From positions 248,001-312,000 of the forward strand of contig NTJZ01000002.1 in NCBI GenBank assembly GCA_002457215.1: 64,000 nucleotides of DNA, read 5' to 3'. A program made the translations under genes and the position numbers. Below, in pieces: positions 1-64,000 of this stretch; within the stretch, counting starts at the first letter, position 1; each line of letters opens with the position of its first letter. A model generated the notes under the pieces. It had not been told where the DNA came from and ran no database searches. It saw only the letters and a program-made list of their open reading frames with translations. This DNA comes from OM182 bacterium MED-G28 (GTDB taxonomy: Bacteria; Pseudomonadota; Gammaproteobacteria; Pseudomonadales; Pseudohongiellaceae).

Positions 1-45
1 TCGATTCTCTTCAGAGCGAGAGTTATCCCTAGAGTCCGTGGTCAT
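1..45 (-). CDS. 5' end of an unidentified gene, cut by window edge
   Basis: On the minus strand an ATG at 45-43 opens a frame of 15 codons (MTTDSRDNSRSEENR) that runs off the window without a stop. An AAAAGG ribosome-binding-like stretch lies just upstream. It follows the M20 peptidase gene on the same strand by about 45 bases, so it could be the next gene of that operon. The residues seen are hydrophilic and show no signal peptide. The product cannot be named from this fragment. Confidence 0.4.
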   Translation of the reverse strand, partial: MTTDSRDNSRSEENR

Positions 46-91
46 ATCCTTTTGCCTTTATTTTAATTTTTAGCGAAGGGGATGTAAGCAT

Positions 92-1384
92 TTATTCTGA
101 AGCGAGTCTACGTATAAGTAGTGTGCTCAATTTCGCTCTCTCCACTAATGAGCTTGCCCGAGCTTCTTCACGGTTAGAATGTGCTCCAGTTCCAGCAACA
201 CCAAGTGAATCTATTGTTGGGAGTCCAACTGCTTGTGCGAGTGAGCCGTCAGTTCCACCGCCCGAATCTGAAATTCCAAGCTCTTGGCCCAGTAATTTGC
301 CGATCGCGCGAGTTTTCTCTAACAAGTAGTCGCTTTCCTCTGTGGGAATTTTAGGAGGGCGATGCAAGTTGATCCAACTCACCGTGCTGAGTTCGCTAGT
401 GTCTACAGGATAGCTATAAACTTGATTGGCGATTTTCTCAAACTGCAATCTTGCATCTTCTCCTTGCTGTGGAGTCGGATAACGCAAATCGACAAATGCT
501 TCTGCACACGGTGCAACGGTATTGCGCGCCTCGCCTCCATTAACGATACCGACATTCACCGTAACTCCCGACTCATAATCTGTCATGGTTTCAATTTCGA
601 TAATTTTATAGGCTAATTCTTTAATGGCTGATCGACCCTGGTTATGAGCGCCACCGGCATGTGATGCAATGCCATTAACAACAAATCGGGCCTGGCCCAA
701 CCCTTTTCTACTTCTAATTAAATTATTCGTTCCAGAAGATTCATAGACCATTCCCCAGTCATGATTCATCGCTTGATCTTCAATATATTTTCTTGATGAA
801 AGTGACCCAATTTCTTCATCACTGTTTAGCAGCACAGTTATGTTTTTGTCAGCCAGTTCATTAAATTCGTGAAATGCCTTGAGTGTGTATAGCATCACCA
901 CAAGGCCGCCATGCATATCCGCTACCCCTGGCCCATATAGTATATCTTCTTCACGAGTAAAATTTTGAAATGGACTACTTACGGGAAATACAGTATCCAG
1001 GTGTCCCATTAATAGAAATCTTTGACCTTGCCCTAAATTACTTGCTAATACATGGTCTGTAACATCAATATTGTAGTCGCTTCCAGGGCAGCTAGGCATT
1101 TCGATAAAGTCCCCAGGCAATGCGGATACGGAAAATCCTAAATCGCGTAACTCAGCGCTAAAAATAGCAGCCAACTCATCGACTCCAGCCTTATTGAGAG
1201 TGCCAGAATTGATATTGGTAATTCTCTCTAGCAGATCCAACATGTCTTCTTCCTGTGAATCAAGCCAGGCTCCAATTTCGATCTCATCTTCACTGATTGC
1301 TGGCTCGATATTATCTTCACCATGCGCAGCAGAGCTGAATATCGTGAGTGTCAGGATACTTAACACAGGTTTTAGGAACTTCAT
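92..1384 (-). CDS. Exported M20-family metallopeptidase (carboxypeptidase G2-like)
   Basis: Zinc peptidase of the M20/CPG2 type, about 430 residues, probably cleaving a C-terminal amino acid or acyl amino acid in the periplasm. The metal-site motifs are in the family order: GHLD near residues 127-130, ADMHGG near 155-160, and DEEIG near 189-193 with the catalytic Glu. A GAHSN motif near the C-terminus supplies the last metal ligand. A Sec signal peptide covers about residues 1-22. I chose the start at 1384 because GAGGAG sits eight bases upstream and the signal peptide starts there; the open frame extends to 1510 but that part looks non-coding. The exact substrate is not readable. Confidence 0.88.
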   Translation of the reverse strand: MKFLKPVLSILTLTIFSSAAHGEDNIEPAISEDEIEIGAWLDSQEEDMLDLLERITNINSGTLNKAGVDELAAIFSAELRDLGFSVSALPGDFIEMPSCPGSDYNIDVTDHVLASNLGQGQRFLLMGHLDTVFPVSSPFQNFTREEDILYGPGVADMHGGLVVMLYTLKAFHEFNELADKNITVLLNSDEEIGSLSSRKYIEDQAMNHDWGMVYESSGTNNLIRSRKGLGQARFVVNGIASHAGGAHNQGRSAIKELAYKIIEIETMTDYESGVTVNVGIVNGGEARNTVAPCAEAFVDLRYPTPQQGEDARLQFEKIANQVYSYPVDTSELSTVSWINLHRPPKIPTEESDYLLEKTRAIGKLLGQELGISDSGGGTDGSLAQAVGLPTIDSLGVAGTGAHSNREEARASSLVERAKLSTLLIRRLASE

Positions 1385-1770
1385 TAACATTACTCCTCTA
1401 AACCATGGATAGCTGGGGATACGGGTATCCCCACTATGAATAATTCGATAAAACACAGTATTGGAAAGCAAACGATGGCGGCGCGTCTTAGATGTTGGTT
1501 TCCAAACCACCTCTCTATTATTAATAAACTTTACTTAAATATCGATAGCAATGTCCCATTAAGAGATCAAGAACATTACAGTACCGACCACGATGGCCAT
1601 GTAAAGTAGCATACTGATGGCTGTTCTCAACATCATGGTTCATGAGCTTTCATTAGTATTGTGCAGCCAAGAAACTGAGTACCTTGGCTCGGGTAATCTG
1701 TTGAACCATTAAAGAAGCTTTCAGTGAATACATTGTATTTAGTTAGAACTGTCTGCATAATCTTTCGCCC
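1385..1770. other. Intergenic region between M20 peptidase and yadG
   Basis: This 386-base stretch separates divergent genes and should hold both promoters. I see no clear terminator or dyad. The only coding candidate is a 25-codon hydrophobic frame on the minus strand, listed separately. Confidence 0.4.
1559..1636 (-). CDS. Possible 25-residue single-span membrane peptide
   Basis: A minus-strand frame starts ATGATG at 1636 and stops at TAA 1559. It encodes a 25-residue peptide starting MMLRTAISML, which is almost one continuous hydrophobic segment with a single Arg near the N-terminus, as in small bacterial membrane proteins. An AAAG stretch about 11 bases upstream is only a weak ribosome-binding site. 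It could equally be chance. No family is recognised. Confidence 0.22.
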   Translation of the reverse strand: MMLRTAISMLLYMAIVVGTVMFLIS

Positions 1771-2709
1771 ATGAATGCTGTAACTGAACCAATACTCTCA
1801 ATTCAAAACCTTAACAAAACCTTTGCCGATGGTTTTCAGGCACTCAAAAATATAAATCTGGAAATCCAGAAAGGCGAGATAATTGCACTGCTTGGCCCAA
1901 ATGGAGCAGGGAAAACAACGTTAATTTCTGCTATTTGTGGCATTGTACAGGCCAATTCCGGCACGGTAACCGTTGCTGGCTACGACATTGCTAGAGATTA
2001 TCGTAAAACTCGATCTATTATCGGTTTGGTTCCTCAAGAACTAAGCACGGATTCATTCGAAACAGTCTGGAACACTCTTGTATTCTCCCGCGGGCTTTTT
2101 GGCAAGAAAGCTAATTCAGCACATATTGAAAAGGTGCTGAAAGCGCTGTCTCTGTGGGATAAGAAAGACAATATGTTAATGACACTCTCTGGAGGCATGA
2201 AACGCAGAGTATTAATAGCTAAAGCACTTTCTCATGAGCCAGCAGTCCTATTCCTTGATGAGCCGACAGCGGGGGTGGACGTATCTTTGCGCAAGGACAT
2301 GTGGAAAATTGTCCAAGAGCTAAAAAATGACGGAGTGACTATTATCCTGACAACGCATTATATAGAAGAAGCGGAAGAGATTGCAGATAGAGTAGGTGTC
2401 ATCAATGCTGGCGAAATAATTTTAGTTGAAGATAAAACTGAACTAATGAGCAAGCTCGGTAAGAAACAGGTATCTCTAGATCTTTGTGACCCGCTGGCTA
2501 CAATTCCAAAAAGCCTGGCTGGGTATTCCTTGGAACTTTCTGAAAATAAGGATCAGTTAACTTATACTTTTGACTCTTTAGGAGATCGAACAGGAATTAC
2601 CTCACTGCTTGATGATTTAAAAGCCGCCGACATTTATTTCCGCGACTTAAATACTATCCAAAGTTCTCTTGAAGATATTTTCGTCAATTTAGTCGAGGAG
2701 TCATCTTAA
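1771..2709 (+). CDS. yadG: ABC-2 type exporter ATP-binding subunit, YadG-like
   Basis: ATPase of an ABC-2 exporter, 312 residues, close in length and motif spacing to E. coli YadG. Walker A is GPNGAGKTT at about residues 42-50, the signature LSGGM is at 139-143, Walker [13 protein letters not shown] is at 159-170, and the switch histidine is in [11 protein letters not shown] near 196. The long C-terminal part after residue 220 is the usual YadG/DrrA tail. The permease gene starts one base after its stop, so the pair is an operon. The exported substrate of YadGH proteins is not established, and this sequence does not reveal it. Confidence 0.88.
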
Positions 2710-2710
2710 A

Positions 2711-3472
2711 TTGAATTTCTATGCAGTGATGGCTATCTATAAATTTGAGATGGCACGTACGCGGCGGACATTAGTGCAAAGCATAGTCGCACCTGTCATT
2801 TCAACTTCGCTCTATTTCATTGTATTTGGGGCAGCTATTGGATCAAGAATCACTGAGGTTGGAGGCGTAAGCTATGGGGCTTTTATCGTCCCCGGATTAA
2901 TAATGCTGAACTTATTGATGCATAGTATTTCAAATGCATCTTTTGCAATTTATATGCCTAAATTTGTAGGTACAGTCTATGAAGTGTTGTCGGCTCCAGT
3001 TTCTACGGTGGAAGTAGTGCTGGGGTATGTAGGTGCTGCAGCAACCAAGTCTATTATTCTCGGTCTCATCATTCTCGCAACTGCGACTTTCTTTATTCCT
3101 TTGCGTATCGAACACCCGGTAATAATGTTGTTATTCGTATTTCTTACATCAATCACTTTTAGTTTGCTTGGGTTTATTTTAGGAATTTGGGCAGACAATT
3201 TTGAAAAACTTTCAATAGTCCCTTCATTAATTGTTACACCGTTGGTTTTTCTAGGAGGAAGTTTTTATTCAACCGATATGCTGCCTCCATTCTGGCAATC
3301 GGTAACTCTGTTCAATCCGGTCTTGTATCTGGTTAGTGGTCTACGTTGGAGTTTTTACGAAATTTCTGAAGTAAATATATTGGTGAGCTTAGTCAGCATT
3401 ACAGCATTTATGCTGCTGTGTTTTTCTATTGTGCTATACATGTTCAAGACGGGCTATAAACTCAGAACTTAG
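2711..3472 (+). CDS. yadH: ABC-2 type exporter permease, YadH-like
   Basis: Six-span ABC-2 permease of 253 residues, partner of the ATPase directly upstream. The segment [13 protein letters not shown] and the C-terminal GGSFYS...LPPFWQ...[12 protein letters not shown] block match the YadH pattern. The likely start is TTG at 2711, ten bases after a GAGGAG motif that lies inside the end of yadG, so translation is probably coupled. An ATG at 2729 is a shorter alternative. Transported compound unknown. Confidence 0.85.
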
Positions 3473-3490
3473 CTGCGCGATATTAACCCG

Positions 3491-4027
3491 TTAATTTCTA
3501 AATCTATCAGTCATTAAAATGCGCTTACTTATGCGCCATCCTTCGGGGGTTTTTCGCCAGGTATTCCGATAAATACCTGAGCTTCGAATTACAGCGGCCG
3601 TGTCATTTGCTGTTTGGTGAGTTATTAAGGCCATATTTTCCGTTACGGCCATTGCAGCTTCCAGTTCGAGGAAAACTAACCCAGAAAAATGATGCCGACT
3701 CTGACGGTCTACCAATCGGCCTTCGTGAGATTGTTTTGCATAATCGAAAATCGCCTCTCTACCTTCCAGTCGCGAACCATCGACGTATTCACCGTGCAGC
3801 CATCTCTCCATTATTGCGTTCTCGGTGAATAGGCGCGAGAACCCTAGGGAGTCCTTACCATCCCATCGATAAGAGTATTGGGCTAATACATCAGCTATCG
3901 CGAGGCGATTACTTATTTCTGTGAGATTGTCTGCTTTAGAGACCGACATTGATAGCAGAAGAGCAGCCAGAAACAACCCATGAAGGGATCTAAATCCTGT
4001 GCCTATACGCTCGGCCACTAAGTTCAT
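3491..4027 (-). CDS. Exported SnoaL-like (NTF2-fold) protein
   Basis: About 178 residues. An N-terminal hydrophobic signal region (residues about 14-32) precedes an NTF2-fold domain beginning at EISNRLAIADVLAQYSYRWD, which resembles the SnoaL-like_4 group. That fold serves as hydratase, isomerase or ligand-binding domain, so activity cannot be assigned. The start at 4027 is chosen for the AGGAG motif seven bases upstream; the open frame continues to 4198 but its extra residues do not look like protein. It converges on yadH, with an 18-base gap. Confidence 0.65.
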   Translation of the reverse strand: MNLVAERIGTGFRSLHGLFLAALLLSMSVSKADNLTEISNRLAIADVLAQYSYRWDGKDSLGFSRLFTENAIMERWLHGEYVDGSRLEGREAIFDYAKQSHEGRLVDRQSRHHFSGLVFLELEAAMAVTENMALITHQTANDTAAVIRSSGIYRNTWRKTPEGWRISKRILMTDRFRN

Positions 4028-4249
4028 GATGGGACTCCTTTGGACAGTTTGCCAAGCATAACAATTCTGGGGATTCATGGGCAAAAACATTGTTTTATTC
4101 AGCCATGGCCTTAGTAATACAAAGGCGGTGATTTCGAGCAAGTGGAATGTCGAGAAAAGGCTCGCAATACCAACCGAATAACTCACACCGTATTTCACTC
4201 AGTCAAAGTTAATTGATATGCTGCATCCTTCTGTACTGGAGAAGCACAA

Positions 4250-4717
4250 GTGGCTTATAAGCTAGTTACCAAGTTCTTATTCTGTTTTATTTTTCTTGTT
4301 GCCTCGTTAGCAAGCTCTGCACAATACTCTTCAGAAACTGAAGAAGCTATTACTGCCGCAATGGGGGCGATGGATGCCTTTATGCTGGCGTTTAATGCTC
4401 GTGATCCTCACGGATGGGCTGCTTCACTAAATTATCCTCATGTTCGATTCGCAAGTGGCAGTGTTACTGTTTGGGAAACTGCTGAGGAGTTTGCCGATAC
4501 GCAAGCTTTCGAGAGATTACCAAACACGGGCTGGGATCATTCCCATTGGCTAACCCGCGAGGTCTCTTTGGCATCTCCAAATAAAGTGCATATCAATACA
4601 GTTTTTCAGCGCTTTAATGCCGAAAATGAAATAATTGGTACTTATCAATCACTTTATATCGTGACGAAGATGAATGGTCATTGGGGCACTCAATCAAGAT
4701 CAAGTTTGGCGCCTTAG
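4250..4717 (+). CDS. Small exported NTF2-like protein
   Basis: 155 residues beginning at GTG 4250, preceded by GGAGAAG. A Sec signal peptide (about residues 1-24, ending ASSAQ) leads into a compact domain with AMGAMDAFMLAFNARD and a run of beta strands ending in a WGTQSRSS motif. This is the NTF2/DUF4440-like pattern seen in small periplasmic proteins of unknown function. It is divergent from the other SnoaL-like gene, 222 bases away. No catalytic residues can be named. Confidence 0.6.
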   Translation: MAYKLVTKFLFCFIFLVASLASSAQYSSETEEAITAAMGAMDAFMLAFNARDPHGWAASLNYPHVRFASGSVTVWETAEEFADTQAFERLPNTGWDHSHWLTREVSLASPNKVHINTVFQRFNAENEIIGTYQSLYIVTKMNGHWGTQSRSSLAP

Positions 4718-4887
4718 CTCTGTTGTCGATGTTGATATTGAATATCCAGATCGATATTGAAATGAGGTTATTTTTCTTTCTTAGATAAATTAATTGAGTT
4801 TGTGCTGTTCATTTAGAATCCTATGACAATGGAATTTATCTGGGCATTAAAAGGCTTAAAATAGGGATGTGACTTAGAGATAAAATT

Positions 4888-6468
4888 ATGAGCAGGTTAG
4901 TAACGCGTAGGGAACTCATTAATTTGCTGGGCGCAACAGGCGGCACGGCGGCAGTGCTGCAAGCTGGCTCTGTTCTGGGTTTGCTGCCAGCAACGGCATC
5001 TGCTGCTGCACTTGATCTGCTAGCATTAGGTTCAACCAACAAGAAAGTTGCTATCTTGGGTGGTGGCATTTCTGGCCTTACAGTCGCCTATGAGCTTAAC
5101 AAGCGTGGTTACGATTGTACCGTTCTTGAGGCTTCTCATCGCTGTGGAGGTCGGATTTTCACTGTTCGGCACGGAGATCTAATCGACGAAATTGGCAATC
5201 GCCAATATTGTGAGTTCGATGATGATCCTCACATGTATTTCAATGCGGGTGCAGCGCGGATTCCAACTTCCCATCGTAGCTTACTCGCTTACTGTAAAGA
5301 ACTCGGTGTAGAGCTCGAAGTTTTCATTGGTGAAAATAACAATGCATTTTTACAGGATGATGCTCTTGCTAGCGGCAAGCCATTAAGGGTGAATGACTAT
5401 AAAACCAATATGCGCGGATTTCTTAGCGAGATGTTGGCGAAGTCGATGTCTGAACAGCAAATGGATGAGCCATTTACAGAGACAGAAGCAGAGAATTTGC
5501 TGAGTGTTATCCGTTCGTTTGGTGACTTAAGTGAAGGAGACTTATACCAAGGAAGTTCAAGAAATGGTTATGCTTCTGGTGGTTACTTAACTCACGGTGT
5601 GCAGAAAGACATGCTCGCATTTCGTGATTTACTGCAAAGCAGCATGGGCCGAATTGCTTTATCTGCCTACGAAGGGGATTATGGACCTTGTCTTCTGCAA
5701 CCTGTGGGAGGAATGGACAAAATCATTGCGGGATTTTTGAGTAAGATTGGAGGGCAGGTTAAATATCGTGCGATAGTCGCAGGGATTCAAGTTCGCAACG
5801 ATGGCGTGGAGATTGCCTATGATCAAGGTGGCGCGCGCCACAAATTACAAGCTGATTACTGTTTTAATTGTATTCCGACACATCTCGCTGTTGGTTTAGA
5901 TCACAATTTCCCGATTGATTACATTAAAGCCATGAAATATGTGCGCCGAGGTGAGGCTTATAAAGCAGCATTCCAAGCTAAAGAAAGGTTTTGGGAAAAG
6001 GAAGGAATCTATGGGGGGATTACACGCATGAATAATTCCAGTCGGGAAATATGGTATCCACCTCATGGCATTCATAAAGATAAAGGTGTTGTATTGGCGG
6101 CTTACGATTTTGGTGGGGGAAGTTATTTCACCAAGATGGTTCAGCAAGAACGAGTCGAAACACATTTACAAGACGGCGAAAAAATCCATTCAAATTATCG
6201 AGATATGGTGGAAAAGCCAATTACAATAGCGTGGCATCGGATGAATCATATGCTCGGGTGTGCGGCTCGCTGGCGTCAGAGTTTCTCTGGCTGGACGCAC
6301 GAAGAAGAACAAATGTATAACATCTTGCAGGCACCAGCTGGCGGAAGGCACTATGTTATCGGAGATCAAATGAGTATGAATTCCGCTTGGATGGAAAGTG
6401 CCATTCTTTCCGCCCATTGGGCGATGCAAGATCTTGATGTGCGAGTGCGTTCTGAGATTGCCAAGTAA
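4888..6468 (+). CDS. Tat-exported FAD-dependent amine oxidase family protein
   Basis: Flavoenzyme of 526 residues in the monoamine/L-amino acid oxidase family. A twin-arginine leader (RRELINLLG, Arg 7-8) is followed by the FAD-binding motif ILGGGISGL at 56-64, the downstream EASHRCGGRI, and the C-terminal FAD contact region GRHYVIGDQMSMNSAWMESA. The neighbouring gene 50 bases on encodes a di-heme cytochrome c, so the enzyme probably acts in the periplasm as a dehydrogenase passing electrons to that cytochrome rather than to oxygen; that is inference from context. The substrate, an amine or amino acid, is unknown. Confidence 0.85.
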   Translation: MSRLVTRRELINLLGATGGTAAVLQAGSVLGLLPATASAAALDLLALGSTNKKVAILGGGISGLTVAYELNKRGYDCTVLEASHRCGGRIFTVRHGDLIDEIGNRQYCEFDDDPHMYFNAGAARIPTSHRSLLAYCKELGVELEVFIGENNNAFLQDDALASGKPLRVNDYKTNMRGFLSEMLAKSMSEQQMDEPFTETEAENLLSVIRSFGDLSEGDLYQGSSRNGYASGGYLTHGVQKDMLAFRDLLQSSMGRIALSAYEGDYGPCLLQPVGGMDKIIAGFLSKIGGQVKYRAIVAGIQVRNDGVEIAYDQGGARHKLQADYCFNCIPTHLAVGLDHNFPIDYIKAMKYVRRGEAYKAAFQAKERFWEKEGIYGGITRMNNSSREIWYPPHGIHKDKGVVLAAYDFGGGSYFTKMVQQERVETHLQDGEKIHSNYRDMVEKPITIAWHRMNHMLGCAARWRQSFSGWTHEEEQMYNILQAPAGGRHYVIGDQMSMNSAWMESAILSAHWAMQDLDVRVRSEIAK

Positions 6469-6518
6469 ATGAAATTAAGGATTCGCGGGGGATGCCTGAC
6501 CCTTTCTGGAGAAATGGC

Positions 6519-7157
6519 ATGATTGGAAAGAGAGAAGTTATAGTTTTTTTTGCAGCACTTAGTTTTTGTTTTATCAAAGCCTATGCTGCTGAAAATTTAT
6601 CAGATCTAAGAGAGCCATATAACGATCGCTATTGTACGACATGTCATGGTTCTGATGGCAGAGGCAACTATGGTATTAAAGCTCCAAGGTTAGCTGGCAT
6701 GGAGCCTTGGTATTTAAAACGTCAGCTAGAGAATTTTCGAGCGGGTATTCGTGGCACCCATTCTAGTGACCGCGAAGGCATAGCTATGCAGTCAATGGCG
6801 GTGAAACTTAGTGATTCTAGTATCACCGATATTATCTCTTGGGTAGGAAGCTGGGACTATGTGGCCACAGAAATTACTATCGAAGGAAACGAATCGCTCG
6901 GTCAGCAGCTTTACATTCAATGTGCAAGCTGTCATGGAGCGAATGGAGAGGGGAATGAAGCCCTAGGTGCGCCGGCGCTGAGGGGTCAAAATGATTGGTA
7001 TTTAGCCACTCAATTAAGAAACTTTATTGAAGGTTGGCGAGGGAGTCATCCTCAAGATAGCTTGGGTCAGCAAATGATACTAATGGCGCAATCTCTTCAA
7101 AATGATGATGGCATTAAAAATGTCGTCAGCTATATAAATACGCTAAGTAGAAAATAG
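6519..7157 (+). CDS. Periplasmic di-heme cytochrome c (c4 type)
   Basis: 212 residues with a Sec signal peptide (about 1-24) and two CxxCH heme sites: CTTCH at 39-43 and CASCH at 135-139. Each is followed by a GxGNxG/APxLxG stretch and by candidate Met ligands (AMQSM near 90-93 and MILMA near 186-190), the two-lobe layout of cytochrome c4. The start at 6519 is chosen for the GGAG seven bases upstream and the clean signal peptide; an in-frame ATG at 6492 lacks both. Likely the electron acceptor of the upstream flavoenzyme. Confidence 0.87.
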   Translation: MIGKREVIVFFAALSFCFIKAYAAENLSDLREPYNDRYCTTCHGSDGRGNYGIKAPRLAGMEPWYLKRQLENFRAGIRGTHSSDREGIAMQSMAVKLSDSSITDIISWVGSWDYVATEITIEGNESLGQQLYIQCASCHGANGEGNEALGAPALRGQNDWYLATQLRNFIEGWRGSHPQDSLGQQMILMAQSLQNDDGIKNVVSYINTLSRK

Positions 7158-7185
7158 CTGGCTTTGGGGATCGAGAGAAAGACCT

Positions 7186-7214
7186 GTTAGCCCTTGGCCT
7201 GTCTCTAGGCTAAC
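7186..7214. repeat. Inverted repeat downstream of the cytochrome gene
   Basis: GTTAGCC at 7186-7192 and GGCTAAC at 7208-7214 form a perfect seven-base stem around a 15-base loop. No T run follows, so this is either a weak terminator of the oxidase-cytochrome operon or a protein-binding dyad upstream of the cystine transporter gene. Confidence 0.3.
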
Positions 7215-7341
7215 TATATACTCGAACTAGACACTGTTAAGATTTCTAGCAGATAGTGTGCTCAGTAATAAAAGACCAACAAGTAAATCGAATAAGAAAG
7301 TTTGAACTTAGGCGAAAGCCAAACCATCAGGAGCAAAAAAT

Positions 7342-8727
7342 ATGCCCGCGCTCGCTATAGTCAATCTAGTTATCTTCGCCGCTCTACTTAGCTTTATTTA
7401 TCAGCTATCGAAGAAAGAGCTTGGGCTTTCAAAATTAGTATTAGTTGGTTTGGTTGTTGGAACACTGTTTGGAACTTACCTCCAAATAGTCTTCGGACGC
7501 GAGCATGTGGTTTCTCAGGAAACCATTGAATGGACCAACATAGTAGCAAATTCTTTCGTTAACCTGCTTCGAATGATAATCATTCCCCTAATTTTAGTGA
7601 CGATGATAGCTGCCGTTCTCAAAGTCAGTGAAATAAAGTCATTGGGGAAAATTGGTGGCTCAGTTGTCGCTATCCTAGTCTTCACTACTATGATTGCTGC
7701 GCTCGTCGGGGCATTAATGGCGGCTGTTGCTGGGTTAGATGCTAGCGAGTTTAATCTTGGTGAAACCGAAGTAGCTCGGGCTGAAGTTTTAGAGTCTCGC
7801 CAAGACAGCATGGCCGATTTGAGCATTCCTCAACTTTTAACCAGCATGGTATCAACAAATATCTTCAGAGACCTTAGTCAGTCTAGAAGCATATCGATAA
7901 TTGCCGTTGTAATTTTTGGGTTACTTTTTGGAATCGCTGCATTGTTGGTCGGACAAGAAGATAAGACCCATGGAGACCGGATTAGAGGCTTTATAGACAC
8001 GACACAAGCTGTCGTCATGAAACTAGTAAAGATAGTGATGAACCTAACGCCTTACGGGGTTTTAGCCCTCATGACCAGAGTTATGTCCACCTCAGATTTT
8101 GGTGCACTTATTACTCTCCTAAGTTTCATGATAGCTTCCTACATAGCAATAGCGATCATGTTTGCCATTCATGCCCTAATGATTAGTCTGTTAGGAGCCA
8201 ATTTAAAAAGCTATTTTCAAAAAGTGTGGCCAGTACTAACTTTCGCCTTTGTGACTCGTAGCTCGGCGGCTACTATTCCGCTTACTATTCGTGCACAAAT
8301 AGAAGAGTTAAAAGTGCCAGCACCAATTGCCAATATAGCAGCATCTTTTGGTGCAACTATTGGTCAAAATGGCTGTGCAGGTATTTATCCTGCTATGTTG
8401 GCCGTCATGGTAGCGCCTAGCGTTGGAGTCGAGGTTGATTTCGGCTTTATCGTTTATCTCACCTTGGTTGTTGCCATCGGTTCTTTTGGGATAGCAGGCG
8501 TAGGTGGTGGTGCTACTAATGCCGCATTAGTTGTGCTCCCTTTGATGGGATTACCTGTTACCGTTGCTGCGCTGCTTATAACGATCGAACCACTTATCGA
8601 TATGGCACGAACCGCCTTAAATGTGAATGGCGCAATTACAACTGGAATGGTTACCTCACGCTTGTTAGGCAGTGAAGGAGAATCAACAGATGCCAACCTA
8701 GTAAATCAGCCTGTGCAAGAAAATTAG
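7342..8727 (+). CDS. tcyP: L-cystine:cation symporter TcyP
   Basis: Inner-membrane transporter of the DAACS (SDF) family, 461 residues, almost the same length as E. coli TcyP (YdjN). Several blocks agree with TcyP as I recall it: QLLTSM...NIFRDL, VMKLV...NLTPYGVLALMTRV, and WPVLTFAFVTRSSAATIPL followed by FGATIGQNGCAGIYPAML. The re-entrant loop serine motif SRSSAA/TRSSAA and the GVGGGATNAAL segment belong to the substrate and Na site of the fold. An exported RidA-family gene lies 50 bases downstream and may share the transcript. Confidence 0.9.
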   Translation: MPALAIVNLVIFAALLSFIYQLSKKELGLSKLVLVGLVVGTLFGTYLQIVFGREHVVSQETIEWTNIVANSFVNLLRMIIIPLILVTMIAAVLKVSEIKSLGKIGGSVVAILVFTTMIAALVGALMAAVAGLDASEFNLGETEVARAEVLESRQDSMADLSIPQLLTSMVSTNIFRDLSQSRSISIIAVVIFGLLFGIAALLVGQEDKTHGDRIRGFIDTTQAVVMKLVKIVMNLTPYGVLALMTRVMSTSDFGALITLLSFMIASYIAIAIMFAIHALMISLLGANLKSYFQKVWPVLTFAFVTRSSAATIPLTIRAQIEELKVPAPIANIAASFGATIGQNGCAGIYPAMLAVMVAPSVGVEVDFGFIVYLTLVVAIGSFGIAGVGGGATNAALVVLPLMGLPVTVAALLITIEPLIDMARTALNVNGAITTGMVTSRLLGSEGESTDANLVNQPVQEN

Positions 8728-8777
8728 ATTTTAGTTCGTAAGACTTTTGTTAGTAGGTACGTATTGGAGAAATGATC

Positions 8778-9248
8778 ATGTTAAGAATTAAGAAAATATC
8801 TATATCCGCTATTCTAGTTGTATTAACGGGAATCGCTGCGGCTGTAAGTGCTCAGGAAATTACTCGTAACAATGAGGGCAGATACTTCTATACCAGTATT
8901 ACTATTCCTCCAGGTGCTGAAACGATGTATTTAAGCGGCTCTGGCGCAAGCCCCCAAGCAGACGATTCTTGGGGCGACATGCGTCAACAAACTATTGATA
9001 CTTTTTCGAGTTTTAAAGAAACTTTAGAAGAGCAAGGGTGGGCAATGAGAGATATTGTTCAAGTGCGCGCATTCGCTGTCGCCGGTGATGATGGCTTGGA
9101 TTTCGCAGGATTTAATGCGGGCTATGCCGAATTTTTTGGGACCTCAGATAACCCCAATAAACCGGTACGCTCGTTTGTTGAAATTAAAGATTTGGTTGTC
9201 GAGGGCTGGCTGATAGAAATAGAAATACGTGCTGCGCGAATGCCATAA
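8778..9248 (+). CDS. RidA/YjgF family protein with signal peptide
   Basis: 156 residues: Sec signal peptide (about 1-26, ending VSAQ) then a single Rid domain. The Arg that RidA enzymes use for imine/enamine hydrolysis is present in VRSFVEIK at about residue 131, so deaminase activity is possible. Classical RidA acts in the cytosol on reactive enamines; an exported version must have another substrate or site. The start at 8778 sits eight bases after GGAG; the ATG at 8772 is too close to it. Placed downstream of tcyP and upstream of a terminator. Confidence 0.8.
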   Translation: MLRIKKISISAILVVLTGIAAAVSAQEITRNNEGRYFYTSITIPPGAETMYLSGSGASPQADDSWGDMRQQTIDTFSSFKETLEEQGWAMRDIVQVRAFAVAGDDGLDFAGFNAGYAEFFGTSDNPNKPVRSFVEIKDLVVEGWLIEIEIRAARMP

Positions 9249-9272
9249 CGTTAAGAAAAAGTTATTAATAGA

Positions 9273-9313
9273 AGGATCGATTATTTATGTGCGCGCACCT
9301 CTCGGTCCTTTTC
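9273..9313 (+). terminator. Rho-independent terminator after the tcyP-rid pair
   Basis: AGGATCGA at 9273-9280 pairs with TCGGTCCT at 9302-9309 (one G-U pair), with a self-complementary GTGCGCGCAC inside the loop, followed directly by TTTTC. Placement 25 bases after the rid stop fits an operon end. Confidence 0.6.
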
Positions 9314-9621
9314 ATTTATATACTGGCGCTTCAGATTTATTGAGAAATAGATTTTCCTGAATATTTTAATATTTGCTCTACGCCTCCAACGTCCCAATGA
9401 AATTCAGCGTTGCTTTCTAAAGGAACTTTTTGTGGGTGGCAAATTCATAGACGAATCTACAATTACTGATTTTTCTTGAAAAGTTCTTAAGAATATTCTT
9501 TACGTCGATCGGACGGCGAAAATTTTTACTATTTAGAAACGGGTCAAGTCATCCGCAATGCGCAATCGAACTCAGTGCATTGCCGGAGTAAAACGTCACT
9601 ATTCATAGATTATTGTCCAAG
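9314..9621. other. Intergenic, no feature seen
   Basis: A 308-base A+T-rich stretch between a terminator and the 3' end of a minus-strand gene. I find no open frame of note, no dyad and no recognisable site. Confidence 0.4.
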
Positions 9622-10368
9622 CTATAGATCGAGCGCGTTGCGCATTTCTCTTGCTGTCATCCCCCTCACATAAACATCTGTGCCCTGATCGAATTCTCGG
9701 GCTCGCTCTAAACCACCTACTATTACTGGATCAAAACCCGAATCAAAAACTAATTGCGTTGTTACGTCCACAGCTTCTTGATCGTCGCCTGCTATCGGAA
9801 TGGCGATCCGTTCCCCTTCGCGATGGGCTTCATCTTGCACTTCTCTCCAGCTCAACGCATTAAATGCTCTTACCAACCGAACTCCTCTCAGATATTCAGC
9901 AGAAACAACACCAGTGCCTCTTTCTAAAGCGTCGGCAGCCATGTCCCCATCTCGCTGAACGTAAGGGTTTCCGCAATCAATTACAATTTTTCCCTGCATA
10001 AGATGACCATAATCCCTGCCGATTTGAGGCGTAGCAGCATAAGGTACTGCCACTAAAACAATATCGCCGAATTCAGCCGCTTCCTGGGGATAGCCAGCGC
10101 GGCACTTTGGGCCTGCCTGTGCGACAAGATCTAACAAACTATCTGGATTACGGGAAGAAAATAGAATCTCATGACCTGCTTCAGCCCAGCGTAAGCCAAC
10201 TGAGCCGCCGATTCTGCCAGATCCAATGATGCCAATTTTTAAAGGGTTAGATGATTGACCAAGTGCTTGGCGTGAATTCAGAATAAGTGGCAATGCTCCA
10301 AGAGTTCCGGCTGATACTATTAACTGACTGAGAAATTTACGGCGTTGATTTGAGAAATTTTCTTTCAT
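9622..10368 (-). CDS. Tat-exported NADP/F420-reductase-like Rossmann protein
   Basis: 248 residues. A twin-arginine leader (QRRKFLSQL, Arg 9-10) precedes a Rossmann domain of the NADP oxidoreductase, coenzyme F420-dependent family (F420_oxidored). The dinucleotide motif IGIIGSGRIGG lies at about 45-55, a basic SSRNP at the end of the second strand suggests NADP, and DIVLVAVPYAA plus VIDCGNPY are typical of the family. Members reduce F420, flavins or metal ions; the role of an exported one is unclear because NADPH is not normally free in the periplasm. No operon partner is visible. Confidence 0.75.
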   Translation of the reverse strand: MKENFSNQRRKFLSQLIVSAGTLGALPLILNSRQALGQSSNPLKIGIIGSGRIGGSVGLRWAEAGHEILFSSRNPDSLLDLVAQAGPKCRAGYPQEAAEFGDIVLVAVPYAATPQIGRDYGHLMQGKIVIDCGNPYVQRDGDMAADALERGTGVVSAEYLRGVRLVRAFNALSWREVQDEAHREGERIAIPIAGDDQEAVDVTTQLVFDSGFDPVIVGGLERAREFDQGTDVYVRGMTAREMRNALDL

Positions 10369-10714
10369 GATGGGACCTGTCTACATTCTAGATTGATAAG
10401 AAACTTCTGTGCATTTCAGGATACCCAGAGTAAACAATTCATCACAATTGTTAAAGTCTCTGAACAGTAATCGAGCTAATGTGGAGTGCGCTGAGAAAGT
10501 CAGAAAATCTGAACCTACACTGTTCGCATGCCGCAAGCGCCAAATATCTCGGTGAGCACACGCTATTGCCTATCTTGGCACTTTTCATAGCGATGAAGAT
10601 TTTCAGGATTGAAGGCTCAACCAAAGGGGTGTGTCTAGCTATCAGCGCCACAGGTTTGAGGTGAATTGAATAAGGGAACTAGTGTGCGAGGATGTCTTAA
10701 GGTATGTTGTGTGT
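10369..10714. other. Intergenic between divergent genes, no gene supported
   Basis: This region contains two overlapping short open frames on opposite strands (near 10451-10664), which mirror each other and look like chance. It should hold promoters for the flanking divergent genes but no site is obvious. Confidence 0.35.
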
Positions 10715-11815
10715 ATGAACATTTTTCAACATCGGAGAAATAAATCAGCACCTTTTCTGCTTCTTTTTTATTGCTGCACGCTTATTTATTTTACTTTCGC
10801 TGCTTCTTATAGCTTTGGCCAATCGACGTTAGAGATTGACGATTTTAACGCTGCCTATCTTCAATACGGTGAAACCAAGAATTCAGAGCCCGAAATTGCT
10901 CGAGAAGCTGCTCGTCGTGCCTATGAACTAGGCAAGGAATTATTTGGTGCAAGGAGTGAGCGCAGCGCCATGCTAGCCATAAACTATGCGACCTTGATTG
11001 CCGATGAGTCTGCAAGTCAGTCTTTTCTTGATGAAGCAGTCGAGATTTACCAAACTGTATTTGGATTTGGCTCGGAGGCGATGATAGATCCTTTAATGCG
11101 ATTGGGAAGAACCCTAAATGATCAAGAGAAGGAAGTACTGGCTCGCCAATATTATAGGCGAGCATTGCAATTAGCAGAAACCCATTTAGGTCCAGATTCC
11201 AGTAAGGTAGGAAGTATCGAAATAGAACTTGGTGCGATTAGCCTGCGAGTGGGAGAGCTGACTGAGGCTTGGGAAAGCATACAAGAAGCAAAAATAATTC
11301 TCAGCAAATATACTGATGCAGGCTCTCAAAGTGGTTTAACTCGAATTGAATTACTTGCTGGTGAATACTTTCTAGCCCGTAATGAATATCAAAATGCCAT
11401 AGAGCCTTTGCTTAACTCTTTGGCAAAATTTGAGAGATATCCTGGCTCTAATGTTGCTGTGCGCAATCGTATTGCATTGATCAATGCCTACGAGAATTCA
11501 GGGCAGCAAGACTTGGCCACGATCCAATGTGTAGCAATTGGAGAGACCCGCCGGGTCAGTGAAAATGAGAACTTAAGACCTGTCTACAGAGCTCGTTCAG
11601 AGGAACTGAATATCCATGGAATAGCTGGGGGAGTTCAGATAGAGTTTTTAGTGGATAAAGAAGGTTTCGTTAGGAACCCTAGACTAGTCTCGTCGCTGAC
11701 AAATTCTGCTCTTGGCCGGAATCTCCTGGATCTAATTCAGAAATTTCGATTCGCTCCCCGATTCATTGATGGAACCGTTGTCGATAGCCCTAATCAAACT
11801 TATACCTTTGATTAA
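10715..11815 (+). CDS. Exported TPR protein with C-terminal TonB-like domain
   Basis: About 366 residues. A signal or anchor segment (PFLLLFYCCTLIYFTFAASY) is followed by helical TPR-like repeats (for example AREAARRAYELGKELFG and ARQYYRRALQLAETHLG), then a C-terminal domain of about 75 residues with VQIEFLVDKEGFVRNPRLVSS and LLDLIQKFRFAPRFIDG, the pattern of TonB C-terminal domains. It lacks the Pro-rich linker of true TonB, so it more likely uses the fold for envelope protein binding. The start is taken at ATG 10715; the frame is open from GTG 10682. The amidase gene follows 29 bases on. Confidence 0.6.
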   Translation: MNIFQHRRNKSAPFLLLFYCCTLIYFTFAASYSFGQSTLEIDDFNAAYLQYGETKNSEPEIAREAARRAYELGKELFGARSERSAMLAINYATLIADESASQSFLDEAVEIYQTVFGFGSEAMIDPLMRLGRTLNDQEKEVLARQYYRRALQLAETHLGPDSSKVGSIEIELGAISLRVGELTEAWESIQEAKIILSKYTDAGSQSGLTRIELLAGEYFLARNEYQNAIEPLLNSLAKFERYPGSNVAVRNRIALINAYENSGQQDLATIQCVAIGETRRVSENENLRPVYRARSEELNIHGIAGGVQIEFLVDKEGFVRNPRLVSSLTNSALGRNLLDLIQKFRFAPRFIDGTVVDSPNQTYTFD

Positions 11816-11844
11816 AAGATAAAAGCTAGGCCGGAAATAATTCG

Positions 11845-13701
11845 ATGTTAAAGAAACAGCAAATTCTCTTCTTAGTTCTTTTACTTCAGTCAGTTCATGT
11901 TTATTCTCAATCCATTAGTGTGGTTGAGGCTAGTATTAGCGAATTGCAAACTGCTTTAGAAAATGGAAGTACAACATCTCTGCAGCTAGTAGATTTGTAT
12001 TTAGCTAGAATTGAAGCCTATGACAAACAAGGTCCAGCTCTAAACAGTATAATTAGAATCAACCCTCGGGTTAGAGATCACGCAGTAGAGTTAGATAACG
12101 AAAGAGCACAAACAGGAGCGCGTTCATCTCTCCATGGTATTCCTGTTTTAATTAAAGACAACTACAACACAATTGATATGCCCACAACCAACGGTTCGGT
12201 TGCTCTAGCTAATTTTTTCCCAAGCTATAATGCGACCCAAGTTGATTTGTTGCTTGACGCTGGCGCAATAATTATTGCTAAGACAAATTTACATGAATAT
12301 GCTCGCGGCATAACCAGTATTGCCTCGTTGGTAGGGCAAACGAGGAATCCCTATGACATTCGCCGTGTGCCTGGAGGATCAAGTGGTGGAACAGCGGCGG
12401 CAGTCGCTGCGAGTTTTGGCGCAATTGGGATGGGTTCAGATACTTGCGGATCGATTCGGATTCCATCTGCTTTCAATAATCTAATTGGCTTGCGCCCAAG
12501 CAAAGGCATTTCAAGTATCTACGGAATTATGCCTCTTTCACATACACAAGACACGGGTGGCCCATTAGCAAGAACAGTTGAAGATCTAGCATTGGTGTTG
12601 GACTTAACCATTGGTTATGACCCCAATGATGCAGCGACAGAGTTGATGCGAGAGCAAACACCGCCAAGGTTTCTAGAATCACTTAACTCGGTTGATTTGG
12701 AGGGACTACGGTTCGGCAAGATAAAAAGTTACTTTGAAGCTGCTAACTCTAGTACAAGAAGCGTAATCGAAGAGGCTTTGGAGTGGTATGCCGCAGAAGG
12801 CGTAGAAATTATCGAAGTGGAATTACTAGAACAAGGTGAATTAATCAATTCGTCAGGAGTAATTCAGCATGAATTCGAGATTGATTTTAACCGGTATCTC
12901 GCGGCGAACGGCAGTGAGGAAATAGCAAATGTGAATGATGTAGTCGAATATGGACTTCTCCATGAGGCTCTGGCGAATCAAATGAAGAGCAGCGTGGAAG
13001 AAGAGTTCGATGAAGATGCATATGAGAAATCAATTGAAGCTCGCTCAATGATTCGGGCCTCGATTGAAGATCTATTTGAACTTAATAGTTTAGACGTGTT
13101 GGTCTATCCAACTATCACACAATCACCCGCACTAATTGGAGATCCTCAGACCGGAAGTAGTTGTCAATTATCAGCCCATTCTGGATTACCGGCTTTATCC
13201 ATGCCGGTTGGTTTTGCCAGTAATGATTTGCCAGTGGGGATGGAGATTCTTGGAAAGCATTTCCAAGATGTCGAATTGCTAGCCATTGCGAAGCATTATG
13301 AAGAGTCAAATAGTCCTCGGCAGATTCCTTCGGTGACTCCTGAGTTGATCAATGGAGAGGCTCCAAGTGTTGAGTCTAGACGATTAACTTTTAGTCAGAA
13401 TTCAATCTCGCTGCAGTTAGACACTGAGTTCTCAATTCAAACGAATTTGTTTTCATTTAGGGTCACTCAAAACCCCGACAATGATGCTGAGGTTTTTGCA
13501 GTGACTCTTATAATAGATACAGAGGAAGGTATTGATCTCAATGAGCCTATTGTACTAAATCTCATGGGACCAAATATCAAACAGGCGAGTGGTGAGTACT
13601 TTATGAGTGAAGAGTTCAGGGAAGCCTATAATCAGAATCGGCTCTTCCTAAAAGTATTTGCAGACTCGACGTCAGTAACCGGGTCAACACAGCAGCTTTA
13701 A
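11845..13701 (+). CDS. Exported amidase-signature family enzyme with C-terminal extension
   Basis: 618 residues, serine amidase. A Sec signal peptide (about 1-21) is followed by the amidase signature: catalytic Lys in IPVLIKDNY near 104, GGSSGG near 177-182 with the cis-Ser, and GSDTCGSIRIPS near 198-208 with the nucleophile near Ser203. The core ends near residue 505. The remaining 110 or so residues are beta-rich and not part of the usual amidase domain. The family hydrolyses amides such as those released by nitrile hydratase, but that operon lies 44 kb away, so a link is speculative. Confidence 0.85.
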   Translation: MLKKQQILFLVLLLQSVHVYSQSISVVEASISELQTALENGSTTSLQLVDLYLARIEAYDKQGPALNSIIRINPRVRDHAVELDNERAQTGARSSLHGIPVLIKDNYNTIDMPTTNGSVALANFFPSYNATQVDLLLDAGAIIIAKTNLHEYARGITSIASLVGQTRNPYDIRRVPGGSSGGTAAAVAASFGAIGMGSDTCGSIRIPSAFNNLIGLRPSKGISSIYGIMPLSHTQDTGGPLARTVEDLALVLDLTIGYDPNDAATELMREQTPPRFLESLNSVDLEGLRFGKIKSYFEAANSSTRSVIEEALEWYAAEGVEIIEVELLEQGELINSSGVIQHEFEIDFNRYLAANGSEEIANVNDVVEYGLLHEALANQMKSSVEEEFDEDAYEKSIEARSMIRASIEDLFELNSLDVLVYPTITQSPALIGDPQTGSSCQLSAHSGLPALSMPVGFASNDLPVGMEILGKHFQDVELLAIAKHYEESNSPRQIPSVTPELINGEAPSVESRRLTFSQNSISLQLDTEFSIQTNLFSFRVTQNPDNDAEVFAVTLIIDTEEGIDLNEPIVLNLMGPNIKQASGEYFMSEEFREAYNQNRLFLKVFADSTSVTGSTQQL

Positions 13702-13710
13702 AAGAGTAGA

Positions 13711-14343
13711 TTAGTTTTCGATTAGTTCCAAAATGCTATCTTTAAATTCGTCTACAGTCAGACCGCGCTCAGTGGGTAGCTCGCTGATATCAACATTTAC
13801 TCCGGCAGCGACATCACCATTTCCCTCTATCAGGGCTTGGGGTTTTTTTATGGAGGGCGGAATAGAAGATACGGCCTGAATTTGTATAACGGGTTTTTGA
13901 TCAATCGTACGCATTCTTCGTTCGCCCAACACCTCCTGGATAAGGAAATGTCCTTGTGACCACCCCAATAACGGATTTAACAAATTTCGGCTGGTTGATT
14001 CTACGAAATAGACCCCCTGTTCTCCGTCTTTAGGTATTACCAATCCACTTACTTCTACAACTTGATTGTTAAAAGTTCCTCCGGCAAATTTTAGTTCTAT
14101 CAAATCAGATGAATAATCACCCTTAAGCACATCATTGATTTTAAAAGTCACATAGGTGTTTACAATGCCCGAATTTGAGTCCTGTCGAGTTTCATGCAAA
14201 ATAACTTCACCTTCAAATACAAACTCCGCATCTTTAACTAGTTTATCAATGTCCATGCCTAGAATAGTTGTTGCGATTCCAGATGAAGAATATACAAAAG
14301 CAAATAGCAATATCAGGGGAATGTTGAATCTTCGGAATAACAT
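13711..14343 (-). CDS. Exported protein of unknown function
   Basis: About 210 residues, starting at ATG 14343 (GGAAAGG upstream), four codons after the first in-frame ATG. A signal peptide covers about residues 1-24. The mature part is mostly predicted beta strand: AEFVFEGEVILHETR, TYVTFKINDVLKGDY, a GG-rich turn, GEQGVYFVESTSRN and a WSQGHFLI segment. The pattern VFEGEVI...VTFKVxDVLKGD occurs in many secreted proteobacterial proteins without assigned role. It converges on the amidase gene nine bases away. No catalytic motif seen. Confidence 0.6.
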   Translation of the reverse strand: MLFRRFNIPLILLFAFVYSSSGIATTILGMDIDKLVKDAEFVFEGEVILHETRQDSNSGIVNTYVTFKINDVLKGDYSSDLIELKFAGGTFNNQVVEVSGLVIPKDGEQGVYFVESTSRNLLNPLLGWSQGHFLIQEVLGERRMRTIDQKPVIQIQAVSSIPPSIKKPQALIEGNGDVAAGVNVDISELPTERGLTVDEFKDSILELIEN

Positions 14344-14504
14344 AGACCTTTCCATTGAGTTTCTAAACTTCTTTATCCAATTATTGATCGTTTTCGATCG
14401 TACCAGATTTACTTATTAGTGCAGGTTTAATTAAATATTTATTGTTTATTAGAACGGTTGGATCATGCAACAGAAACTTGAGCTGTTTTATTTAGCAGAT
14501 TGAA

Positions 14505-14909
14505 TTAGAAAGTAGGTTGATCAACTGGCAACAAAACTACTGGAACCATTTCACTGTATTGAAACCAATCCCCGTCAATTCTAACAATGTTTTCTTCAGC
14601 TTTATCGAGACGAGCGGTACCAGTAAATTCAACATCTAATCGAGGAATGCGAATAGTAATTTTGCGCCCCTCGACTCTCACCGAGTCTGCAGGCATTCCG
14701 TAAATTCCCATACCGCCGCTTACTAGAGCTGCAGCGTACTGACCTTCTCGCAGGCTGAAAGTAAAAGCCAAATTCGTGCTGTCCCTACCAATAACTAAAG
14801 GTCCTTCCCAAGAACCAACCAAAGACGGAGTTTCTAGTTTTTCCTGAGCTTGCACCGAGGCCATAATGATTGACAGACAGAGGAGAAGCACTTTTAGTTG
14901 TTTGATCAT
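14505..14909 (-). CDS. Small exported beta-rich domain protein
   Basis: 134 residues with signal peptide (about 1-21, ending VQAQ). The mature part, with LVGSWEGPLVIG, LAFTFSLREGQYAAALVS, IYGMPADSVRVEG and a GDWFQ motif near the end, looks like the small beta domain often found at the N-terminus of secreted alpha/beta hydrolases. Here it stands alone, without the hydrolase. That match is from pattern memory, so the fold is an inference. No strong ribosome-binding site precedes the start. Confidence 0.55.
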   Translation of the reverse strand: MIKQLKVLLLCLSIIMASVQAQEKLETPSLVGSWEGPLVIGRDSTNLAFTFSLREGQYAAALVSGGMGIYGMPADSVRVEGRKITIRIPRLDVEFTGTARLDKAEENIVRIDGDWFQYSEMVPVVLLPVDQPTF

Positions 14910-15143
14910 GCTTAGAATCTTAAATCACCAAGGCTACTTAGCGCAATGTTGAATTATGGTCCGGATGGCTATTCGAGGTCGCCGGGCAAAAACAAGGCAA
15001 GGCTTTTCTTCAAACCTATTTTCCAAATTAGCAACCCATGTAAGCATTAAATAAACTCGAAAAGATAGCTGAGCCATGAACATGGAGTAGGAACAAAGCT
15101 CCGACGTCATATTGATCAAAAAATTGGCTTGTCGACAGAATTA

Positions 15144-16373
15144 TTATCTAAACAAATTTAAATCGATGGCCTCTGCCATAGCTTTATACCCAGCATTATT
15201 TGGATGTAAATTGTCTTCTGTATAGGCTGGCAGTATGTGTTTTGGATTAGATGGGTCTCTCACCACTGCATCAAAATCGATTACGCCATCAAATTCACCA
15301 CTATTCCGTATAAATCTATTGACAGCTTGTCTTTGTACCTCACCTTCTTCACTGTAATATACTGCCTCTTCGAAGGGAGTTAACGTTGCGCCAATAATTT
15401 TTATTCCCTTTGCTTGGGCCCGAGCGATTATATTTCGATAGCCACTAATTATTTTATCAGCCAACATCGGCGCGCCAGATTCCATAGTAGCCATGCCGAT
15501 ATCATTAATACCTTCCATCAGAATCATGTGACTAACTTTATTCATTGCCAGAACATCGCGCTCAAAGCGTGCTTGAAGGTTTTGACCGAACTGCGGGCTA
15601 GACTCCGTTGTGACACGATTACCACTTATTCCTGCGTTAATTACGGCAAATTTTTGTATAGTTGTGTCATTGAATATCCTACGGGCAAAATGATTTGGCC
15701 ACCGCTGATTATCGGAATCTGAAGAACCCCAGCCATCTGTGATCGAGTCACCAACAGTTGCAATCGTCGTTATATTGCCGTCATTAATTACATCGATCGC
15801 AGTTAGAAGGTTCCAGGCTGGCGTTTCGGCTTGTACTGGTAAATTAGTACTTGAGCTATGATTCCCCGGCGAAGAAATAAAATTCGTCTGGTTAGAAAGT
15901 GCGTGAGCGGTAAGGAAACCGAATTTATCCGGTAAATACAAACTAATACTTAAGTTAGTAAGTTCGGGAACGTTAGTTACAACAGGGTCACTAAAAATTA
16001 CAGCACCGCGAGGTAGAGTTATCGAATTTTCGCCGTTAAACGTTATCGGCAGTTCGGTATTACTTTGAATAGAGCTTCCTTCAGCTTGCAGAGCAACACT
16101 TGCATCGCCAATAATTACTGGTGCATCTCCATGATAATTTGCTAATCGAATTCTTAATGCATTTCCTCCAACGGAAGTATGTACAATCAAGCGTAGGGTT
16201 TGATTGTTCACTAACTCATTGTCTTCACTAGTCGGTGGAAGGGTGCTGGGGCTGGTTGCCCAAGTCGTAATCCAGCGAGGATCATTGTGTCCTTGGGCAA
16301 TAGCACCAAAAGTCGCTGCACCAAGTATTAGTGAGAATAGAAGTTGAGAAGCTAGGCGAGACTTAATGATCAT
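15144..16373 (-). CDS. Exported SGNH/GDSL-family hydrolase
   Basis: 409 residues, probable esterase acting on acylated carbohydrates or lipids. Signal peptide about 1-26. An N-terminal beta-rich domain (about 35-190) precedes the SGNH domain with block I VGDSITDG (Ser near 210), block II NAGISGNR, block III EGINDIG, and block V DNLHPN with Asp near 387 and His near 390. The two-part layout is that of GDSL-like secreted esterases of the Lipase_GDSL_2 group. Substrate not inferable. Confidence 0.85.
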   Translation of the reverse strand: MIIKSRLASQLLFSLILGAATFGAIAQGHNDPRWITTWATSPSTLPPTSEDNELVNNQTLRLIVHTSVGGNALRIRLANYHGDAPVIIGDASVALQAEGSSIQSNTELPITFNGENSITLPRGAVIFSDPVVTNVPELTNLSISLYLPDKFGFLTAHALSNQTNFISSPGNHSSSTNLPVQAETPAWNLLTAIDVINDGNITTIATVGDSITDGWGSSDSDNQRWPNHFARRIFNDTTIQKFAVINAGISGNRVTTESSPQFGQNLQARFERDVLAMNKVSHMILMEGINDIGMATMESGAPMLADKIISGYRNIIARAQAKGIKIIGATLTPFEEAVYYSEEGEVQRQAVNRFIRNSGEFDGVIDFDAVVRDPSNPKHILPAYTEDNLHPNNAGYKAMAEAIDLNLFR

Positions 16374-16504
16374 TGCAATGTCCTATGGTAAGGCGATCTC
16401 CAGAGTAAAGCATAGATAGCTATAGATTTAAATCCAGCCCCATATGTTGCGGTAGAACTTTCGAGTTGATATAAAACGCGATCGTAATCGTCAGGGTTCA
16501 AATC

Positions 16505-17170
16505 ATGAAAATATTACCAGCGGTAGAAATGGAATCTCCCAGCGGTATTGAAGTAAATGCATCGATAATTTGGCTGCATGGTCTGGGAGCGAATGGCGAT
16601 GATTTTGCGCCAATAGTTCCACAGCTGAATCTTCCTTTAGACTTTGGCATACGATTTATATTTCCCCATGCACCCTCTATCCCTGTAACCATCAATAATG
16701 GTTATGTGATGCCGGCTTGGTATGACATAAAACAAATGGACATAGATCGCCATGTGGACGATGAGCAACTGAAACAATCGGCTCAATGGGTACATAATCT
16801 TATAAATCGCGAACTTGAACGAGGCGTCGCTAGTGAGAGGATCATAGTCGCAGGATTTTCCCAGGGTGGAGCAGTTTCTTTTGAAGCTGCCTTAACCTAT
16901 GAAAAGCCACTTGCTGGAATAATGGCCCTTTCAACCTATTTCGCCACGGCACATACCATCGAGATCAATCCATTGCATAGCTCCCTGCCTATCCTAATCT
17001 GTCACGGAGCCCTTGACCCGGTAGTGCCAGAGTCTATGGGGAAGCAGAGCCTAACTACCTTGCAAAGCTTGAAATTTGAGCCTGAATACAAAAGCTACCC
17101 TATGGAACACTCTGTTTGCCCTCAAGAAATAAGTGATATAGGCGCTTGGATAGCTCGGATTCTTGTTTAA
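16505..17170 (+). CDS. Carboxylesterase/phospholipase, alpha/beta hydrolase_2 family
   Basis: 221-residue cytosolic alpha/beta hydrolase similar to carboxylesterase 2 (EstB) and acyl-protein thioesterase families. Catalytic triad: Ser near 119 in AGFSQGGAVS, Asp near 171 in HGALDPVVP, His near 202 in MEHSVCPQE. The oxyanion region WLHGLGANGDDF near 23-34 is typical. No signal peptide. It lies upstream of zntR but the MerR-type promoter between them makes a shared transcript unlikely to matter. Confidence 0.87.
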   Translation: MKILPAVEMESPSGIEVNASIIWLHGLGANGDDFAPIVPQLNLPLDFGIRFIFPHAPSIPVTINNGYVMPAWYDIKQMDIDRHVDDEQLKQSAQWVHNLINRELERGVASERIIVAGFSQGGAVSFEAALTYEKPLAGIMALSTYFATAHTIEINPLHSSLPILICHGALDPVVPESMGKQSLTTLQSLKFEPEYKSYPMEHSVCPQEISDIGAWIARILV

Positions 17171-17180
17171 GTAAAAACTG

Positions 17181-17211
17181 TTGACCTTAGAGTCAACTCT
17201 AAGCTTATACT
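17181..17211 (+). promoter_or_regulatory. MerR-type promoter/operator of zntR and efflux permease
   Basis: A -35 TTGACC (17181-17186) and a -10 TATACT (17206-17211) are separated by 19 bases, the long spacer that MerR-family activators need. The spacer holds a dyad, CTTAGAG at 17186-17192 and CTCTAAG at 17197-17203, resembling ZntR boxes. The zntR start codon is 35 bases downstream, so the regulator probably controls its own operon in response to Zn(II) or a related ion. Confidence 0.75.
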
Positions 17212-17245
17212 ATAGGCTAAGTTAATTGAGAATAAGGCTGGTGGG

Positions 17246-17674
17246 ATGTTGAAAATCAGTGAACTAGCTGCAAAAACAGGCTTGTCAGCGCACACCATTC
17301 GCTTTTATGAAAAGCATGATCTGATTAGAGCTAGTGAGCGAAGTGAAGCTGGCTACCGCTATTATAATGATTCAGACATTCGTCGGGCTGAATTCGTGAA
17401 GGCTGCGCGCAATATTGGCTTCTCTTTGGAAGATATTTCCCAGCTATTATCGATTCGTGTAGATAAAACTAGCCACAGTTGCCAGGAGGTGACTGATATT
17501 ACTCAACACAAATTAGATGAGGTCAATGAAAAAATTTCTGAACTCGAGTCAATGCAGAATACGCTCCAAATATTACTAAAGAGCTGTTGTGGAGGCCCCG
17601 AAAAGGCGACTCACTGTTCAATTATCGAAGCGCTGGAAGCCGGAGCGGTTGTTAAAGATAGGGGTGCTGCTTAA
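17246..17674 (+). CDS. zntR: Zn-responsive MerR-family regulator ZntR-like
   Basis: 142 residues. N-terminal MerR winged helix-turn-helix (KISELAAKTGLSAHTIRFYEKHDLI) and a dimerisation helix ending in a ZntR-type metal loop. Cysteines fall at 79, 114, 115 and 124, the numbering of E. coli ZntR metal ligands; the usual His119 is a Glu, but His123 sits next to Cys124. This supports Zn or similar divalent metal sensing over Cu or Hg. Its stop overlaps the permease start by one base (TAATG), so the two are coupled. Confidence 0.88.
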   Translation: MLKISELAAKTGLSAHTIRFYEKHDLIRASERSEAGYRYYNDSDIRRAEFVKAARNIGFSLEDISQLLSIRVDKTSHSCQEVTDITQHKLDEVNEKISELESMQNTLQILLKSCCGGPEKATHCSIIEALEAGAVVKDRGAA

Positions 17675-18729
17675 TGAATTTTCTAACTATTTTTTGGAAT
17701 TTGGTGATCGAAAGCGCTCCATGGCTGTTGATAGGTTATTTGCTGGCGGGGATTATTAAACAAGTGATTCCTAGCAGTTGGGTTGAAAAACAACTGGCAG
17801 AACCGGGATTTGTTTCAATTGTAAAAGGTGCTTTTATTGGTGCGCCACTTCCTCTTTGTTCCTGTGGCGTAATTCCTACTGCTCTAGCGATTCGGAAAGC
17901 TGGGGCTTCAAAAGGGGCAACGTCTTCATTCTTAGTGGCGACCCCTGAAACCGGCGTTGATTCAATTTCCTTCTCTTATGCTGTGCTAGGACCAATTTTC
18001 GCCCTGATGCGCCCTATCGGTGCATTAGTAAGTGCGATCATCACTGGCATACTAGTGAATTCTTTCGATAAAGAAGAAGTAATTGCAGAGACAAGTAGTT
18101 CGCAAAGTGGAAGTTGCTGCAGCAACAAGCAACAACAGCAAAAGGATATAGCTCCGTTAACTCAGAGATTCATTGGCGCATTCAAATATGGTTATGGGCA
18201 GATGATTGCTGACACCGCAAAATGGCTAGTTATCGGTCTAGTAGCTGCTGCAGTAATAACAGCCTTAGTCCCTCAGTCATTTTTTTTGCAATGGGGCAAT
18301 GGCTTAGTCGCAATGATAATCATGGTAGTCGTCGGTTTGCCTATGTATATCTGTGCGACTGCGTCAACGCCTGTTGCAGCCGGTCTGCTCTTCGCGGGGA
18401 TATCTCCAGGTGCTGCACTTGTGTTTATGTTGACAGGCCCAGCAACAAATATTGCTACGATGGGAGTGATTAAGGAACAACTGGGCATGCGTTCTCTAAT
18501 CGCCTATTTGGCGGGTGTTATAGGAGCTGCAATTGCCTGCGGACTAATACTTAATGAACTCTACCAAGCCTTTGCTTGGCCTTTGCAAATCTCTATGTCT
18601 GAGCATGAGGCATTTCCTCTATGGCGACAGTTAGCCGCTGTAGTTTTAGTAGCGCTAATTGCAAGAGTTTGGGTGCAACCGCTGTTCTCTAAAAAGGAAA
18701 CTCAGTCAGTAACTGCAGAACAAATTTAG
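17674..18729 (+). CDS. SO_0444-type Cu/Zn efflux permease
   Basis: 351-residue membrane protein of the permease family formerly DUF318 (SO_0444/ArsP-like). Two symmetrical halves carry the family motif: GAPLPLCSCGVIP near residues 56-68 and GLPMYICATASTPVAAG near 222-238. A soluble loop in between holds a cysteine pair, SGSCCSNKQQQQ near 146-157, that could bind metal. Co-transcription with zntR suggests efflux of Zn or another thiophilic ion. Its stop overlaps the end of the convergent kinase gene by three bases. Confidence 0.82.
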   Translation: MNFLTIFWNLVIESAPWLLIGYLLAGIIKQVIPSSWVEKQLAEPGFVSIVKGAFIGAPLPLCSCGVIPTALAIRKAGASKGATSSFLVATPETGVDSISFSYAVLGPIFALMRPIGALVSAIITGILVNSFDKEEVIAETSSSQSGSCCSNKQQQQKDIAPLTQRFIGAFKYGYGQMIADTAKWLVIGLVAAAVITALVPQSFFLQWGNGLVAMIIMVVVGLPMYICATASTPVAAGLLFAGISPGAALVFMLTGPATNIATMGVIKEQLGMRSLIAYLAGVIGAAIACGLILNELYQAFAWPLQISMSEHEAFPLWRQLAAVVLVALIARVWVQPLFSKKETQSVTAEQI

Positions 18730-19616
18730 TCGCCGAGCCCCTTTGCGCTGGCCACGTGATGATTTGTGTCAAGCTCAAGTAGCACATCGGATTTTTCTGG
18801 CAAAAACTTTAAACTATGACGGGTCAGTCTTTCGTAATGTTGGATGAAGCGCTCTAATTGTTCTTCATTCATTAATGCGGAAGCATCCAATGAGCTAATT
18901 TTTCTAAGCTTCTCTTCCTGCAGTTTTCGCCATTCAAATACCTGCTCATAGGAAGGTGCTTTCAACATGATCAGAAATTGAATTTGATTAAAAACAGACT
19001 GATAGCGACCTGCCAATTGAGAATTAACGAACTCTCGCCAGTTTCTATCTGAATCTTCTTGTGCTTCGAATATATTGATCGGATCTTTTAACTGAGCAGG
19101 GTCTTGTACTGGTGCGGCAACGCACCACCCTTCGAGTATTATCGCGTCTACACGGCCGTTAATGCGTTTCCAGTTTGATTCAGAATAGCGATCGTCCAAT
19201 GCCTTATTAAATCTTGGCAAGCAAACAGATTGACCAGGTTGCTGAGCGTACAAGCTGTTCAACTTCTCTAAGAGCAATGCTATGTCATGCGTACCCGGTA
19301 CCCCCCGAGTTATCAGCATTGGATGTTCCTTTTTCGCGAGCTCTTGTCGTTCCTTTTTTGTGAAATAAAAGTCGTCAATTGAAAAGCTGGTCATATTAAA
19401 TTCTCGAGCTTCCAGCAATCGGACAAGCAACTTAGTTAAGGTAGTTTTGCCAGTACCTTGAGCGCCATTAATACCCAGCAACAAAGGTCGCTTTGATTTC
19501 AAAATCAATTTCGCAATTTTTTTGGCCAACGGCACAAAGTACTTTAAAGCATCTCGCCCATAGGACTCTGGCAAGGACTCCTGTTCAATGAAATCTTGGA
19601 TGAGTTGTGAATACAT
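18726..19616 (-). CDS. P-loop kinase, D-glycerate 3-kinase-like
   Basis: 296 residues of the phosphoribulokinase/uridine kinase-like P-loop class. Walker A LGINGAQGTGKTTL lies near 47-60; SFSIDDFYFTKKERQ near 87-101 is the kinase lid/substrate region; RGVPGTHD near 113-120 and EGWCV near 175 match the plant GLYK and yeast YGR205W type of D-glycerate 3-kinase. This would feed glycerate into glycolysis. Family is confident, the exact substrate less so. Separate transcription from the convergent permease. Confidence 0.7.
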   Translation of the reverse strand: MYSQLIQDFIEQESLPESYGRDALKYFVPLAKKIAKLILKSKRPLLLGINGAQGTGKTTLTKLLVRLLEAREFNMTSFSIDDFYFTKKERQELAKKEHPMLITRGVPGTHDIALLLEKLNSLYAQQPGQSVCLPRFNKALDDRYSESNWKRINGRVDAIILEGWCVAAPVQDPAQLKDPINIFEAQEDSDRNWREFVNSQLAGRYQSVFNQIQFLIMLKAPSYEQVFEWRKLQEEKLRKISSLDASALMNEEQLERFIQHYERLTRHSLKFLPEKSDVLLELDTNHHVASAKGLGD

Positions 19617-19799
19617 TGTGCATAACTATCAAGCTAATTGTTGAGGACTGTTGAATCCAGGACATAGTACAGTGGCATAAATAAAAGGATCAATTACTAC
19701 GTGCTGAGTAAAATAAGCCTGTGTTACGATGATACTATCTAGTTAGATTTTTGTGTCTTTTCGTTTTTCCTCTGACGGCTATTGAGTTAATTAATTTTA

Positions 19800-20936
19800 A
19801 TGAAGTTTCCTATTCTGCCAGAACGTCCATTGTTAATTTCTCCAAGCTTAGCTGCAACGATTGGTTTACAAGAAGCTCTTATGTTGCAAGTACTAGCAGA
19901 TTTACTCGAATTTCGTGAGCCGATGGCATTATCAAATAGTCCAGGGCTTAAAGGAGTAAAAATTGCATATTCAGAGCTGCTCTCTCTTTTGGGATTTTGG
20001 GAACTTAAAGATATTAAGTATATTCAGGCAAATCTAGAGAATCTGGGTATGCTAACGGTCGAATCTACGACTGTAGATGACGAAATCCTCGTTGCTATAA
20101 ATGATCAAGGGCATGCCAAAGTTAAGAGCGAGAATGAAATTGCCAAATCAACGCCGAAAATGCCAAAAGTTCCTAGCAGTGGAGCTGCTTCTTTAATACC
20201 TATAGATTGGCAACCAGATCAAAATTGGATCCGTTTGTGCGAACAACACTCAATCCCAGAACAATTTGTTTACACGTTAATACCCGAATTTGTGAACTAT
20301 TGGAGAGATCGTGGGCAATCACGTTTCTCCTGGGGGAATGCCTTCTACAAACATGTTTTGAAAGAATGGCGTAATGAGCAAACTCGAAAAGGGGTCCACG
20401 AATCAGCTACTACTATGTCGGCAACTTGGTTCCCAAATCCGGATGCGGTAGAGATCCTCGAAAACGCAGATATCAATCGCAGTTTCATTGAGGATGCCGT
20501 TCCAGAATTTGTTCTCTACTGGCAGGAGAGGGGGGTCGTGCACGGTGCCTGGAATACGAAGTTTATTGAACATATTCGCCGTCAATGGGCAAAGTTTGCG
20601 GCTTCCTTCGGCAGAGATGACACACCTAAAGCCATCTCTAGTGACTGGCAACCCAGTGTGGACTGCTTCGAAATCTTAGCCCTAGCTGAGATTGATGAAG
20701 ATTGGGCAAAAAGTCGAGTACCTGAATTTGTTTTGTATTGGAAAGACAGTCAGCAAGTTAAATCTTCCTGGAATACTGTTTTTCTACAATTTATTAAGCA
20801 AGATTGGGCTAGACAGCTAAAACATTTGGAAATTACTGAAGCATCAGATGCAGAAAATCAATCCATTGCTGGATCAAGCCAGCAAAGAGTTAAAGAGAAA
20901 TTCCAGCAAATCGCTGACCGAAGCTGGGCAGAGTAG
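19800..20936 (+). CDS. Replication protein with three DnaT-like DNA-binding repeats
   Basis: 378 residues. The N-terminal 100 residues resemble a winged-helix domain (LISPSLAATIGLQEALMLQVL, YSELLSLLGFW). After a linker come three copies of a DnaT C-terminal-like domain at about 137-190, 210-263 and 283-336. Each begins W-x-P and contains (I/V)PEFVxYW...SW(N/G)xxF. In E. coli, DnaT has one such domain and helps load DnaB at restarted forks with DnaC. Triplication is unusual. It overlaps the next gene, a lambda-P-like protein, by 89 bases, which supports a replication role. Confidence 0.75.
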   Translation: MKFPILPERPLLISPSLAATIGLQEALMLQVLADLLEFREPMALSNSPGLKGVKIAYSELLSLLGFWELKDIKYIQANLENLGMLTVESTTVDDEILVAINDQGHAKVKSENEIAKSTPKMPKVPSSGAASLIPIDWQPDQNWIRLCEQHSIPEQFVYTLIPEFVNYWRDRGQSRFSWGNAFYKHVLKEWRNEQTRKGVHESATTMSATWFPNPDAVEILENADINRSFIEDAVPEFVLYWQERGVVHGAWNTKFIEHIRRQWAKFAASFGRDDTPKAISSDWQPSVDCFEILALAEIDEDWAKSRVPEFVLYWKDSQQVKSSWNTVFLQFIKQDWARQLKHLEITEASDAENQSIAGSSQQRVKEKFQQIADRSWAE

Positions 20937-21564
20937 TAAATCACCCGACCTAAGCCGCGACCGCATTGCTGAGCCTGATCATGACTACGAGAATGATAGG
21001 GTGCGCGATCATGTCGATGCTATTAATCAAGTTTTCGCTGAATTCGAATTTGCTTATCATAATCAGTTTCATAAGGCCTTTGCAGAATCTGAAGCTTTAG
21101 TGATAGCTAAGAAATATTGGCTTAGTAGTTTGGAGCGATACTCTCCGCGCCAAATCGTGGCTGCTGCAAAAAAAGTGATTCAATCACAGGAATATTTGCC
21201 CTCTATAGCAGTTTTCACACGTGCTTGTGATGAGGGAACGGGCCTCTTTGGCCTGCCTTCAGTGAGACAAGCCTACTTAGAAGCCTGTTCTGCTCCTTCA
21301 CCCAAGAAACATTATAACTGGAGCCACGAGGCTGTTTACTATGCCGGCAAGGCGACCGGATGGTATCTATTAGCAAATGAACCTGAATCATCCGCACTTT
21401 CAGTCTTTGAATATCACTACGAACAATTGTGCAGGCGAGTCGTTAATGGTGAACAGCTCACCATTGAAACACCTGCGGCATTATCAGACAACATAGAACG
21501 CACGCTAGACAAGGAAGAAGCTAGAGCACGCATCGCAAAATTGAAGAAAAAGCTGGGACTGTAG
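20848..21564 (+). CDS. Replication protein P-like, helicase loader candidate
   Basis: Up to 238 residues from ATG 20848. The segment NQFHKAFAESEALVIAKKYWLSS followed by YSPRQIVAAAKKVIQS and LPSIAVFTRACD resembles phage lambda P and its chromosomal relatives, which deliver DnaB helicase. The N-terminal 50 residues are low in complexity and overlap the DnaT-like gene, so the true start may be internal (GTG near 21001 is possible). A long helical C-terminus ends in LDKEEARARIAKLKKKLGL. It ends 14 bases from the convergent ettA. Confidence 0.6.
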   Translation: MQKINPLLDQASKELKRNSSKSLTEAGQSSKSPDLSRDRIAEPDHDYENDRVRDHVDAINQVFAEFEFAYHNQFHKAFAESEALVIAKKYWLSSLERYSPRQIVAAAKKVIQSQEYLPSIAVFTRACDEGTGLFGLPSVRQAYLEACSAPSPKKHYNWSHEAVYYAGKATGWYLLANEPESSALSVFEYHYEQLCRRVVNGEQLTIETPAALSDNIERTLDKEEARARIAKLKKKLGL

Positions 21565-21578
21565 CGGTGGACTGCATG

Positions 21579-23249
21579 CTAAGCATTTAATTTTTTGTGT
21601 TTGATACGTTTCGGCTGAGAAGAGTCACCCGGATGTTTTTTTCGTTCTGCTTCGTAATCTGAATAATTGCCTTCGTGAAAGAACACTTTGCTCTCGCCTT
21701 CAAAGGCGAGGATGTGGGTGCAGATGCGATCGAGAAACCAGCGATCGTGAGAAACTACAATCGCACAGCCTGGAAAGGCCAGGAGTCCTTCTTCTAGGGC
21801 TCTAAGTGTCTCTACATCTAAGTCGTTAGTCGGCTCGTCCAGTAATAAGACATTTCCACCCCGTTTAAGCAATTTGGCCATATGTAATCGGTTGCGCTCA
21901 CCACCGGATAAATCTTTAACAAATTTCTGCTGGTCACCACCGCGGAAATTAAATCTACTAGCATAGGCACGAGAAGAAATTTCATATTTACCGATCTGCA
22001 GCAGATCCTGTTCGTCGGAAATTTCTTGCCACACAGTATTCGCCCCATTTAGTTCGTCACGGCTCTGATCGACATAAGCCAGATCGACAGTTTCACCTAA
22101 TTCCATATGGCCAGAATCTGGTTGTTCGCTGCCCACTAACATCCGAAGAAACGTTGTTTTGCCTGCGCCATTGCCACCAATAATGCCCACTATACTTCCT
22201 TTAGGTACGGAGAAACTTAGTTTGTCGACTAGGATTTTATCGCCGAAACTCTTACACAAGTCTTTGACTTCAAGGACTTTGTCGCCGAGTCTTGGTCCAG
22301 GAGGTATATAAAGCTCTTGAGTTTCATTGCGTAATTGAAAATCTTGGGAATTCAGCTCTTCGAATCTCGCTATTCTAGCTTTGCTCTTGGATTGACGACC
22401 TTTGGGATTGGCGCGAACCCATTCCAATTCAGATTTGATTGTACGTTCATGAGCTGCTTGTTGTTTTCCTTCTACAGCTATTCGTTTTTCTTTTGTTTCC
22501 AGCCAGGCACTGTAATTACCTTCATAAGGGATGCCATGACCGCGATCCAATTCCAGAATCCAACCGGCAGCATTGTCTAAAAAATAGCGATCATGTGTAA
22601 TAGCAACTACGGTACCCGGGTATTCCTGCAGAAATCTCTCAAGCCAGGCTACGCTCTCCGCATCAAGGTGGTTGGTGGGTTCATCCAGTAGAAGCATATC
22701 AGGTTTAGAAAGCAACAATCGGCAAAGTGCGATACGGCGCTTTTCTCCCCCGGATAAATGTCCTACAGATTCTTCCCAAGGAGGCAAGCGCAGAGCATCG
22801 GCCGCAATCTCTAAGGTTCGTTCAATTTGCCAACCATCCACTGCATCGATGGCATTCTGTAATTCACCCTGCTTCTCAAGCAGCGCATTCATCTCTTCGT
22901 CTTCCATGGGCTCGGCAAATTTGTCACTAATTGAATTAAATTCTTCAACTAGGCCAATAATGTCTCGAATACCATCTTGCACATTTCCGCGCACATCTTT
23001 GGAATCATCCAATTCTGGTTCTTGCGGTAAATAGCCAATGTTAATGCCGGGCTGGGGTCGGGCCTCGCCGTTAATATCCGTATCTCTGCCTGCCATTATC
23101 CTAAGCAGTGTCGATTTGCCTGCTCCATTGAGACCCAATACACCAATCTTTGCACCAGGGAAAAAAGAAAGTGAAATATCTTTCAAAATTTCTCTCTTGG
23201 GAGGCACTACCTTGCCAACACGGTGCATTGTGTAAACAAACTGCGACAT
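21579..23249 (-). CDS. ettA: Energy-dependent translational throttle protein EttA
   Basis: ABC-F ATPase of 556 residues, essentially the length of E. coli EttA (555). Tandem ABC domains with Walker A GLNGAGKST near 39-47 and GGNGAGKTT near 356, signatures HLSGGEKRR and DLSGGERNR, and Walker B LLLDEPTNHLD and LLLDEPTNDLD. The inter-domain arm (NPKGRQSKSKARI) and toothpick region are present. It binds the ribosomal E site and gates the first elongation steps according to ATP/ADP. Divergent from glyA. Confidence 0.95.
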   Translation of the reverse strand: MSQFVYTMHRVGKVVPPKREILKDISLSFFPGAKIGVLGLNGAGKSTLLRIMAGRDTDINGEARPQPGINIGYLPQEPELDDSKDVRGNVQDGIRDIIGLVEEFNSISDKFAEPMEDEEMNALLEKQGELQNAIDAVDGWQIERTLEIAADALRLPPWEESVGHLSGGEKRRIALCRLLLSKPDMLLLDEPTNHLDAESVAWLERFLQEYPGTVVAITHDRYFLDNAAGWILELDRGHGIPYEGNYSAWLETKEKRIAVEGKQQAAHERTIKSELEWVRANPKGRQSKSKARIARFEELNSQDFQLRNETQELYIPPGPRLGDKVLEVKDLCKSFGDKILVDKLSFSVPKGSIVGIIGGNGAGKTTFLRMLVGSEQPDSGHMELGETVDLAYVDQSRDELNGANTVWQEISDEQDLLQIGKYEISSRAYASRFNFRGGDQQKFVKDLSGGERNRLHMAKLLKRGGNVLLLDEPTNDLDVETLRALEEGLLAFPGCAIVVSHDRWFLDRICTHILAFEGESKVFFHEGNYSDYEAERKKHPGDSSQPKRIKHKKLNA

Positions 23250-23414
23250 TCTTAACTCCGAGACCTATTTTTATGAGAACCACATTATCGCATACGACAT
23301 GTCGTGTTTCTTGGAAAAAATTGGTAGCAAAACCCCAATATATAGATGCTCATCGAAGAGTCATCGGGTAGAATGTGGCCTTCGAAAATCTAAGCTCGTT
23401 ATTGGGAGTAGTGA

Positions 23415-24668
23415 ATGTTCAAGAGCGATATCAGCCTATCGGAATTTGATCCAGAAATTAGTGCAGCTATCGAAGCGGAAAAAACTCGTCAGGAAGAACA
23501 CATCGAATTGATTGCATCAGAGAACCATACTAGCCCTTTAATAATGGAAACGCAGGGCTCAGTATTAACTAATAAATATGCGGAAGGTTATCCGCGAAAG
23601 CGCTACTACGGCGGCTGTGAAAATGTCGATGTAGTTGAAGAACTAGCGATTGCCCGTGCTAAGGAATTATTTCAGGCAGATTATGCCAACGTGCAGCCTC
23701 ACTCAGGCTCGCAAGCAAATGCATCGGCCTACATGGCTTTGCTTGAGCCAGGTGATACCCTCCTAGGTATGAGCTTAGCGGATGGTGGGCATTTGACCCA
23801 TGGTGCTAGTGTTAGTTTTTCGGGAAGGATCTATAAATCTTTTCAGTATGGTCTAAAAACCGGAACCGGTGAGGTCGACTACGATCAAGTAGATACGCTG
23901 GCGCAAGAACACAAACCGAAATTAATCATAGCTGGTTTTTCGGCTTACTCTAGAGTTATTGATTGGCAAAAGTTTAGAGATATTGCTGACAGTATTGGAG
24001 CCTATTTTCTTGTTGATATGGCACATGTCTCAGGGCTAATTGCAGCTGGTGTGTATCCAAGTCCAGTGAATATTGCTGATGTGACCACATCGACAACTCA
24101 TAAGACTCTGCGCGGGCCGCGCGGCGGAATCATTCTGGCACGGTCTAATCCAGACCTTGAAAAGAAACTAAATTTTGCGGTATTTCCCGAAAGCCAGGGT
24201 GGACCACTAATGCACGTGATCGCTGCCAAAGCCGTTTGTTTTAAGGAAGCCATGAACGAAGGTTTCGTTAGCTATCAAAAACAAACCATCGAAAACGCAC
24301 GCACGATGGCTAAGGTTTTTATAGAGCGTGGGTTTGATATTGTTTCCAATGGAACTGATGACCATCTCTTTCTTTTAAGTTTAATAAAGCAGGGCATTAC
24401 AGGCAAAGATGCGGACGCGGCTCTTGGAAGGGCGAATATCACAGTTAATAAAAATGCGGTTCCCAATGATCCTAATCCACCGTTTGTTACTAGTGGGCTG
24501 CGTATTGGCTCCCCGGCCATAACTACTCGTGGTTTTAAGCAAGCAGAGGTTAGCGAACTAACTGGCTGGATTTGCGATATCCTGTATGATTTAGGGAATG
24601 AAGAGAAAATAGCTGAAGTAAAATCTAAGGTGGTAGAGCTTTGCTCGCGATTCCCTGTATACCAATAA
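23415..24668 (+). CDS. glyA: Serine hydroxymethyltransferase
   Basis: 417-residue PLP enzyme, the usual length. It interconverts serine and glycine with tetrahydrofolate and feeds one-carbon metabolism. The PLP lysine lies in the conserved [15 protein letters not shown] near 225-239; [23 protein letters not shown] and [11 protein letters not shown] are all intact. GGGAG lies eight bases upstream of ATG 23415. First gene of the conserved series running through nrdR and the rib genes. Confidence 0.97.
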
Positions 24669-24727
24669 CTATTTTCAATTAAGCTATTTAATAAATAACA
24701 AGAAACAACTAGAGCAAAAGGTTTTAT

Positions 24728-25189
24728 ATGCATTGCCCTTTCTGTAGTGCCGTAGACACTAAGGTAATAGATTCTCGTTTAGTATCTGAAGGAAATCACG
24801 TACGCAGAAGGCGCGAATGTATTACCTGCGAAGAACGATTCACGACCTACGAATCAGCAGAATTGGTTATGCCAAGAATTATTAAACAAGACGGCATTAG
24901 AGAACCGTTTAACGAAGACAAACTTTTTGCAGGCTTATCTAAAGCTTTGGAGAAAAGGCCAGTCAGTATTGAAAAAGTGGAAGAAGCAGTCAGTCGCATT
25001 AAAGCCAATCTTCGCTCAACGGGCGAAAGAGAAATTCACTCTCGCGATGTGGGCGAGCAGGTAATGAAAGAGCTTCGAGAGCTCGACGAAGTTGCGTTTG
25101 TTAGGTTCGCTTCAGTTTATCGAAGTTTTAAAGATCTTAATGAGTTTAGAGAAGAGATCGATCGGCTGTCAAAAGACACCTCAAGCTAG
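24728..25189 (+). CDS. nrdR: Transcriptional repressor NrdR
   Basis: 153 residues. N-terminal zinc ribbon (CPFC near 3-6, CITC near 31-34) with the basic RRRREC stretch, then an ATP-cone domain ([20 protein letters not shown]). NrdR senses ATP/dATP and represses ribonucleotide reductase genes by binding NrdR boxes. None of its targets lies in this window. Position between glyA and ribD is the common gammaproteobacterial arrangement. Confidence 0.96.
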
Positions 25190-25301
25190 TTCCAACAATC
25201 ACTTTCAATTCTGTTAGGATCGTAACACCTTACAACGATATAATCTTGCTCGCAAAAATATTTAGCCCTTATCCATAGTACGGAGACAAAGAGTTTTTGT
25301 T

Positions 25302-26459
25302 ATGAAGGCTCTACAGAATCAACAGCTTAATCCGGCTATTCTTGAATGGCCAGTTTATATGCGAAAAGCATTGCAATTGGCTGGTAATGTGTTGTGCACC
25401 ACACCAAATCCTCGGGTCGGATGTATCATCGTTAATAATAATAGTGTAGTTGGAGAGGGGTGGCACATAGCTGCAGGCCAAGCGCATGCTGAAGTAATGG
25501 CTTTGCAATCTGCCGGAGATCTTACGCAAGGAGCAACTGCTTTCGTTAGTTTAGAGCCGTGTGCCCACCGTGGCCGGACAGGTCCTTGCAGCCAAGCCCT
25601 GATTAAAGCGGGGATAGCTATAGTTGTTGTTGCGGGCGTTGATCCTGATGAACGAGTCGCAGGTCAAGGAATTCGAGACTTAGAAACCGCCGGTATAGAA
25701 GTATTCCACCTAACTGATTTTGAGCCTGAAGCTCGTGATCTCAATGCTGGCTATTTCAAGAGACAAGAATCTGGATTGCCACTCGTTCGCTTAAAATTGG
25801 CAATGAGTTTGGATGGTCGAACTGCTTTGGCAAATGGTGAGAGTAAATGGATTACTGGAAAGGAAGCGCGTGCCGATGTACAAAAACTGCGCGCTAGCAG
25901 CAGTGCGGTAATTACCGGAATTAACACTGTGCTATCCGATGATCCAGCACTCAATGTTAGAGCTAATGAGCTTGCATTAAATGAGAGTGAGTTGATGAAC
26001 AATGCTGAATTATTTGCATCACAGCCATTGCGCGTCATAGTGGATAGTCAAATACGGACACATGGCACCGCAAAAATTCTAAGTGAGCCAGGCTTAGTGA
26101 AAATATTCTGTAATGAAGGTATGAATGTTCAAAATTGCTTTGCAAAAAACGTTGAAATTATTCAATCCATTTCGGACTCCCGAGGAGTTAATTTAAGTTT
26201 TATGCTAGAATATCTCGCTTCAAAATTTACATGCAATGATGTATTGATTGAAGCTGGTCCTACCTTAAGCGGTAGTTTTATTCGCGCAGGATTGGTTGAT
26301 GAACTAGTCGTTTACATTGCGCCTAAGTTGCTTGGTAGCGATGCGAAACCATTGTTTGAAATCACGGGTTTAGAGTCTTTGGCGGAAAGCACCCAATTTG
26401 TAATCAGTGAAGTAACGCAAATAGGAACCGACATTAAAGCTATGCTCATCAGAAGCTAA
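25302..26459 (+). CDS. ribD: Riboflavin deaminase/reductase RibD
   Basis: Bifunctional enzyme of 385 residues for the second and third steps of riboflavin synthesis. The N-terminal deaminase has the zinc motif HAEVMAL near 66-72 and PCAHRGRTGPC near 88-98; the C-terminal reductase begins near 160 with RLKLAMSLDGRTA. The first 20 residues are an unusual extension before MRKALQLAG, where most RibD proteins begin, so an internal start at 25359 is possible though it has no ribosome-binding site. A TATAAT at 25239-25244 is a candidate -10 element without a convincing -35. Confidence 0.95.
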   Translation: MKALQNQQLNPAILEWPVYMRKALQLAGNVLCTTPNPRVGCIIVNNNSVVGEGWHIAAGQAHAEVMALQSAGDLTQGATAFVSLEPCAHRGRTGPCSQALIKAGIAIVVVAGVDPDERVAGQGIRDLETAGIEVFHLTDFEPEARDLNAGYFKRQESGLPLVRLKLAMSLDGRTALANGESKWITGKEARADVQKLRASSSAVITGINTVLSDDPALNVRANELALNESELMNNAELFASQPLRVIVDSQIRTHGTAKILSEPGLVKIFCNEGMNVQNCFAKNVEIIQSISDSRGVNLSFMLEYLASKFTCNDVLIEAGPTLSGSFIRAGLVDELVVYIAPKLLGSDAKPLFEITGLESLAESTQFVISEVTQIGTDIKAMLIRS

Positions 26460-26470
26460 TTTTTCATCTT

Positions 26471-27124
26471 ATGTTTACCGGTATAATAGAAGCAATTGGC
26501 ATAGTCCAAAGCCTTAGTAAAATCCAAGACGAATGGCGCTTGAAGATTGATTGTGCCCAATTGGATACCTCTGATGTAAAACTCGGGGACAGCATTGCCG
26601 TGAGTGGATGCTGCCTTACAGTAGTTGAATTGGATCGAAAATGTTTTGGGGCGGATGTTTCCAGCGAGACAATTCGCTGTACGGCATTAGGTCAAGTAAC
26701 GAGCGGTACTGTCGTAAATTTGGAAAAGGCGATGTTGGCGACCAGTAGATTTGGTGGGCATATAGTCAGTGGTCATGTCGATGGAGTTGGCACACTAGTA
26801 AGTTCAGATCCTGAAGGGCAAAGTATAAGATTAGTATTTGAAGCGCCGAATGAACTTTGTAAATATATCGCAGCTAAGGGATCCATCTGCGTCGATGGTA
26901 CTAGTTTAACTATTAACAAAGTAAATGGTTCGCAATTTTCGATTAATATTATTCCGCATACTCAAACGGAAACTATTATTGGTAGTTACGAGATCGGTAA
27001 TCGGGTTAATCTCGAAGTCGATATAGTGGCACGTTATCTAGAACGTCTCACGCAAGGAGATAAGGCCGGGCAGCCGGCTCTGCTTGATAGAGAATATTTA
27101 AAAGCCAACGGATTTGATTACTAG
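26471..27124 (+). CDS. ribE: Riboflavin synthase
   Basis: 217 residues with the standard duplicated barrel: MFTGIIEAIG at the start and a second half with VSGHVDGVGTL near 97-107. It dismutates two 6,7-dimethyl-8-ribityllumazines to riboflavin. Called ribC in E. coli and some Pseudomonas annotations. It follows ribD by 11 bases and precedes ribBA, with one transcript likely. Confidence 0.95.
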   Translation: MFTGIIEAIGIVQSLSKIQDEWRLKIDCAQLDTSDVKLGDSIAVSGCCLTVVELDRKCFGADVSSETIRCTALGQVTSGTVVNLEKAMLATSRFGGHIVSGHVDGVGTLVSSDPEGQSIRLVFEAPNELCKYIAAKGSICVDGTSLTINKVNGSQFSINIIPHTQTETIIGSYEIGNRVNLEVDIVARYLERLTQGDKAGQPALLDREYLKANGFDY

Positions 27125-27134
27125 CTATCTAAAT

Positions 27135-28250
27135 ATGGAACTTAATTCAATAGAAGAAATTGTCGATGATATCCGTCAGGGTAAGATGGTTATATTGATG
27201 GACGATGAAGACAGGGAAAATGAGGGGGACCTTATTATCGCTGCTGAACGCGTGCGCACTGAGGATATTAATTTCATGGCCACTAATGCCCGTGGATTAA
27301 TTTGCCTTACTTTGACTAAAGAGCGCTGTGAATATTTGAAACTACCTTTAATGGTAAATGAAAATAACACGCCCTATAACACAAATTTTACTGCGTCGAT
27401 TGAAGCTGCGACCGGTGTAACAACGGGAATATCTGCTGCGGATCGAGCTCGGACTATTCGCGTTGCGGTAGCTAGAGACAGTCAACCAGATGACATAGTG
27501 CAGCCAGGACACATATTCCCCATAATGGCACAGCCTGGTGGCGTGCTTCGTAGAGCAGGTCATACTGAAGCAGGGTGCGATCTTGCTCGACTCGCGGGCT
27601 ATCTCCCTGCTGCTGCTATTGTAGAGATTATGAATGAAGACGGCTCCATGGCGCGTCGTGAGGACTTAGAAGTATTTGCAAAGAAGCACGACATAAAAAT
27701 CGGAACAATTGTAGACCTAATTCATTACCGTATCGCCAATGAGCATACTGTAACGCGAGTAGAAACAAACACACTACAGACTCAGTATGGAGAATTCATT
27801 GTACATAGCTACAAAGATTCCATTAGTGGCAGTCTCCATTTAGCTTACGTAAAAGGGGAGATACAGAGTAGTGATTCAGTGCTAGTTCGAGTTCATATTC
27901 CGAATACTGTAAGAGATGTTTGTGAAACCTTTAATCTAGAACGAACAAGTTGGTCTTTTTCCAGTGCTCTAGAACAGATTAGCAAAGAGGGTAAAGGTGT
28001 TGCCGTGTTATTATCTGGGGACGACTACGGACAGAACCTGGAACATAATCTGGCGTCTGCATTGGCAAGACACGGAGAGGTTGCGCCAGCGAATAGGCCG
28101 GGTAGCGATCTGACGATTGGAACAGGATCGCAAATTTTGAGAGATATTGGTATTGGAAAGATGCGCTTGCTAAGCTATCCAGCTCGATTTAATGCAATCT
28201 CAGGTTTCGATTTAGAAGTAGTTGAGTTTGTTCAGTTTAATCAAAAATAG
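27135..28250 (+). CDS. ribBA: DHBP synthase fused to a degenerate GTP cyclohydrolase II-like domain
   Basis: 371 residues from ATG 27135. The N-terminal 200 residues are a complete 3,4-dihydroxy-2-butanone 4-phosphate synthase (DDEDRENEGD near 23-32, RAGHTEAGCDLARLAG). The C-terminal half has the length and position of GTP cyclohydrolase II but lacks the zinc cysteine cluster and the RQEGRGIGL motif; LLSGDDYGQN stands there instead. The second activity is therefore probably lost, and an intact ribA lies 2.6 kb downstream. The frame is open from TTG 27114, overlapping ribE. Confidence 0.92.
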   Translation: MELNSIEEIVDDIRQGKMVILMDDEDRENEGDLIIAAERVRTEDINFMATNARGLICLTLTKERCEYLKLPLMVNENNTPYNTNFTASIEAATGVTTGISAADRARTIRVAVARDSQPDDIVQPGHIFPIMAQPGGVLRRAGHTEAGCDLARLAGYLPAAAIVEIMNEDGSMARREDLEVFAKKHDIKIGTIVDLIHYRIANEHTVTRVETNTLQTQYGEFIVHSYKDSISGSLHLAYVKGEIQSSDSVLVRVHIPNTVRDVCETFNLERTSWSFSSALEQISKEGKGVAVLLSGDDYGQNLEHNLASALARHGEVAPANRPGSDLTIGTGSQILRDIGIGKMRLLSYPARFNAISGFDLEVVEFVQFNQK

Positions 28251-28291
28251 AAGTCGCTTTTTTAGATTTCTCAACTTGCTAGGAAAGTATC

Positions 28292-28768
28292 ATGAGCACG
28301 ATAAAAACTATCGAAGGCAACTACGCTAACTCAACCGCCAGTTATGGAATCGCAGTTGCTCGGTTTAATAACTTTATAGTTGAGCGATTATTGGATGGTG
28401 CACTTGAAGCGTTGCGAAAACATGGCATTCAGGAACGTGACGTTACCATAGTAAAAGTACCTGGCGCTTATGAGTTACCTTTTGCTGTTAAAAAAATGGC
28501 GGAAAGCAAATCCTACGATGCTATTATTGCATTAGGTGCAGTGATTCGTGGCGGAACACCACATTTCGAATACGTAGCAGGTGAGTGCATTAAAGGCCTT
28601 AGTCAAGTAAGTCTAAACACCGGCATCCCAGTCACTTTTGGCGTCCTTACAGTGGATACTATTGAACAAGCGATTGAGCGAGCCGGCACCAAAGCAGGCA
28701 ATAAAGGTGAAGAGGCAGCTCTTACTGCTATCGAAATGTTAAGCCTTGCACGTCAGTTGGAGAGCTAG
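28292..28768 (+). CDS. ribH: 6,7-dimethyl-8-ribityllumazine synthase
   Basis: 158 residues, the normal size. It condenses the RibBA and RibD products into lumazine. Conserved [30 protein letters not shown] and [17 protein letters not shown] with the catalytic His are present. A good AGGAAAG site lies just upstream. Its stop codon touches the GTG start of nusB. Confidence 0.96.
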
Positions 28769-29281
28769 GTGGCAGTAATTAAAACTGCAACTGCAACTGC
28801 AACTGCAACTGCAACTGCAACTGCAACCAAGCCTATTCGTGGTGGCCGAAAGAAAGTCCCTCTCGTCCAGCGACGCAGGGCAAGAAAACTAGTTCTGCAA
28901 GCTTTGTATCAGTGGATTATGGCCGGCGCTGATCCAGAGCAGATTGCAAAACAATTTCATGAAGAAAATGAAGGCAAGATGGATTGGGAGTTCTTTGATA
29001 ATGTTTTTATAGATATCCCAAAAATCATTGAGACTTTGGATTCTCACTTAGATCCCGTATTGGATCGAGATTCGAAAGAACTCGATCCTGTAGAAAAGGC
29101 GCTTCTCTATTTAGGCGCATATGAACTTGCCCACCGTGTCGATGTGCCCTATAAAGTCGTCATCAATGAATGTGTAGAATTAGCAAAATTATTTGGTGCA
29201 ACGGAAAGTCACAAATATATTAACGGCGTGCTTGACAAGCTTATCCCAAAATTGCGACCGGCAGTTGTTTCTCGTCGGTAG
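28769..29281 (+). CDS. nusB: Transcription antitermination factor NusB with a Thr-Ala repeat leader
   Basis: 170 residues from GTG 28769, immediately after the ribH stop. The all-helical NusB domain starts near residue 33 (RRRARKLVLQALYQW) and runs to the end with ELAHRVDVPYKVVINECVELAK...HKYINGVLDKL, the NusE and boxA RNA binding face. The N-terminal 32 residues are extra and contain seven Thr-Ala pairs coded by a hexanucleotide repeat. NusB acts in rRNA antitermination. The repeat length could vary without shifting the frame. Confidence 0.95.
   Translation: MAVIKTATATATATATATATKPIRGGRKKVPLVQRRRARKLVLQALYQWIMAGADPEQIAKQFHEENEGKMDWEFFDNVFIDIPKIIETLDSHLDPVLDRDSKELDPVEKALLYLGAYELAHRVDVPYKVVINECVELAKLFGATESHKYINGVLDKLIPKLRPAVVSRR
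28783..28827 (+). repeat. In-frame hexanucleotide microsatellite in nusB
   Basis: Seven perfect tandem copies of AACTGC occupy 28783-28824, followed by a partial unit. Read in the nusB frame they give alternating Thr and Ala codons with no synonymous variation, a sign of recent slippage expansion. Confidence 0.95.
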
Positions 29282-29315
29282 CGATCTCATAGTCTAAATT
29301 CTATTTATACTCATC

Positions 29316-30338
29316 ATGAGTCTTAGCGAATTTGAAGTTATAAGAGAATTCTTTAACAAGAAAGAACTTGCTTTGGATCGCGAGGAAGTATTATTAGGAA
29401 TTGGTGATGATGCGGCACTTTTAAGTGTGCCTTCTGAGAAAGTCTTATCAATTTCTACTGATATGTTGGTAGAGTCAGTTCATTTTCCGAAAGATGCTGC
29501 GCCTGCTCAAATTGCCAAGCGTGCCTTGCTCGTAAATATTAGTGATCTTGCAGCGATGGGAGCGGAACCTTTGTGTTTCACGCTATCTCTTGCCCTCGCC
29601 AAGCAAAGCGAAATATGGTTGCAACAATTTAGTCAAGGGTTGGCTGAAATTGCACAGCGCTATAACATTGCCTTGGTAGGTGGTGATTTGGTGGCTGGCC
29701 CAACTGCGATATCTATTCAAGTTCATGGGCTTAATAGTTCTGAAAATTGCTTGCGCAGAGATAGGGCTAGCGTTGGTGACTTAATATTCGTCACAGGTTG
29801 TCTGGGTGATGGGGCAGTTGCATTGGCTAGTCTAGGATTAAAAACTCACTTGGGCGATTCCTTTAAGATCAATAGGGAAGAATATTCAATAAATTGCCAA
29901 AATTATTTTAATAGCATCTATTACGAACCTGAACCTCGAATTGAGTTTGCAAGAAGCTGTGGTAAATACATCGCAAGCGCTATTGATATTTCTGATGGTT
30001 TGATTGGAGATCTGGGGCACATTTGTACAGCAAGCGGCGTTGGTGCCACGCTGTTTGTCGACGAAATTCCATACTCTCAATCAGCAAATTGCTGTATGTC
30101 AAAACCTAATTTGCTGAAGGCGGCGTTATATGGTGGAGATGATTATGAGTTATGTGTGACAGTATCAAAAACAGATCAAGAAGCATTTATGCAAGCCGCG
30201 GAAAGTACAAACACTCCAGTACGTTGTATTGGTGAAATAAACGATAACGATAGAATTTGCTGTTACAACAATTCTGGTGCAGAGCTCCAGTTCCACAATG
30301 AGCCCTACATGCATTTTTCGGAAGAAATCCAAGAATGA
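29316..30338 (+). CDS. thiL: Thiamine-monophosphate kinase
   Basis: 340 residues, ATP-dependent kinase that makes thiamine diphosphate. Family motifs: GIGDDAALL near 28-36, STDMLVESVHFP near 48-59, VGGDLVAGP near 120-128, and DISDGLIGDLGHI near 226-238. Position between nusB and pgpA is the usual one. It overlaps pgpA by four bases (ATGA). Confidence 0.95.
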   Translation: MSLSEFEVIREFFNKKELALDREEVLLGIGDDAALLSVPSEKVLSISTDMLVESVHFPKDAAPAQIAKRALLVNISDLAAMGAEPLCFTLSLALAKQSEIWLQQFSQGLAEIAQRYNIALVGGDLVAGPTAISIQVHGLNSSENCLRRDRASVGDLIFVTGCLGDGAVALASLGLKTHLGDSFKINREEYSINCQNYFNSIYYEPEPRIEFARSCGKYIASAIDISDGLIGDLGHICTASGVGATLFVDEIPYSQSANCCMSKPNLLKAALYGGDDYELCVTVSKTDQEAFMQAAESTNTPVRCIGEINDNDRICCYNNSGAELQFHNEPYMHFSEEIQE

Positions 30339-30811
30339 CTGGGCTTGCCAGAACAGTGCTAACTAACCCAATACATTTTTTAGCTTTTGGTTTTGGTGCT
30401 GGTCTCTCGCCTAAAGCACCCGGTACCGTTGGGACAATTGTTGCTGTTCCATTCTATTTAGTGTTGGCGCATACCAGTGTCTGGGTTTATGTCGGGATTT
30501 TGGCTATTAGCCTCGCTATTGGCATTTGGCTATGCGGGCGCTCAGCAGAAAATTTGGGTGTCCACGACCATGGTGGGATTGTTTGGGATGAGTTTGTTGG
30601 CTATTGGATAACTATGTTTATGGCGCCCGCAGGTTGGATATGGGTAATTCTTGGATTCTTGTTTTTTAGATTGCTAGATATCCTGAAGCCCTGGCCAATT
30701 AATTTTATAGACAAACATGTAAAGGGGGGCTTAGGAATCATGCTAGATGACGTTTTAGCGGGTATAATGTCGGCTCTGTGCATTCAGGCCCTTTCTGTGC
30801 TGTTAATCTGA
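30335..30811 (+). CDS. pgpA: Phosphatidylglycerophosphatase A
   Basis: 158-residue inner-membrane protein that dephosphorylates phosphatidylglycerophosphate. The N-terminal [16 protein letters not shown] and [15 protein letters not shown] near 72-87 with the acidic active-site residues are conserved; about four hydrophobic segments follow. Starts inside the thiL stop. Confidence 0.94.
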
Positions 30812-30852
30812 ATAGGCTGAAAACAGGGTCTCGAGAGTCTGAGGAAAGTAAC

Positions 30853-31437
30853 TTGTCAGTTGAATTCGTAGCATCCGCCTCCTTGCCTACCCAGTGGGGG
30901 CATTTCACTATTCATGGTTTTGAAGAAAAGAGAACAGGGAAAGAACATGTCTTACTCTCATTCGGTGATGTAAGTGGCGAAGATCCCGTACTTTGTAGAA
31001 TTCATTCCGAGTGTCTGACCGGCGACTGTTTGTTTAGCTTGCGCTGCGATTGTGGCCCACAGTTACAAGCGGCGATGGAAAGAATCGCTGCAGAAGGGCG
31101 TGGAATTATCTTATACTTACGTCAAGAGGGAAGGGGTATAGGCTTACTGAATAAGATTAAAGCCTATGCTTTGCAAGACTCTGGTGCTGATACCGTTGAG
31201 GCGAATGTTCAACTAGGATTTGAGCCAGATAGCCGTGAATATCAGATTTGTAAACCTATGCTCGATCATTTTCGGATAGCTTCATTAAAGTTGATGACAA
31301 ACAACCCTCGTAAAATCAATGCCCTGATAGGAATGGGTGTTGAAGTTCCCAAGATTGTTCCATTACATACCGAAGCAAATACCCATAATGCAAGCTATCT
31401 TGCAACAAAAGTCGATAAGCTCGGCCATATGGAGTAA
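30853..31437 (+). CDS. ribA: GTP cyclohydrolase II
   Basis: First enzyme of riboflavin synthesis, about 194 residues. I place the start at TTG 30853, preceded by GAGGAAAG (30841-30848). With it the zinc cysteines fall at 54, 65 and 67 ([17 protein letters not shown]), the numbering of E. coli Rib[15 protein letters not shown], which binds the triphosphate and includes the catalytic Arg, is intact. A longer frame from GTG 30778 would overlap pgpA. This copy supplies the activity that the RibBA C-terminus seems to lack. Confidence 0.93.
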
Positions 31438-31453
31438 ACCAGCGGTTCTAGTT

Positions 31454-32113
31454 GTGCCTTCCCCAGCCAAAACAATAATTGTAGACTTTATTCGACACGG
31501 CGAGCCCGAAGGCGGTGATATCTTGCGGGGGCGGGTTGATCCTGTGCTTACTGCATTGGGTTGGACTCAGATGCAGAAAGCAACAGGTTTTTCTGAATCT
31601 CATCAACCAAGTGAAACAACACCTGATTGGTCTGAAGTTATTAGTTCACCTTTAAAACGCTGTCGTTCCTTTGCAGAACAAGTCGCAGAGCATACGCAAT
31701 CCCGGATAACGATTGCTGATCAATGGCAGGAAATTGACTATGGTGATTGGGATGGTATGCAAATAAGTGAATGGCGCAAAATTGCTGCCGATCAATTTAA
31801 TGCTTTTCGCAAAGATCTTTCGGCTCTTGCTCCACCAAATGGAGAAGATTATGTAAGCTTCAAAAATCGTATACAATCTGCTTGGCAAGAGCTTGCAAGC
31901 AAAGAAGACGGCAGTCACTTGCTCGTTGTTACCCATGGCGGTGTGTTGCGAGTTGTATTGCCAACGGTTCTTGGTATGCCACTGAATCGAAGCTTTCCCT
32001 TATATATTCCGTTTGCGTGTTTTAGCCGTGTAAAACTGGAGATCATAAATGGAAAAATCAATGCTAGTTTGATTCTCCATAATGGTGCAGAGCACCTAGC
32101 CAGCTCGCTTTAA
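31454..32113 (+). CDS. cobC: Histidine phosphatase family protein, CobC-like
   Basis: About 220 residues. The phosphohistidine motif FIRHGE lies a dozen residues from the start, with SSPLKRCRSFAEQ, EIDYGDWDG and VTHGGVLRVV further on, the phosphoglycerate-mutase-like fold. The EIDYGDWDGM pattern and the neighbouring cobalamin genes suggest alpha-ribazole-5'-phosphate phosphatase. The start is unsettled: GTG 31454 gives a normal CobC N-terminus but has no clear ribosome-binding site; ATG 31388 would overlap ribA. Confidence 0.7.
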   Translation: MPSPAKTIIVDFIRHGEPEGGDILRGRVDPVLTALGWTQMQKATGFSESHQPSETTPDWSEVISSPLKRCRSFAEQVAEHTQSRITIADQWQEIDYGDWDGMQISEWRKIAADQFNAFRKDLSALAPPNGEDYVSFKNRIQSAWQELASKEDGSHLLVVTHGGVLRVVLPTVLGMPLNRSFPLYIPFACFSRVKLEIINGKINASLILHNGAEHLASSL

Positions 32114-32116
32114 TCT

Positions 32117-33004
32117 TTAGAGTGATGAGCGGGCGCTTTCAATGTTAGCGCACATTTGTTGAGCTCCGATCAAGGCACGGGGTGTATGTCTTTGTAATAA
32201 ATCAGGTGGTATAGAAAACAAATTGTTTTTTGCAACGGCCCCTAGATTTGGCCACTTTTTCCAGTCATCTAGCCATTCTGGACGTTCTATATCCATGCCG
32301 CTGGCGATTATTACCTCAGGGTCTCTTGCTAGAACTGCTTCATCGCTCACTTTTGGTGCTACTAACTTAAGTTCTTCAAAGATATTGCTGCCACCGCACA
32401 AGCTGATGATGTCGTTGATCAGCTCGTTACCCCCCGAAGTTATGAGCGGAGCATCCCATACCTGATAAAAAATTTTTACCAGTGGTTTGTCGCCATACTC
32501 TGTTAATAGAGTACTGTAAGTTGTTTGAAACTGGTTTATAGCATCTGCGGCCGTAGCTTCAGTTCCAGCAAGTACAGCAAGTTTTTCAATATGGCTTGGA
32601 ATAGACTCCAGCTTTTTCGGTTCAGCGATATAGACTGTTAGGCCAAGTTGTTTCAGCCTAGCAACAGAAGCTCTGGGATTACCACTTTGCCAAGCGACAA
32701 CAAGGTCTGGCTTGAGTTGAAGAATCCGTTCAAGGTTCAATGAGTCGAAACGACCAACAATTGGTAAGTCGATGGCCTGCGGCGGATAGTCGCTGTATTC
32801 AACTACTCCAACTAGCTTGTCACCCGCTCCTGCTGCATAGACTAGCTCTGTTAGAGAGGGAGCCAGGCTAATTATTCGCTCAACGGGCTGGCTCAGAACG
32901 ATAGTTGACCCAGCATCATCGATTATCTCTACGATCGAGTAGGCATAAGAGGTCGCCACTAACGAAAACAATTGAGATAGAAATATTGTGCGGAAAGTTT
33001 TCAA
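32117..33004 (-). CDS. btuF: Cobalamin-binding periplasmic protein BtuF-like
   Basis: 295 residues with a Sec signal peptide (about 1-21). Class III binding-protein fold: RIISLAPSLTELVYAAGAGDKLVGV near the start, a long backbone helix SIPSHIEKLAVLAG, and a second lobe with SGGNELINDIISLCGG. It presents corrinoid to an inner-membrane BtuCD transporter, which is not in this window. It overlaps cobO by four bases (ATGA) and faces the cobC-like gene three bases away. Confidence 0.85.
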   Translation of the reverse strand: MKTFRTIFLSQLFSLVATSYAYSIVEIIDDAGSTIVLSQPVERIISLAPSLTELVYAAGAGDKLVGVVEYSDYPPQAIDLPIVGRFDSLNLERILQLKPDLVVAWQSGNPRASVARLKQLGLTVYIAEPKKLESIPSHIEKLAVLAGTEATAADAINQFQTTYSTLLTEYGDKPLVKIFYQVWDAPLITSGGNELINDIISLCGGSNIFEELKLVAPKVSDEAVLARDPEVIIASGMDIERPEWLDDWKKWPNLGAVAKNNLFSIPPDLLQRHTPRALIGAQQMCANIESARSSL

Positions 33005-33624
33005 TAATCTATACCTTTTTGTACTTTTATGCCTGCATTGAAAGCATGTTTAGTATCTGCAACTTCACTCACAGTGTCGGCTAGTTCAATGAGTTCCTTG
33101 GAGGCATTCCGACCAGTAACTACAACATGTTGATGAGCTGGACGTTCACTAAGTGCTTTTAGCACCTTAGTTTTGTCCAAATAGCCATAAGTCAGCATAT
33201 AGGTGATCTCATCCAGAATTACTACATCGATGTTGTCGTTGCTTAACAAGGCTAGGGCTTTTCCCCAAGTAATTTCTGCAGCAACAATGTCTTTTTCTCG
33301 ATCTTGCGTCTCCCAAGTAAAACCGGTTTTCATAACATGAAATTCCACTAGGGCATGATCTTCAAACAACATTTGTTCGCCGCACTCCCAAAGCCCTTTG
33401 ATAAATTGTACCACTCCGCATCGCAAACCATGCCCAACACTCCGGGCGAGCATGCCGAAGGCGGAAGAACTTTTGCCTTTGCCATTCCCTGTTAATACTA
33501 CAAGCAATCCTTTATCGATAGTCGCTTCTGCGATCCGGCTATCAACGTGTTCCTTCTTTCTTCTCATGGCACGTTTGTGCCGCTGGTTTCTGTCTTTCTT
33601 ATTACTATTTTCGGTATTGGACAC
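33001..33624 (-). CDS. cobO: Cob(I)yrinic acid a,c-diamide adenosyltransferase
   Basis: 207 residues, CobO/BtuR/CobA family. The P-loop variant VLTGNGKGKSSSAFG lies near 43-57, with VVQFIKG near 71-77 and VVILDEITYMLTYGYL near 132-147. It attaches the adenosyl group to reduced corrinoids. Starts at GTG 33624, eight bases after GGAG. The N-terminal 35 residues are basic, as in CobO proteins. Cotranscribed with the BtuB-like receptor upstream and btuF downstream. Confidence 0.9.
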   Translation of the reverse strand: MSNTENSNKKDRNQRHKRAMRRKKEHVDSRIAEATIDKGLLVVLTGNGKGKSSSAFGMLARSVGHGLRCGVVQFIKGLWECGEQMLFEDHALVEFHVMKTGFTWETQDREKDIVAAEITWGKALALLSNDNIDVVILDEITYMLTYGYLDKTKVLKALSERPAHQHVVVTGRNASKELIELADTVSEVADTKHAFNAGIKVQKGIDY

Positions 33625-33648
33625 AGTGCGTGCTCCAGATTATTGATT

Positions 33649-35505
33649 CTAAAAATTCAATCTGATCCCGATGTAGGAAGCTCGATCAGGTGAGATGAAA
33701 TCTAGAACTTCTTGATAGGTTTCATCCAATACATTCTCAAGGCGAGCATAGAGTAAGATATTCTCCGAAACTCGATAACTTGCGCTGATATCTAAAACCT
33801 CAAAGTCATCAAGATCGATGGGTGAACCGAATTGTTCATCGACGGAATCATGAGACACTCGATAAAAAGTGCTAAGGCGAAACTTCTCAGAGAAACTAGT
33901 GAAGTTGATACCAAGATTTGCTAATTGTTCCGGCCGTCGTAAACGTTGCATACCATTTGGTCGTTCAGTTTCATTATGGGTGTAATTTGCGGAAAAATTC
34001 AAGGATTCAGAAACTGTAATAGTGCCGCTGAATTCAATTCCATCTGATGTGCTAGTGCCAGAGTCCTGCAAGTACCCGCTAAATCCTGCCAGATCGAAAA
34101 AAAGCGCATCTTCAACTTCTTGGTCGAATCTAACAATTTCAAACCTAGTTGACCCTGTGCGATATTCTATGCCGTACTCAAAGCCAGCACTTTGCTCTTC
34201 TGATAAAAGCAGACCTGCTGCCGGTGGAAAAGCGAAAGGCCCAGCATTGTAATCGATTTCAAACAAACTTGGTGCACGAAACCCCGAACCGTAACTTCCT
34301 TTCAACTTTATTACCGAAGCATTTAAAGTAAATAGATAGGCAGTTGCTATTCGATAGCTACTGTGACTACCGAAATCATCATTTTCGTCGCGACGAATAC
34401 CTGCAGTCATAAAGAAGTTGTCAGAAAAATCACTGAGAAACTCGAGATAAGCACCATCATTATCGCGCTTCAATGAGCCGTTCACTTCTTCCTCAAAGTC
34501 GACCCCATACACTAAATCAAATCCGGGTAGGTTGGTGGCACTCCCAACATATTCTATTCTATTAAGTTCACCGCTGGATCCAAATGATAGCGACCCTAGC
34601 GCAAAATCATCCCTTTCAGTTCTACTTTCCGAATATGCCAGCGAATGGGAAAAAGAACTAGAACTGTAGTCAAGGGAAAGTCTTGTTGCTTCAAGCTCAT
34701 AAATTGAATCACAATCATAAGCTGTGACCCCGACAAAACAGCCATCATATTGGGTTTTTCCCTCGACATTGCGATGAACCAATTGTAGGCGAAAGTTTTC
34801 GCTCAAATTTGTACCTAGCCGAGCATGAACAGTGCTATTTTCATAACCATCGTTATCGGCTAATACGGTATCCGATGCTCTAACATTGTATCCGCCAGTT
34901 TCAAATTCAGTTGCTGAAAGTGAAAAATCTATAGAGTCATTAGCTGCTGCTAGATGAAGATTGCCTAGCTCAGTACTGCGGCTGCCAGATTGCCCGTCTA
35001 ATATTACAGATACGCCGGGGTCAGTTGGCTTCGAGTTAATTGAGATTACTCCTCCCGCATCAGCGCCATAACTTAACCCTTGAGGTCCACGCAATATTTC
35101 GACTCGACTGACGCCGCTGCTAAGAATATGCTCGAAAGGAGTAAAAACTTGTGGCGCGCTAGGGTCGGAGATTTTCAATCCATCTAAGAGAGTTAAAGTA
35201 CGAAAGCCTTCTTCGCCTCGAATTCTTAGTGCAGAAGTGGCTCCCATGCCACCGTTTCTGGTTACTGCAATGGCTGGCGATTGGCGCAGGATATTTGCAA
35301 GGGAGAAATTACCATGCGCTTGCAACATATCCTCGGTCAGCACAGAAACAGAGGTGCCAATTTGTCGAATAGGTTGAGGAATCCGATTCGCAACAACGAC
35401 TAACTCTTCCAGTGTTTCCGTTTGAGCTGGTTCTTGCGCCTGGCTTGGAATAAAGAGGCCGGACGTGATGCTAGAGAAAATAAGTACAAGTTTTCGGACA
35501 AACAT
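33649..35505 (-). CDS. btuB: TonB-dependent vitamin B12 receptor BtuB-like
   Basis: Outer-membrane receptor of about 618 residues. Signal peptide about 1-23, a TonB box in ETLEELVVVANR, plug domain (IGTSVSVLTEDML, LRIRGEEGFRTLTLLDG, VEILRGPQGLSYGADAGGVI) and a 22-strand-type barrel ending in aromatic ASYIGIRLNF. The start at 35505 is set by GGGAG just upstream; the frame reaches 35544. A cobalamin riboswitch precedes it and cobO-btuF follow, so the substrate is almost certainly a corrinoid. Confidence 0.88.
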   Translation of the reverse strand: MFVRKLVLIFSSITSGLFIPSQAQEPAQTETLEELVVVANRIPQPIRQIGTSVSVLTEDMLQAHGNFSLANILRQSPAIAVTRNGGMGATSALRIRGEEGFRTLTLLDGLKISDPSAPQVFTPFEHILSSGVSRVEILRGPQGLSYGADAGGVISINSKPTDPGVSVILDGQSGSRSTELGNLHLAAANDSIDFSLSATEFETGGYNVRASDTVLADNDGYENSTVHARLGTNLSENFRLQLVHRNVEGKTQYDGCFVGVTAYDCDSIYELEATRLSLDYSSSSFSHSLAYSESRTERDDFALGSLSFGSSGELNRIEYVGSATNLPGFDLVYGVDFEEEVNGSLKRDNDGAYLEFLSDFSDNFFMTAGIRRDENDDFGSHSSYRIATAYLFTLNASVIKLKGSYGSGFRAPSLFEIDYNAGPFAFPPAAGLLLSEEQSAGFEYGIEYRTGSTRFEIVRFDQEVEDALFFDLAGFSGYLQDSGTSTSDGIEFSGTITVSESLNFSANYTHNETERPNGMQRLRRPEQLANLGINFTSFSEKFRLSTFYRVSHDSVDEQFGSPIDLDDFEVLDISASYRVSENILLYARLENVLDETYQEVLDFISPDRASYIGIRLNF

Positions 35506-35541
35506 AAAGCTCCCAATGAACAAATTCGCTATAAAGCGATA

Positions 35542-35601
35542 CAAAAATTCATCAGGGAGGGGTCAGGTAGAAGAGTCAGAAAATTAACTCTGCCACTGAT
35601 G
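35542..35601 (-). terminator. Candidate riboswitch-controlled terminator before btuB
   Basis: Read on the minus strand, CATCAG (35601-35596) pairs with CTGATG (35555-35550), enclosing an AGAGT/ACTCT hairpin (35591-35572), and is followed by AATTTTTGT. A GGAGGG segment at 35610-35605 could instead pair with CCTCCC at 35560-35555, which would compete with that stem. This gives a plausible on/off switch between aptamer and btuB, but the fold is by eye only. Confidence 0.4.
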
Positions 35602-35636
35602 GAGCCCTCCGCTGCATCAAAATGTAGCTGTCAACT

Positions 35637-35721
35637 AGGTTGGTATCGGACTTATCGAATTACAATTCGATTCACCGTTGCGGGGGCAGCGCCGGCCTTT
35701 CACCGACTTCCCATTTAACCT
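35637..35721 (-). promoter_or_regulatory. Cobalamin riboswitch aptamer
   Basis: On the minus strand the hallmark core GCTGCCCCCGCAACGGT is present, preceded by GGGAAGTCGGTGAAAGGCCGG and followed by a hairpin (ATCGAATT/AATTCGAT) and a B12-box-like AAGTCCGATACC. AGGTT (35721-35717) and AACCT (35641-35637) close the element as stem P1. Adenosylcobalamin-type ligand binding would switch off the btuB-cobO-btuF transcript. The element is compact compared with E. coli btuB. Confidence 0.9.
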
Positions 35722-35898
35722 ATGCTTCTATTGAGTATTAAACAATCTTATAAGACTAACGAGTTCAAAGCACAGGACCTAATCAAGCTTATTCCGTTAT
35801 GGAATGGCGCAGAGTGTATTTGGCTTGATCGGGACAGTCAATCAAGAAAAAGGGATTACTTAAGAAAAATTCTAAAGGAAGGTTTAAACAGCTTCTGA
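35722..35898 (+). CDS. Possible 58-residue protein opposite the riboswitch leader
   Basis: ATG 35722 to TGA 35898 encodes a basic peptide with a plausible helical C-terminus ([18 protein letters not shown]). It lies between the btuB riboswitch and the end of dxs, overlapping the dxs stop by 15 bases on the other strand. No ribosome-binding site is visible. It may be a gene remnant or chance. No family recognised. Confidence 0.25.
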
Positions 35899-37794
35899 CT
35901 GAATTTTACAATCCATTAACTTTTGTTTAATTGCTTCAGTAACGCTTGTGCTGTCTAGTGCAATGTCTGTCAAAATCTCAGGGACTTTACCGTGTTCAAG
36001 AAATTTATCAGGTAGCCCTAAATTGAGAATAGGGATCTGATAATTTGAGCGTAATAGGTACTCATTTATAGCTGAACCAGCGCCCCCCATAATCGAATTT
36101 TCTTCAATAGTTACGATGAGTTGGTGTGTAGCCGCCATATCCCCAATTAAGTCTTCGTCTATTGGTTTGACAAAACGCATATCTATCACGCTCGCATTGA
36201 TGCTGTTGCCGCTTTCCAGAGCTACACTGACCATGCTGCCGAAAGCCAAGATAGCCACGGAATGCCCTTCTCGTCGTATTGCAGCTTTGCCAATTTCTAG
36301 AGTCTCAAGATTTTTATCAACACTAACGCCTGGACCTTTACCACGCGGGTAGCGCACAGCTGCAGGTCCTTGATGGGCATATCCTGTAGAGAGGAGCTTA
36401 TGGGTTTCGTTTTCATCACTCGGCGCCATTACTATCATGTTGGGTATACAGCGCAAGTAGGTAAGGTCGAAACTTCCTGCGTGAGTTGGCCCGTCTTCTC
36501 CAACCAGGCCAGCTCTATCGATAGCGAAAAGCACATTTAGATTTTGTAAGGCAACATCGTGAATTAGTTGATCATAAGCTCGTTGTAGAAAAGTAGAATA
36601 AATGGCAACGATTGGTTTAACGCCATTGCAAGCCATGCCAGCGGCAAAAGTTACAGCATGTTGTTCCGCGATTGCCACATCATGAAATTTCTCAGGAAAT
36701 TTCTGAGCAAACTCTTGCATGCCCGAGCCTTCCCCCATTGCTGGAGTAATCCCTACAACCTTGTCATCGACTTCAGCAAGTGAACATAGCCAGTTGCCGA
36801 AAACTTGAGAATAAGTTTGTGAAGGTTTTGCTGTCGTAACTTTGGTTTGCAGCTGATCTGCTTTCGAATCAATTTTACTTAGGGCGTGCATGCCGTAGGG
36901 GTCATTCTCAGATTCGGTATAACCTTTACCTTTCTGTGTCACGATATGGAGAAGTTGAGGCCCTCGCAAGGTTTTAATATTGTTTAATATCTCCACCAGG
37001 CCAGAAACATTATGCCCGTCGATCAAACCAATATAGTTAAACCCGATCTCTTCAAACAAGGTACCAGGAGACACCATGCCTTTCATGTATTCTTCCGCTC
37101 GGTGGACAGCTTTTAAGGCGGGAGGAATTTTGGATAATACCCTTTTACTGCCAGTTCGGATGAAGTTGTAAGGTTTGCTCGCCCACATCCTGGCAAAATA
37201 GCTGGAAAGGCCTCCAACATTGTTGGAAATAGACATATTATTATCGTTCAGAATAACAAGAACATTGTCATCTAAATGACCCGCGTGGTTTAGGGCCTCA
37301 AATGCCATTCCCGCAGTCATAGCCCCGTCACCAATAACAGCAATATTATGGTGATCCAGTTTCTGCATGCGCCCTGCGATCATCATACCCAAGATCGCGC
37401 TGATTGATGTGCTGGAATGACCCACGCCAAAATGATCGTATTCACTTTCCTGACGATTTGGAAAAGCCGCTAGACCCCCGGCTTGGCGCATGCTTAGCAT
37501 CTGGTCGCGCCGACCTGTTAAGATTTTGTGAGGATAGGTTTGATGCCCTACATCCCAAACTAGGCGGTCTTTTGGTGTCTCGAAGGCATAATGCAAAGCG
37601 ATGGTTAGCTCTACTACACCAAGTCCAGCGCCGAAATGTCCACCAGTTTGACCCACAGAATACAACAGGAATAAACGCAGCTCGTCTGCTAATTGGGGTA
37701 GCAGTTCTAAATCTAATTCTCTAAGATCAGCTGGGCACTGGACCCGGTCGAGAAGAGGCGTTTCCGGTCGTATTGTTGGGATTTCATCTAACAT
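35884..37794 (-). CDS. dxs: 1-deoxy-D-xylulose-5-phosphate synthase
   Basis: 636 residues, first enzyme of the MEP isoprenoid pathway, joining pyruvate and glyceraldehyde 3-phosphate with thiamine diphosphate. The TPP motif [18 protein letters not shown] and [11 protein letters not shown] are intact, as are [16 protein letters not shown] and the C-terminal transketolase domain. Last gene of the xseB-ispA-dxs cluster; an 88-base gap separates it from ispA. Confidence 0.97.
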
Positions 37795-37882
37795 GGGTGT
37801 ATTTCAACTCTAGGTACGACAAATTTCAAGCTAATCAAGTGATCGGGGTGCGTAAGTTAATGTAGGATATGGTTTCCGTCAA

Positions 37883-38785
37883 TCAGTGAATTCGACTCAC
37901 AATATAGGTGGCTATGTCCCTAAGATTATTGGCAGAATTAGAAAACTCCCCAAGGGATTGAATTGCTTTTTCTGTCAACTCTTTAGCTTTATTTTTCGCC
38001 GCTTCCAGGCCTAATAAACTCACATAGGTGGGTTTTGACTGAGCGCGATCGGACCCTTGTGGTTTTCCAAGCGTTTTTGTATCACTAGTTTCATCGAGAA
38101 TATCATCTTGGACTTGGAAAGCGAGACCGATATTTTCTGCATATAGCACAAGTGCCTCCATTTGATTGTCTGTAATTTTTTCGTTACATAGTGCACCTAA
38201 ACAAACGCTGGCCTTGATTAATGCTCCAGTCTTTAATCGATGAATTGTTTCCAGATTCGAAAGATCTATAGCGTCACCACTGGCTGCAAGATCCAATGCT
38301 TGACCACCTGTCATCCCGGAGATACCGGCCGCAACGCTCAATATAGAAATCATTTTTAATTTAGTTGCGGGAGATAATTCTTGGTCTTGTTCAGTCAAAC
38401 ATTGAAAGGCGAGAGCCTGTACTGCATCTCCAACAAGAATCGCCGTAGCTTCACCATAGGCTTTATGTACACATGGTTTGCCTCTGCGCAGATCATCATC
38501 GTCCATAGCAGGAAGATCATCATGAACGAGTGAATAACTGTGAAGAAGTTCAACGGCGCAAGCGGCAGAATCTGCCGTTTTGATTTGCGCGCCGACCGCT
38601 TTTGCGCTGGCATAAACCAACACGGGCCGGATTCGTTTGCCACCGTCAAGGCAGGCATAGCGCATTGCCTCCAACAATTTATGACTCGGTATTGATTGCG
38701 AGAGAATTTGTTTTAAAGATTGATTAACCCGTGTTTGACTTTGAACCAAAAATTCATCCAAAATTTGAGAATGTTGTACGGTCAT
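37883..38785 (-). CDS. ispA: Farnesyl diphosphate synthase (polyprenyl synthetase)
   Basis: 300 residues. The first aspartate-rich motif HDDLPAMDDDDLRRGKP near 91-107 and the second, QVQDDILDETSD near 226-237, are intact. It makes geranyl and farnesyl diphosphate from IPP and DMAPP for quinones and undecaprenyl carriers. Starts eight bases after the xseB stop. Confidence 0.95.
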   Translation of the reverse strand: MTVQHSQILDEFLVQSQTRVNQSLKQILSQSIPSHKLLEAMRYACLDGGKRIRPVLVYASAKAVGAQIKTADSAACAVELLHSYSLVHDDLPAMDDDDLRRGKPCVHKAYGEATAILVGDAVQALAFQCLTEQDQELSPATKLKMISILSVAAGISGMTGGQALDLAASGDAIDLSNLETIHRLKTGALIKASVCLGALCNEKITDNQMEALVLYAENIGLAFQVQDDILDETSDTKTLGKPQGSDRAQSKPTYVSLLGLEAAKNKAKELTEKAIQSLGEFSNSANNLRDIATYIVSRIH

Positions 38786-38793
38786 GAGATGGC

Positions 38794-39033
38794 TTATTCG
38801 TCGTCCTTAAATTCCAATTCTGTTGTATCACCGTTTTCGCTAATGAGCACCTGGACTTTTTGTTCTGCCTCTTTGAGAGCTGCTTGACATTCTCGAGTGA
38901 GTTTAATTCCCTTCTCAAATGCTTCGAGTGAATCTTCCAAGGTCAAATCGCCTTCTTCCATGGAAGAAACTAATTCTTCAAGTTTTTCCAGTGCTTTTTC
39001 AAAATCAAAGGATGCTTGCTTCTTCTTAGTCAT
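38794..39033 (-). CDS. xseB: Exodeoxyribonuclease VII small subunit
   Basis: 79 residues, the normal size. FEKALEKLEELVSSMEEGDLTLEDSLEAFEKGIKL in outline matches the helical hairpin of XseB that binds XseA. The XseA gene is not in the window. First gene of the xseB-ispA-dxs operon, divergent from the oligopeptide transporter. Confidence 0.94.
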   Translation of the reverse strand: MTKKKQASFDFEKALEKLEELVSSMEEGDLTLEDSLEAFEKGIKLTRECQAALKEAEQKVQVLISENGDTTELEFKDDE

Positions 39034-39299
39034 AAACCCACGCCATTAGTATAAAGCTTCTTTTAAATAGAATTGTAAACACAAAAGGTTAGATAGTCAG
39101 AGTATAAGGGAATTGGATTCTAAAATAGCCTCAAAATTACTTAAATTTACCTTAATAACTATAAGACGGGAAAGCCTAGCTCTTTAACTATTTTGATAGA
39201 TGCACATCTTGTTGCCCAGGAGGCTGTGGGGTATGCTCTGGAGGAGTGTTGACACACTTTTCATCTAAAGAAACCTTGATAATAATTAAAGTGAAAGTC

Positions 39300-40985
39300 A
39301 TGAATAGAAATGGAAGTAATGGAGGTTCAGCGGCTAGATCGTTGGCTTTATATGCAGCATATGTTTTGTTAGCAGTGGCGATACTGATTTACATTTTGGC
39401 TTTTTTTGCGGGCAATACTGGAATTGCTATAAATGGCGGAGCAATAAATGAAGAAAGAAATAGTATAACGATCGCTTTGTCAGAAGAACCTCCACAATTA
39501 GATTCTACCAGGTCGACCGATGCGGTAAGTTTTGTGGTGCTAGCGCACACAATGGAAGGATTGATTGCTTATGATCAAAATGATCAGCTCACGCCAGGAG
39601 CAGCAGAACGTTGGGAGATAAGGGACGACGGTGCAACATTCTGGATCCGAGAAGAAGCGACTTGGAGTGATGGTCAGCCAGTAACCGCTCATGATTTTGA
39701 GTTTGCCTGGAAGCGGGTTCTTGATCCAGATACCGCAGCACAATATGCATTTATTTTGTATCCAATTAAGAATGCTGAAGCAGTGAATCAGGGAGATCTT
39801 CCCAAGGAAATGCTAGGTGTTCGAGCAGTGACAGATTTAGTTTTAGAAGTTGATTTCGAACGACCGACTCCCTATTTTGATAAACTCGTTGCATTCAATA
39901 CTTATTTTCCACTTCGCGAGGATTTTTTTGAAAGCACTAATGGCCGTTATGGTGCTGACGCTGCAATGCTTCTGTCTAATGGCCCTTATATTTTGACTGA
40001 ATGGGTTCATGGCGCCTCAATGGTGTGGGAAAAAAACCCCTATTATTGGAATAGTGAGAAAGGGCTTCTGGATGAAATTGTAACTGCGTATATAACAAAT
40101 GATGCAAATGCAAATCTTAACCTTTTTAAAGATGGTCAGATCGTGCAGACAGGGCTTACGGCTCCTATGTTGCCAACTGCAATGGAGCAAAGATGGCAGA
40201 TAGATAGGTTTATGGATGGGACACTATTTTTCTTAGAATTTAATCACCGGGAAGATCGTGTTACTGATAATTTGAATTTTAGGAAAGCTTTGTATTTCGC
40301 GCAGGACCCATCGGAACTTGTTTATAAAGTCTTGAAGGAAGCAAGCTATTTACCAGCAGAGAGTTTATTCCCAATATGGATTCAGGGTCTTCAAGGAGCT
40401 TTCCGTAAAGAATATCCTCTACCGAAACATAGTTTGGATTTGGAAAAAGCGCGGGAATACTTAGACTTGGCCCGACAAGAATTAGGTCTTGAAGATTTTC
40501 CACCAATTATTTTATTGACTGGAGATTCGTCTTTGTCGTTGCTTGCTGCAGAATACTATCAGGAACTTTATAAAAAGAATTTAGGTCTGGAATTACGCAT
40601 TGATGCTCAAATTTTCAAACAGCGTTTGGCAAAAATGACTTCAGGAGATTTTGATATCGTAATGGCGGGATGGGGCCCAGATTATTTTGACGCACTGACT
40701 TTTGGAGATTTGTTTGCTTCTTGGAATCTTAATAATAGAGGTCGATACCAGAGCGAAGAAATGGATAATCTTGTGAGAACAGCACAATCCGAGCTAGACC
40801 CTCAAAAACGGATGGATGCGTTCGGTAGTATTCAGGAATTGATTAATTCAGATGTCGTTATTATTCCTATGTATGAGCGAGGTGTTTCTTTTGTTGTAGA
40901 CCCTCGATTAAAAGGTTTCAAGCGGAGATCAGTTGGCCCTCAAGTTGACTATAACTATGCTTACATAGATTCATCTCAGAACTAG
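39300..40985 (+). CDS. Oligopeptide ABC transporter substrate-binding protein, membrane-anchored
   Basis: About 561 residues, OppA/DppA class II binding protein. The body has ITIALSEEPPQLDSTRSTD, a WSDGQPVTAHDFEFAWKRVLDP block and NGPYILTEW, all typical. Unlike most OppA proteins it has neither a cleavable signal peptide nor a lipobox; instead a hydrophobic span near residues 17-39 (YAAYVLLAVAILIYILAFFAG) probably anchors it in the inner membrane. Start taken at ATG 39300; the frame is open from 39246. First gene of a five-gene transporter. Confidence 0.88.
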   Translation: MNRNGSNGGSAARSLALYAAYVLLAVAILIYILAFFAGNTGIAINGGAINEERNSITIALSEEPPQLDSTRSTDAVSFVVLAHTMEGLIAYDQNDQLTPGAAERWEIRDDGATFWIREEATWSDGQPVTAHDFEFAWKRVLDPDTAAQYAFILYPIKNAEAVNQGDLPKEMLGVRAVTDLVLEVDFERPTPYFDKLVAFNTYFPLREDFFESTNGRYGADAAMLLSNGPYILTEWVHGASMVWEKNPYYWNSEKGLLDEIVTAYITNDANANLNLFKDGQIVQTGLTAPMLPTAMEQRWQIDRFMDGTLFFLEFNHREDRVTDNLNFRKALYFAQDPSELVYKVLKEASYLPAESLFPIWIQGLQGAFRKEYPLPKHSLDLEKAREYLDLARQELGLEDFPPIILLTGDSSLSLLAAEYYQELYKKNLGLELRIDAQIFKQRLAKMTSGDFDIVMAGWGPDYFDALTFGDLFASWNLNNRGRYQSEEMDNLVRTAQSELDPQKRMDAFGSIQELINSDVVIIPMYERGVSFVVDPRLKGFKRRSVGPQVDYNYAYIDSSQN

Positions 40986-41026
40986 AATTGGGTAATTCTA
41001 GCGAAAAAGCAAACGACTAGGTTTAT

Positions 41027-41962
41027 ATGTTTTTATTTGGATTTAAACGTTTACTTCAGGGCGTGGTAACAGTCTGGTTTATCGCTACTGCTACATTTTT
41101 TGCTATGCATAATGTGCCAGGTGATCCTTTGCTTAATGAGCGAGCAGGAAGTGAGGCAATAAAAGCAAACCTTGAATCTAAATATGGCCTAGATCAACCT
41201 TTAAGTACCCAGTATTTTATTTATCTACGAAATTTGTCTAGGGGTGATTTTGGAATTTCTTTCACACAAGAAAATCGCGAGGTAAATGATATAATCCGAG
41301 AACACTTCCCTGTCTCTGCCATTCTTGGAATTCTTGCCATTGTATTCGCAGCGACAGGTGGAGTTTTATTCGGAGCTCTTACCGCTCTTTATCGCAATAG
41401 ATTGCCTGACTACATTATTATGATTCTTGTGATACTAGGTATTTCTGTGCCTAGCTTCGTCATTGCTGCAATGAGTCAATTGATGCTTGTCGGAATTAAT
41501 AATATGGCCGGGTCGACAATCTTGCCGGTAGCAGGATGGGGCACTATTTTGCACATGCTAGTGCCAGCCCTCGTGCTCGGTCTGGGCACTATGGCGTATC
41601 TTACGCGGTTAATGAGATCGTCTATGTTAGAAATTATTGGTTCAGATTATATAAGAACCGCTAAATCAAAAGGTGTGCCCCCTCCACGCATATTTGCCAA
41701 ACACCAACTTCGTAATGCGATCTTGCCAGTTGTTACGGTATTAGGACCTTCGATTGCCGCTATTACTACCGGCGGCTTTGTTGTTGAGCTAGTGTTTGCG
41801 ATACCGGGTCTAGGCAGATATTTCGTTCAGGCTGTTCAGCAGTTGGATTATACGGTGATTATGGGTACTACAGTATTCTATGGAGCTTTTTTGGTTTTTA
41901 TGGTCATCTTGGTTGATATTCTTTACGGCTTTATAGATCCTAGAGTTAGATTAGAAAAATGA
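41027..41962 (+). CDS. oppB: Oligopeptide ABC transporter permease OppB-like
   Basis: 311 residues, six-span permease. The N-terminal FKRLLQGVVTVWFIATATFFAMH, the PGDPL loop, and the EAA region YIRTAKSKGVPPPRIFAKHQLRNAILPVVT near 205-234 that contacts the ATPases are all standard for OppB/DppB. It overlaps the oppC-like gene by four bases (ATGA), giving coupled translation. Confidence 0.92.
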   Translation: MFLFGFKRLLQGVVTVWFIATATFFAMHNVPGDPLLNERAGSEAIKANLESKYGLDQPLSTQYFIYLRNLSRGDFGISFTQENREVNDIIREHFPVSAILGILAIVFAATGGVLFGALTALYRNRLPDYIIMILVILGISVPSFVIAAMSQLMLVGINNMAGSTILPVAGWGTILHMLVPALVLGLGTMAYLTRLMRSSMLEIIGSDYIRTAKSKGVPPPRIFAKHQLRNAILPVVTVLGPSIAAITTGGFVVELVFAIPGLGRYFVQAVQQLDYTVIMGTTVFYGAFLVFMVILVDILYGFIDPRVRLEK

Positions 41963-43323
41963 CTAATCTAACCTCTACAGATTTTGAGCCAATTCGTCAT
42001 GCTCAGGAAATCCAAGGTATTTCTCGCCCGTCTTTGTCTTATTGGCGCGATGCATGGATTCGGCTAAAAGCTAATAAAAGGGCTGTCTCCTCACTTTTCC
42101 TAGTTATAGGTTTGCTTCTATTCACCATAGTTGGTCCTATCGTGTGGAATGTAGATCCAGCTCTCCAGGACTTGGATCAGGTCGGTCAACCGCCAGGCAG
42201 CGGGCGTTTGGCAGTAATTGTAAATGAATATGAACCATGGGCTGGGGAATCTGAAGCTATAGGAACTGGGTTACGCTTGGCGGAAAATGCAACGACTATG
42301 GCTGTCAGGCTGAAATGGGATAATTTATCTAGCGCTGTTGGATACCGAATTTACCGAAATATTTTCCCCGTTGGGCCGGAGCGAGCATACGGAATTCCAC
42401 TGGCAGAATATTTTGATAATACTGTACTGTATTTTGAAGATCGTCTCGATCTTAAGCCAAGGCGTTACTACTATTCGGTAGTTCCTATAGACGCGACCGG
42501 AATTCTTCTTGATGGATACCAAACTATTACAGTTGATGTTTTAAGGGTTACGACTTTAGCTGAAGTAGAGTCTCAAGGATTATCTGCGGCAAATATTAAT
42601 TTGGAAATCGGTGATAGTGTCAATTTAGCTTTACACCCTTTAGGTACAGATTATTTGGGTAGAGATATGCTTGCTCGGCTAATGGCGGGGGCGAGAGTAT
42701 CCTTGTTTATTGGTATCGGTGCACCTTGCCTATTTATATTATTCGGCATCGTTTATGGCAGTATAGCTGGTTTTCTTGGGGGTAGAATTGATCAAATTAT
42801 GATGCGCTTTGCTGACTTTGTTGTAGCGTTGCCTTTTCTATTATTTATGATTCTTTTTAAAATAGCATTTGGAATCGGACCAGGAGAAAGTGGTATTTTC
42901 CCAATGCTGGTAGCCTTAGTTATCTTAATGTGGCCTGCTACGGCAAGATTAGTTAGAGGGCAAATATTACAAATTAGAGAACAAGGCTATATTGGAGCTT
43001 CCCGCCTGTTAGGCGCTAAGACAAACTATTTAATATTAAGACATATGCTACCTAATACTCTTGGCGTAGTATTAGTGACAATAACGTTTGCGATACCGGG
43101 TGCAATATTCATCGAGGCATTTCTCTCTTTTATCGGAATGGGCGTTGCTCCGCCAACCCCTTCATGGGGATCGATGTCAAATGAGGGCATTAAGAACATG
43201 CTGACATCGCCGCATGAACTTATTTTACCGGCAATACTTATTAGCGTTACAGTCTTAGCTTTTAATCTCTTGGGTGATGGATTACGTGATGCGCTTGATG
43301 CGCGACTGAGGAACCAGGAATGA
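41959..43323 (+). CDS. oppC: Oligopeptide ABC transporter permease OppC-like with FN3-like insertion
   Basis: 454 residues, about 150 more than usual OppC/DppC. The first span (about 43-63) and DPALQDLDQVGQPPG are normal, as are HPLGTDYLGRDMLARL at about 226-241, the EAA loop (GASRLLGAKTNYLILRHMLPN) and the rest of the permease. Between residues about 80 and 225 lies an extra periplasmic domain. Its middle, AVRLKWDNLSSAVGYRIYR through RRYYYSVVPIDATG, reads as a fibronectin type III fold. Flanking genes and overlaps are regular, so the insertion is not a frame artefact. Role unknown; possibly docking of the anchored binding protein. Confidence 0.9.
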   Translation: MTNLTSTDFEPIRHAQEIQGISRPSLSYWRDAWIRLKANKRAVSSLFLVIGLLLFTIVGPIVWNVDPALQDLDQVGQPPGSGRLAVIVNEYEPWAGESEAIGTGLRLAENATTMAVRLKWDNLSSAVGYRIYRNIFPVGPERAYGIPLAEYFDNTVLYFEDRLDLKPRRYYYSVVPIDATGILLDGYQTITVDVLRVTTLAEVESQGLSAANINLEIGDSVNLALHPLGTDYLGRDMLARLMAGARVSLFIGIGAPCLFILFGIVYGSIAGFLGGRIDQIMMRFADFVVALPFLLFMILFKIAFGIGPGESGIFPMLVALVILMWPATARLVRGQILQIREQGYIGASRLLGAKTNYLILRHMLPNTLGVVLVTITFAIPGAIFIEAFLSFIGMGVAPPTPSWGSMSNEGIKNMLTSPHELILPAILISVTVLAFNLLGDGLRDALDARLRNQE

Positions 43324-44369
43324 GGGGGCAAAAAAAATCCAGGATCGGCTCTAAATTGCTTGAGGTTAGAAACCTTGAAGTTGAATTTGATACATATGGA
43401 GGAATTGTTAAGGCTGTTAGAGGTGTGGATTTTTCTGTTGATAGTGGTAAGACTCTGGCAATAGTGGGTGAATCTGGTTGCGGTAAGTCGGTTACTGTGC
43501 AAAGTATGATGGGTTTAATACCTATGCCTCCAGGAAGGATTACATCGGGGTCAGCTTTGTTAAGGGGCCAAGAAGTTTTGGGAGATACGATAATTGAAGG
43601 GAAAGAGATCAGGGGTGCTGAGATAGGCATGATATTTCAGGACCCTATGACATCCCTGAATCCGACTATGACTATCGGAAATCAAATTGCTGAGCCACTG
43701 CAGATTCATCGTGGATATAGTTATCGGCAGGCATTTAATGAAGCCATTAACTTACTGGATATGAGCAAAATTCCAGAAGCCGCAAAGCGCGCCAAACAAT
43801 ACCCCTTTGAGTTCTCCGGTGGCATGCTACAGCGAGCCATGATAGCGATGGCAATTTCATGTAAGCCATCAATTTTGGTTGCTGATGAACCCACCACAGC
43901 TCTAGATGTAACAATACAAGCACAAATTCTGGACCTGATGCGTGATCTTCAGAGTCAAACAGGCATGGCGATTATTCTCATTACTCATGACCTTGGAGTT
44001 GTTGCAAGGATGGCTGACGAAGTTGCAGTCATGTACGCAGGTAAAATTATCGAACATGGAACTGTTGAAGATGTGTTCTATCGTTCAGCACATCCTTATA
44101 CTCTTGGTTTGCGTGCTGCAATGCCTACTAATGATCCGGCAAATCAGCACCAGCTTAATCCGATAGAGGGAAGTCCTCCAGACCTGTTTTCACCACCTCC
44201 TGGTTGTGGATACTGCGCGCGATGCCCTTGGGCGATGTCGATATGTCACAAGAGTCATCCAGAGGATTATTATCTTAATAGTGGTCATTATAGCCGTTGT
44301 TGGTTGCATCACAACGACTCCAAAATCAAGCCTAATCAACTTTCTTTCAGTGAAGAAGTCCGTGGTTAA
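43320..44369 (+). CDS. oppD: Oligopeptide ABC transporter ATP-binding protein OppD-like
   Basis: 349 residues. Walker A GESGCGKS near 50-57, signature FSGGM near 165-169, Walker B ILVADEPTTALD near 185-196. The C-terminal oligopeptide/dipeptide domain carries the cysteine set CGYCARC...C...C (about residues 299-334), the pattern that binds an iron-sulfur cluster in DppD-type proteins. Starts in an ATGA overlap with oppC and ends overlapping the start of the second ATPase gene. Confidence 0.92.
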   Translation: MRGQKKSRIGSKLLEVRNLEVEFDTYGGIVKAVRGVDFSVDSGKTLAIVGESGCGKSVTVQSMMGLIPMPPGRITSGSALLRGQEVLGDTIIEGKEIRGAEIGMIFQDPMTSLNPTMTIGNQIAEPLQIHRGYSYRQAFNEAINLLDMSKIPEAAKRAKQYPFEFSGGMLQRAMIAMAISCKPSILVADEPTTALDVTIQAQILDLMRDLQSQTGMAIILITHDLGVVARMADEVAVMYAGKIIEHGTVEDVFYRSAHPYTLGLRAAMPTNDPANQHQLNPIEGSPPDLFSPPPGCGYCARCPWAMSICHKSHPEDYYLNSGHYSRCWLHHNDSKIKPNQLSFSEEVRG

Positions 44370-45336
44370 TCATTTGGAAGTTCCTATTTTAGAAACGCAG
44401 AATCTAACCCGTTATTTCGATATAGGAAAAAAGCAAGTTGTTCATGCTGTAGATGGAGTGAGTATTTCTGTTGGCGAAAAAGAAATAATGGGACTGGTGG
44501 GAGAGAGTGGCTCTGGTAAGTCCACTCTTGGCAAGACCATACTGGGGTTGCACAATAAAACGTCCGGCAGCGTCAGTTTTCGCGGTCAAGCTCTACCTCA
44601 GAAATATCAATCGAAAGATTTTCAGAAATGGTCTAAGAAAATGCAGATGATATTTCAGGATCCATATTCCTCTCTAAATCCAAGGATGACAGTTGGAGAG
44701 ATTGTTGGAGAGGGCTTACGTCTGCATTCTGAAAGTGATGCCGTGAAAGTTAAGGAGCGAGTGGCTGATTGGCTCAGCAAAGTAGGGTTGCAGGCAGATC
44801 ATATGTCGCGTTATCCACATGAATTTTCAGGAGGCCAACGACAAAGAATTGGGATTGCCAGAGCACTAATTCTAGAACCAGAGTTTATCGTTTGTGATGA
44901 GCCTATTTCAGCTTTGGATGTTTCGGTTCAGGCACAGGTAATTAATTTACTGGGTGAGCTTAAAGAAACAATGGGGCTTACTATGTTGTTTATTGCCCAC
45001 GACCTTTCTATGGTTCGATACGTTAGCGATCGAATGGCGGTTATGTATCTTGGCTCATTGATGGAAGTGGGGAAAGCCAATGAAGTGTACTTCGATCCCA
45101 AGCATCCTTACACAGAGGTACTTATTGGATCAAATCCAGAGCCTGACCCAAAAGTGGAAAGGAACCGGCCGTCGACGGCGATTCAGGGAGAGATTCCATC
45201 TCCAGTGAATGTGGCTCCAGGGTGCCGCTTTGCTAGCCGTTGTCCGAAAGTAATGGAGGTGTGTTTACAAACTACGCCCGAGCTTCTTCCTCTGAAAGAC
45301 ATCGATCGTAGCGTCGCTTGTCACCTTTACCTCTAA
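44362..45336 (+). CDS. oppF: Oligopeptide ABC transporter ATP-binding protein OppF-like
   Basis: About 324 residues. Walker A GESGSGKS near 47-54, signature FSGGQRQR, Walker B FIVCDEPISALDVS, and the C-terminal CRFASRC...C...C pattern. The frame is open back to 44206 inside oppD, but homologues begin near PILETQNL, so a GTG at 44362 (or GTG 44350, TTG 44374) is the likely start, eight bases before the oppD end. It pairs with OppD to power peptide import. Confidence 0.9.
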   Translation: MVNHLEVPILETQNLTRYFDIGKKQVVHAVDGVSISVGEKEIMGLVGESGSGKSTLGKTILGLHNKTSGSVSFRGQALPQKYQSKDFQKWSKKMQMIFQDPYSSLNPRMTVGEIVGEGLRLHSESDAVKVKERVADWLSKVGLQADHMSRYPHEFSGGQRQRIGIARALILEPEFIVCDEPISALDVSVQAQVINLLGELKETMGLTMLFIAHDLSMVRYVSDRMAVMYLGSLMEVGKANEVYFDPKHPYTEVLIGSNPEPDPKVERNRPSTAIQGEIPSPVNVAPGCRFASRCPKVMEVCLQTTPELLPLKDIDRSVACHLYL

Positions 45337-45417
45337 CAAATAGGTAGTACATTTGTTGTGCAAGCAGTAATTGTGATCTGCTGTATTATTGCAATATGGT
45401 AAGAGTCGAGAGATTAA

Positions 45418-46935
45418 CTAGTCAGAGTTATCAAGTTCCCGCACGATTTCGGTTAATCCTCTGAAATCTGTCTTGCCACTGCCCATTCGTGGGAATTCAG
45501 CAATTGTCACATATTTTTTAGGTAGAGCAAGATTAGGAATTTCTTCGCTAAGTTTTTTTACGATCGCTTGCTGATCGATGGCGGTATTTGTCACTGCTAC
45601 GATTTTTGAGCCACGTTTTGCGTCTGGGAGTTCAACTACGCAGCACTCAATTTCTTCAGGGGTTACATTATTCAGACTTTCTTCGACCATAACTAAGGAG
45701 ATCATTTCACCGCCAATTTTTATAAATCGTTTCAACCGGCCTTTGTGCCAAATATAACCATCCTCGTCCAGGTAGCCGAGGTCACCTGTATCGTACCATC
45801 CAGACTTAATCCTTAAGTGGGTTTCCTCGATGTCGTTCAGGTATCCCTGCATGACACCGTCCCCTTTCACCAATATTTTTCCAGTCTCTCCGGCAGAGCA
45901 TTCTTCACCCGTATCGATATTTTCAATCTTAACTTCAGTTCCAGGAATTGGAATACCAATACTTCCAGGTCTGTTTGCATCTCTCGGATTAACCGATATC
46001 ACCGGGGAGGTTTCTGTCGTGCCATATCCTTCAAAAATTTCAAGATTATGCTTTTCGCGGTAGAGTTCTCGCAGAGCCTCTGGACATTTATCTGCGCCAG
46101 AAACAGTTAGTTCCACGCTTTCAAAATCACCCGCCCTAGACTGTCGCGCATAACCTTCTAAAAATAATGGTGTGCCAACTAGTAGTGATGGCCTGTCGTC
46201 CTTAATTATTTTTGCAATTGTTTTAAATTCAAGTGGGTTCGAATAAGTTATCGAAGTCATACCTAAACATAATGGTGTCCAGAGGTTTATTGTTAGACCA
46301 AAGACATGAAAATAGGGTAATACAGCAAGCAGATTATCCATACCGTAGATGTTCATCATGCCTGAAAATGAATCTATATTAGATAATAAATTTTTTTGAG
46401 TTAGTTGTACTACTTTCGGGTCTTTCTCGCTGCCACTGGTAAATAGTACTACCGCTGGCTTGTTCAAGTCATGGGATCCAGAAACCCGTTTTAACCATGA
46501 AGTGGGCATCTTGGATTTAATCAATGCCAGTAATTGCTCCGAACGACTAAGATTTTCAAGAATATCTTCGATGAAAACCATATCTGGCAGTTCGGCACAC
46601 CCAGTTTTTTCTAAAAGTGCGCGTGCCGTTATGATTTTTCTAAAATCACATTTCTGCTGTGCATAGAGGCAGTTTTTTTCTGCACCAGTTGAGTAGTTAA
46701 TCATAACCGGCGTTTGATCAGCAAAGATTGCGCCCAGTATCGCTAAAGCACCACCTGCGGAGGTCGGAAGCATAATGCCGATTCTCCCCCGTTCAATCTG
46801 TCGGAAACGTCGGGCGAGAATTAGCGCCGCAATAAGTGCTCGAGAATAGGTGACATCCCGACCTGTAGTGCGATCTATGATCGCCAACTTATCGGGATTT
46901 GCACGTGCTGTATCTATAAATCTGTGTTGCAGCAT
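45418..46935 (-). CDS. AMP-dependent acyl-activating enzyme (acyl-CoA/ACP synthetase)
   Basis: About 505 residues, ANL superfamily. Motifs: VLFTSGSEKDPKVVQLT (AMP loop), GYGTTETSP, YDTGDLGYLDEDGYIWHKGR, and the catalytic Lys in GSGKTDFRG near 488. The layout resembles the C-terminal acyl-ACP synthetase half of Aas, so a fatty acid is the likely substrate, with CoA, ACP or lysophospholipid as final acceptor. Start taken at ATG 46935 (HRFIDTARANPDKLAIID follows); the frame is open to 46971. Stands alone. Confidence 0.82.
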   Translation of the reverse strand: MLQHRFIDTARANPDKLAIIDRTTGRDVTYSRALIAALILARRFRQIERGRIGIMLPTSAGGALAILGAIFADQTPVMINYSTGAEKNCLYAQQKCDFRKIITARALLEKTGCAELPDMVFIEDILENLSRSEQLLALIKSKMPTSWLKRVSGSHDLNKPAVVLFTSGSEKDPKVVQLTQKNLLSNIDSFSGMMNIYGMDNLLAVLPYFHVFGLTINLWTPLCLGMTSITYSNPLEFKTIAKIIKDDRPSLLVGTPLFLEGYARQSRAGDFESVELTVSGADKCPEALRELYREKHNLEIFEGYGTTETSPVISVNPRDANRPGSIGIPIPGTEVKIENIDTGEECSAGETGKILVKGDGVMQGYLNDIEETHLRIKSGWYDTGDLGYLDEDGYIWHKGRLKRFIKIGGEMISLVMVEESLNNVTPEEIECCVVELPDAKRGSKIVAVTNTAIDQQAIVKKLSEEIPNLALPKKYVTIAEFPRMGSGKTDFRGLTEIVRELDNSD

Positions 46936-47027
46936 GATTGCATATTCACATAAAACCCTTGCTTGGAACAAGCTTCAAGGGATGCTAGAGTAAATCGATC
47001 TATAGATAGGAATTCGGGAAAAACGTT

Positions 47028-47954
47028 ATGACTTGCCATTTTCTGCCCCTTAAGTTATCCCATTTCATTTTAGTTACCACGCTAGTGCTGACCAGTATTG
47101 CTGATGCTCAGCAATCGGGAAGGCCCCCATTTCAACACTATTATGTGCAAGGTAATGTTCACATGTTCGAGCCAGCAAACACCAATGGCAATCCTGGGGC
47201 GTTGGTAGGCGACGACGGAATTCTGCTAATAGATTCTCATTTTGATTTTTCAGTTGAAGACTTGGTGGCATCATTAGGTGAAGTTAGTGATCAGGAAATA
47301 AATTTTGTAGTTAACACTCATGTGCATCCAGATCATATTGGTGGGAATAATAAACTGGCAGCCTATGGTGTAACTATTCTTGCTCACGACAGCGTTAGAT
47401 TGCAAATGCTGGAAGACATTCGTATTCCAAGGCGGGGTGGCAGCTACATTCCTGCCCCTGACCCGGCTGCAAGACCGGTAATTACATACAGTGAGGCAAT
47501 AAGCTTTCATCTTAATGGGGAGGAGGTAAGAGTCTTTCTGGCTCCGCCGGCGCATACGGGTGGAGATAGCTTTGTTTATTTTATGGGGTCAGATGTCTTA
47601 CATTTAGGTGATGTATTTCGTACTAATATGTATCCGATTATCGACAAACATAATGGTGGAAGTTTCCATGGCATGATCGAAGCAATGGGGCTCGCAATAG
47701 GCATGGCTGGCCCTAATACAAAAGTAATCCCTGGTCATGGTGCGGGACCAAGTGACAGAGAGGGCATGATTATTTATCAGCAACTTCTATTTACCATGCG
47801 CGATAGAGTAAAGGCATTAATAGAAGAAGGTATGTCAGTAGAAGACATTATTGCAGCAGAACCGATGGCAGATCATGATGAGCGCTATGGAGGCATCCCC
47901 AGTTGGACTTCTGTTGATGTCATTCCCATTATCTACGAAGAATTATTAGAGTGA
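47028..47954 (+). CDS. Exported metallo-beta-lactamase-fold hydrolase
   Basis: 308 residues with a signal peptide (about 1-27, ending ADAQ). The zinc motif is complete: THVHPDH at 97-103, a distal His in APPAHTGGDS, the bridging Asp in LHLGDVF, and IPGHG. Sequence style is that of periplasmic MBL hydrolases from proteobacteria; it lacks features that would name it a beta-lactamase, glyoxalase or sulfur dioxygenase. Divergent from the acyl-activating enzyme. Confidence 0.82.
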   Translation: MTCHFLPLKLSHFILVTTLVLTSIADAQQSGRPPFQHYYVQGNVHMFEPANTNGNPGALVGDDGILLIDSHFDFSVEDLVASLGEVSDQEINFVVNTHVHPDHIGGNNKLAAYGVTILAHDSVRLQMLEDIRIPRRGGSYIPAPDPAARPVITYSEAISFHLNGEEVRVFLAPPAHTGGDSFVYFMGSDVLHLGDVFRTNMYPIIDKHNGGSFHGMIEAMGLAIGMAGPNTKVIPGHGAGPSDREGMIIYQQLLFTMRDRVKALIEEGMSVEDIIAAEPMADHDERYGGIPSWTSVDVIPIIYEELLE

Positions 47955-48149
47955 TAAGAAAATTCTTAGAATGAAGGGGGTAATTTTGATGGTTCTAATC
48001 AAAATATAATTACTGACTCAGAACTAAATGAAAATATTGAGAGTCAGCACAACTACCTTTTCTGTCTAGTGAAAACTTATCTCTAATGTAAGAAGGCAGT
48101 TCAATATCCATCTGTTCTAATGCATTCTAGTGAAAGGAAATAGTCTGGT

Positions 48150-48533
48150 ATGATATTTTTTGGCAGATGCCACTGTGGTAACGTGAAATTTGAGGTAGAA
48201 AGCACTGAACATGCAGAAATTGAAAATTGCAATTGTTCAATTTGTATCATGTCAGGGTATTTGCACCTTATCGTTCCTAAAAGTCATTTTCGGCTCATAG
48301 CGGGGGAGTTGGAGTTAGCCACTTATACATTCAACAGTGGTATTGCGAAGCACTATTTTTGCAAAACTTGTGGCATCAAACCTTATTATATTCCTCGCTC
48401 AAATCCTGACGGTGTTGATGTAAACGTCAATTGTCTGGAAGAAGTACCTAGTAAAATGAAAATAACTGAGTTTGACGGTCAGAATTGGGAGCAAAATGCA
48501 CACACGCTTGCACATAAAAGCAAGCCGTCGTAA
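48150..48533 (+). CDS. GFA/CENP-V family zinc protein
   Basis: 127 residues, glutathione-dependent formaldehyde-activating-like family. The zinc cysteines are regular: CHC at 7-9, CNCSIC at 27-32, and CKTC at 71-74. Most members are not shown to act on formaldehyde; they are small zinc proteins or S-hydroxymethylglutathione-binding relatives. No operon partner with formaldehyde function is nearby. The VTT-domain gene follows 33 bases on. Confidence 0.85.
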   Translation: MIFFGRCHCGNVKFEVESTEHAEIENCNCSICIMSGYLHLIVPKSHFRLIAGELELATYTFNSGIAKHYFCKTCGIKPYYIPRSNPDGVDVNVNCLEEVPSKMKITEFDGQNWEQNAHTLAHKSKPS

Positions 48534-48566
48534 CTTTTCATTATCCCCATTCAGTATTTAATCTAG

Positions 48567-49142
48567 ATGCTTAGTATTCTTCGGAAACATTTCAATACTA
48601 TTTGGCTTGCACTAGTTGCCGTCTTACTACCGCTATTGCTCTTGTTTCCTGGCTGGCTTAATCAGGAATCAATTGCAAATTTTCTCAATAGCTTGGGAGC
48701 TATAGGGCTTTTGGTTTATCTGCTTTTATCATTGAGCAGAGCCTTTCTAATGATTCCCAGCACTCCTTTTGTGCTAGCTGGGGCTATCGCATTTCCTGAG
48801 ATGCCGCTGGTGGTCTGGCTTATATCAGCTACAGGAGTTGTGGTCGGAGCCCTGCTAGTATACAGTTTCCCATCTTTTGGCAGCTACGATCGGTTTTTGG
48901 AAGAAAAATATCCAGATAAGATCTTGTTTCTCAAAGAAAAAATGCAAGGGAAATATGCCTTCTGGGTAATTGCGGGCTGGGCATTTTTCCCGCTCGTCCC
49001 TACTGATGCGGTGTGTTACGCAGCGGGACTGGCAAAAATAACCTATAAAAAGATGATTGTTCCTTTGCTGATTGGTCAATTACCGTTAGCAACTGTTTAC
49101 ATTTTTCTAGGGACTGAATTCGGTGAGTGGCTGAGAATATGA
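48567..49142 (+). CDS. VTT/DedA-like (TVP38) integral membrane protein
   Basis: 191 residues with about five hydrophobic segments. The VTT domain core is recognisable in the SRAFLMIPSTPFVLAGAIAFP segment and AGWAFFPLVPTDAVCYAAGLAKI near 147-169. Proteins of this superfamily (DedA, TMEM41, VMP1) move lipids across membranes. Its stop overlaps the start of the lipid methyltransferase-like gene by four bases (ATGA), which suggests that both work on phospholipids. Confidence 0.8.
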   Translation: MLSILRKHFNTIWLALVAVLLPLLLLFPGWLNQESIANFLNSLGAIGLLVYLLLSLSRAFLMIPSTPFVLAGAIAFPEMPLVVWLISATGVVVGALLVYSFPSFGSYDRFLEEKYPDKILFLKEKMQGKYAFWVIAGWAFFPLVPTDAVCYAAGLAKITYKKMIVPLLIGQLPLATVYIFLGTEFGEWLRI

Positions 49143-49699
49143 CGGCAAGATTTAAGTTCAGTGATTCGATCAAGCTAATAAAAAATATTAAGACTACCGG
49201 GACAATTACCCCTAGCTCGAAAAATCTAGTTCGCCGGTTATTAGCGCCAATAGATTTTGCATCGGCACGCTGTATCGTAGAGCTCGGCCCGGGCAATGGT
49301 TGTGTCACGCAGTCTCTACTAAAGCGCATGTCTGAGGATTGTGTTCTTATATGCCTTGAAGTTAATAATGAGTTTGTTGCTGAGTTAAATCGTGTTGAAG
49401 ATTCCCGCTTGCATGTTTATAACGCTTGCGCTTCATCCATTCGTGAAATACTTGATGAGTTAAATTTTGTTGAAGTTGACTATGTTGTTTCGAGCTTGCC
49501 TCTCTCACTTATTGATGACGATGTAGTCAAAAATATATTGGTTGAAGTTGATTCTAACTTGAAAAAAGGTGGAAGGTTTTTGCAGTATCAATATAGTTTA
49601 GCCAATTATAGTGATATGAAACCTGTCTTTCGTGACATTAAGCTTAAATTTACCTTTCGTAATATGCCCCCAGCATTTGTTTATGAGTGCATTAAGTAG
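49139..49699 (+). CDS. SAM-dependent methyltransferase, PmtA-like
   Basis: About 186 residues. The class I methyltransferase motif I is IVELGPGNGCVTQ; before it KTTGTITPSSKNLVRRLL, and after it DYVVSSLPLSLIDD and GGRFLQYQYS, match phospholipid N-methyltransferase (PmtA-type) proteins, which convert phosphatidylethanolamine toward phosphatidylcholine. rRNA adenine dimethylases share part of this pattern but are longer. ATG 49139 lies in the stop of the VTT gene; an upstream GTG at 49127 is less likely. Confidence 0.75.
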   Translation: MTARFKFSDSIKLIKNIKTTGTITPSSKNLVRRLLAPIDFASARCIVELGPGNGCVTQSLLKRMSEDCVLICLEVNNEFVAELNRVEDSRLHVYNACASSIREILDELNFVEVDYVVSSLPLSLIDDDVVKNILVEVDSNLKKGGRFLQYQYSLANYSDMKPVFRDIKLKFTFRNMPPAFVYECIK

Positions 49700-49818
49700 T
49701 GTTACTTAATAATTAATTTGCTCCTTTTTTATTGGTTGCTGACTTTGTTTAGTCAGCGTAAACTCGTTGGTCCCTTTGATTAAAGTTGCGGGGGACGAAT
49801 CAACTCTTGGAGGTTAAC

Positions 49819-50481
49819 ATGTCGCTGCGAATCAATGATGTTGCACCAAATTTTACAGCGCAAACCACTCACGGTGAAATAGATTTTTATGAGTGGTTGG
49901 GCGAAAAATGGGGCGTTTTATTTTCTCATCCGAAGGATTTCACTCCAGTATGTACTACTGAGTTAGGTTACATGGCTGGGTTGGAAGAACAATTTGCAAA
50001 ACGTAATTGTAAGGTAATAGGTTTAAGTATCGATCCAGTCGATAATCATAATGAGTGGGCAAAAGACATCGAAGAAACTCAAGGCCATGCAGTCAATTAT
50101 CCGATGATTGGCGACAGTGATTTAGCGGTAGCAAAACTTTACAATATGCTGCCAGCAGATGAGCCGGGATCGTCGGAGGGAAGAACTGCTGCAACCAATG
50201 CAACTGTCCGATCAGTATTTATAGTAGACCCGAATAAGACCATTAAATTAATGCTGACCTACCCGATGACAACAGGTAGGAATTTTGATGAGATTCTGCG
50301 TGTTCTAGATTCCATGCAACTTACAGCAAAACATAAAGTTGCAACGCCTGTTAATTGGCAACAAGGTGATGACGTTATTATAGTACCTACAGTATCTGAT
50401 GAAGAGGCAAAGGACATGTTTCCTAATGGCTGGAATACTGTGAAGCCATATCTTCGAACTACCAAACAACCTTCTGAGTAA
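49819..50481 (+). CDS. 1-Cys peroxiredoxin (Prx6 type)
   Basis: 220 residues, the length of Prx6-class enzymes. The peroxidatic Cys45 is in HPKDFTPVCTTELG; a resolving Cys of the AhpC type is not present. YPMTTGRNFDEILRVLDSMQ and TPVNWQQGDDVIIVP are class-specific. It reduces hydrogen peroxide and organic peroxides. Start set by GGAGG eight bases upstream at ATG 49819. A strong hairpin terminator follows. Confidence 0.93.
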   Translation: MSLRINDVAPNFTAQTTHGEIDFYEWLGEKWGVLFSHPKDFTPVCTTELGYMAGLEEQFAKRNCKVIGLSIDPVDNHNEWAKDIEETQGHAVNYPMIGDSDLAVAKLYNMLPADEPGSSEGRTAATNATVRSVFIVDPNKTIKLMLTYPMTTGRNFDEILRVLDSMQLTAKHKVATPVNWQQGDDVIIVPTVSDEEAKDMFPNGWNTVKPYLRTTKQPSE

Positions 50482-50509
50482 AAATCTAGGAAATTAAAGG
50501 TAGTGTCTG

Positions 50510-50537
50510 TAAAAGGCTGAAAAGTATCAGCCTTTTA
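50510..50537. terminator. Bidirectional terminator between peroxiredoxin and cupin genes
   Basis: TAAAAGGCTGA (50510-50520) and TCAGCCTTTTA (50527-50537) form a perfect 11-base stem with a six-base loop. A and T runs on both flanks let it serve the convergent plus- and minus-strand genes. Confidence 0.85.
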
Positions 50538-50552
50538 CTTTTGTGTGTTTGT

Positions 50553-51086
50553 TTAATCTACCAGGGGTATGCGATTGTCAGGGTCCGGTCTGAATATTAG
50601 GTAAGTAAGGTCTGTTTCTAATTCGCTGAACCAATGGGGGGTATGTCCTGGTATGACAATGACATCTCCGGGGACAACTCTTCTGCTAACCCCGTTCTCG
50701 ATCTCAGCACCCCGCACCCAGTTCTCATTTTCTTGCTTTGCCTCTGTCATTTCTCCGCCTGTCACCAGAGTGGCATAGCCGCTAAGCATGTAATAAATTT
50801 CGGTAGTGTTTACCTGATGTAGATTGGAACCACCTGGAAATTCTTTGGGTCGAAAAACACCATAAACACCAACGCGGTAATCCCCAGTAACTTCTACAGA
50901 ACGAATTGGTCGGTCACTTACTCGGTCGCGTGGCAGATTATCGATAAATTTAACGATGTCTTCAGCAGTTACGTCCGTAGCGATGGGTGGAATGGCTGGC
51001 GCAGGGGTTTGCGCTAACACATAAGTTGTTAAAGACATGATCGTCCCAAGACTAAGCATTGCTATAATGAGTGAGATTTTTTTCAT
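50553..51086 (-). CDS. Exported cupin-domain protein
   Basis: 177 residues with a Sec signal peptide (about 1-25, ending VLAQ). Single cupin barrel: the first motif is GGSNLHQVNTTEIYYMLSG, where one of the two usual His residues is Val, and the second is GDVIVIPGHTPHWF with its His pair. Metal binding is likely but could involve fewer ligands. It lies downstream of the PQQ-type dehydrogenase on the same strand, with a hairpin between them. Substrate unknown. Confidence 0.75.
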   Translation of the reverse strand: MKKISLIIAMLSLGTIMSLTTYVLAQTPAPAIPPIATDVTAEDIVKFIDNLPRDRVSDRPIRSVEVTGDYRVGVYGVFRPKEFPGGSNLHQVNTTEIYYMLSGYATLVTGGEMTEAKQENENWVRGAEIENGVSRRVVPGDVIVIPGHTPHWFSELETDLTYLIFRPDPDNRIPLVD

Positions 51087-51168
51087 TTTGAAAATTCCTC
51101 TATTTATTCTTGCTTAATGTATTAAATTTACCTCAAGTTGTTAAACGAGCCTTAAAGGTAGGTGCAAG

Positions 51169-51193
51169 CTTAGCAGCGAAGCTCGCTGCTAAG
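51169..51193. repeat. Perfect hairpin between PQQ-type dehydrogenase and cupin genes
   Basis: CTTAGCAGCG (51169-51178) and CGCTGCTAAG (51184-51193) form a ten-base stem with a five-base loop. The T run lies on the plus-strand side only, so as a minus-strand terminator after the dehydrogenase it would be weak; a processing or attenuation site is possible. Confidence 0.6.
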
Positions 51194-51214
51194 TTTTAAC
51201 GCAATTTGAAGTAG

Positions 51215-53266
51215 CTAATCTTGGCTAGGGAGTTTGAAGGCAAGCATTTCAGGGCTATGCTCCCGATCGCCAATGGCGACTAGAATGTACTGTTCTCCTT
51301 CGTATAGATAACTAATCGGAGGGCTGGTCGTCCCTGCTTCAAGTTCGATTTCCCAAACAGTTTCACCAGTTTCTTTGTCATAGGCTCTAAACCAAGGTCC
51401 GCCGCTATTGGTAGCGATCTCGACGGGCATATCGAATGGAATACGACCGCCAGGGCGTTGGTTTGTAAACCCTTCACCCAAAAACAAGAGCGAACCGGTT
51501 AGCAAAGGAGTTGGGCGGCCCGGTACGCCAAGTTTCTCTAAGTCTAGATGCGCTATTGCAGGGTTATCAATAGGTCCGTCACCATTAGGTACCATCCAAA
51601 CATGATCACCTGTATTCATATTGATGGCGGTAATCCGACCATAAGGCGGCTTAAATAGCGGTAAGCCGCGAGGCCCAGCGATCCAACGCCTCGAGCCTTT
51701 GGTATAGGCAAGATTGGTTTCATCAGGATCGCCCGGAAGAATATCCGCCACAAAAGGTGATGTAATAGAAGGAATATAGAGATAACCAGTTTGCGGATCA
51801 AAAGCTGCGCCTTGCACGTCGGCACCACCTTGCGAGCCTGGCAATTGAATAGTTCCCTGGGTGCCTGTATCCGACGAAATTGAAGGCGGGGTAAATACAG
51901 GCCCGGTTACATAGTTGCTAAATATTTCTAGCGCTTCAGCTCTTAATTCTGGGGTAAAGTCGATTAAGTTTTCTTCAGTCGCACCTTGTCGATCGAAAGC
52001 CGCAGGTTTTGTGGGGAAGGGCTGAGTTGGAGACGTCACTTCGCCTGGCACTTCAGATCGAGGCACTGGCCGTTCTTCAATTTCCCAAACTGGTTCGCCG
52101 GTTTCTCGATCAAAAACAAAAGCAAATGCTTGTTTGGTTAGTTGAGTGACAGCTTTGATTTCTCGACCATCGACGGTAATGTCCATTAAGATTGGTGCGG
52201 CTGGGGGATCGTAATCCCATAAGCCATGATGGACAGTTTGGTAATGCCAAATACGATCACCAGTTTCTACATCCACTGCGACAATGCTTTGGCTAAATAA
52301 ATTATCACCGATGCGGTGGCCACCATACATGTCATTCGTAGAAGAAGAGATTGGCATATAAATCATGCCAAGTTCCTCATCAGCACTGAACAATGCCCAC
52401 ACTGGCGCATGTCCTGTGAATGACCAAGAACGATCTTGCCAGGTGTCGGTGCCAAACTGCCCTTCTTGCGGAATAGTATTAAATGTCCACAAATGCTCAC
52501 CAGATCGCACATTGAAGGCATGGACATCGCCTCGGTAGGCTTCTTTGACATCGAAGGTGTCGGACATTGATTGACCGAGCACTATGACATCACGAACTAC
52601 CATTGGCACCCCACCCCACCGATAGCGTTCGAACTCTGGAGGCATAAACTGTAAATCGACTCGACCTTCCTCGCCAAAGTTAGGATAAGGCTGTCCGGTT
52701 GCAGCATTCAAAGCTGTTAAATAAGTACCTCGTTGAACAATGATCCGTTCTTCATCGCCGTCGGACCAATAGGCAATGCCGCGAGTTGGAGCACCTGGCA
52801 GACCTTCTACGCCTCCGGGAGGCTCTTGCACCCATATGGTTTCGCCAGTGCCAGGATCGAATGCTTCAACCAAGCCGACACCATTGGTCACGTAAGCGAC
52901 TCCGTTTTTTACAACTGGAGCAGCGTTCCAAGTATTCGAGTATCGCTGTTGTGGATTCATTGTTACGTAATATTCGTCTAGAGCAGGGCGTCTCCAGACG
53001 ATTTCTAAGTCATTAATATTATCAGCATGAATTTGGTCGAGTGGAGTATATTTCGTGCTGCCAATTTCAGCGCCGTAGGCATCCCAGTCGCCGGGCGTAG
53101 TTCCCTGTCCTACGGGTCGGTATTCCGTCTCAGTGGAGACATTGGCAGCAGAATCAGAACTGGAAGTGCTGGAATTCGATTGAGTGGCTTGCTGCTGGCT
53201 ATCACATCCTACTAACAACAAGATTGCTACAAAGCTAGATATTTCGGCGATTTGGCGTGGCTTCAT
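51215..53266 (-). CDS. PQQ-dependent dehydrogenase lipoprotein
   Basis: 683 residues, quinoprotein beta-propeller of the PQQ alcohol/glucose dehydrogenase-like group. A lipobox ILLLVGC puts the lipid-modified Cys at 21. Propeller repeats carry the W-docking type segments (GEPVWEIEERP, GDRIWHYQTVHHGLWDYD, GETVWEIELEAG) and GGADVQGAAFDPQTGYLYIPS near the centre. No CxxCH heme site is present, so an outside electron acceptor is needed. Substrate, an alcohol or sugar, is unknown. No PQQ synthesis gene lies in the window. Confidence 0.87.
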   Translation of the reverse strand: MKPRQIAEISSFVAILLLVGCDSQQQATQSNSSTSSSDSAANVSTETEYRPVGQGTTPGDWDAYGAEIGSTKYTPLDQIHADNINDLEIVWRRPALDEYYVTMNPQQRYSNTWNAAPVVKNGVAYVTNGVGLVEAFDPGTGETIWVQEPPGGVEGLPGAPTRGIAYWSDGDEERIIVQRGTYLTALNAATGQPYPNFGEEGRVDLQFMPPEFERYRWGGVPMVVRDVIVLGQSMSDTFDVKEAYRGDVHAFNVRSGEHLWTFNTIPQEGQFGTDTWQDRSWSFTGHAPVWALFSADEELGMIYMPISSSTNDMYGGHRIGDNLFSQSIVAVDVETGDRIWHYQTVHHGLWDYDPPAAPILMDITVDGREIKAVTQLTKQAFAFVFDRETGEPVWEIEERPVPRSEVPGEVTSPTQPFPTKPAAFDRQGATEENLIDFTPELRAEALEIFSNYVTGPVFTPPSISSDTGTQGTIQLPGSQGGADVQGAAFDPQTGYLYIPSITSPFVADILPGDPDETNLAYTKGSRRWIAGPRGLPLFKPPYGRITAINMNTGDHVWMVPNGDGPIDNPAIAHLDLEKLGVPGRPTPLLTGSLLFLGEGFTNQRPGGRIPFDMPVEIATNSGGPWFRAYDKETGETVWEIELEAGTTSPPISYLYEGEQYILVAIGDREHSPEMLAFKLPSQD

Positions 53267-53655
53267 TATTATTGTTCCTGCTTTTTATTCCTGTCATTTT
53301 CCTGAATTAACACAAAAGCTAGTTCAACTAGGGATTTTACCTAAAAACGCGTCTTTAGAAACAAGAATAAACCAGATTTCTGGATTCCAATACAGGGCTA
53401 AGCTCTTGAAATAGCGGGTAGTTCAGCATAGGCTCTAAGCACTCCTGCCTAATCGGTTAATGGAGGTATCCAAAATTACCGAGATAAATGAGAAGTCGAA
53501 GGTTAAGAAAAATCGAAGATTTTTGAAAGCAAGTTATTAACTACTCGAGAGATGTTAGATAAGATCCTTGGTGCAGTTGGACATGAATTGACTCGCCTAA
53601 AATCAAATAATAAAAAATATAACCAGTTAATCTTCTTGTAAATGAGGCATAGCCA
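53267..53655. other. Divergent intergenic region, weak small-frame candidate
   Basis: The 389 bases separate the quinoprotein gene from the DHDPS-like gene. AAAAATC/GATTTTT (53508-53524) is a weak hairpin. ATG 53552 to TAA 53641 is a 29-codon frame preceded by GAGAG; it could be a leader peptide but has no recognisable feature. Confidence 0.3.
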
Positions 53656-54642
53656 ATGTCAATAAATTTTGAAACTACTAGACGAAAATTGTTGGCAGGT
53701 ATTGGTGCCACTGCATTTCTTCCGTATTCGCATTTGTTAATGGCTGCAGAAAATAAAATGCGCGGCGCCTTAATGATATTGAGTACACCCTATACAGACC
53801 AAGACGAAGTTGACTATGAAGATTTAGCAAAGGAAGTAGCTTTTTGTGCACAGTGTGGTGTGCAGGGCTTGGTTTGGCCACAAAATTCAAGTGAGCAGCG
53901 CTACTTAAGCATGGAAGAACGCATAAAGGGCTTTGAAGTTTTGGCTGAAGCCAATCGCCACACCGGAATGGTTTTAGTATTTGGAGTTCAAGCGGAAGAT
54001 ACTGAAGGTATGCTTGAATATGCAAAGAAGGCTGAATCACTAAATCCCGATGGCATGATTGCGATTCCACCAACTACTGCAAATTCACTCGAAGATATTC
54101 GTAACTATTATCGAGCTCTTTGTGAAATCACCGACAAACCTATTTTTGTTCAAACCAGCGGCGGACCGGATATTGAACTCACTATCGATTTTCTAGTAGA
54201 CCTGGCCCAAGAGTTGCCGCAATGTGGTTATATAAAAGAAGAATATGGGCGAGTTCATGAGCGCATGCTAGCGTTACAGCAATATCAGCCTGATCCGATT
54301 CGCAGCGTGTTTGGAGCAACATTGGGTAGGGGCTGGCTTTACGAAATGCGCATCGGTACCGATGGTGTGATGACAGGTGGAGCGATGTATGGAGATGTTT
54401 ATGCAAAACTTTGGGAGTTGCATCAAGCAGGTGAAGAGGACGCGCTAAGAGATTGTTATTCCCGATTACTACTCATTCAGAACCTAGACAATTTAATACC
54501 TGGTGTTCGTCTTTATGTAATGCAGATGCGCGGTGTATTCAAGACTACGAAGTCTCGCCGCGGAAACTATAGCTTCTCACCGCAACAAATTTCAGAAATT
54601 AACTATCGTTTCGATGCGTTAAAACCTTATATAGTGACTTGA
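53656..54642 (+). CDS. Tat-exported dihydrodipicolinate synthase family protein
   Basis: 328 residues, DapA/NAL class I aldolase fold. A twin-arginine leader (TTRRKLLAGIG, Arg 9-10) precedes the barrel. The Schiff-base lysine is kept at about 194 in CGYIKEEYG, but the GTTGES motif is replaced by PQNSSEQ and the catalytic Tyr segment by FVQTSGG. It is therefore not a DapA; it may cleave or condense another 2-oxo acid outside the cytoplasm. Not in an operon. Confidence 0.78.
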   Translation: MSINFETTRRKLLAGIGATAFLPYSHLLMAAENKMRGALMILSTPYTDQDEVDYEDLAKEVAFCAQCGVQGLVWPQNSSEQRYLSMEERIKGFEVLAEANRHTGMVLVFGVQAEDTEGMLEYAKKAESLNPDGMIAIPPTTANSLEDIRNYYRALCEITDKPIFVQTSGGPDIELTIDFLVDLAQELPQCGYIKEEYGRVHERMLALQQYQPDPIRSVFGATLGRGWLYEMRIGTDGVMTGGAMYGDVYAKLWELHQAGEEDALRDCYSRLLLIQNLDNLIPGVRLYVMQMRGVFKTTKSRRGNYSFSPQQISEINYRFDALKPYIVT

Positions 54643-54834
54643 TATCGCATAATAAGTTTAAATTTTAATTTGAGTTAATAATTTCATTATGTCTATAGCT
54701 ACTATAGGAATTTATCGGTGAAAAATTGATCAAACACTTCGAATTAAAGACTTTATCAAATCGTCCACAAGTACAATTTAACGCATCGAAAGGGACTATT
54801 GGCCAAGAAGATCTGTCGATGAGTCAGCAAGTAA

Positions 54835-55665
54835 TTAAAATTGAGTGAAATACATTAAGTCTCGGGCTTGATCAGCGCTGGCAATTGACCTGTTTAGCTT
54901 CTTTGAATTGTTATTGATGACCTCTACCAAGGAAGCATTATTTGGCGCAATTTCACCATCTGGAAGGTGAAGATTATTCTCGAAACCTACACGGCAGTTC
55001 CCGCCAAGTTCTATTACTCTTTGCATGCACAGAGATTCGGTCTTACCGAACGCGCAGAGCCACCAATTGCACTTATCTGGCATAGCATTAAGCAAAGGCT
55101 CTAAGTCATCGACATCTGACTGCTGGTTTTTAGTGTATCTACCCAATACCAATAAGATGGTGTGACGGTCTCCGGGAATTAACCCGCGCTGGCGGAAGGC
55201 CTTGAATTGATCTAAGTCATCCAAATCATAAAGAATATACTGAGGCGCTATATTTTCCCTGCTCATCCATTGGAAAAACTTAGCAGCCTCCTTCTCATGA
55301 GGTTCATCAGGACAAAATTCTCTAAGGGCTATCGATACTGCTTCTGGTTTAACTGCTTTTACTACTTCGATCTGTTCATCTGGTCGATACAGTCCGACAG
55401 CTTCAGTAGTTATCTGAATAATCAGGGAATCGCCGACGCGAGAACGAATTTCATTAATTGCCTCTTTATATAGCAAAGGGTCCAGGCTGTGCTTCTGATC
55501 CTTGTCGCGCACATGGAGATGAATCATGCAGGCGCCAGCTTGTAGACAGTGCTCAGCAGTGCTGGCCAGTTCTGCTGGTGTTATCGGAATGACAGAGTGC
55601 TCCGCTTTGGTTTTTCTAGCACCATTAGGTGCCACGGCGATCATTAGTGGGCTCAGTGCTGACAT
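54835..55665 (-). CDS. Beta-keto acid cleavage enzyme (DUF849/BKACE)
   Basis: About 276 residues, zinc-dependent TIM barrel that cleaves beta-keto acids with acetyl-CoA. VAPNGARKT near the start, ACMIHLHVRD near 46-55 with the two metal His, and late FGKTESLCMQRVIELGGNCRVGFEN are family features. The start is ATG 55665 after GAGGAAGAG; TTG 55686 is the longer alternative. The beta-keto acid used varies in the family and cannot be read here. Divergent from the nitrile hydratase operon. The 192 bases before its 3' end hold only a 40-codon frame (TTG 54726 to TGA 54848) that I do not support. Confidence 0.88.
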   Translation of the reverse strand: MSALSPLMIAVAPNGARKTKAEHSVIPITPAELASTAEHCLQAGACMIHLHVRDKDQKHSLDPLLYKEAINEIRSRVGDSLIIQITTEAVGLYRPDEQIEVVKAVKPEAVSIALREFCPDEPHEKEAAKFFQWMSRENIAPQYILYDLDDLDQFKAFRQRGLIPGDRHTILLVLGRYTKNQQSDVDDLEPLLNAMPDKCNWWLCAFGKTESLCMQRVIELGGNCRVGFENNLHLPDGEIAPNNASLVEVINNNSKKLNRSIASADQARDLMYFTQF

Positions 55666-55974
55666 TAGTAGCTTACTCTTCCTCAATTCTTTCCTTATGT
55701 TACTTTTAGATGCAGAAAAAGCCTAGCCGCTAGCTGGGCGTCAGATTATTTTCTTGTGTGCAAAGTTGTAAAGGTAAAACGTATTTAAATTACATACTAA
55801 CCCTGGTTGTCCACTTGCTCGGCATAGTTAGTAATATGCTGCTAGTAAAAACACTTTTTGTTACGATGCTAGCGGTTAAAGGAGAAAATGGTAGCGCCCA
55901 ATAATCGAGATGTTGAACCGAGGTTTCTTGTAAACCTTGCCTGAATCAAAGTTTATAGAGGATTTGTTTGATTT
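55666..55974. other. Divergent promoter region of BKACE and nitrile hydratase genes
   Basis: About 309 bases, A+T-rich toward the middle. It must carry the promoters for both directions. I see no clear dyad that would be the TetR operator and no coding frame. Confidence 0.35.
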
Positions 55975-56616
55975 ATGCCAAACGATCATGACCAAGATCA
56001 CACGGAACCACCTTCTGATATTGTTTTAAAGGTCAAAGCACTGGAAAGTTTGTTAGTTGAAAAAGGACTGGTGAACGCGGCAGCGCTCGACGAAATTATT
56101 GAGACTTACGAGCACAAGGTAGGCCCCCGCAATGGTGCTCATTTAGTCGCAAAAGCTTGGCATGATTCGGATTTTAAAGAAAAGCTCTTAGAAAACCCAA
56201 CTGAAGCTGCAGCAGCGCTCGGTTATGTTGGCAGGCAGGGAGAACATCTTCGGGTCGTCGAGAATACACCTTCTCAGCATAATTTAGTTGTTTGTACTCT
56301 TTGTTCTTGTTATCCGTGGACAGTGTTGGGATTACCGCCAGCCTGGTATAAGTCTGCTCCCTACCGCTCGCGTGTTGTCAGTGAGCCTCGATCAGTGTTA
56401 CGTGAGTTCGGCACCGAATTAGAAAACGAAGTCGTGATTCGAGTCTGGGACTCTACCTCAGAAATGCGCTACTTGGTTTTACCATTGCGACCAGCAGGCA
56501 CTGATGGGTGGACCGAGGCACAGCTGCAGCAACTAGTTTCTCGAAATTCAATGATTGGTGTCGAACTCGCCAAATCCCCAGCCGAAATAAATCAGACCAA
56601 TCAAGGCATCGAATAA
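55975..56616 (+). CDS. nthA: Nitrile hydratase alpha subunit, cobalt type
   Basis: 213 residues. The metal claw CTLCSC is at 107-112 ([11 protein letters not shown]); the Thr in the second position marks the Co(III) form, against Ser in Fe enzymes. VLREFG with its conserved surroundings ([11 protein letters not shown]) and the [14 protein letters not shown] segment are typical. It hydrates nitriles to amides together with the beta subunit. Translation of beta starts inside the stop (TAATG). No N-terminal export signal. Confidence 0.93.
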
Positions 56617-57278
56617 TGCAGGGTGGGCATGATCTTGGTGGTAAGCAAGGGCTGGGTCCAATAAACCCGGAATCTGAAGCGGAAGAACCTGTGTTTCATT
56701 CGGAATGGGAACGGAGGATATTTGGCTTAACCTTGGCAACAGGTATGCTGGGAAAATGGAATATTGATCAGTCGCGATATGCCCGCGAGCGTCAGCATCC
56801 CATCAGCTATCTAGAGAACTCCTACTACGAGAATTGGTATGAGGGCGTCAGTAAACTACTAGTAGAGAAGGGACTTATAAGTGAAGCAGAACTTCTCAGT
56901 GGAATATCGCAACAAACAGTAAGTCGAGAATTTCATGTCCCGACCAGAGAAGACGTAAAAAAAATTCTAAGTTCTGGGGGGCCAACCGAAATGAGGCTAG
57001 ATGTGGGGCCTGTATTTTGTGTTGGTGATCATGTAAGAGTTATACGAAATTTCACGCATGGGCACAGTCGCGTGCCCGCTTATGTGCAAGGCTGTGTTGG
57101 CAAAATAGAAATTCATCATGGGGGACATATTTTTCCAGACAAGAGTGTTGAGGGGCTTGTTTCTGGGGAACATTTATATGCAGTCCGATTTTCTGGGAAA
57201 GAACTCTGGAGATCTGATATTAGAAACGATGAAGTGATAATTGATTTGTGGGAACCCTATCTAAGGTCCTCAAATTAA
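56616..57278 (+). CDS. nthB: Nitrile hydratase beta subunit
   Basis: 220 residues from ATG 56616, which shares one base with the alpha stop. [16 protein letters not shown] at the N-terminus is the beta-subunit signature, PVFHSEWERRIFGL follows, and the C-terminal SH3-like barrel has FCVGDHVRVI, HSRVPAYVQGCVGKIEIHHG and YAVRFSGKELW. Completes the alpha2beta2 enzyme. The frame upstream to 56508 belongs to the alpha gene region. Confidence 0.92.
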   Translation: MQGGHDLGGKQGLGPINPESEAEEPVFHSEWERRIFGLTLATGMLGKWNIDQSRYARERQHPISYLENSYYENWYEGVSKLLVEKGLISEAELLSGISQQTVSREFHVPTREDVKKILSSGGPTEMRLDVGPVFCVGDHVRVIRNFTHGHSRVPAYVQGCVGKIEIHHGGHIFPDKSVEGLVSGEHLYAVRFSGKELWRSDIRNDEVIIDLWEPYLRSSN

Positions 57279-57613
57279 TGGAGAACTTTCCTACCCAGCC
57301 TCAAGATGATAGTGGCCCTATATTTAATGAGCCATGGGAAGCACAAGCTTTTGCGCTTGTCTTAGCCCTACACAAAGCTGGGAAATTTAGCTGGAGTGAA
57401 TGGGCAAAGTATCTCAGTGAAGAAATTAATTTAGCACAACAAACTGGAGATCTAGATTTCGGCGACACATACTATCAGTATTGGTTAAGGGCGCTTGAGA
57501 AAATCACTTTGGCGAAAGGCTTGACTACAAATACGGACCTTATGGACAAGACAGAACAGTGGCGCCAAGCTTATTTGACTACCCCTCATGGTCATCCGAT
57601 TGATTTAAATTAA
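57278..57613 (+). CDS. Nitrile hydratase accessory (P14K-like) protein
   Basis: 111 residues from ATG 57278, again joined by TAATG. The protein resembles the N-terminal half of the beta subunit (FNEPWEAQAFALVLALHKAGKFSWSEW in outline), as P14K/NhlE self-subunit-swapping chaperones do. These insert cobalt and oxidise the alpha-subunit cysteines. Gene order alpha-beta-activator completes a self-sufficient operon. A 166-base gap precedes the TetR gene. Confidence 0.87.
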   Translation: MENFPTQPQDDSGPIFNEPWEAQAFALVLALHKAGKFSWSEWAKYLSEEINLAQQTGDLDFGDTYYQYWLRALEKITLAKGLTTNTDLMDKTEQWRQAYLTTPHGHPIDLN

Positions 57614-57779
57614 ATATGTTGGAGGGATAGGTGTTGCCCGACAAAAAATATAAATAAAATCGCTGATTTGTTAAATTACCGATTGGCAATTTTCTCGCAC
57701 ATGATTATGATTCTCTTTGCTGTCAAAAAACCAGCTACTAAGTAGATCCTCGAAAATAAGCTGAAACCAATAAAAAGAT

Positions 57780-58382
57780 ATGGCAGGAAGACCACGAAAA
57801 GCTGAACCCGAAGTAGCACTGGCGGCAGCCATGAATGCTTTCTGGGAAAAAGGCTATGAATCTACATCTATGTCAGACCTCACGGAGGCAACCGGCTTAC
57901 ACAAAGCCAGCCTTTATAAGACTTTTGGTGATAAACATCAGCTTTTCGTTTCTGCGCTTAAGCTCTATTTCAAAAAATCCTCGAAAGCTCAAAAAGAAAG
58001 TCGCAATGGTGAAGAAAATCCTATTAACGCCATTAGAAATTCGGTTGATACAACAATAAATCAGTGCGCAGAAGGCAAGGGCTGCCTAGCTGTCAACTCG
58101 CTAATCGAAGTCGCGCCTTTTGATGCTGAAATTGATCGCATACTAAAACAATTTCGACAGCGTTTAGATGAACACTTGGCTGGTCTCGTGGATGAGGCAA
58201 AATCTGTCAAACTTGTTTCAGGCTCAGTTGATACCAAGGAAGCGGTGCGTATGATTTCTATATTTTTGCATGGTCTTTCTGCCAACATGGCAGCAGGCAT
58301 GAGCGCCAATAAGGCACGGGCGCTGTTGCATGGTCAATTAGATCTAGTGCTGACTGCACGCAAAAAGGCGCATCAGTCTTAG
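57780..58382 (+). CDS. TetR/AcrR family transcriptional regulator
   Basis: 200 residues. The N-terminal helix-turn-helix is MAGRPRKAEPEVALAAAMNAF through TSMSDLTEATGLHKASLYKTFGDK; the C-terminal domain (GCLAVNSLIEVAPFD) resembles TetR_C proteins of the AcrR/YcdC-like type. It follows the nitrile hydratase genes and may regulate them or a distant target. Ligand unknown. Confidence 0.85.
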   Translation: MAGRPRKAEPEVALAAAMNAFWEKGYESTSMSDLTEATGLHKASLYKTFGDKHQLFVSALKLYFKKSSKAQKESRNGEENPINAIRNSVDTTINQCAEGKGCLAVNSLIEVAPFDAEIDRILKQFRQRLDEHLAGLVDEAKSVKLVSGSVDTKEAVRMISIFLHGLSANMAAGMSANKARALLHGQLDLVLTARKKAHQS

Positions 58383-58648
58383 TTTGATTTCTTAGGGTTA
58401 TTGCTGACAGAAATTTGATCCGGCTATAACACTTTATCTGGTCACTGCTCAGTGAATCAGGTTTGTTTAGAGGCCCCTTTATTTTTTCTAGAGTAAACCC
58501 TGCTTCTTATTTTAAGCAATATTGTCAAAAGTTAAATATTTGGAGTGAAGCAGGCTTTAATCAAAAAAAGGTAAATGCGCGAGGACAAAAAAGCTTAGCG
58601 CTAATTTTTGCCAATCTGGTTTTGTATTAGAGCAACAACTGAATCAGT

Positions 58649-59449
58649 CTACTTTGGATACCAGTCGCCGCGACGAAATTCGATGCCGCTGTCAGTTAAT
58701 TCGCGTTCAAATGCATCGAGGGACTCTGCGACATTTAAACCTCCAGGAAGGGTTGAGCCGGCAAAATCAGGATTACCTAGGCGCCGAACCCAATCTTGGT
58801 CGAAGTGGTAAGTGTAGACAACTTCCGGGCTAAGAATTTTGGTGCAGTCAGCAGCTGCTTTTGGAGTCATGCGTGCGAGAGGAATATTCATGGGCATGAA
58901 GGCTACATCAATGTCTTGCAAAGCTTTTATTTCATCCACGCATTCGGTTACTCCAGCAAAGAAAAACTTTTTACCACCCAAGGTGAGAACATATCCATTG
59001 GCATCGCCTTTTGGGTGCTCAGGAGCTCCTAGTATAATATCGTAAGCGGCTACCGCTTCAACTGTGACACCTGCTACTTTTAGTAGTTCTCCATTGATTG
59101 CTACAACCGCATTAGGAAGTTGGGCTAATCCATTCTCTGCTATTACAACACTGGTAGAGGTATCACTTAAGTCAGCTATTGCTCCAGTGTCTAAATGATG
59201 CCCAGGGCTATCTGTGACCAGGATTAAATCAGCAGTTTTAGCATGAGAGATATCTATGGGCGCCCAAGGGTCAACTTGAACAACAAATCCATCGTATTCC
59301 AGTTGTACGCTCGAATGGACCAATGGCGTGATTTCAATTATTCCATTGCTGCCAGCAATAGAATCAGCTGTAGCTGTGTTGCCGAATAGAAGCAAAGAAA
59401 GGCATAGTAAAATCGAACGATTTAGGTTTGAGATAGCTAATTTATGCAT
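58649..59449 (-). CDS. Exported MBL-fold protein with degenerate metal site
   Basis: 266 residues with a signal peptide (about 1-28). UlaG-like metallo-beta-lactamase fold (SSVQLEYDGFVVQVDPWAP, YVLTLGGKKFFFAGVTE, YTYHFDQDWVRRLG). The THxHxDH metal motif reads T79-D-S-P-G-H-H85: two His are lost and the Asp is a His. The later Asp of GDT is a Glu. Ordinary two-zinc hydrolysis is doubtful, so it may bind one metal or act without one. It converges on the TetR gene. Confidence 0.72.
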   Translation of the reverse strand: MHKLAISNLNRSILLCLSLLLFGNTATADSIAGSNGIIEITPLVHSSVQLEYDGFVVQVDPWAPIDISHAKTADLILVTDSPGHHLDTGAIADLSDTSTSVVIAENGLAQLPNAVVAINGELLKVAGVTVEAVAAYDIILGAPEHPKGDANGYVLTLGGKKFFFAGVTECVDEIKALQDIDVAFMPMNIPLARMTPKAAADCTKILSPEVVYTYHFDQDWVRRLGNPDFAGSTLPGGLNVAESLDAFERELTDSGIEFRRGDWYPK

Positions 59450-59693
59450 AGTTTTATTCTTATTTTTGAGAATGGGTGGAATGCTCTGACTAAGAGTATA
59501 TGCCGAAGGTTTTTAACTTGGAATCTGAGAACAAAAAATTATGTCGCTTTAGATGCACAATAGCTGTTATTTAAGGGTCTCCAAAGTCGTTTTATGTGCC
59601 GGGCGAAATGCCTTGCAAGCCCCATCCCCAGCCGGATATAGTCCATAGCTAACAAGAAATAATGATAATCGCCAGCGAATGAGGAGCAGCCCC

Positions 59694-60377
59694 ATGCGCA
59701 ACAAAGATAAGCGGGACAATCGGTCTGACTTAGACTCGAATATAGACTCTGTGGTGAAGTATGCAGATCCAACCCAGGGCCTTGACCCACAACAACAGTC
59801 CAGGCGCGACTTCTTAGAGGGGTCCGGAGCGGCAGTAGTTGCTGGTGCTGGAATCTCAGCACTCGGAATATCAACGGCCCAAGCCCAATCTTCGAATTCT
59901 GCAGCCAGAACCGCAATTAGCGTTACAGTTAATGGCATTCAGCACAGTTTGGAAGTGGCGGACCACTGGACGCTCGCTGAACTCCTAAGAGATGAGTTGG
60001 ATTTGACCGGAACCAAGATTGGCTGCAATCGCAGTGAGTGTGGCGCGTGTACGGTTTTAATGGATGGTCAACCAATCTACTCATGTAGCCAATTAGCTGT
60101 GTGGGCCAATGGAGCCATCATTCAAACTGTGGAAGGCTTGGCAGTCAATGGCGAATTAAGCCCTGTGCAAGAGGCTTTTGTCGTGAATAATGGACCTCAA
60201 TGTGGGTTTTGTACTCCAGGCCAATTAATGACAGCGACAGCACTTTTAAACAACAATCCCTCACCGACCGCTGATGAAGTAAAAGACGCGATGGTAGGAA
60301 ACCTTTGCCGCTGTTCCAATTACAACTCGATCGTTGAAGCTGTGGTTATGGCAGGCGAAGAAGGAGGTGTGGCATGA
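59694..60377 (+). CDS. Tat-exported [2Fe-2S] subunit of molybdenum hydroxylase, PaoA-like
   Basis: 227 residues. A long leader with the Tat motif SRRDFLEGSG (near 36-45 of the mature start chosen) precedes two [2Fe-2S] domains: the plant-type cluster GCNRSECGACTVLMDG...C and the second cluster QCGFCTPGQ...GNLCRCSNY. As in E. coli PaoA, Tat export would carry the whole folded complex to the periplasm. Start at ATG 59694 with GAGGAG upstream. Overlaps the next gene by four bases (ATGA). Confidence 0.9.
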   Translation: MRNKDKRDNRSDLDSNIDSVVKYADPTQGLDPQQQSRRDFLEGSGAAVVAGAGISALGISTAQAQSSNSAARTAISVTVNGIQHSLEVADHWTLAELLRDELDLTGTKIGCNRSECGACTVLMDGQPIYSCSQLAVWANGAIIQTVEGLAVNGELSPVQEAFVVNNGPQCGFCTPGQLMTATALLNNNPSPTADEVKDAMVGNLCRCSNYNSIVEAVVMAGEEGGVA

Positions 60378-62542
60378 GCGAATTAACCCGTACTGGATTA
60401 GAGCCACTTAATACTATTGGCAATGAAACGGCACGTGTAGATGCTGTAGAGCGGGTGACAGGCCAGGCGAAATACACCCGAGATTGGAAATTACCAGGTA
60501 TGCTCTATGCCAAAGTCCTGCGGAGTCCACATCCCCATGCCCGCATAGTAAGCATTGATACTACTGAGGCTGCAGCGCTTCCTGGAGTGAGGAGTATTAT
60601 TACTCATGAAGATGCACAAGTGGTGTGGGGGTCAGGTTCAGTAAACGGAGGTCGTCAGTATAACGATCCAACGAAAGACGCGACTCTGCATCGCCGCTAT
60701 ATTTTTAATAATCCTGTTCGCTTCGTCGGTGATTCTGTAGCAGCAGTAGCTGCAACCGATCGTCATATCGCTGCTCAAGCACTGACACTTATAAAGGTAG
60801 AGTATGAAGAACTGCCTTTCGTTCTAGAGCCTGAAGAAAGTTTAGCGGACGGTGCCCCGCAAATCTGGCCAGAAGGAAATCTCTGTCCAGATTTCCGTGG
60901 GGAGCTTAATCCTATGGTTTCCGATATAGGTGATGTAGAAGCAGGCTTCGAAGAAGCTGATCGCGTCTTCGAGGAACGTTATGAAACCAGCTTTATTCAC
61001 AATGCTCAAATGGAACCTCGCTGTGCTCTGGCCCATTGGCAGAGAGATAAGCTGGTGCTTTACACGCCTTCGCAAGGTATTTCGAATTGTCGTCATGATA
61101 CTGCTCGAGATCTCGGTTTGGAAGATCATCAGGTTCAGGTAATTACCAAATATATGGGCGGTGGATTTGGTAACAAGAACCAGAATCAAGACGCAGACCT
61201 TGTAGCAGCTACCCTTTCACGACGAGCCGGCGTTCCGGTGATGTTGGAGTATTCTCGCCGAGAAGATTGGCTTGGTGTTCATGGTCGCTGGCCAACAGTG
61301 CAAAACTATAAAATAGGCGTTAAAGAAGATGGAACTGTGACTGCGATGGAACTTCGTGGATACAGTGGAATGGGCCCTTATCGTAAAAACTCGGGTGGAA
61401 TTAGCGGCATGGATGCTTATGGCTGCCCAAATCGCTATCGGGAAATTCATCCTGTTTATACTAATCGAACGACGTCTGGAAATTTTCGAGCACCATCGGA
61501 ACCGCATGGTTTTTATGGTGTAGAAAATATGATGGATGAAGTGGCTTATCAGATTGGTATGGACCCAGTTGAGTTCACAAAAATAAATATGCGTCGCCCC
61601 ACCGAAGAGCAACAGTTTACAAACTATTCATTGGAAGAAGTTATAGATGATGGTGTTGAGCGCTTTAATTGGCAGGCGCGACGCAAAGTTGTACCTGGCT
61701 CAGATGATGGGCCAATTAAGCGTGGAGCCGGATTCTCTTTTATGATGTTTAGAGCCGGTGTCGGAACATCCAGCGCAATTGTTCGTGTGAATGCTCGTGA
61801 AGAATACACACTTTATGTCGGTGTTACCGACATTGGCCCAGGGGCCAAGACCACTATGGGAATGATTGCAGCAGAGGCTTTAAATGTGCCTTTGAGTCAG
61901 GTGGAGGTAGTTTGGGGTGATACCGACCGCTGTCCATATTCTGTAGGTGAGTCAGGCAGCCGAACTACGATCATGACAGGTATAGCGGTAGTGGAAGCTG
62001 TGCAAGATCTCCAACGCCAGATTGCTGACGGAGGTATGCCGTCAGGTAGTGATGTGTTAATCGCGTCTGCTTCTCCAACACCGACCACCGATGGGAAGAC
62101 CAGACAATGTTTTGGTGCACACTTCGTGGAAGTCGAAGTAGATACCCGCGTCGGTAGTACGCGAATTTTAAAATATACCGCTGTCCATGAATCTGGACGA
62201 ATAATTAATCCGACAACAGCGCGAGATCAAATTCGCGGTGCAACACTCCAGGGCATAGGCCAGGCACTCCATGAGAACTTGCTTTATGACCCCAAAACTG
62301 GTCAGCCCTTAACGCCGGGTTATTACCGAGGTCGCCATCTAACTCACAAAGATATTCCAGATATCGATGTGCACTTTATTGAAGTGGATGATGGATACGG
62401 ACCTTTTGGTGCCAAGACAGCAGGTGAGTCGGGCATCATCCTAGCACCTGCTGCGGTAGCAAACGCAGTAGCAAATGCGACTGGCAAGCGCATGACGTCT
62501 TTGCCAATAACGCGAGATAAGATTCTAGGAGCAATGGCATGA
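60374..62542 (+). CDS. Molybdopterin-binding subunit of xanthine dehydrogenase-family enzyme
   Basis: 722 residues. Two-part large subunit: N-terminal RVTGQAKYTRDWKLPGMLYAKVLRSPHPHARI and a C-terminal Moco domain with GGGFGNKNQNQDADLVAATLSRRAGVPVMLEYSRRED, GNFRAPSEPHGFYGVE, and the catalytic Glu near 685 in FGAKTAGESG. It hydroxylates aldehydes or N-heterocycles using molybdenum cytosine dinucleotide. It has no signal of its own and should be exported with the Tat-bearing small subunit. Confidence 0.92.
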   Translation: MSELTRTGLEPLNTIGNETARVDAVERVTGQAKYTRDWKLPGMLYAKVLRSPHPHARIVSIDTTEAAALPGVRSIITHEDAQVVWGSGSVNGGRQYNDPTKDATLHRRYIFNNPVRFVGDSVAAVAATDRHIAAQALTLIKVEYEELPFVLEPEESLADGAPQIWPEGNLCPDFRGELNPMVSDIGDVEAGFEEADRVFEERYETSFIHNAQMEPRCALAHWQRDKLVLYTPSQGISNCRHDTARDLGLEDHQVQVITKYMGGGFGNKNQNQDADLVAATLSRRAGVPVMLEYSRREDWLGVHGRWPTVQNYKIGVKEDGTVTAMELRGYSGMGPYRKNSGGISGMDAYGCPNRYREIHPVYTNRTTSGNFRAPSEPHGFYGVENMMDEVAYQIGMDPVEFTKINMRRPTEEQQFTNYSLEEVIDDGVERFNWQARRKVVPGSDDGPIKRGAGFSFMMFRAGVGTSSAIVRVNAREEYTLYVGVTDIGPGAKTTMGMIAAEALNVPLSQVEVVWGDTDRCPYSVGESGSRTTIMTGIAVVEAVQDLQRQIADGGMPSGSDVLIASASPTPTTDGKTRQCFGAHFVEVEVDTRVGSTRILKYTAVHESGRIINPTTARDQIRGATLQGIGQALHENLLYDPKTGQPLTPGYYRGRHLTHKDIPDIDVHFIEVDDGYGPFGAKTAGESGIILAPAAVANAVANATGKRMTSLPITRDKILGAMA

Positions 62543-63525
62543 AATCACTGACGAATATCAATGCGACTAGTTTTAATCAAGCGGTAGCGGCAGCACAGCA
62601 AGCTAGCGAACAGGGGCAGTCCGTCGCTTTTTCTGGCGGTGGCACCGATCTTCTGCAACAGGTCAAAGACGGCACCGATGCTGCCGATGTCATTATCAAT
62701 CTGCGCAGTGTGCCTGATGGTCGTATTATCGAGTCAAATGGTGCTGGTGTGTCTATTGGTGGCTTAGTCACTCTGACTGAAGTTTCAGAAGATCCTTTAG
62801 TAATCTCAGGTTTAGCCGCAATTGCTCAAGCAGCCGGTTCGGTTGGTACTCCTCAGATTCGAAACGTTGGCACCTTGGCAGGGAATGTTACTCAACGCCC
62901 ATGGTGCTGGTACTATCGAAATGGCTTTAATTGTTTTAAAGCTGGTGGCGAAGAATGCTTTTCTGTTAATGGTGAGAATGGTCAGCATGCTATTTTTGGT
63001 GGTGGTCCTTCTTACATAGTACACCCTTCAGATGTTGCGCCGGCGCTAGTCGCATTTGATGCGGTATTTCAGGTAACAGGTCCCAATGGAGATCGTGAAG
63101 TATCGGCTGAAGATTTTTTTCTGCTGCCCATTACTAACCCAGTGCGGGAGAATTCTCTGTCAGAAAACGAACTACTAACAGGTGTACGTATCCCCAATGT
63201 TTCTGCCAATACGGTGAGCACCTATCACAAAGTCATGGATCGAGAGGCTTGGACTCATGCTGAAATTGGTGTGGCTACTGTAATTCAAAGAGACGGCAAT
63301 TCGGTGCAAGATGCGAAAGTCGTTCTCGCTGGCGTGGCGCCAATTCCCTGGCGAGTGCAAGCTGTGGAAGATTTTCTTACCGGCAAACAAATTAGTGCAG
63401 CGGTGGCACAAGAAGCAGGTGAAATTGGTATTCAAGATTCACAGCCTCTGTCCAATAATGCACATAAGTTGCCGATGACGAGTGCAGCAATTGAGCGAGC
63501 GATATTGAGTTTGGCCGCTGGCTAA
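62539..63525 (+). CDS. FAD-binding subunit of molybdenum hydroxylase, PaoB-like
   Basis: 328 residues. FAD-binding segments FSGGGTDLLQQVKDG near 31-45 and GSVGTPQIRNVGTLAGNV near 100-117 are conserved. As in PaoB, an extra segment follows, with Cys123, Cys132 and Cys140, which in PaoB helps bind a [4Fe-4S] cluster; a fourth Cys near 160 is missing here. Overlaps the large-subunit gene by four bases. Gene order is 2Fe-2S, Moco, FAD rather than the PaoABC order. Confidence 0.88.
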   Translation: MKSLTNINATSFNQAVAAAQQASEQGQSVAFSGGGTDLLQQVKDGTDAADVIINLRSVPDGRIIESNGAGVSIGGLVTLTEVSEDPLVISGLAAIAQAAGSVGTPQIRNVGTLAGNVTQRPWCWYYRNGFNCFKAGGEECFSVNGENGQHAIFGGGPSYIVHPSDVAPALVAFDAVFQVTGPNGDREVSAEDFFLLPITNPVRENSLSENELLTGVRIPNVSANTVSTYHKVMDREAWTHAEIGVATVIQRDGNSVQDAKVVLAGVAPIPWRVQAVEDFLTGKQISAAVAQEAGEIGIQDSQPLSNNAHKLPMTSAAIERAILSLAAG

Positions 63526-63540
63526 ATTCATGCATCCTAA

Positions 63541-63921
63541 ATGAAGCGGCGCGATTTTTTACTACTGCGAACTGAAGGCAACGAACGCGTCGCTCATTTG
63601 TCCTGTGAAAAATTATTTATGCATTATCAGGACCTTAATGCTGGATTTCAGCAGGGGAATAAGGAAGAAGGGATACCTGATGACGCTGATTGGTGGGCGG
63701 GTGAGCCATCTCTGCATATACGCAGAAGCGATCCGGAAACTTTCTTTCGCGGTGTGCTGGATGATCTCAAAGAAGTAAATGCTATCCAGGTCCAAGATAT
63801 GGAATGGCTCGCTCAGGGTGAATTCCGGGTTAGAGTAGAAACATTGCTCACTGCCTTTAAAGCACGAGGCGGGGAAGTTAAGTACAAAAACAACAAGGAA
63901 ACAAAAGTTTCGGTTGTTTGA
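63541..63921 (+). CDS. Small conserved protein downstream of molybdenum hydroxylase
   Basis: 126 residues, 15 bases after the FAD subunit. It begins MKRRDFLLLRTEG, which looks like a twin-arginine motif but lacks the following hydrophobic stretch, so it is probably cytosolic. It has WWAGEPSLHIRR and a helix-rich C-terminus with ETLLTAFKARGGEVKY. I recall similar small genes beside periplasmic molybdenum hydroxylases but know no function; an assembly role is possible. The window ends 79 bases on without another gene. Confidence 0.55.
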   Translation: MKRRDFLLLRTEGNERVAHLSCEKLFMHYQDLNAGFQQGNKEEGIPDDADWWAGEPSLHIRRSDPETFFRGVLDDLKEVNAIQVQDMEWLAQGEFRVRVETLLTAFKARGGEVKYKNNKETKVSVV

Positions 63922-64000
63922 TAAAACCAGGAAGTGATTGAAAAGCGCACATCGCCGTTAAGAACGGATATTGCTAACAAATCAGCTTACTAACGATTAA

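Follow-up and report, generated by a model that had tools for sequence, protein, structure and literature searches.

Escherichia coli MalF, a permease of the type I maltose importer, carries a large folded insertion on the periplasmic side, the P2 region (residues 91-271), which has an Ig-like fold and sits between TM3 and TM4. Molecular dynamics simulations are described in which P2 undergoes rigid-body motion close to the binding protein (PMC3150292). A study from 2008 describes P2 as limited to one clade of MalF proteins, and the Thermotogales MalG as bearing a clade-specific large hydrophilic insertion whose function is given there as unknown (PMC2246101). Closer in family is the pneumococcal peptide importer Ami, in which two extra extracellular domains of AmiC, ECD1 and ECD2, are modelled as clamping the binding protein, with ECD2 contacting its lobe 1 (PMC11192437). 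A smaller periplasmic element, the DppB scoop, lies between TM1 and the alpha3 helix, docks the binding protein and enters the DppA cleft (PMC12136057). E. coli OppC and DppC (PDB chains 8z21_B and 8z1y_B, from OppBCDF and DppABCDF) contain no inserted domain.

The window analysed here, a stretch of 64,000 nucleotides, holds an SBP-oppB-oppC-oppD-oppF operon at 39300-45336 on the forward strand, where SBP is the substrate-binding protein and the oppC gene encodes a permease with an inserted domain (Table 1). Compared with the systems above, MalF P2 and the Thermotogales MalG insertion belong to another permease family, and the DppB scoop is an element of ~30 residues, made up of two short helices plus a loop, on an OppB-type subunit. 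Taking AmiC to correspond to OppB and AmiD to OppC, the Ami importer has its extracellular domains on AmiC, whereas here the subunit corresponding to AmiD bears the domain. The earlier note on this DNA knew of no characterised permease like this one, a claim that holds narrowly: a targeted literature search, with subscription journals largely outside its scope, found no description of a fibronectin type III (fn3) domain in an OppC, which is apparently undescribed, but large periplasmic insertions are already known from MalF P2, the two AmiC domains and Thermotogales MalG (PMC3150292, PMC11192437).

Table 1. Features of the operon, with positions in the window
Feature	Position	Strand	Evidence or remark
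Oligopeptide-binding protein (SBP_bac_5, OppA-like), 561 aa from ATG 39300	39300..40985	+	Pfam PF00496, E 4.8e-68
Putative N-terminal transmembrane anchor of the binding protein	39342..39410	+	Uncleaved by sequence reading; hydrophobic segment common to SBPs of the close clade
OppB-type permease, 311 aa	41027..41962	+	Pfam BPD_transp_1 2e-39, BPD_transp_1_N 8.6e-8
OppC-type permease with insertion, 454 aa	41959..43323	+	Pfam, PDB alignment
Inserted region, OppC residues 81-225 (~145 aa), between TM1 and TM2	42199..42633	+	Pfam, PDB alignment, hydropathy, relatives
Predicted fn3 domain, OppC residues ~102-187	42262..42519	+	hhalign against a bacterial fn3 profile; PDB profile search; AlphaFold2 strands
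Segment after the fn3 domain, OppC residues 188-225	42520..42633	+	Last strand 188-193, short helix 200-205
OppD-type ATPase, 349 aa	43320..44369	+	Open frame; named by position and best BLASTP matches in related loci
OppF-type ATPase, 376 aa from GTG	44206..45336	+	Open frame; named by position and resemblance to relatives

The gene order was assigned by Pfam for the SBP, OppB and OppC and by resemblance within related loci for OppD and OppF, and in those loci it is maintained, by best BLASTP matches, wherever the contig is long enough. The open frame of the binding protein begins with GTG at 39246, and its product scores 208.9 bits against the OppA model PRK15104, under the cut-off of 947. 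For the OppF-type ATPase, relatives suggest a later start (~320 aa). An OppC_N profile search of the window's own genome, which is ~90% complete, returned the insert-bearing oppC as its sole match, so this variant may be the main oligopeptide route of the organism.

Position and fold of the insertion

Both Pfam domains of OppC/DppC-type permeases are present above their gathering scores, OppC_N at residues 27-79 (50.8 bits vs. 23.9) and BPD_transp_1 at residues 263-451 (110.4 vs. 26.4). None of the NCBIfam OppC equivalogs exceeded its curated cut-off, the best being Opp3C (289.9 vs. 450) and PRK15406 (210.9 vs. 433). E. coli OppC aligns to residues 25-62 and 226-449, the insert falling in the gap between them, and over the two E. 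coli chains the alignment breaks off at residue 62 or 80 and resumes at 225-226. Kyte-Doolittle hydropathy places TM1 at residues 39-69, with further hydrophobic stretches following at 237-277. Because the Pfam domains, the PDB alignment and the hydropathy flank the insert, its ~145 residues are assigned to the normally periplasmic loop between TM1 and TM2. The earlier note had read a clean insertion into this loop of a 454-residue OppC-type permease, with about 145 residues added, and these data bear it out; the interval that it gave, 42166-42633, corresponds to OppC residues 70-225.

Used as a separate query, the insert gave no Pfam or NCBIfam match at E<=1. The Pfam fn3 model (PF00041) did not match the window's insert at its gathering score, and among 25 insert members it matched one, at E 0.13. 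Alignment of the insert profile with a bacterial fn3 profile in hhalign gave probabilities of 94-95 and scores of 46.0 and 49.2; none of 200 column shuffles scored as high in either test (maxima 19.3 and 17.2) and the reversed profile reached 9.3 and 10.2, a similarity to fn3 domains beyond chance. A PDB profile search with the insert had as its top match 3mpc, an Fn3-like structure (E 0.018). In a search of 369 genomes from the class, the insert profile matched strongly only its own gene; 11 further places, in eight other genomes, matched weakly, and nine of these became loci, seven of the eight read by eye resembling fn3 modules.

AlphaFold2 predicted strands at residues 115-119, 128-134, 147-151, 158-162, 169-177 and 188-193 and a two-residue bridge at 106-107. 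The order of these six strands and the bridge fits fn3, a seven-strand beta-sandwich, and block pLDDT was 73-89 across residues 101-190. Outside the insert the whole-protein model is weak (mean pLDDT 65.9, pTM 0.48), and comparison of the whole model with known folds, which barely tests the insert, gave only transporter chains and no fn3 chain among the best 50 matches listed. Together, the profile comparisons and predicted strands identify residues ~102-187 as a probable fn3 domain. The fn3 fold proposed in the earlier note for the middle of the insert thus stands on profile-profile comparison and structure prediction, and fails with the Pfam fn3 model alone. In the segment that follows, residues 188-225, positions are partly conserved, and it leads back to the HPLGTD motif.

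Distribution, origin and selection

A scan of a sequence collection with a single short peptide pattern recovered the insert in 74 further loci from uncultured organisms, whose titles mostly read Gammaproteobacteria, Pseudomonadales, Pseudohongiella or Proteobacteria, with one Rhodospirillaceae. A whole-protein search covered 58 genomes, 37 of them from the window's own genus (its own included). Within the genus, 24 of the 37 have an insert-bearing gene, one (G023) has a broken copy, and 12, in a set that includes several incomplete genomes, gave no match at E<=0.001. Translation of 23 of the 24 genes, with script-picked starts, yielded proteins of 451-458 aa; the remaining one runs into a contig end. 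Three further families of the order are represented (G047, G049, G057), with the insert-bearing gene at 51-58% identity. In G023 (L105:5764-8166 and L029) the oppC copy is interrupted by 12 in-frame stops and oppD has a short frame, the frames of the SBP and oppB being of full length.

Among 390 genomes drawn from the order, 66 matched the insert profile and 62 remained after exclusion of the broken copy and of G070, G186 and G362, whose frames of 1703-4098 aa are not permeases. Of 398 genomes from the phylum, six matched: the window's own, four from one family of another class, and one weak match. Each of the 20 regions fetched (17 from the order, three from the other class) contains an insert-bearing OppC-type frame next to oppB, oppD and oppF. 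A survey of OppC homologues, which the earlier note had called for, finds the insertion common within the clade. A local oddity or assembly error was rejected on the same recurrence across genus, order and collection loci.

A class-wide OppC_N search matched 61 of 143 genomes, and none of 18 OppC-like frames read by eye, from 20 fetched places that mostly have long open frames, has an fn3-like insert. In plasmid records, the one set surveyed that extends past the phylum, tblastn with a short-insert OppC matched 3325 records, none with one place covering 80% of the query, which is a hint only, as such matches may be split. Insert length ranges over 132-191 residues among lineages, depending on the cuts used; the longest of 26 measured (L028:2182-2754, 191 residues) has an extra stretch ahead of the fn3 part. 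The same TM1-TM2 loop is occupied differently elsewhere. L166:6041-7540 (-), in G041 from another family of the order, encodes a 500-aa OppC-type protein with an insert of ~200 residues that has a weak match to the Ig-like Big_2 family (E 0.029, below cut-off) and is perhaps an independent insertion. Four OppC-type proteins (L168:6407-7510, L169:6327-7484, L186:1327-2496 and L197:1238-2311) have a different, shorter insert there (~50-80 residues).

A tree of the permease core, the part after the insert, was built from 74 rows. Nine of the 74 collection loci were dropped for length or X and every second of the remaining 65 was used, together with 20 further insert-bearing sequences, the window and 20 hand-picked insert-less OppCs; L166, missed by the motif search, was left out. 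The 54 insert-bearing rows fall on one side of a branch with SH-aLRT 100, adjoining plain proteobacterial OppCs, and insert presence requires one change on the tree, a count as low as which occurred in 0 of 500 shuffles. This and the permease tree used below were quick trees without bootstraps and with long-branch warnings, the long branches in the core tree being among plain OppCs. The pattern fits a single origin of the insertion; the core tree needs no second, is compatible with more, and would hardly reveal losses because its insert-bearing rows were mostly found via the insert.

Two pairs with dS <1 gave dN/dS of 0.12 and 0.07 for the insert and 0.02 and 0.04 for the core; two more, saturated pairs gave 0.10 and 0.08 for the insert, the remaining pairs being partly or fully saturated. 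These ratios indicate purifying selection on the insert. They speak against the domain being a tolerated ornament that merely stabilises the loop, a reading for which the variable insert length (132-191 residues) can be cited. In the 58 genomes the whole-protein search found no insert-less permease near the family, the best insert-less match reaching 46% over the C-terminal part, so no loss of the insert was seen there, and we consider an ornament quite unlikely.

Possible roles of the domain and the anchored binding protein

We favour, at a probability of roughly 0.55, a role of the insert as a docking platform for the binding protein, resembling MalF-P2 or AmiC-ECD2. The inserted unit, comprising the predicted fn3 domain, an extra strand ahead of it and a short helix behind it, enters the periplasmic TM1-TM2 loop of OppC just ahead of the HPLGTD motif, and would place the domain on the periplasmic face, next to the second lobe of the binding protein. 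As a side platform it could hold the loaded binding protein above the pore as the OppB scoop enters the cleft, a holding role akin to that thought for MalF-P2 or AmiC-ECD2, from other positions. The position of the insert is consistent with docking because, in the published AlphaFold model of pneumococcal Ami, the TM1-TM2 loop of AmiD (64-99) is in contact with the binding protein at lobe 2 (PMC11192437).

Co-divergence was examined over 62 operons (the window and 61 loci) by partial rank correlation given the variable cytoplasmic columns and the permease core. The insert and the SBP correlate at 0.48-0.55 (0.39-0.47 with only 150 SBP columns), about as strongly as the SBP and the periplasmic scoop region of OppB, a known kind of contact (0.40-0.49), and the insert and the cytoplasmic columns at 0.13-0.24 (0.15-0.27 with 150 SBP columns). 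With uncorrected distances, an initial run yielded 0.51 for insert and SBP and 0.24 for insert and OppB. These values do not prove contact because, in another set-up, the SBP and OppD, a pair not expected to touch, reached 0.31 and the insert and the periplasmic part of OppB 0.34-0.47; shared periplasmic location and fast evolution may account for the insert-SBP signal.

The domain might instead bind another partner, such as peptidoglycan, a peptide channel of the outer membrane or a different envelope protein, and so place the importer near its substrate source. Bacterial fn3 modules often occur in secreted or surface enzymes, and over 51 relatives mean identity to the window is 52% for the insert and 83% for the core, the faster divergence being in keeping with such a partner. 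Co-divergence of the insert with the SBP and the periplasmic part of OppB exceeds that with the cytoplasmic parts and weighs, weakly, against it. We regard an envelope partner as unlikely, ranking it second after docking, which is the most likely reading.

Conserved residues of the insert include R133, G145, P147 and D161, which are strongly conserved, and W120, Y132, L163 and Y172. The last four lie at usual positions of fn3 core residues, and to that extent speak against the domain touching the peptide itself, as a selectivity filter or secondary receptor. For the first four an fn3 core offers no obvious explanation and, with the location near the binding protein suggested by the AmiD analogy (PMC11192437), they would suit peptide contact, which we nevertheless hold to be very unlikely. 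Docking of the binding protein remains the best reading of the earlier note's suggestion that the domain docks either binding protein or substrate. Four genomes of another class bear the insert, and in the three inspected (L149, L150 and L151, from one family) the operon with the insert-bearing oppC has no SBP gene immediately next to oppB within the stretch seen, which counts against docking.

A tentative and broader possibility is that the OppC TM1-TM2 loop is a slot filled more than once by beta-sandwich domains, in the fn3 clade and, unrelated to it, in L166, giving a second, lobe-2-side arm that would seat the binding protein and was later reinforced by membrane anchoring. The clade would serve as a natural experiment on how far a folded OppC-side domain helps peptide importers to dock their binding proteins, a matter so far studied on MalF-P2 and OppB-type scoops.

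The earlier note had argued for docking from the membrane anchor of the binding protein, and that argument does not survive comparison across the clade. Signal peptides and anchors were judged by eye and hydropathy. Within the scanned range, a long N-terminal hydrophobic segment is present in 65 of the 67 full-length SBPs of the 74 loci; the anchor of the L051 SBP lies just past that range and the L068 frame has none, and three SBPs have a lipobox-like match inside the segment. In the outer lineages all 14 SBPs read by eye have an ordinary-looking signal peptide, in operons whose OppC bears the insert. Dependence of the insert on an anchored SBP was accordingly rejected.

On the permease tree, anchored vs. 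signal-peptide SBP requires one change, a count that cannot separate gain of the anchor from its loss. All close rows were labelled anchored in the first run, and one change was again obtained without seven rows, L051 and L068 among them, whose SBP N-terminus is partial, absent or undisplayed, and then also without the three lipobox-like rows. Rooting on insert-less OppCs places the anchored operons inside the insert clade, so the anchored state is most likely the later one. The membrane anchor in the window's lineage is thus most likely an addition and not the reason for the domain, suggesting an order of events with the domain first and the anchored binding protein later. Two loci (L096:1382-4810 and L097:1370-4813) have two tandem SBP genes with N-terminal hydrophobic segments ahead of oppB.
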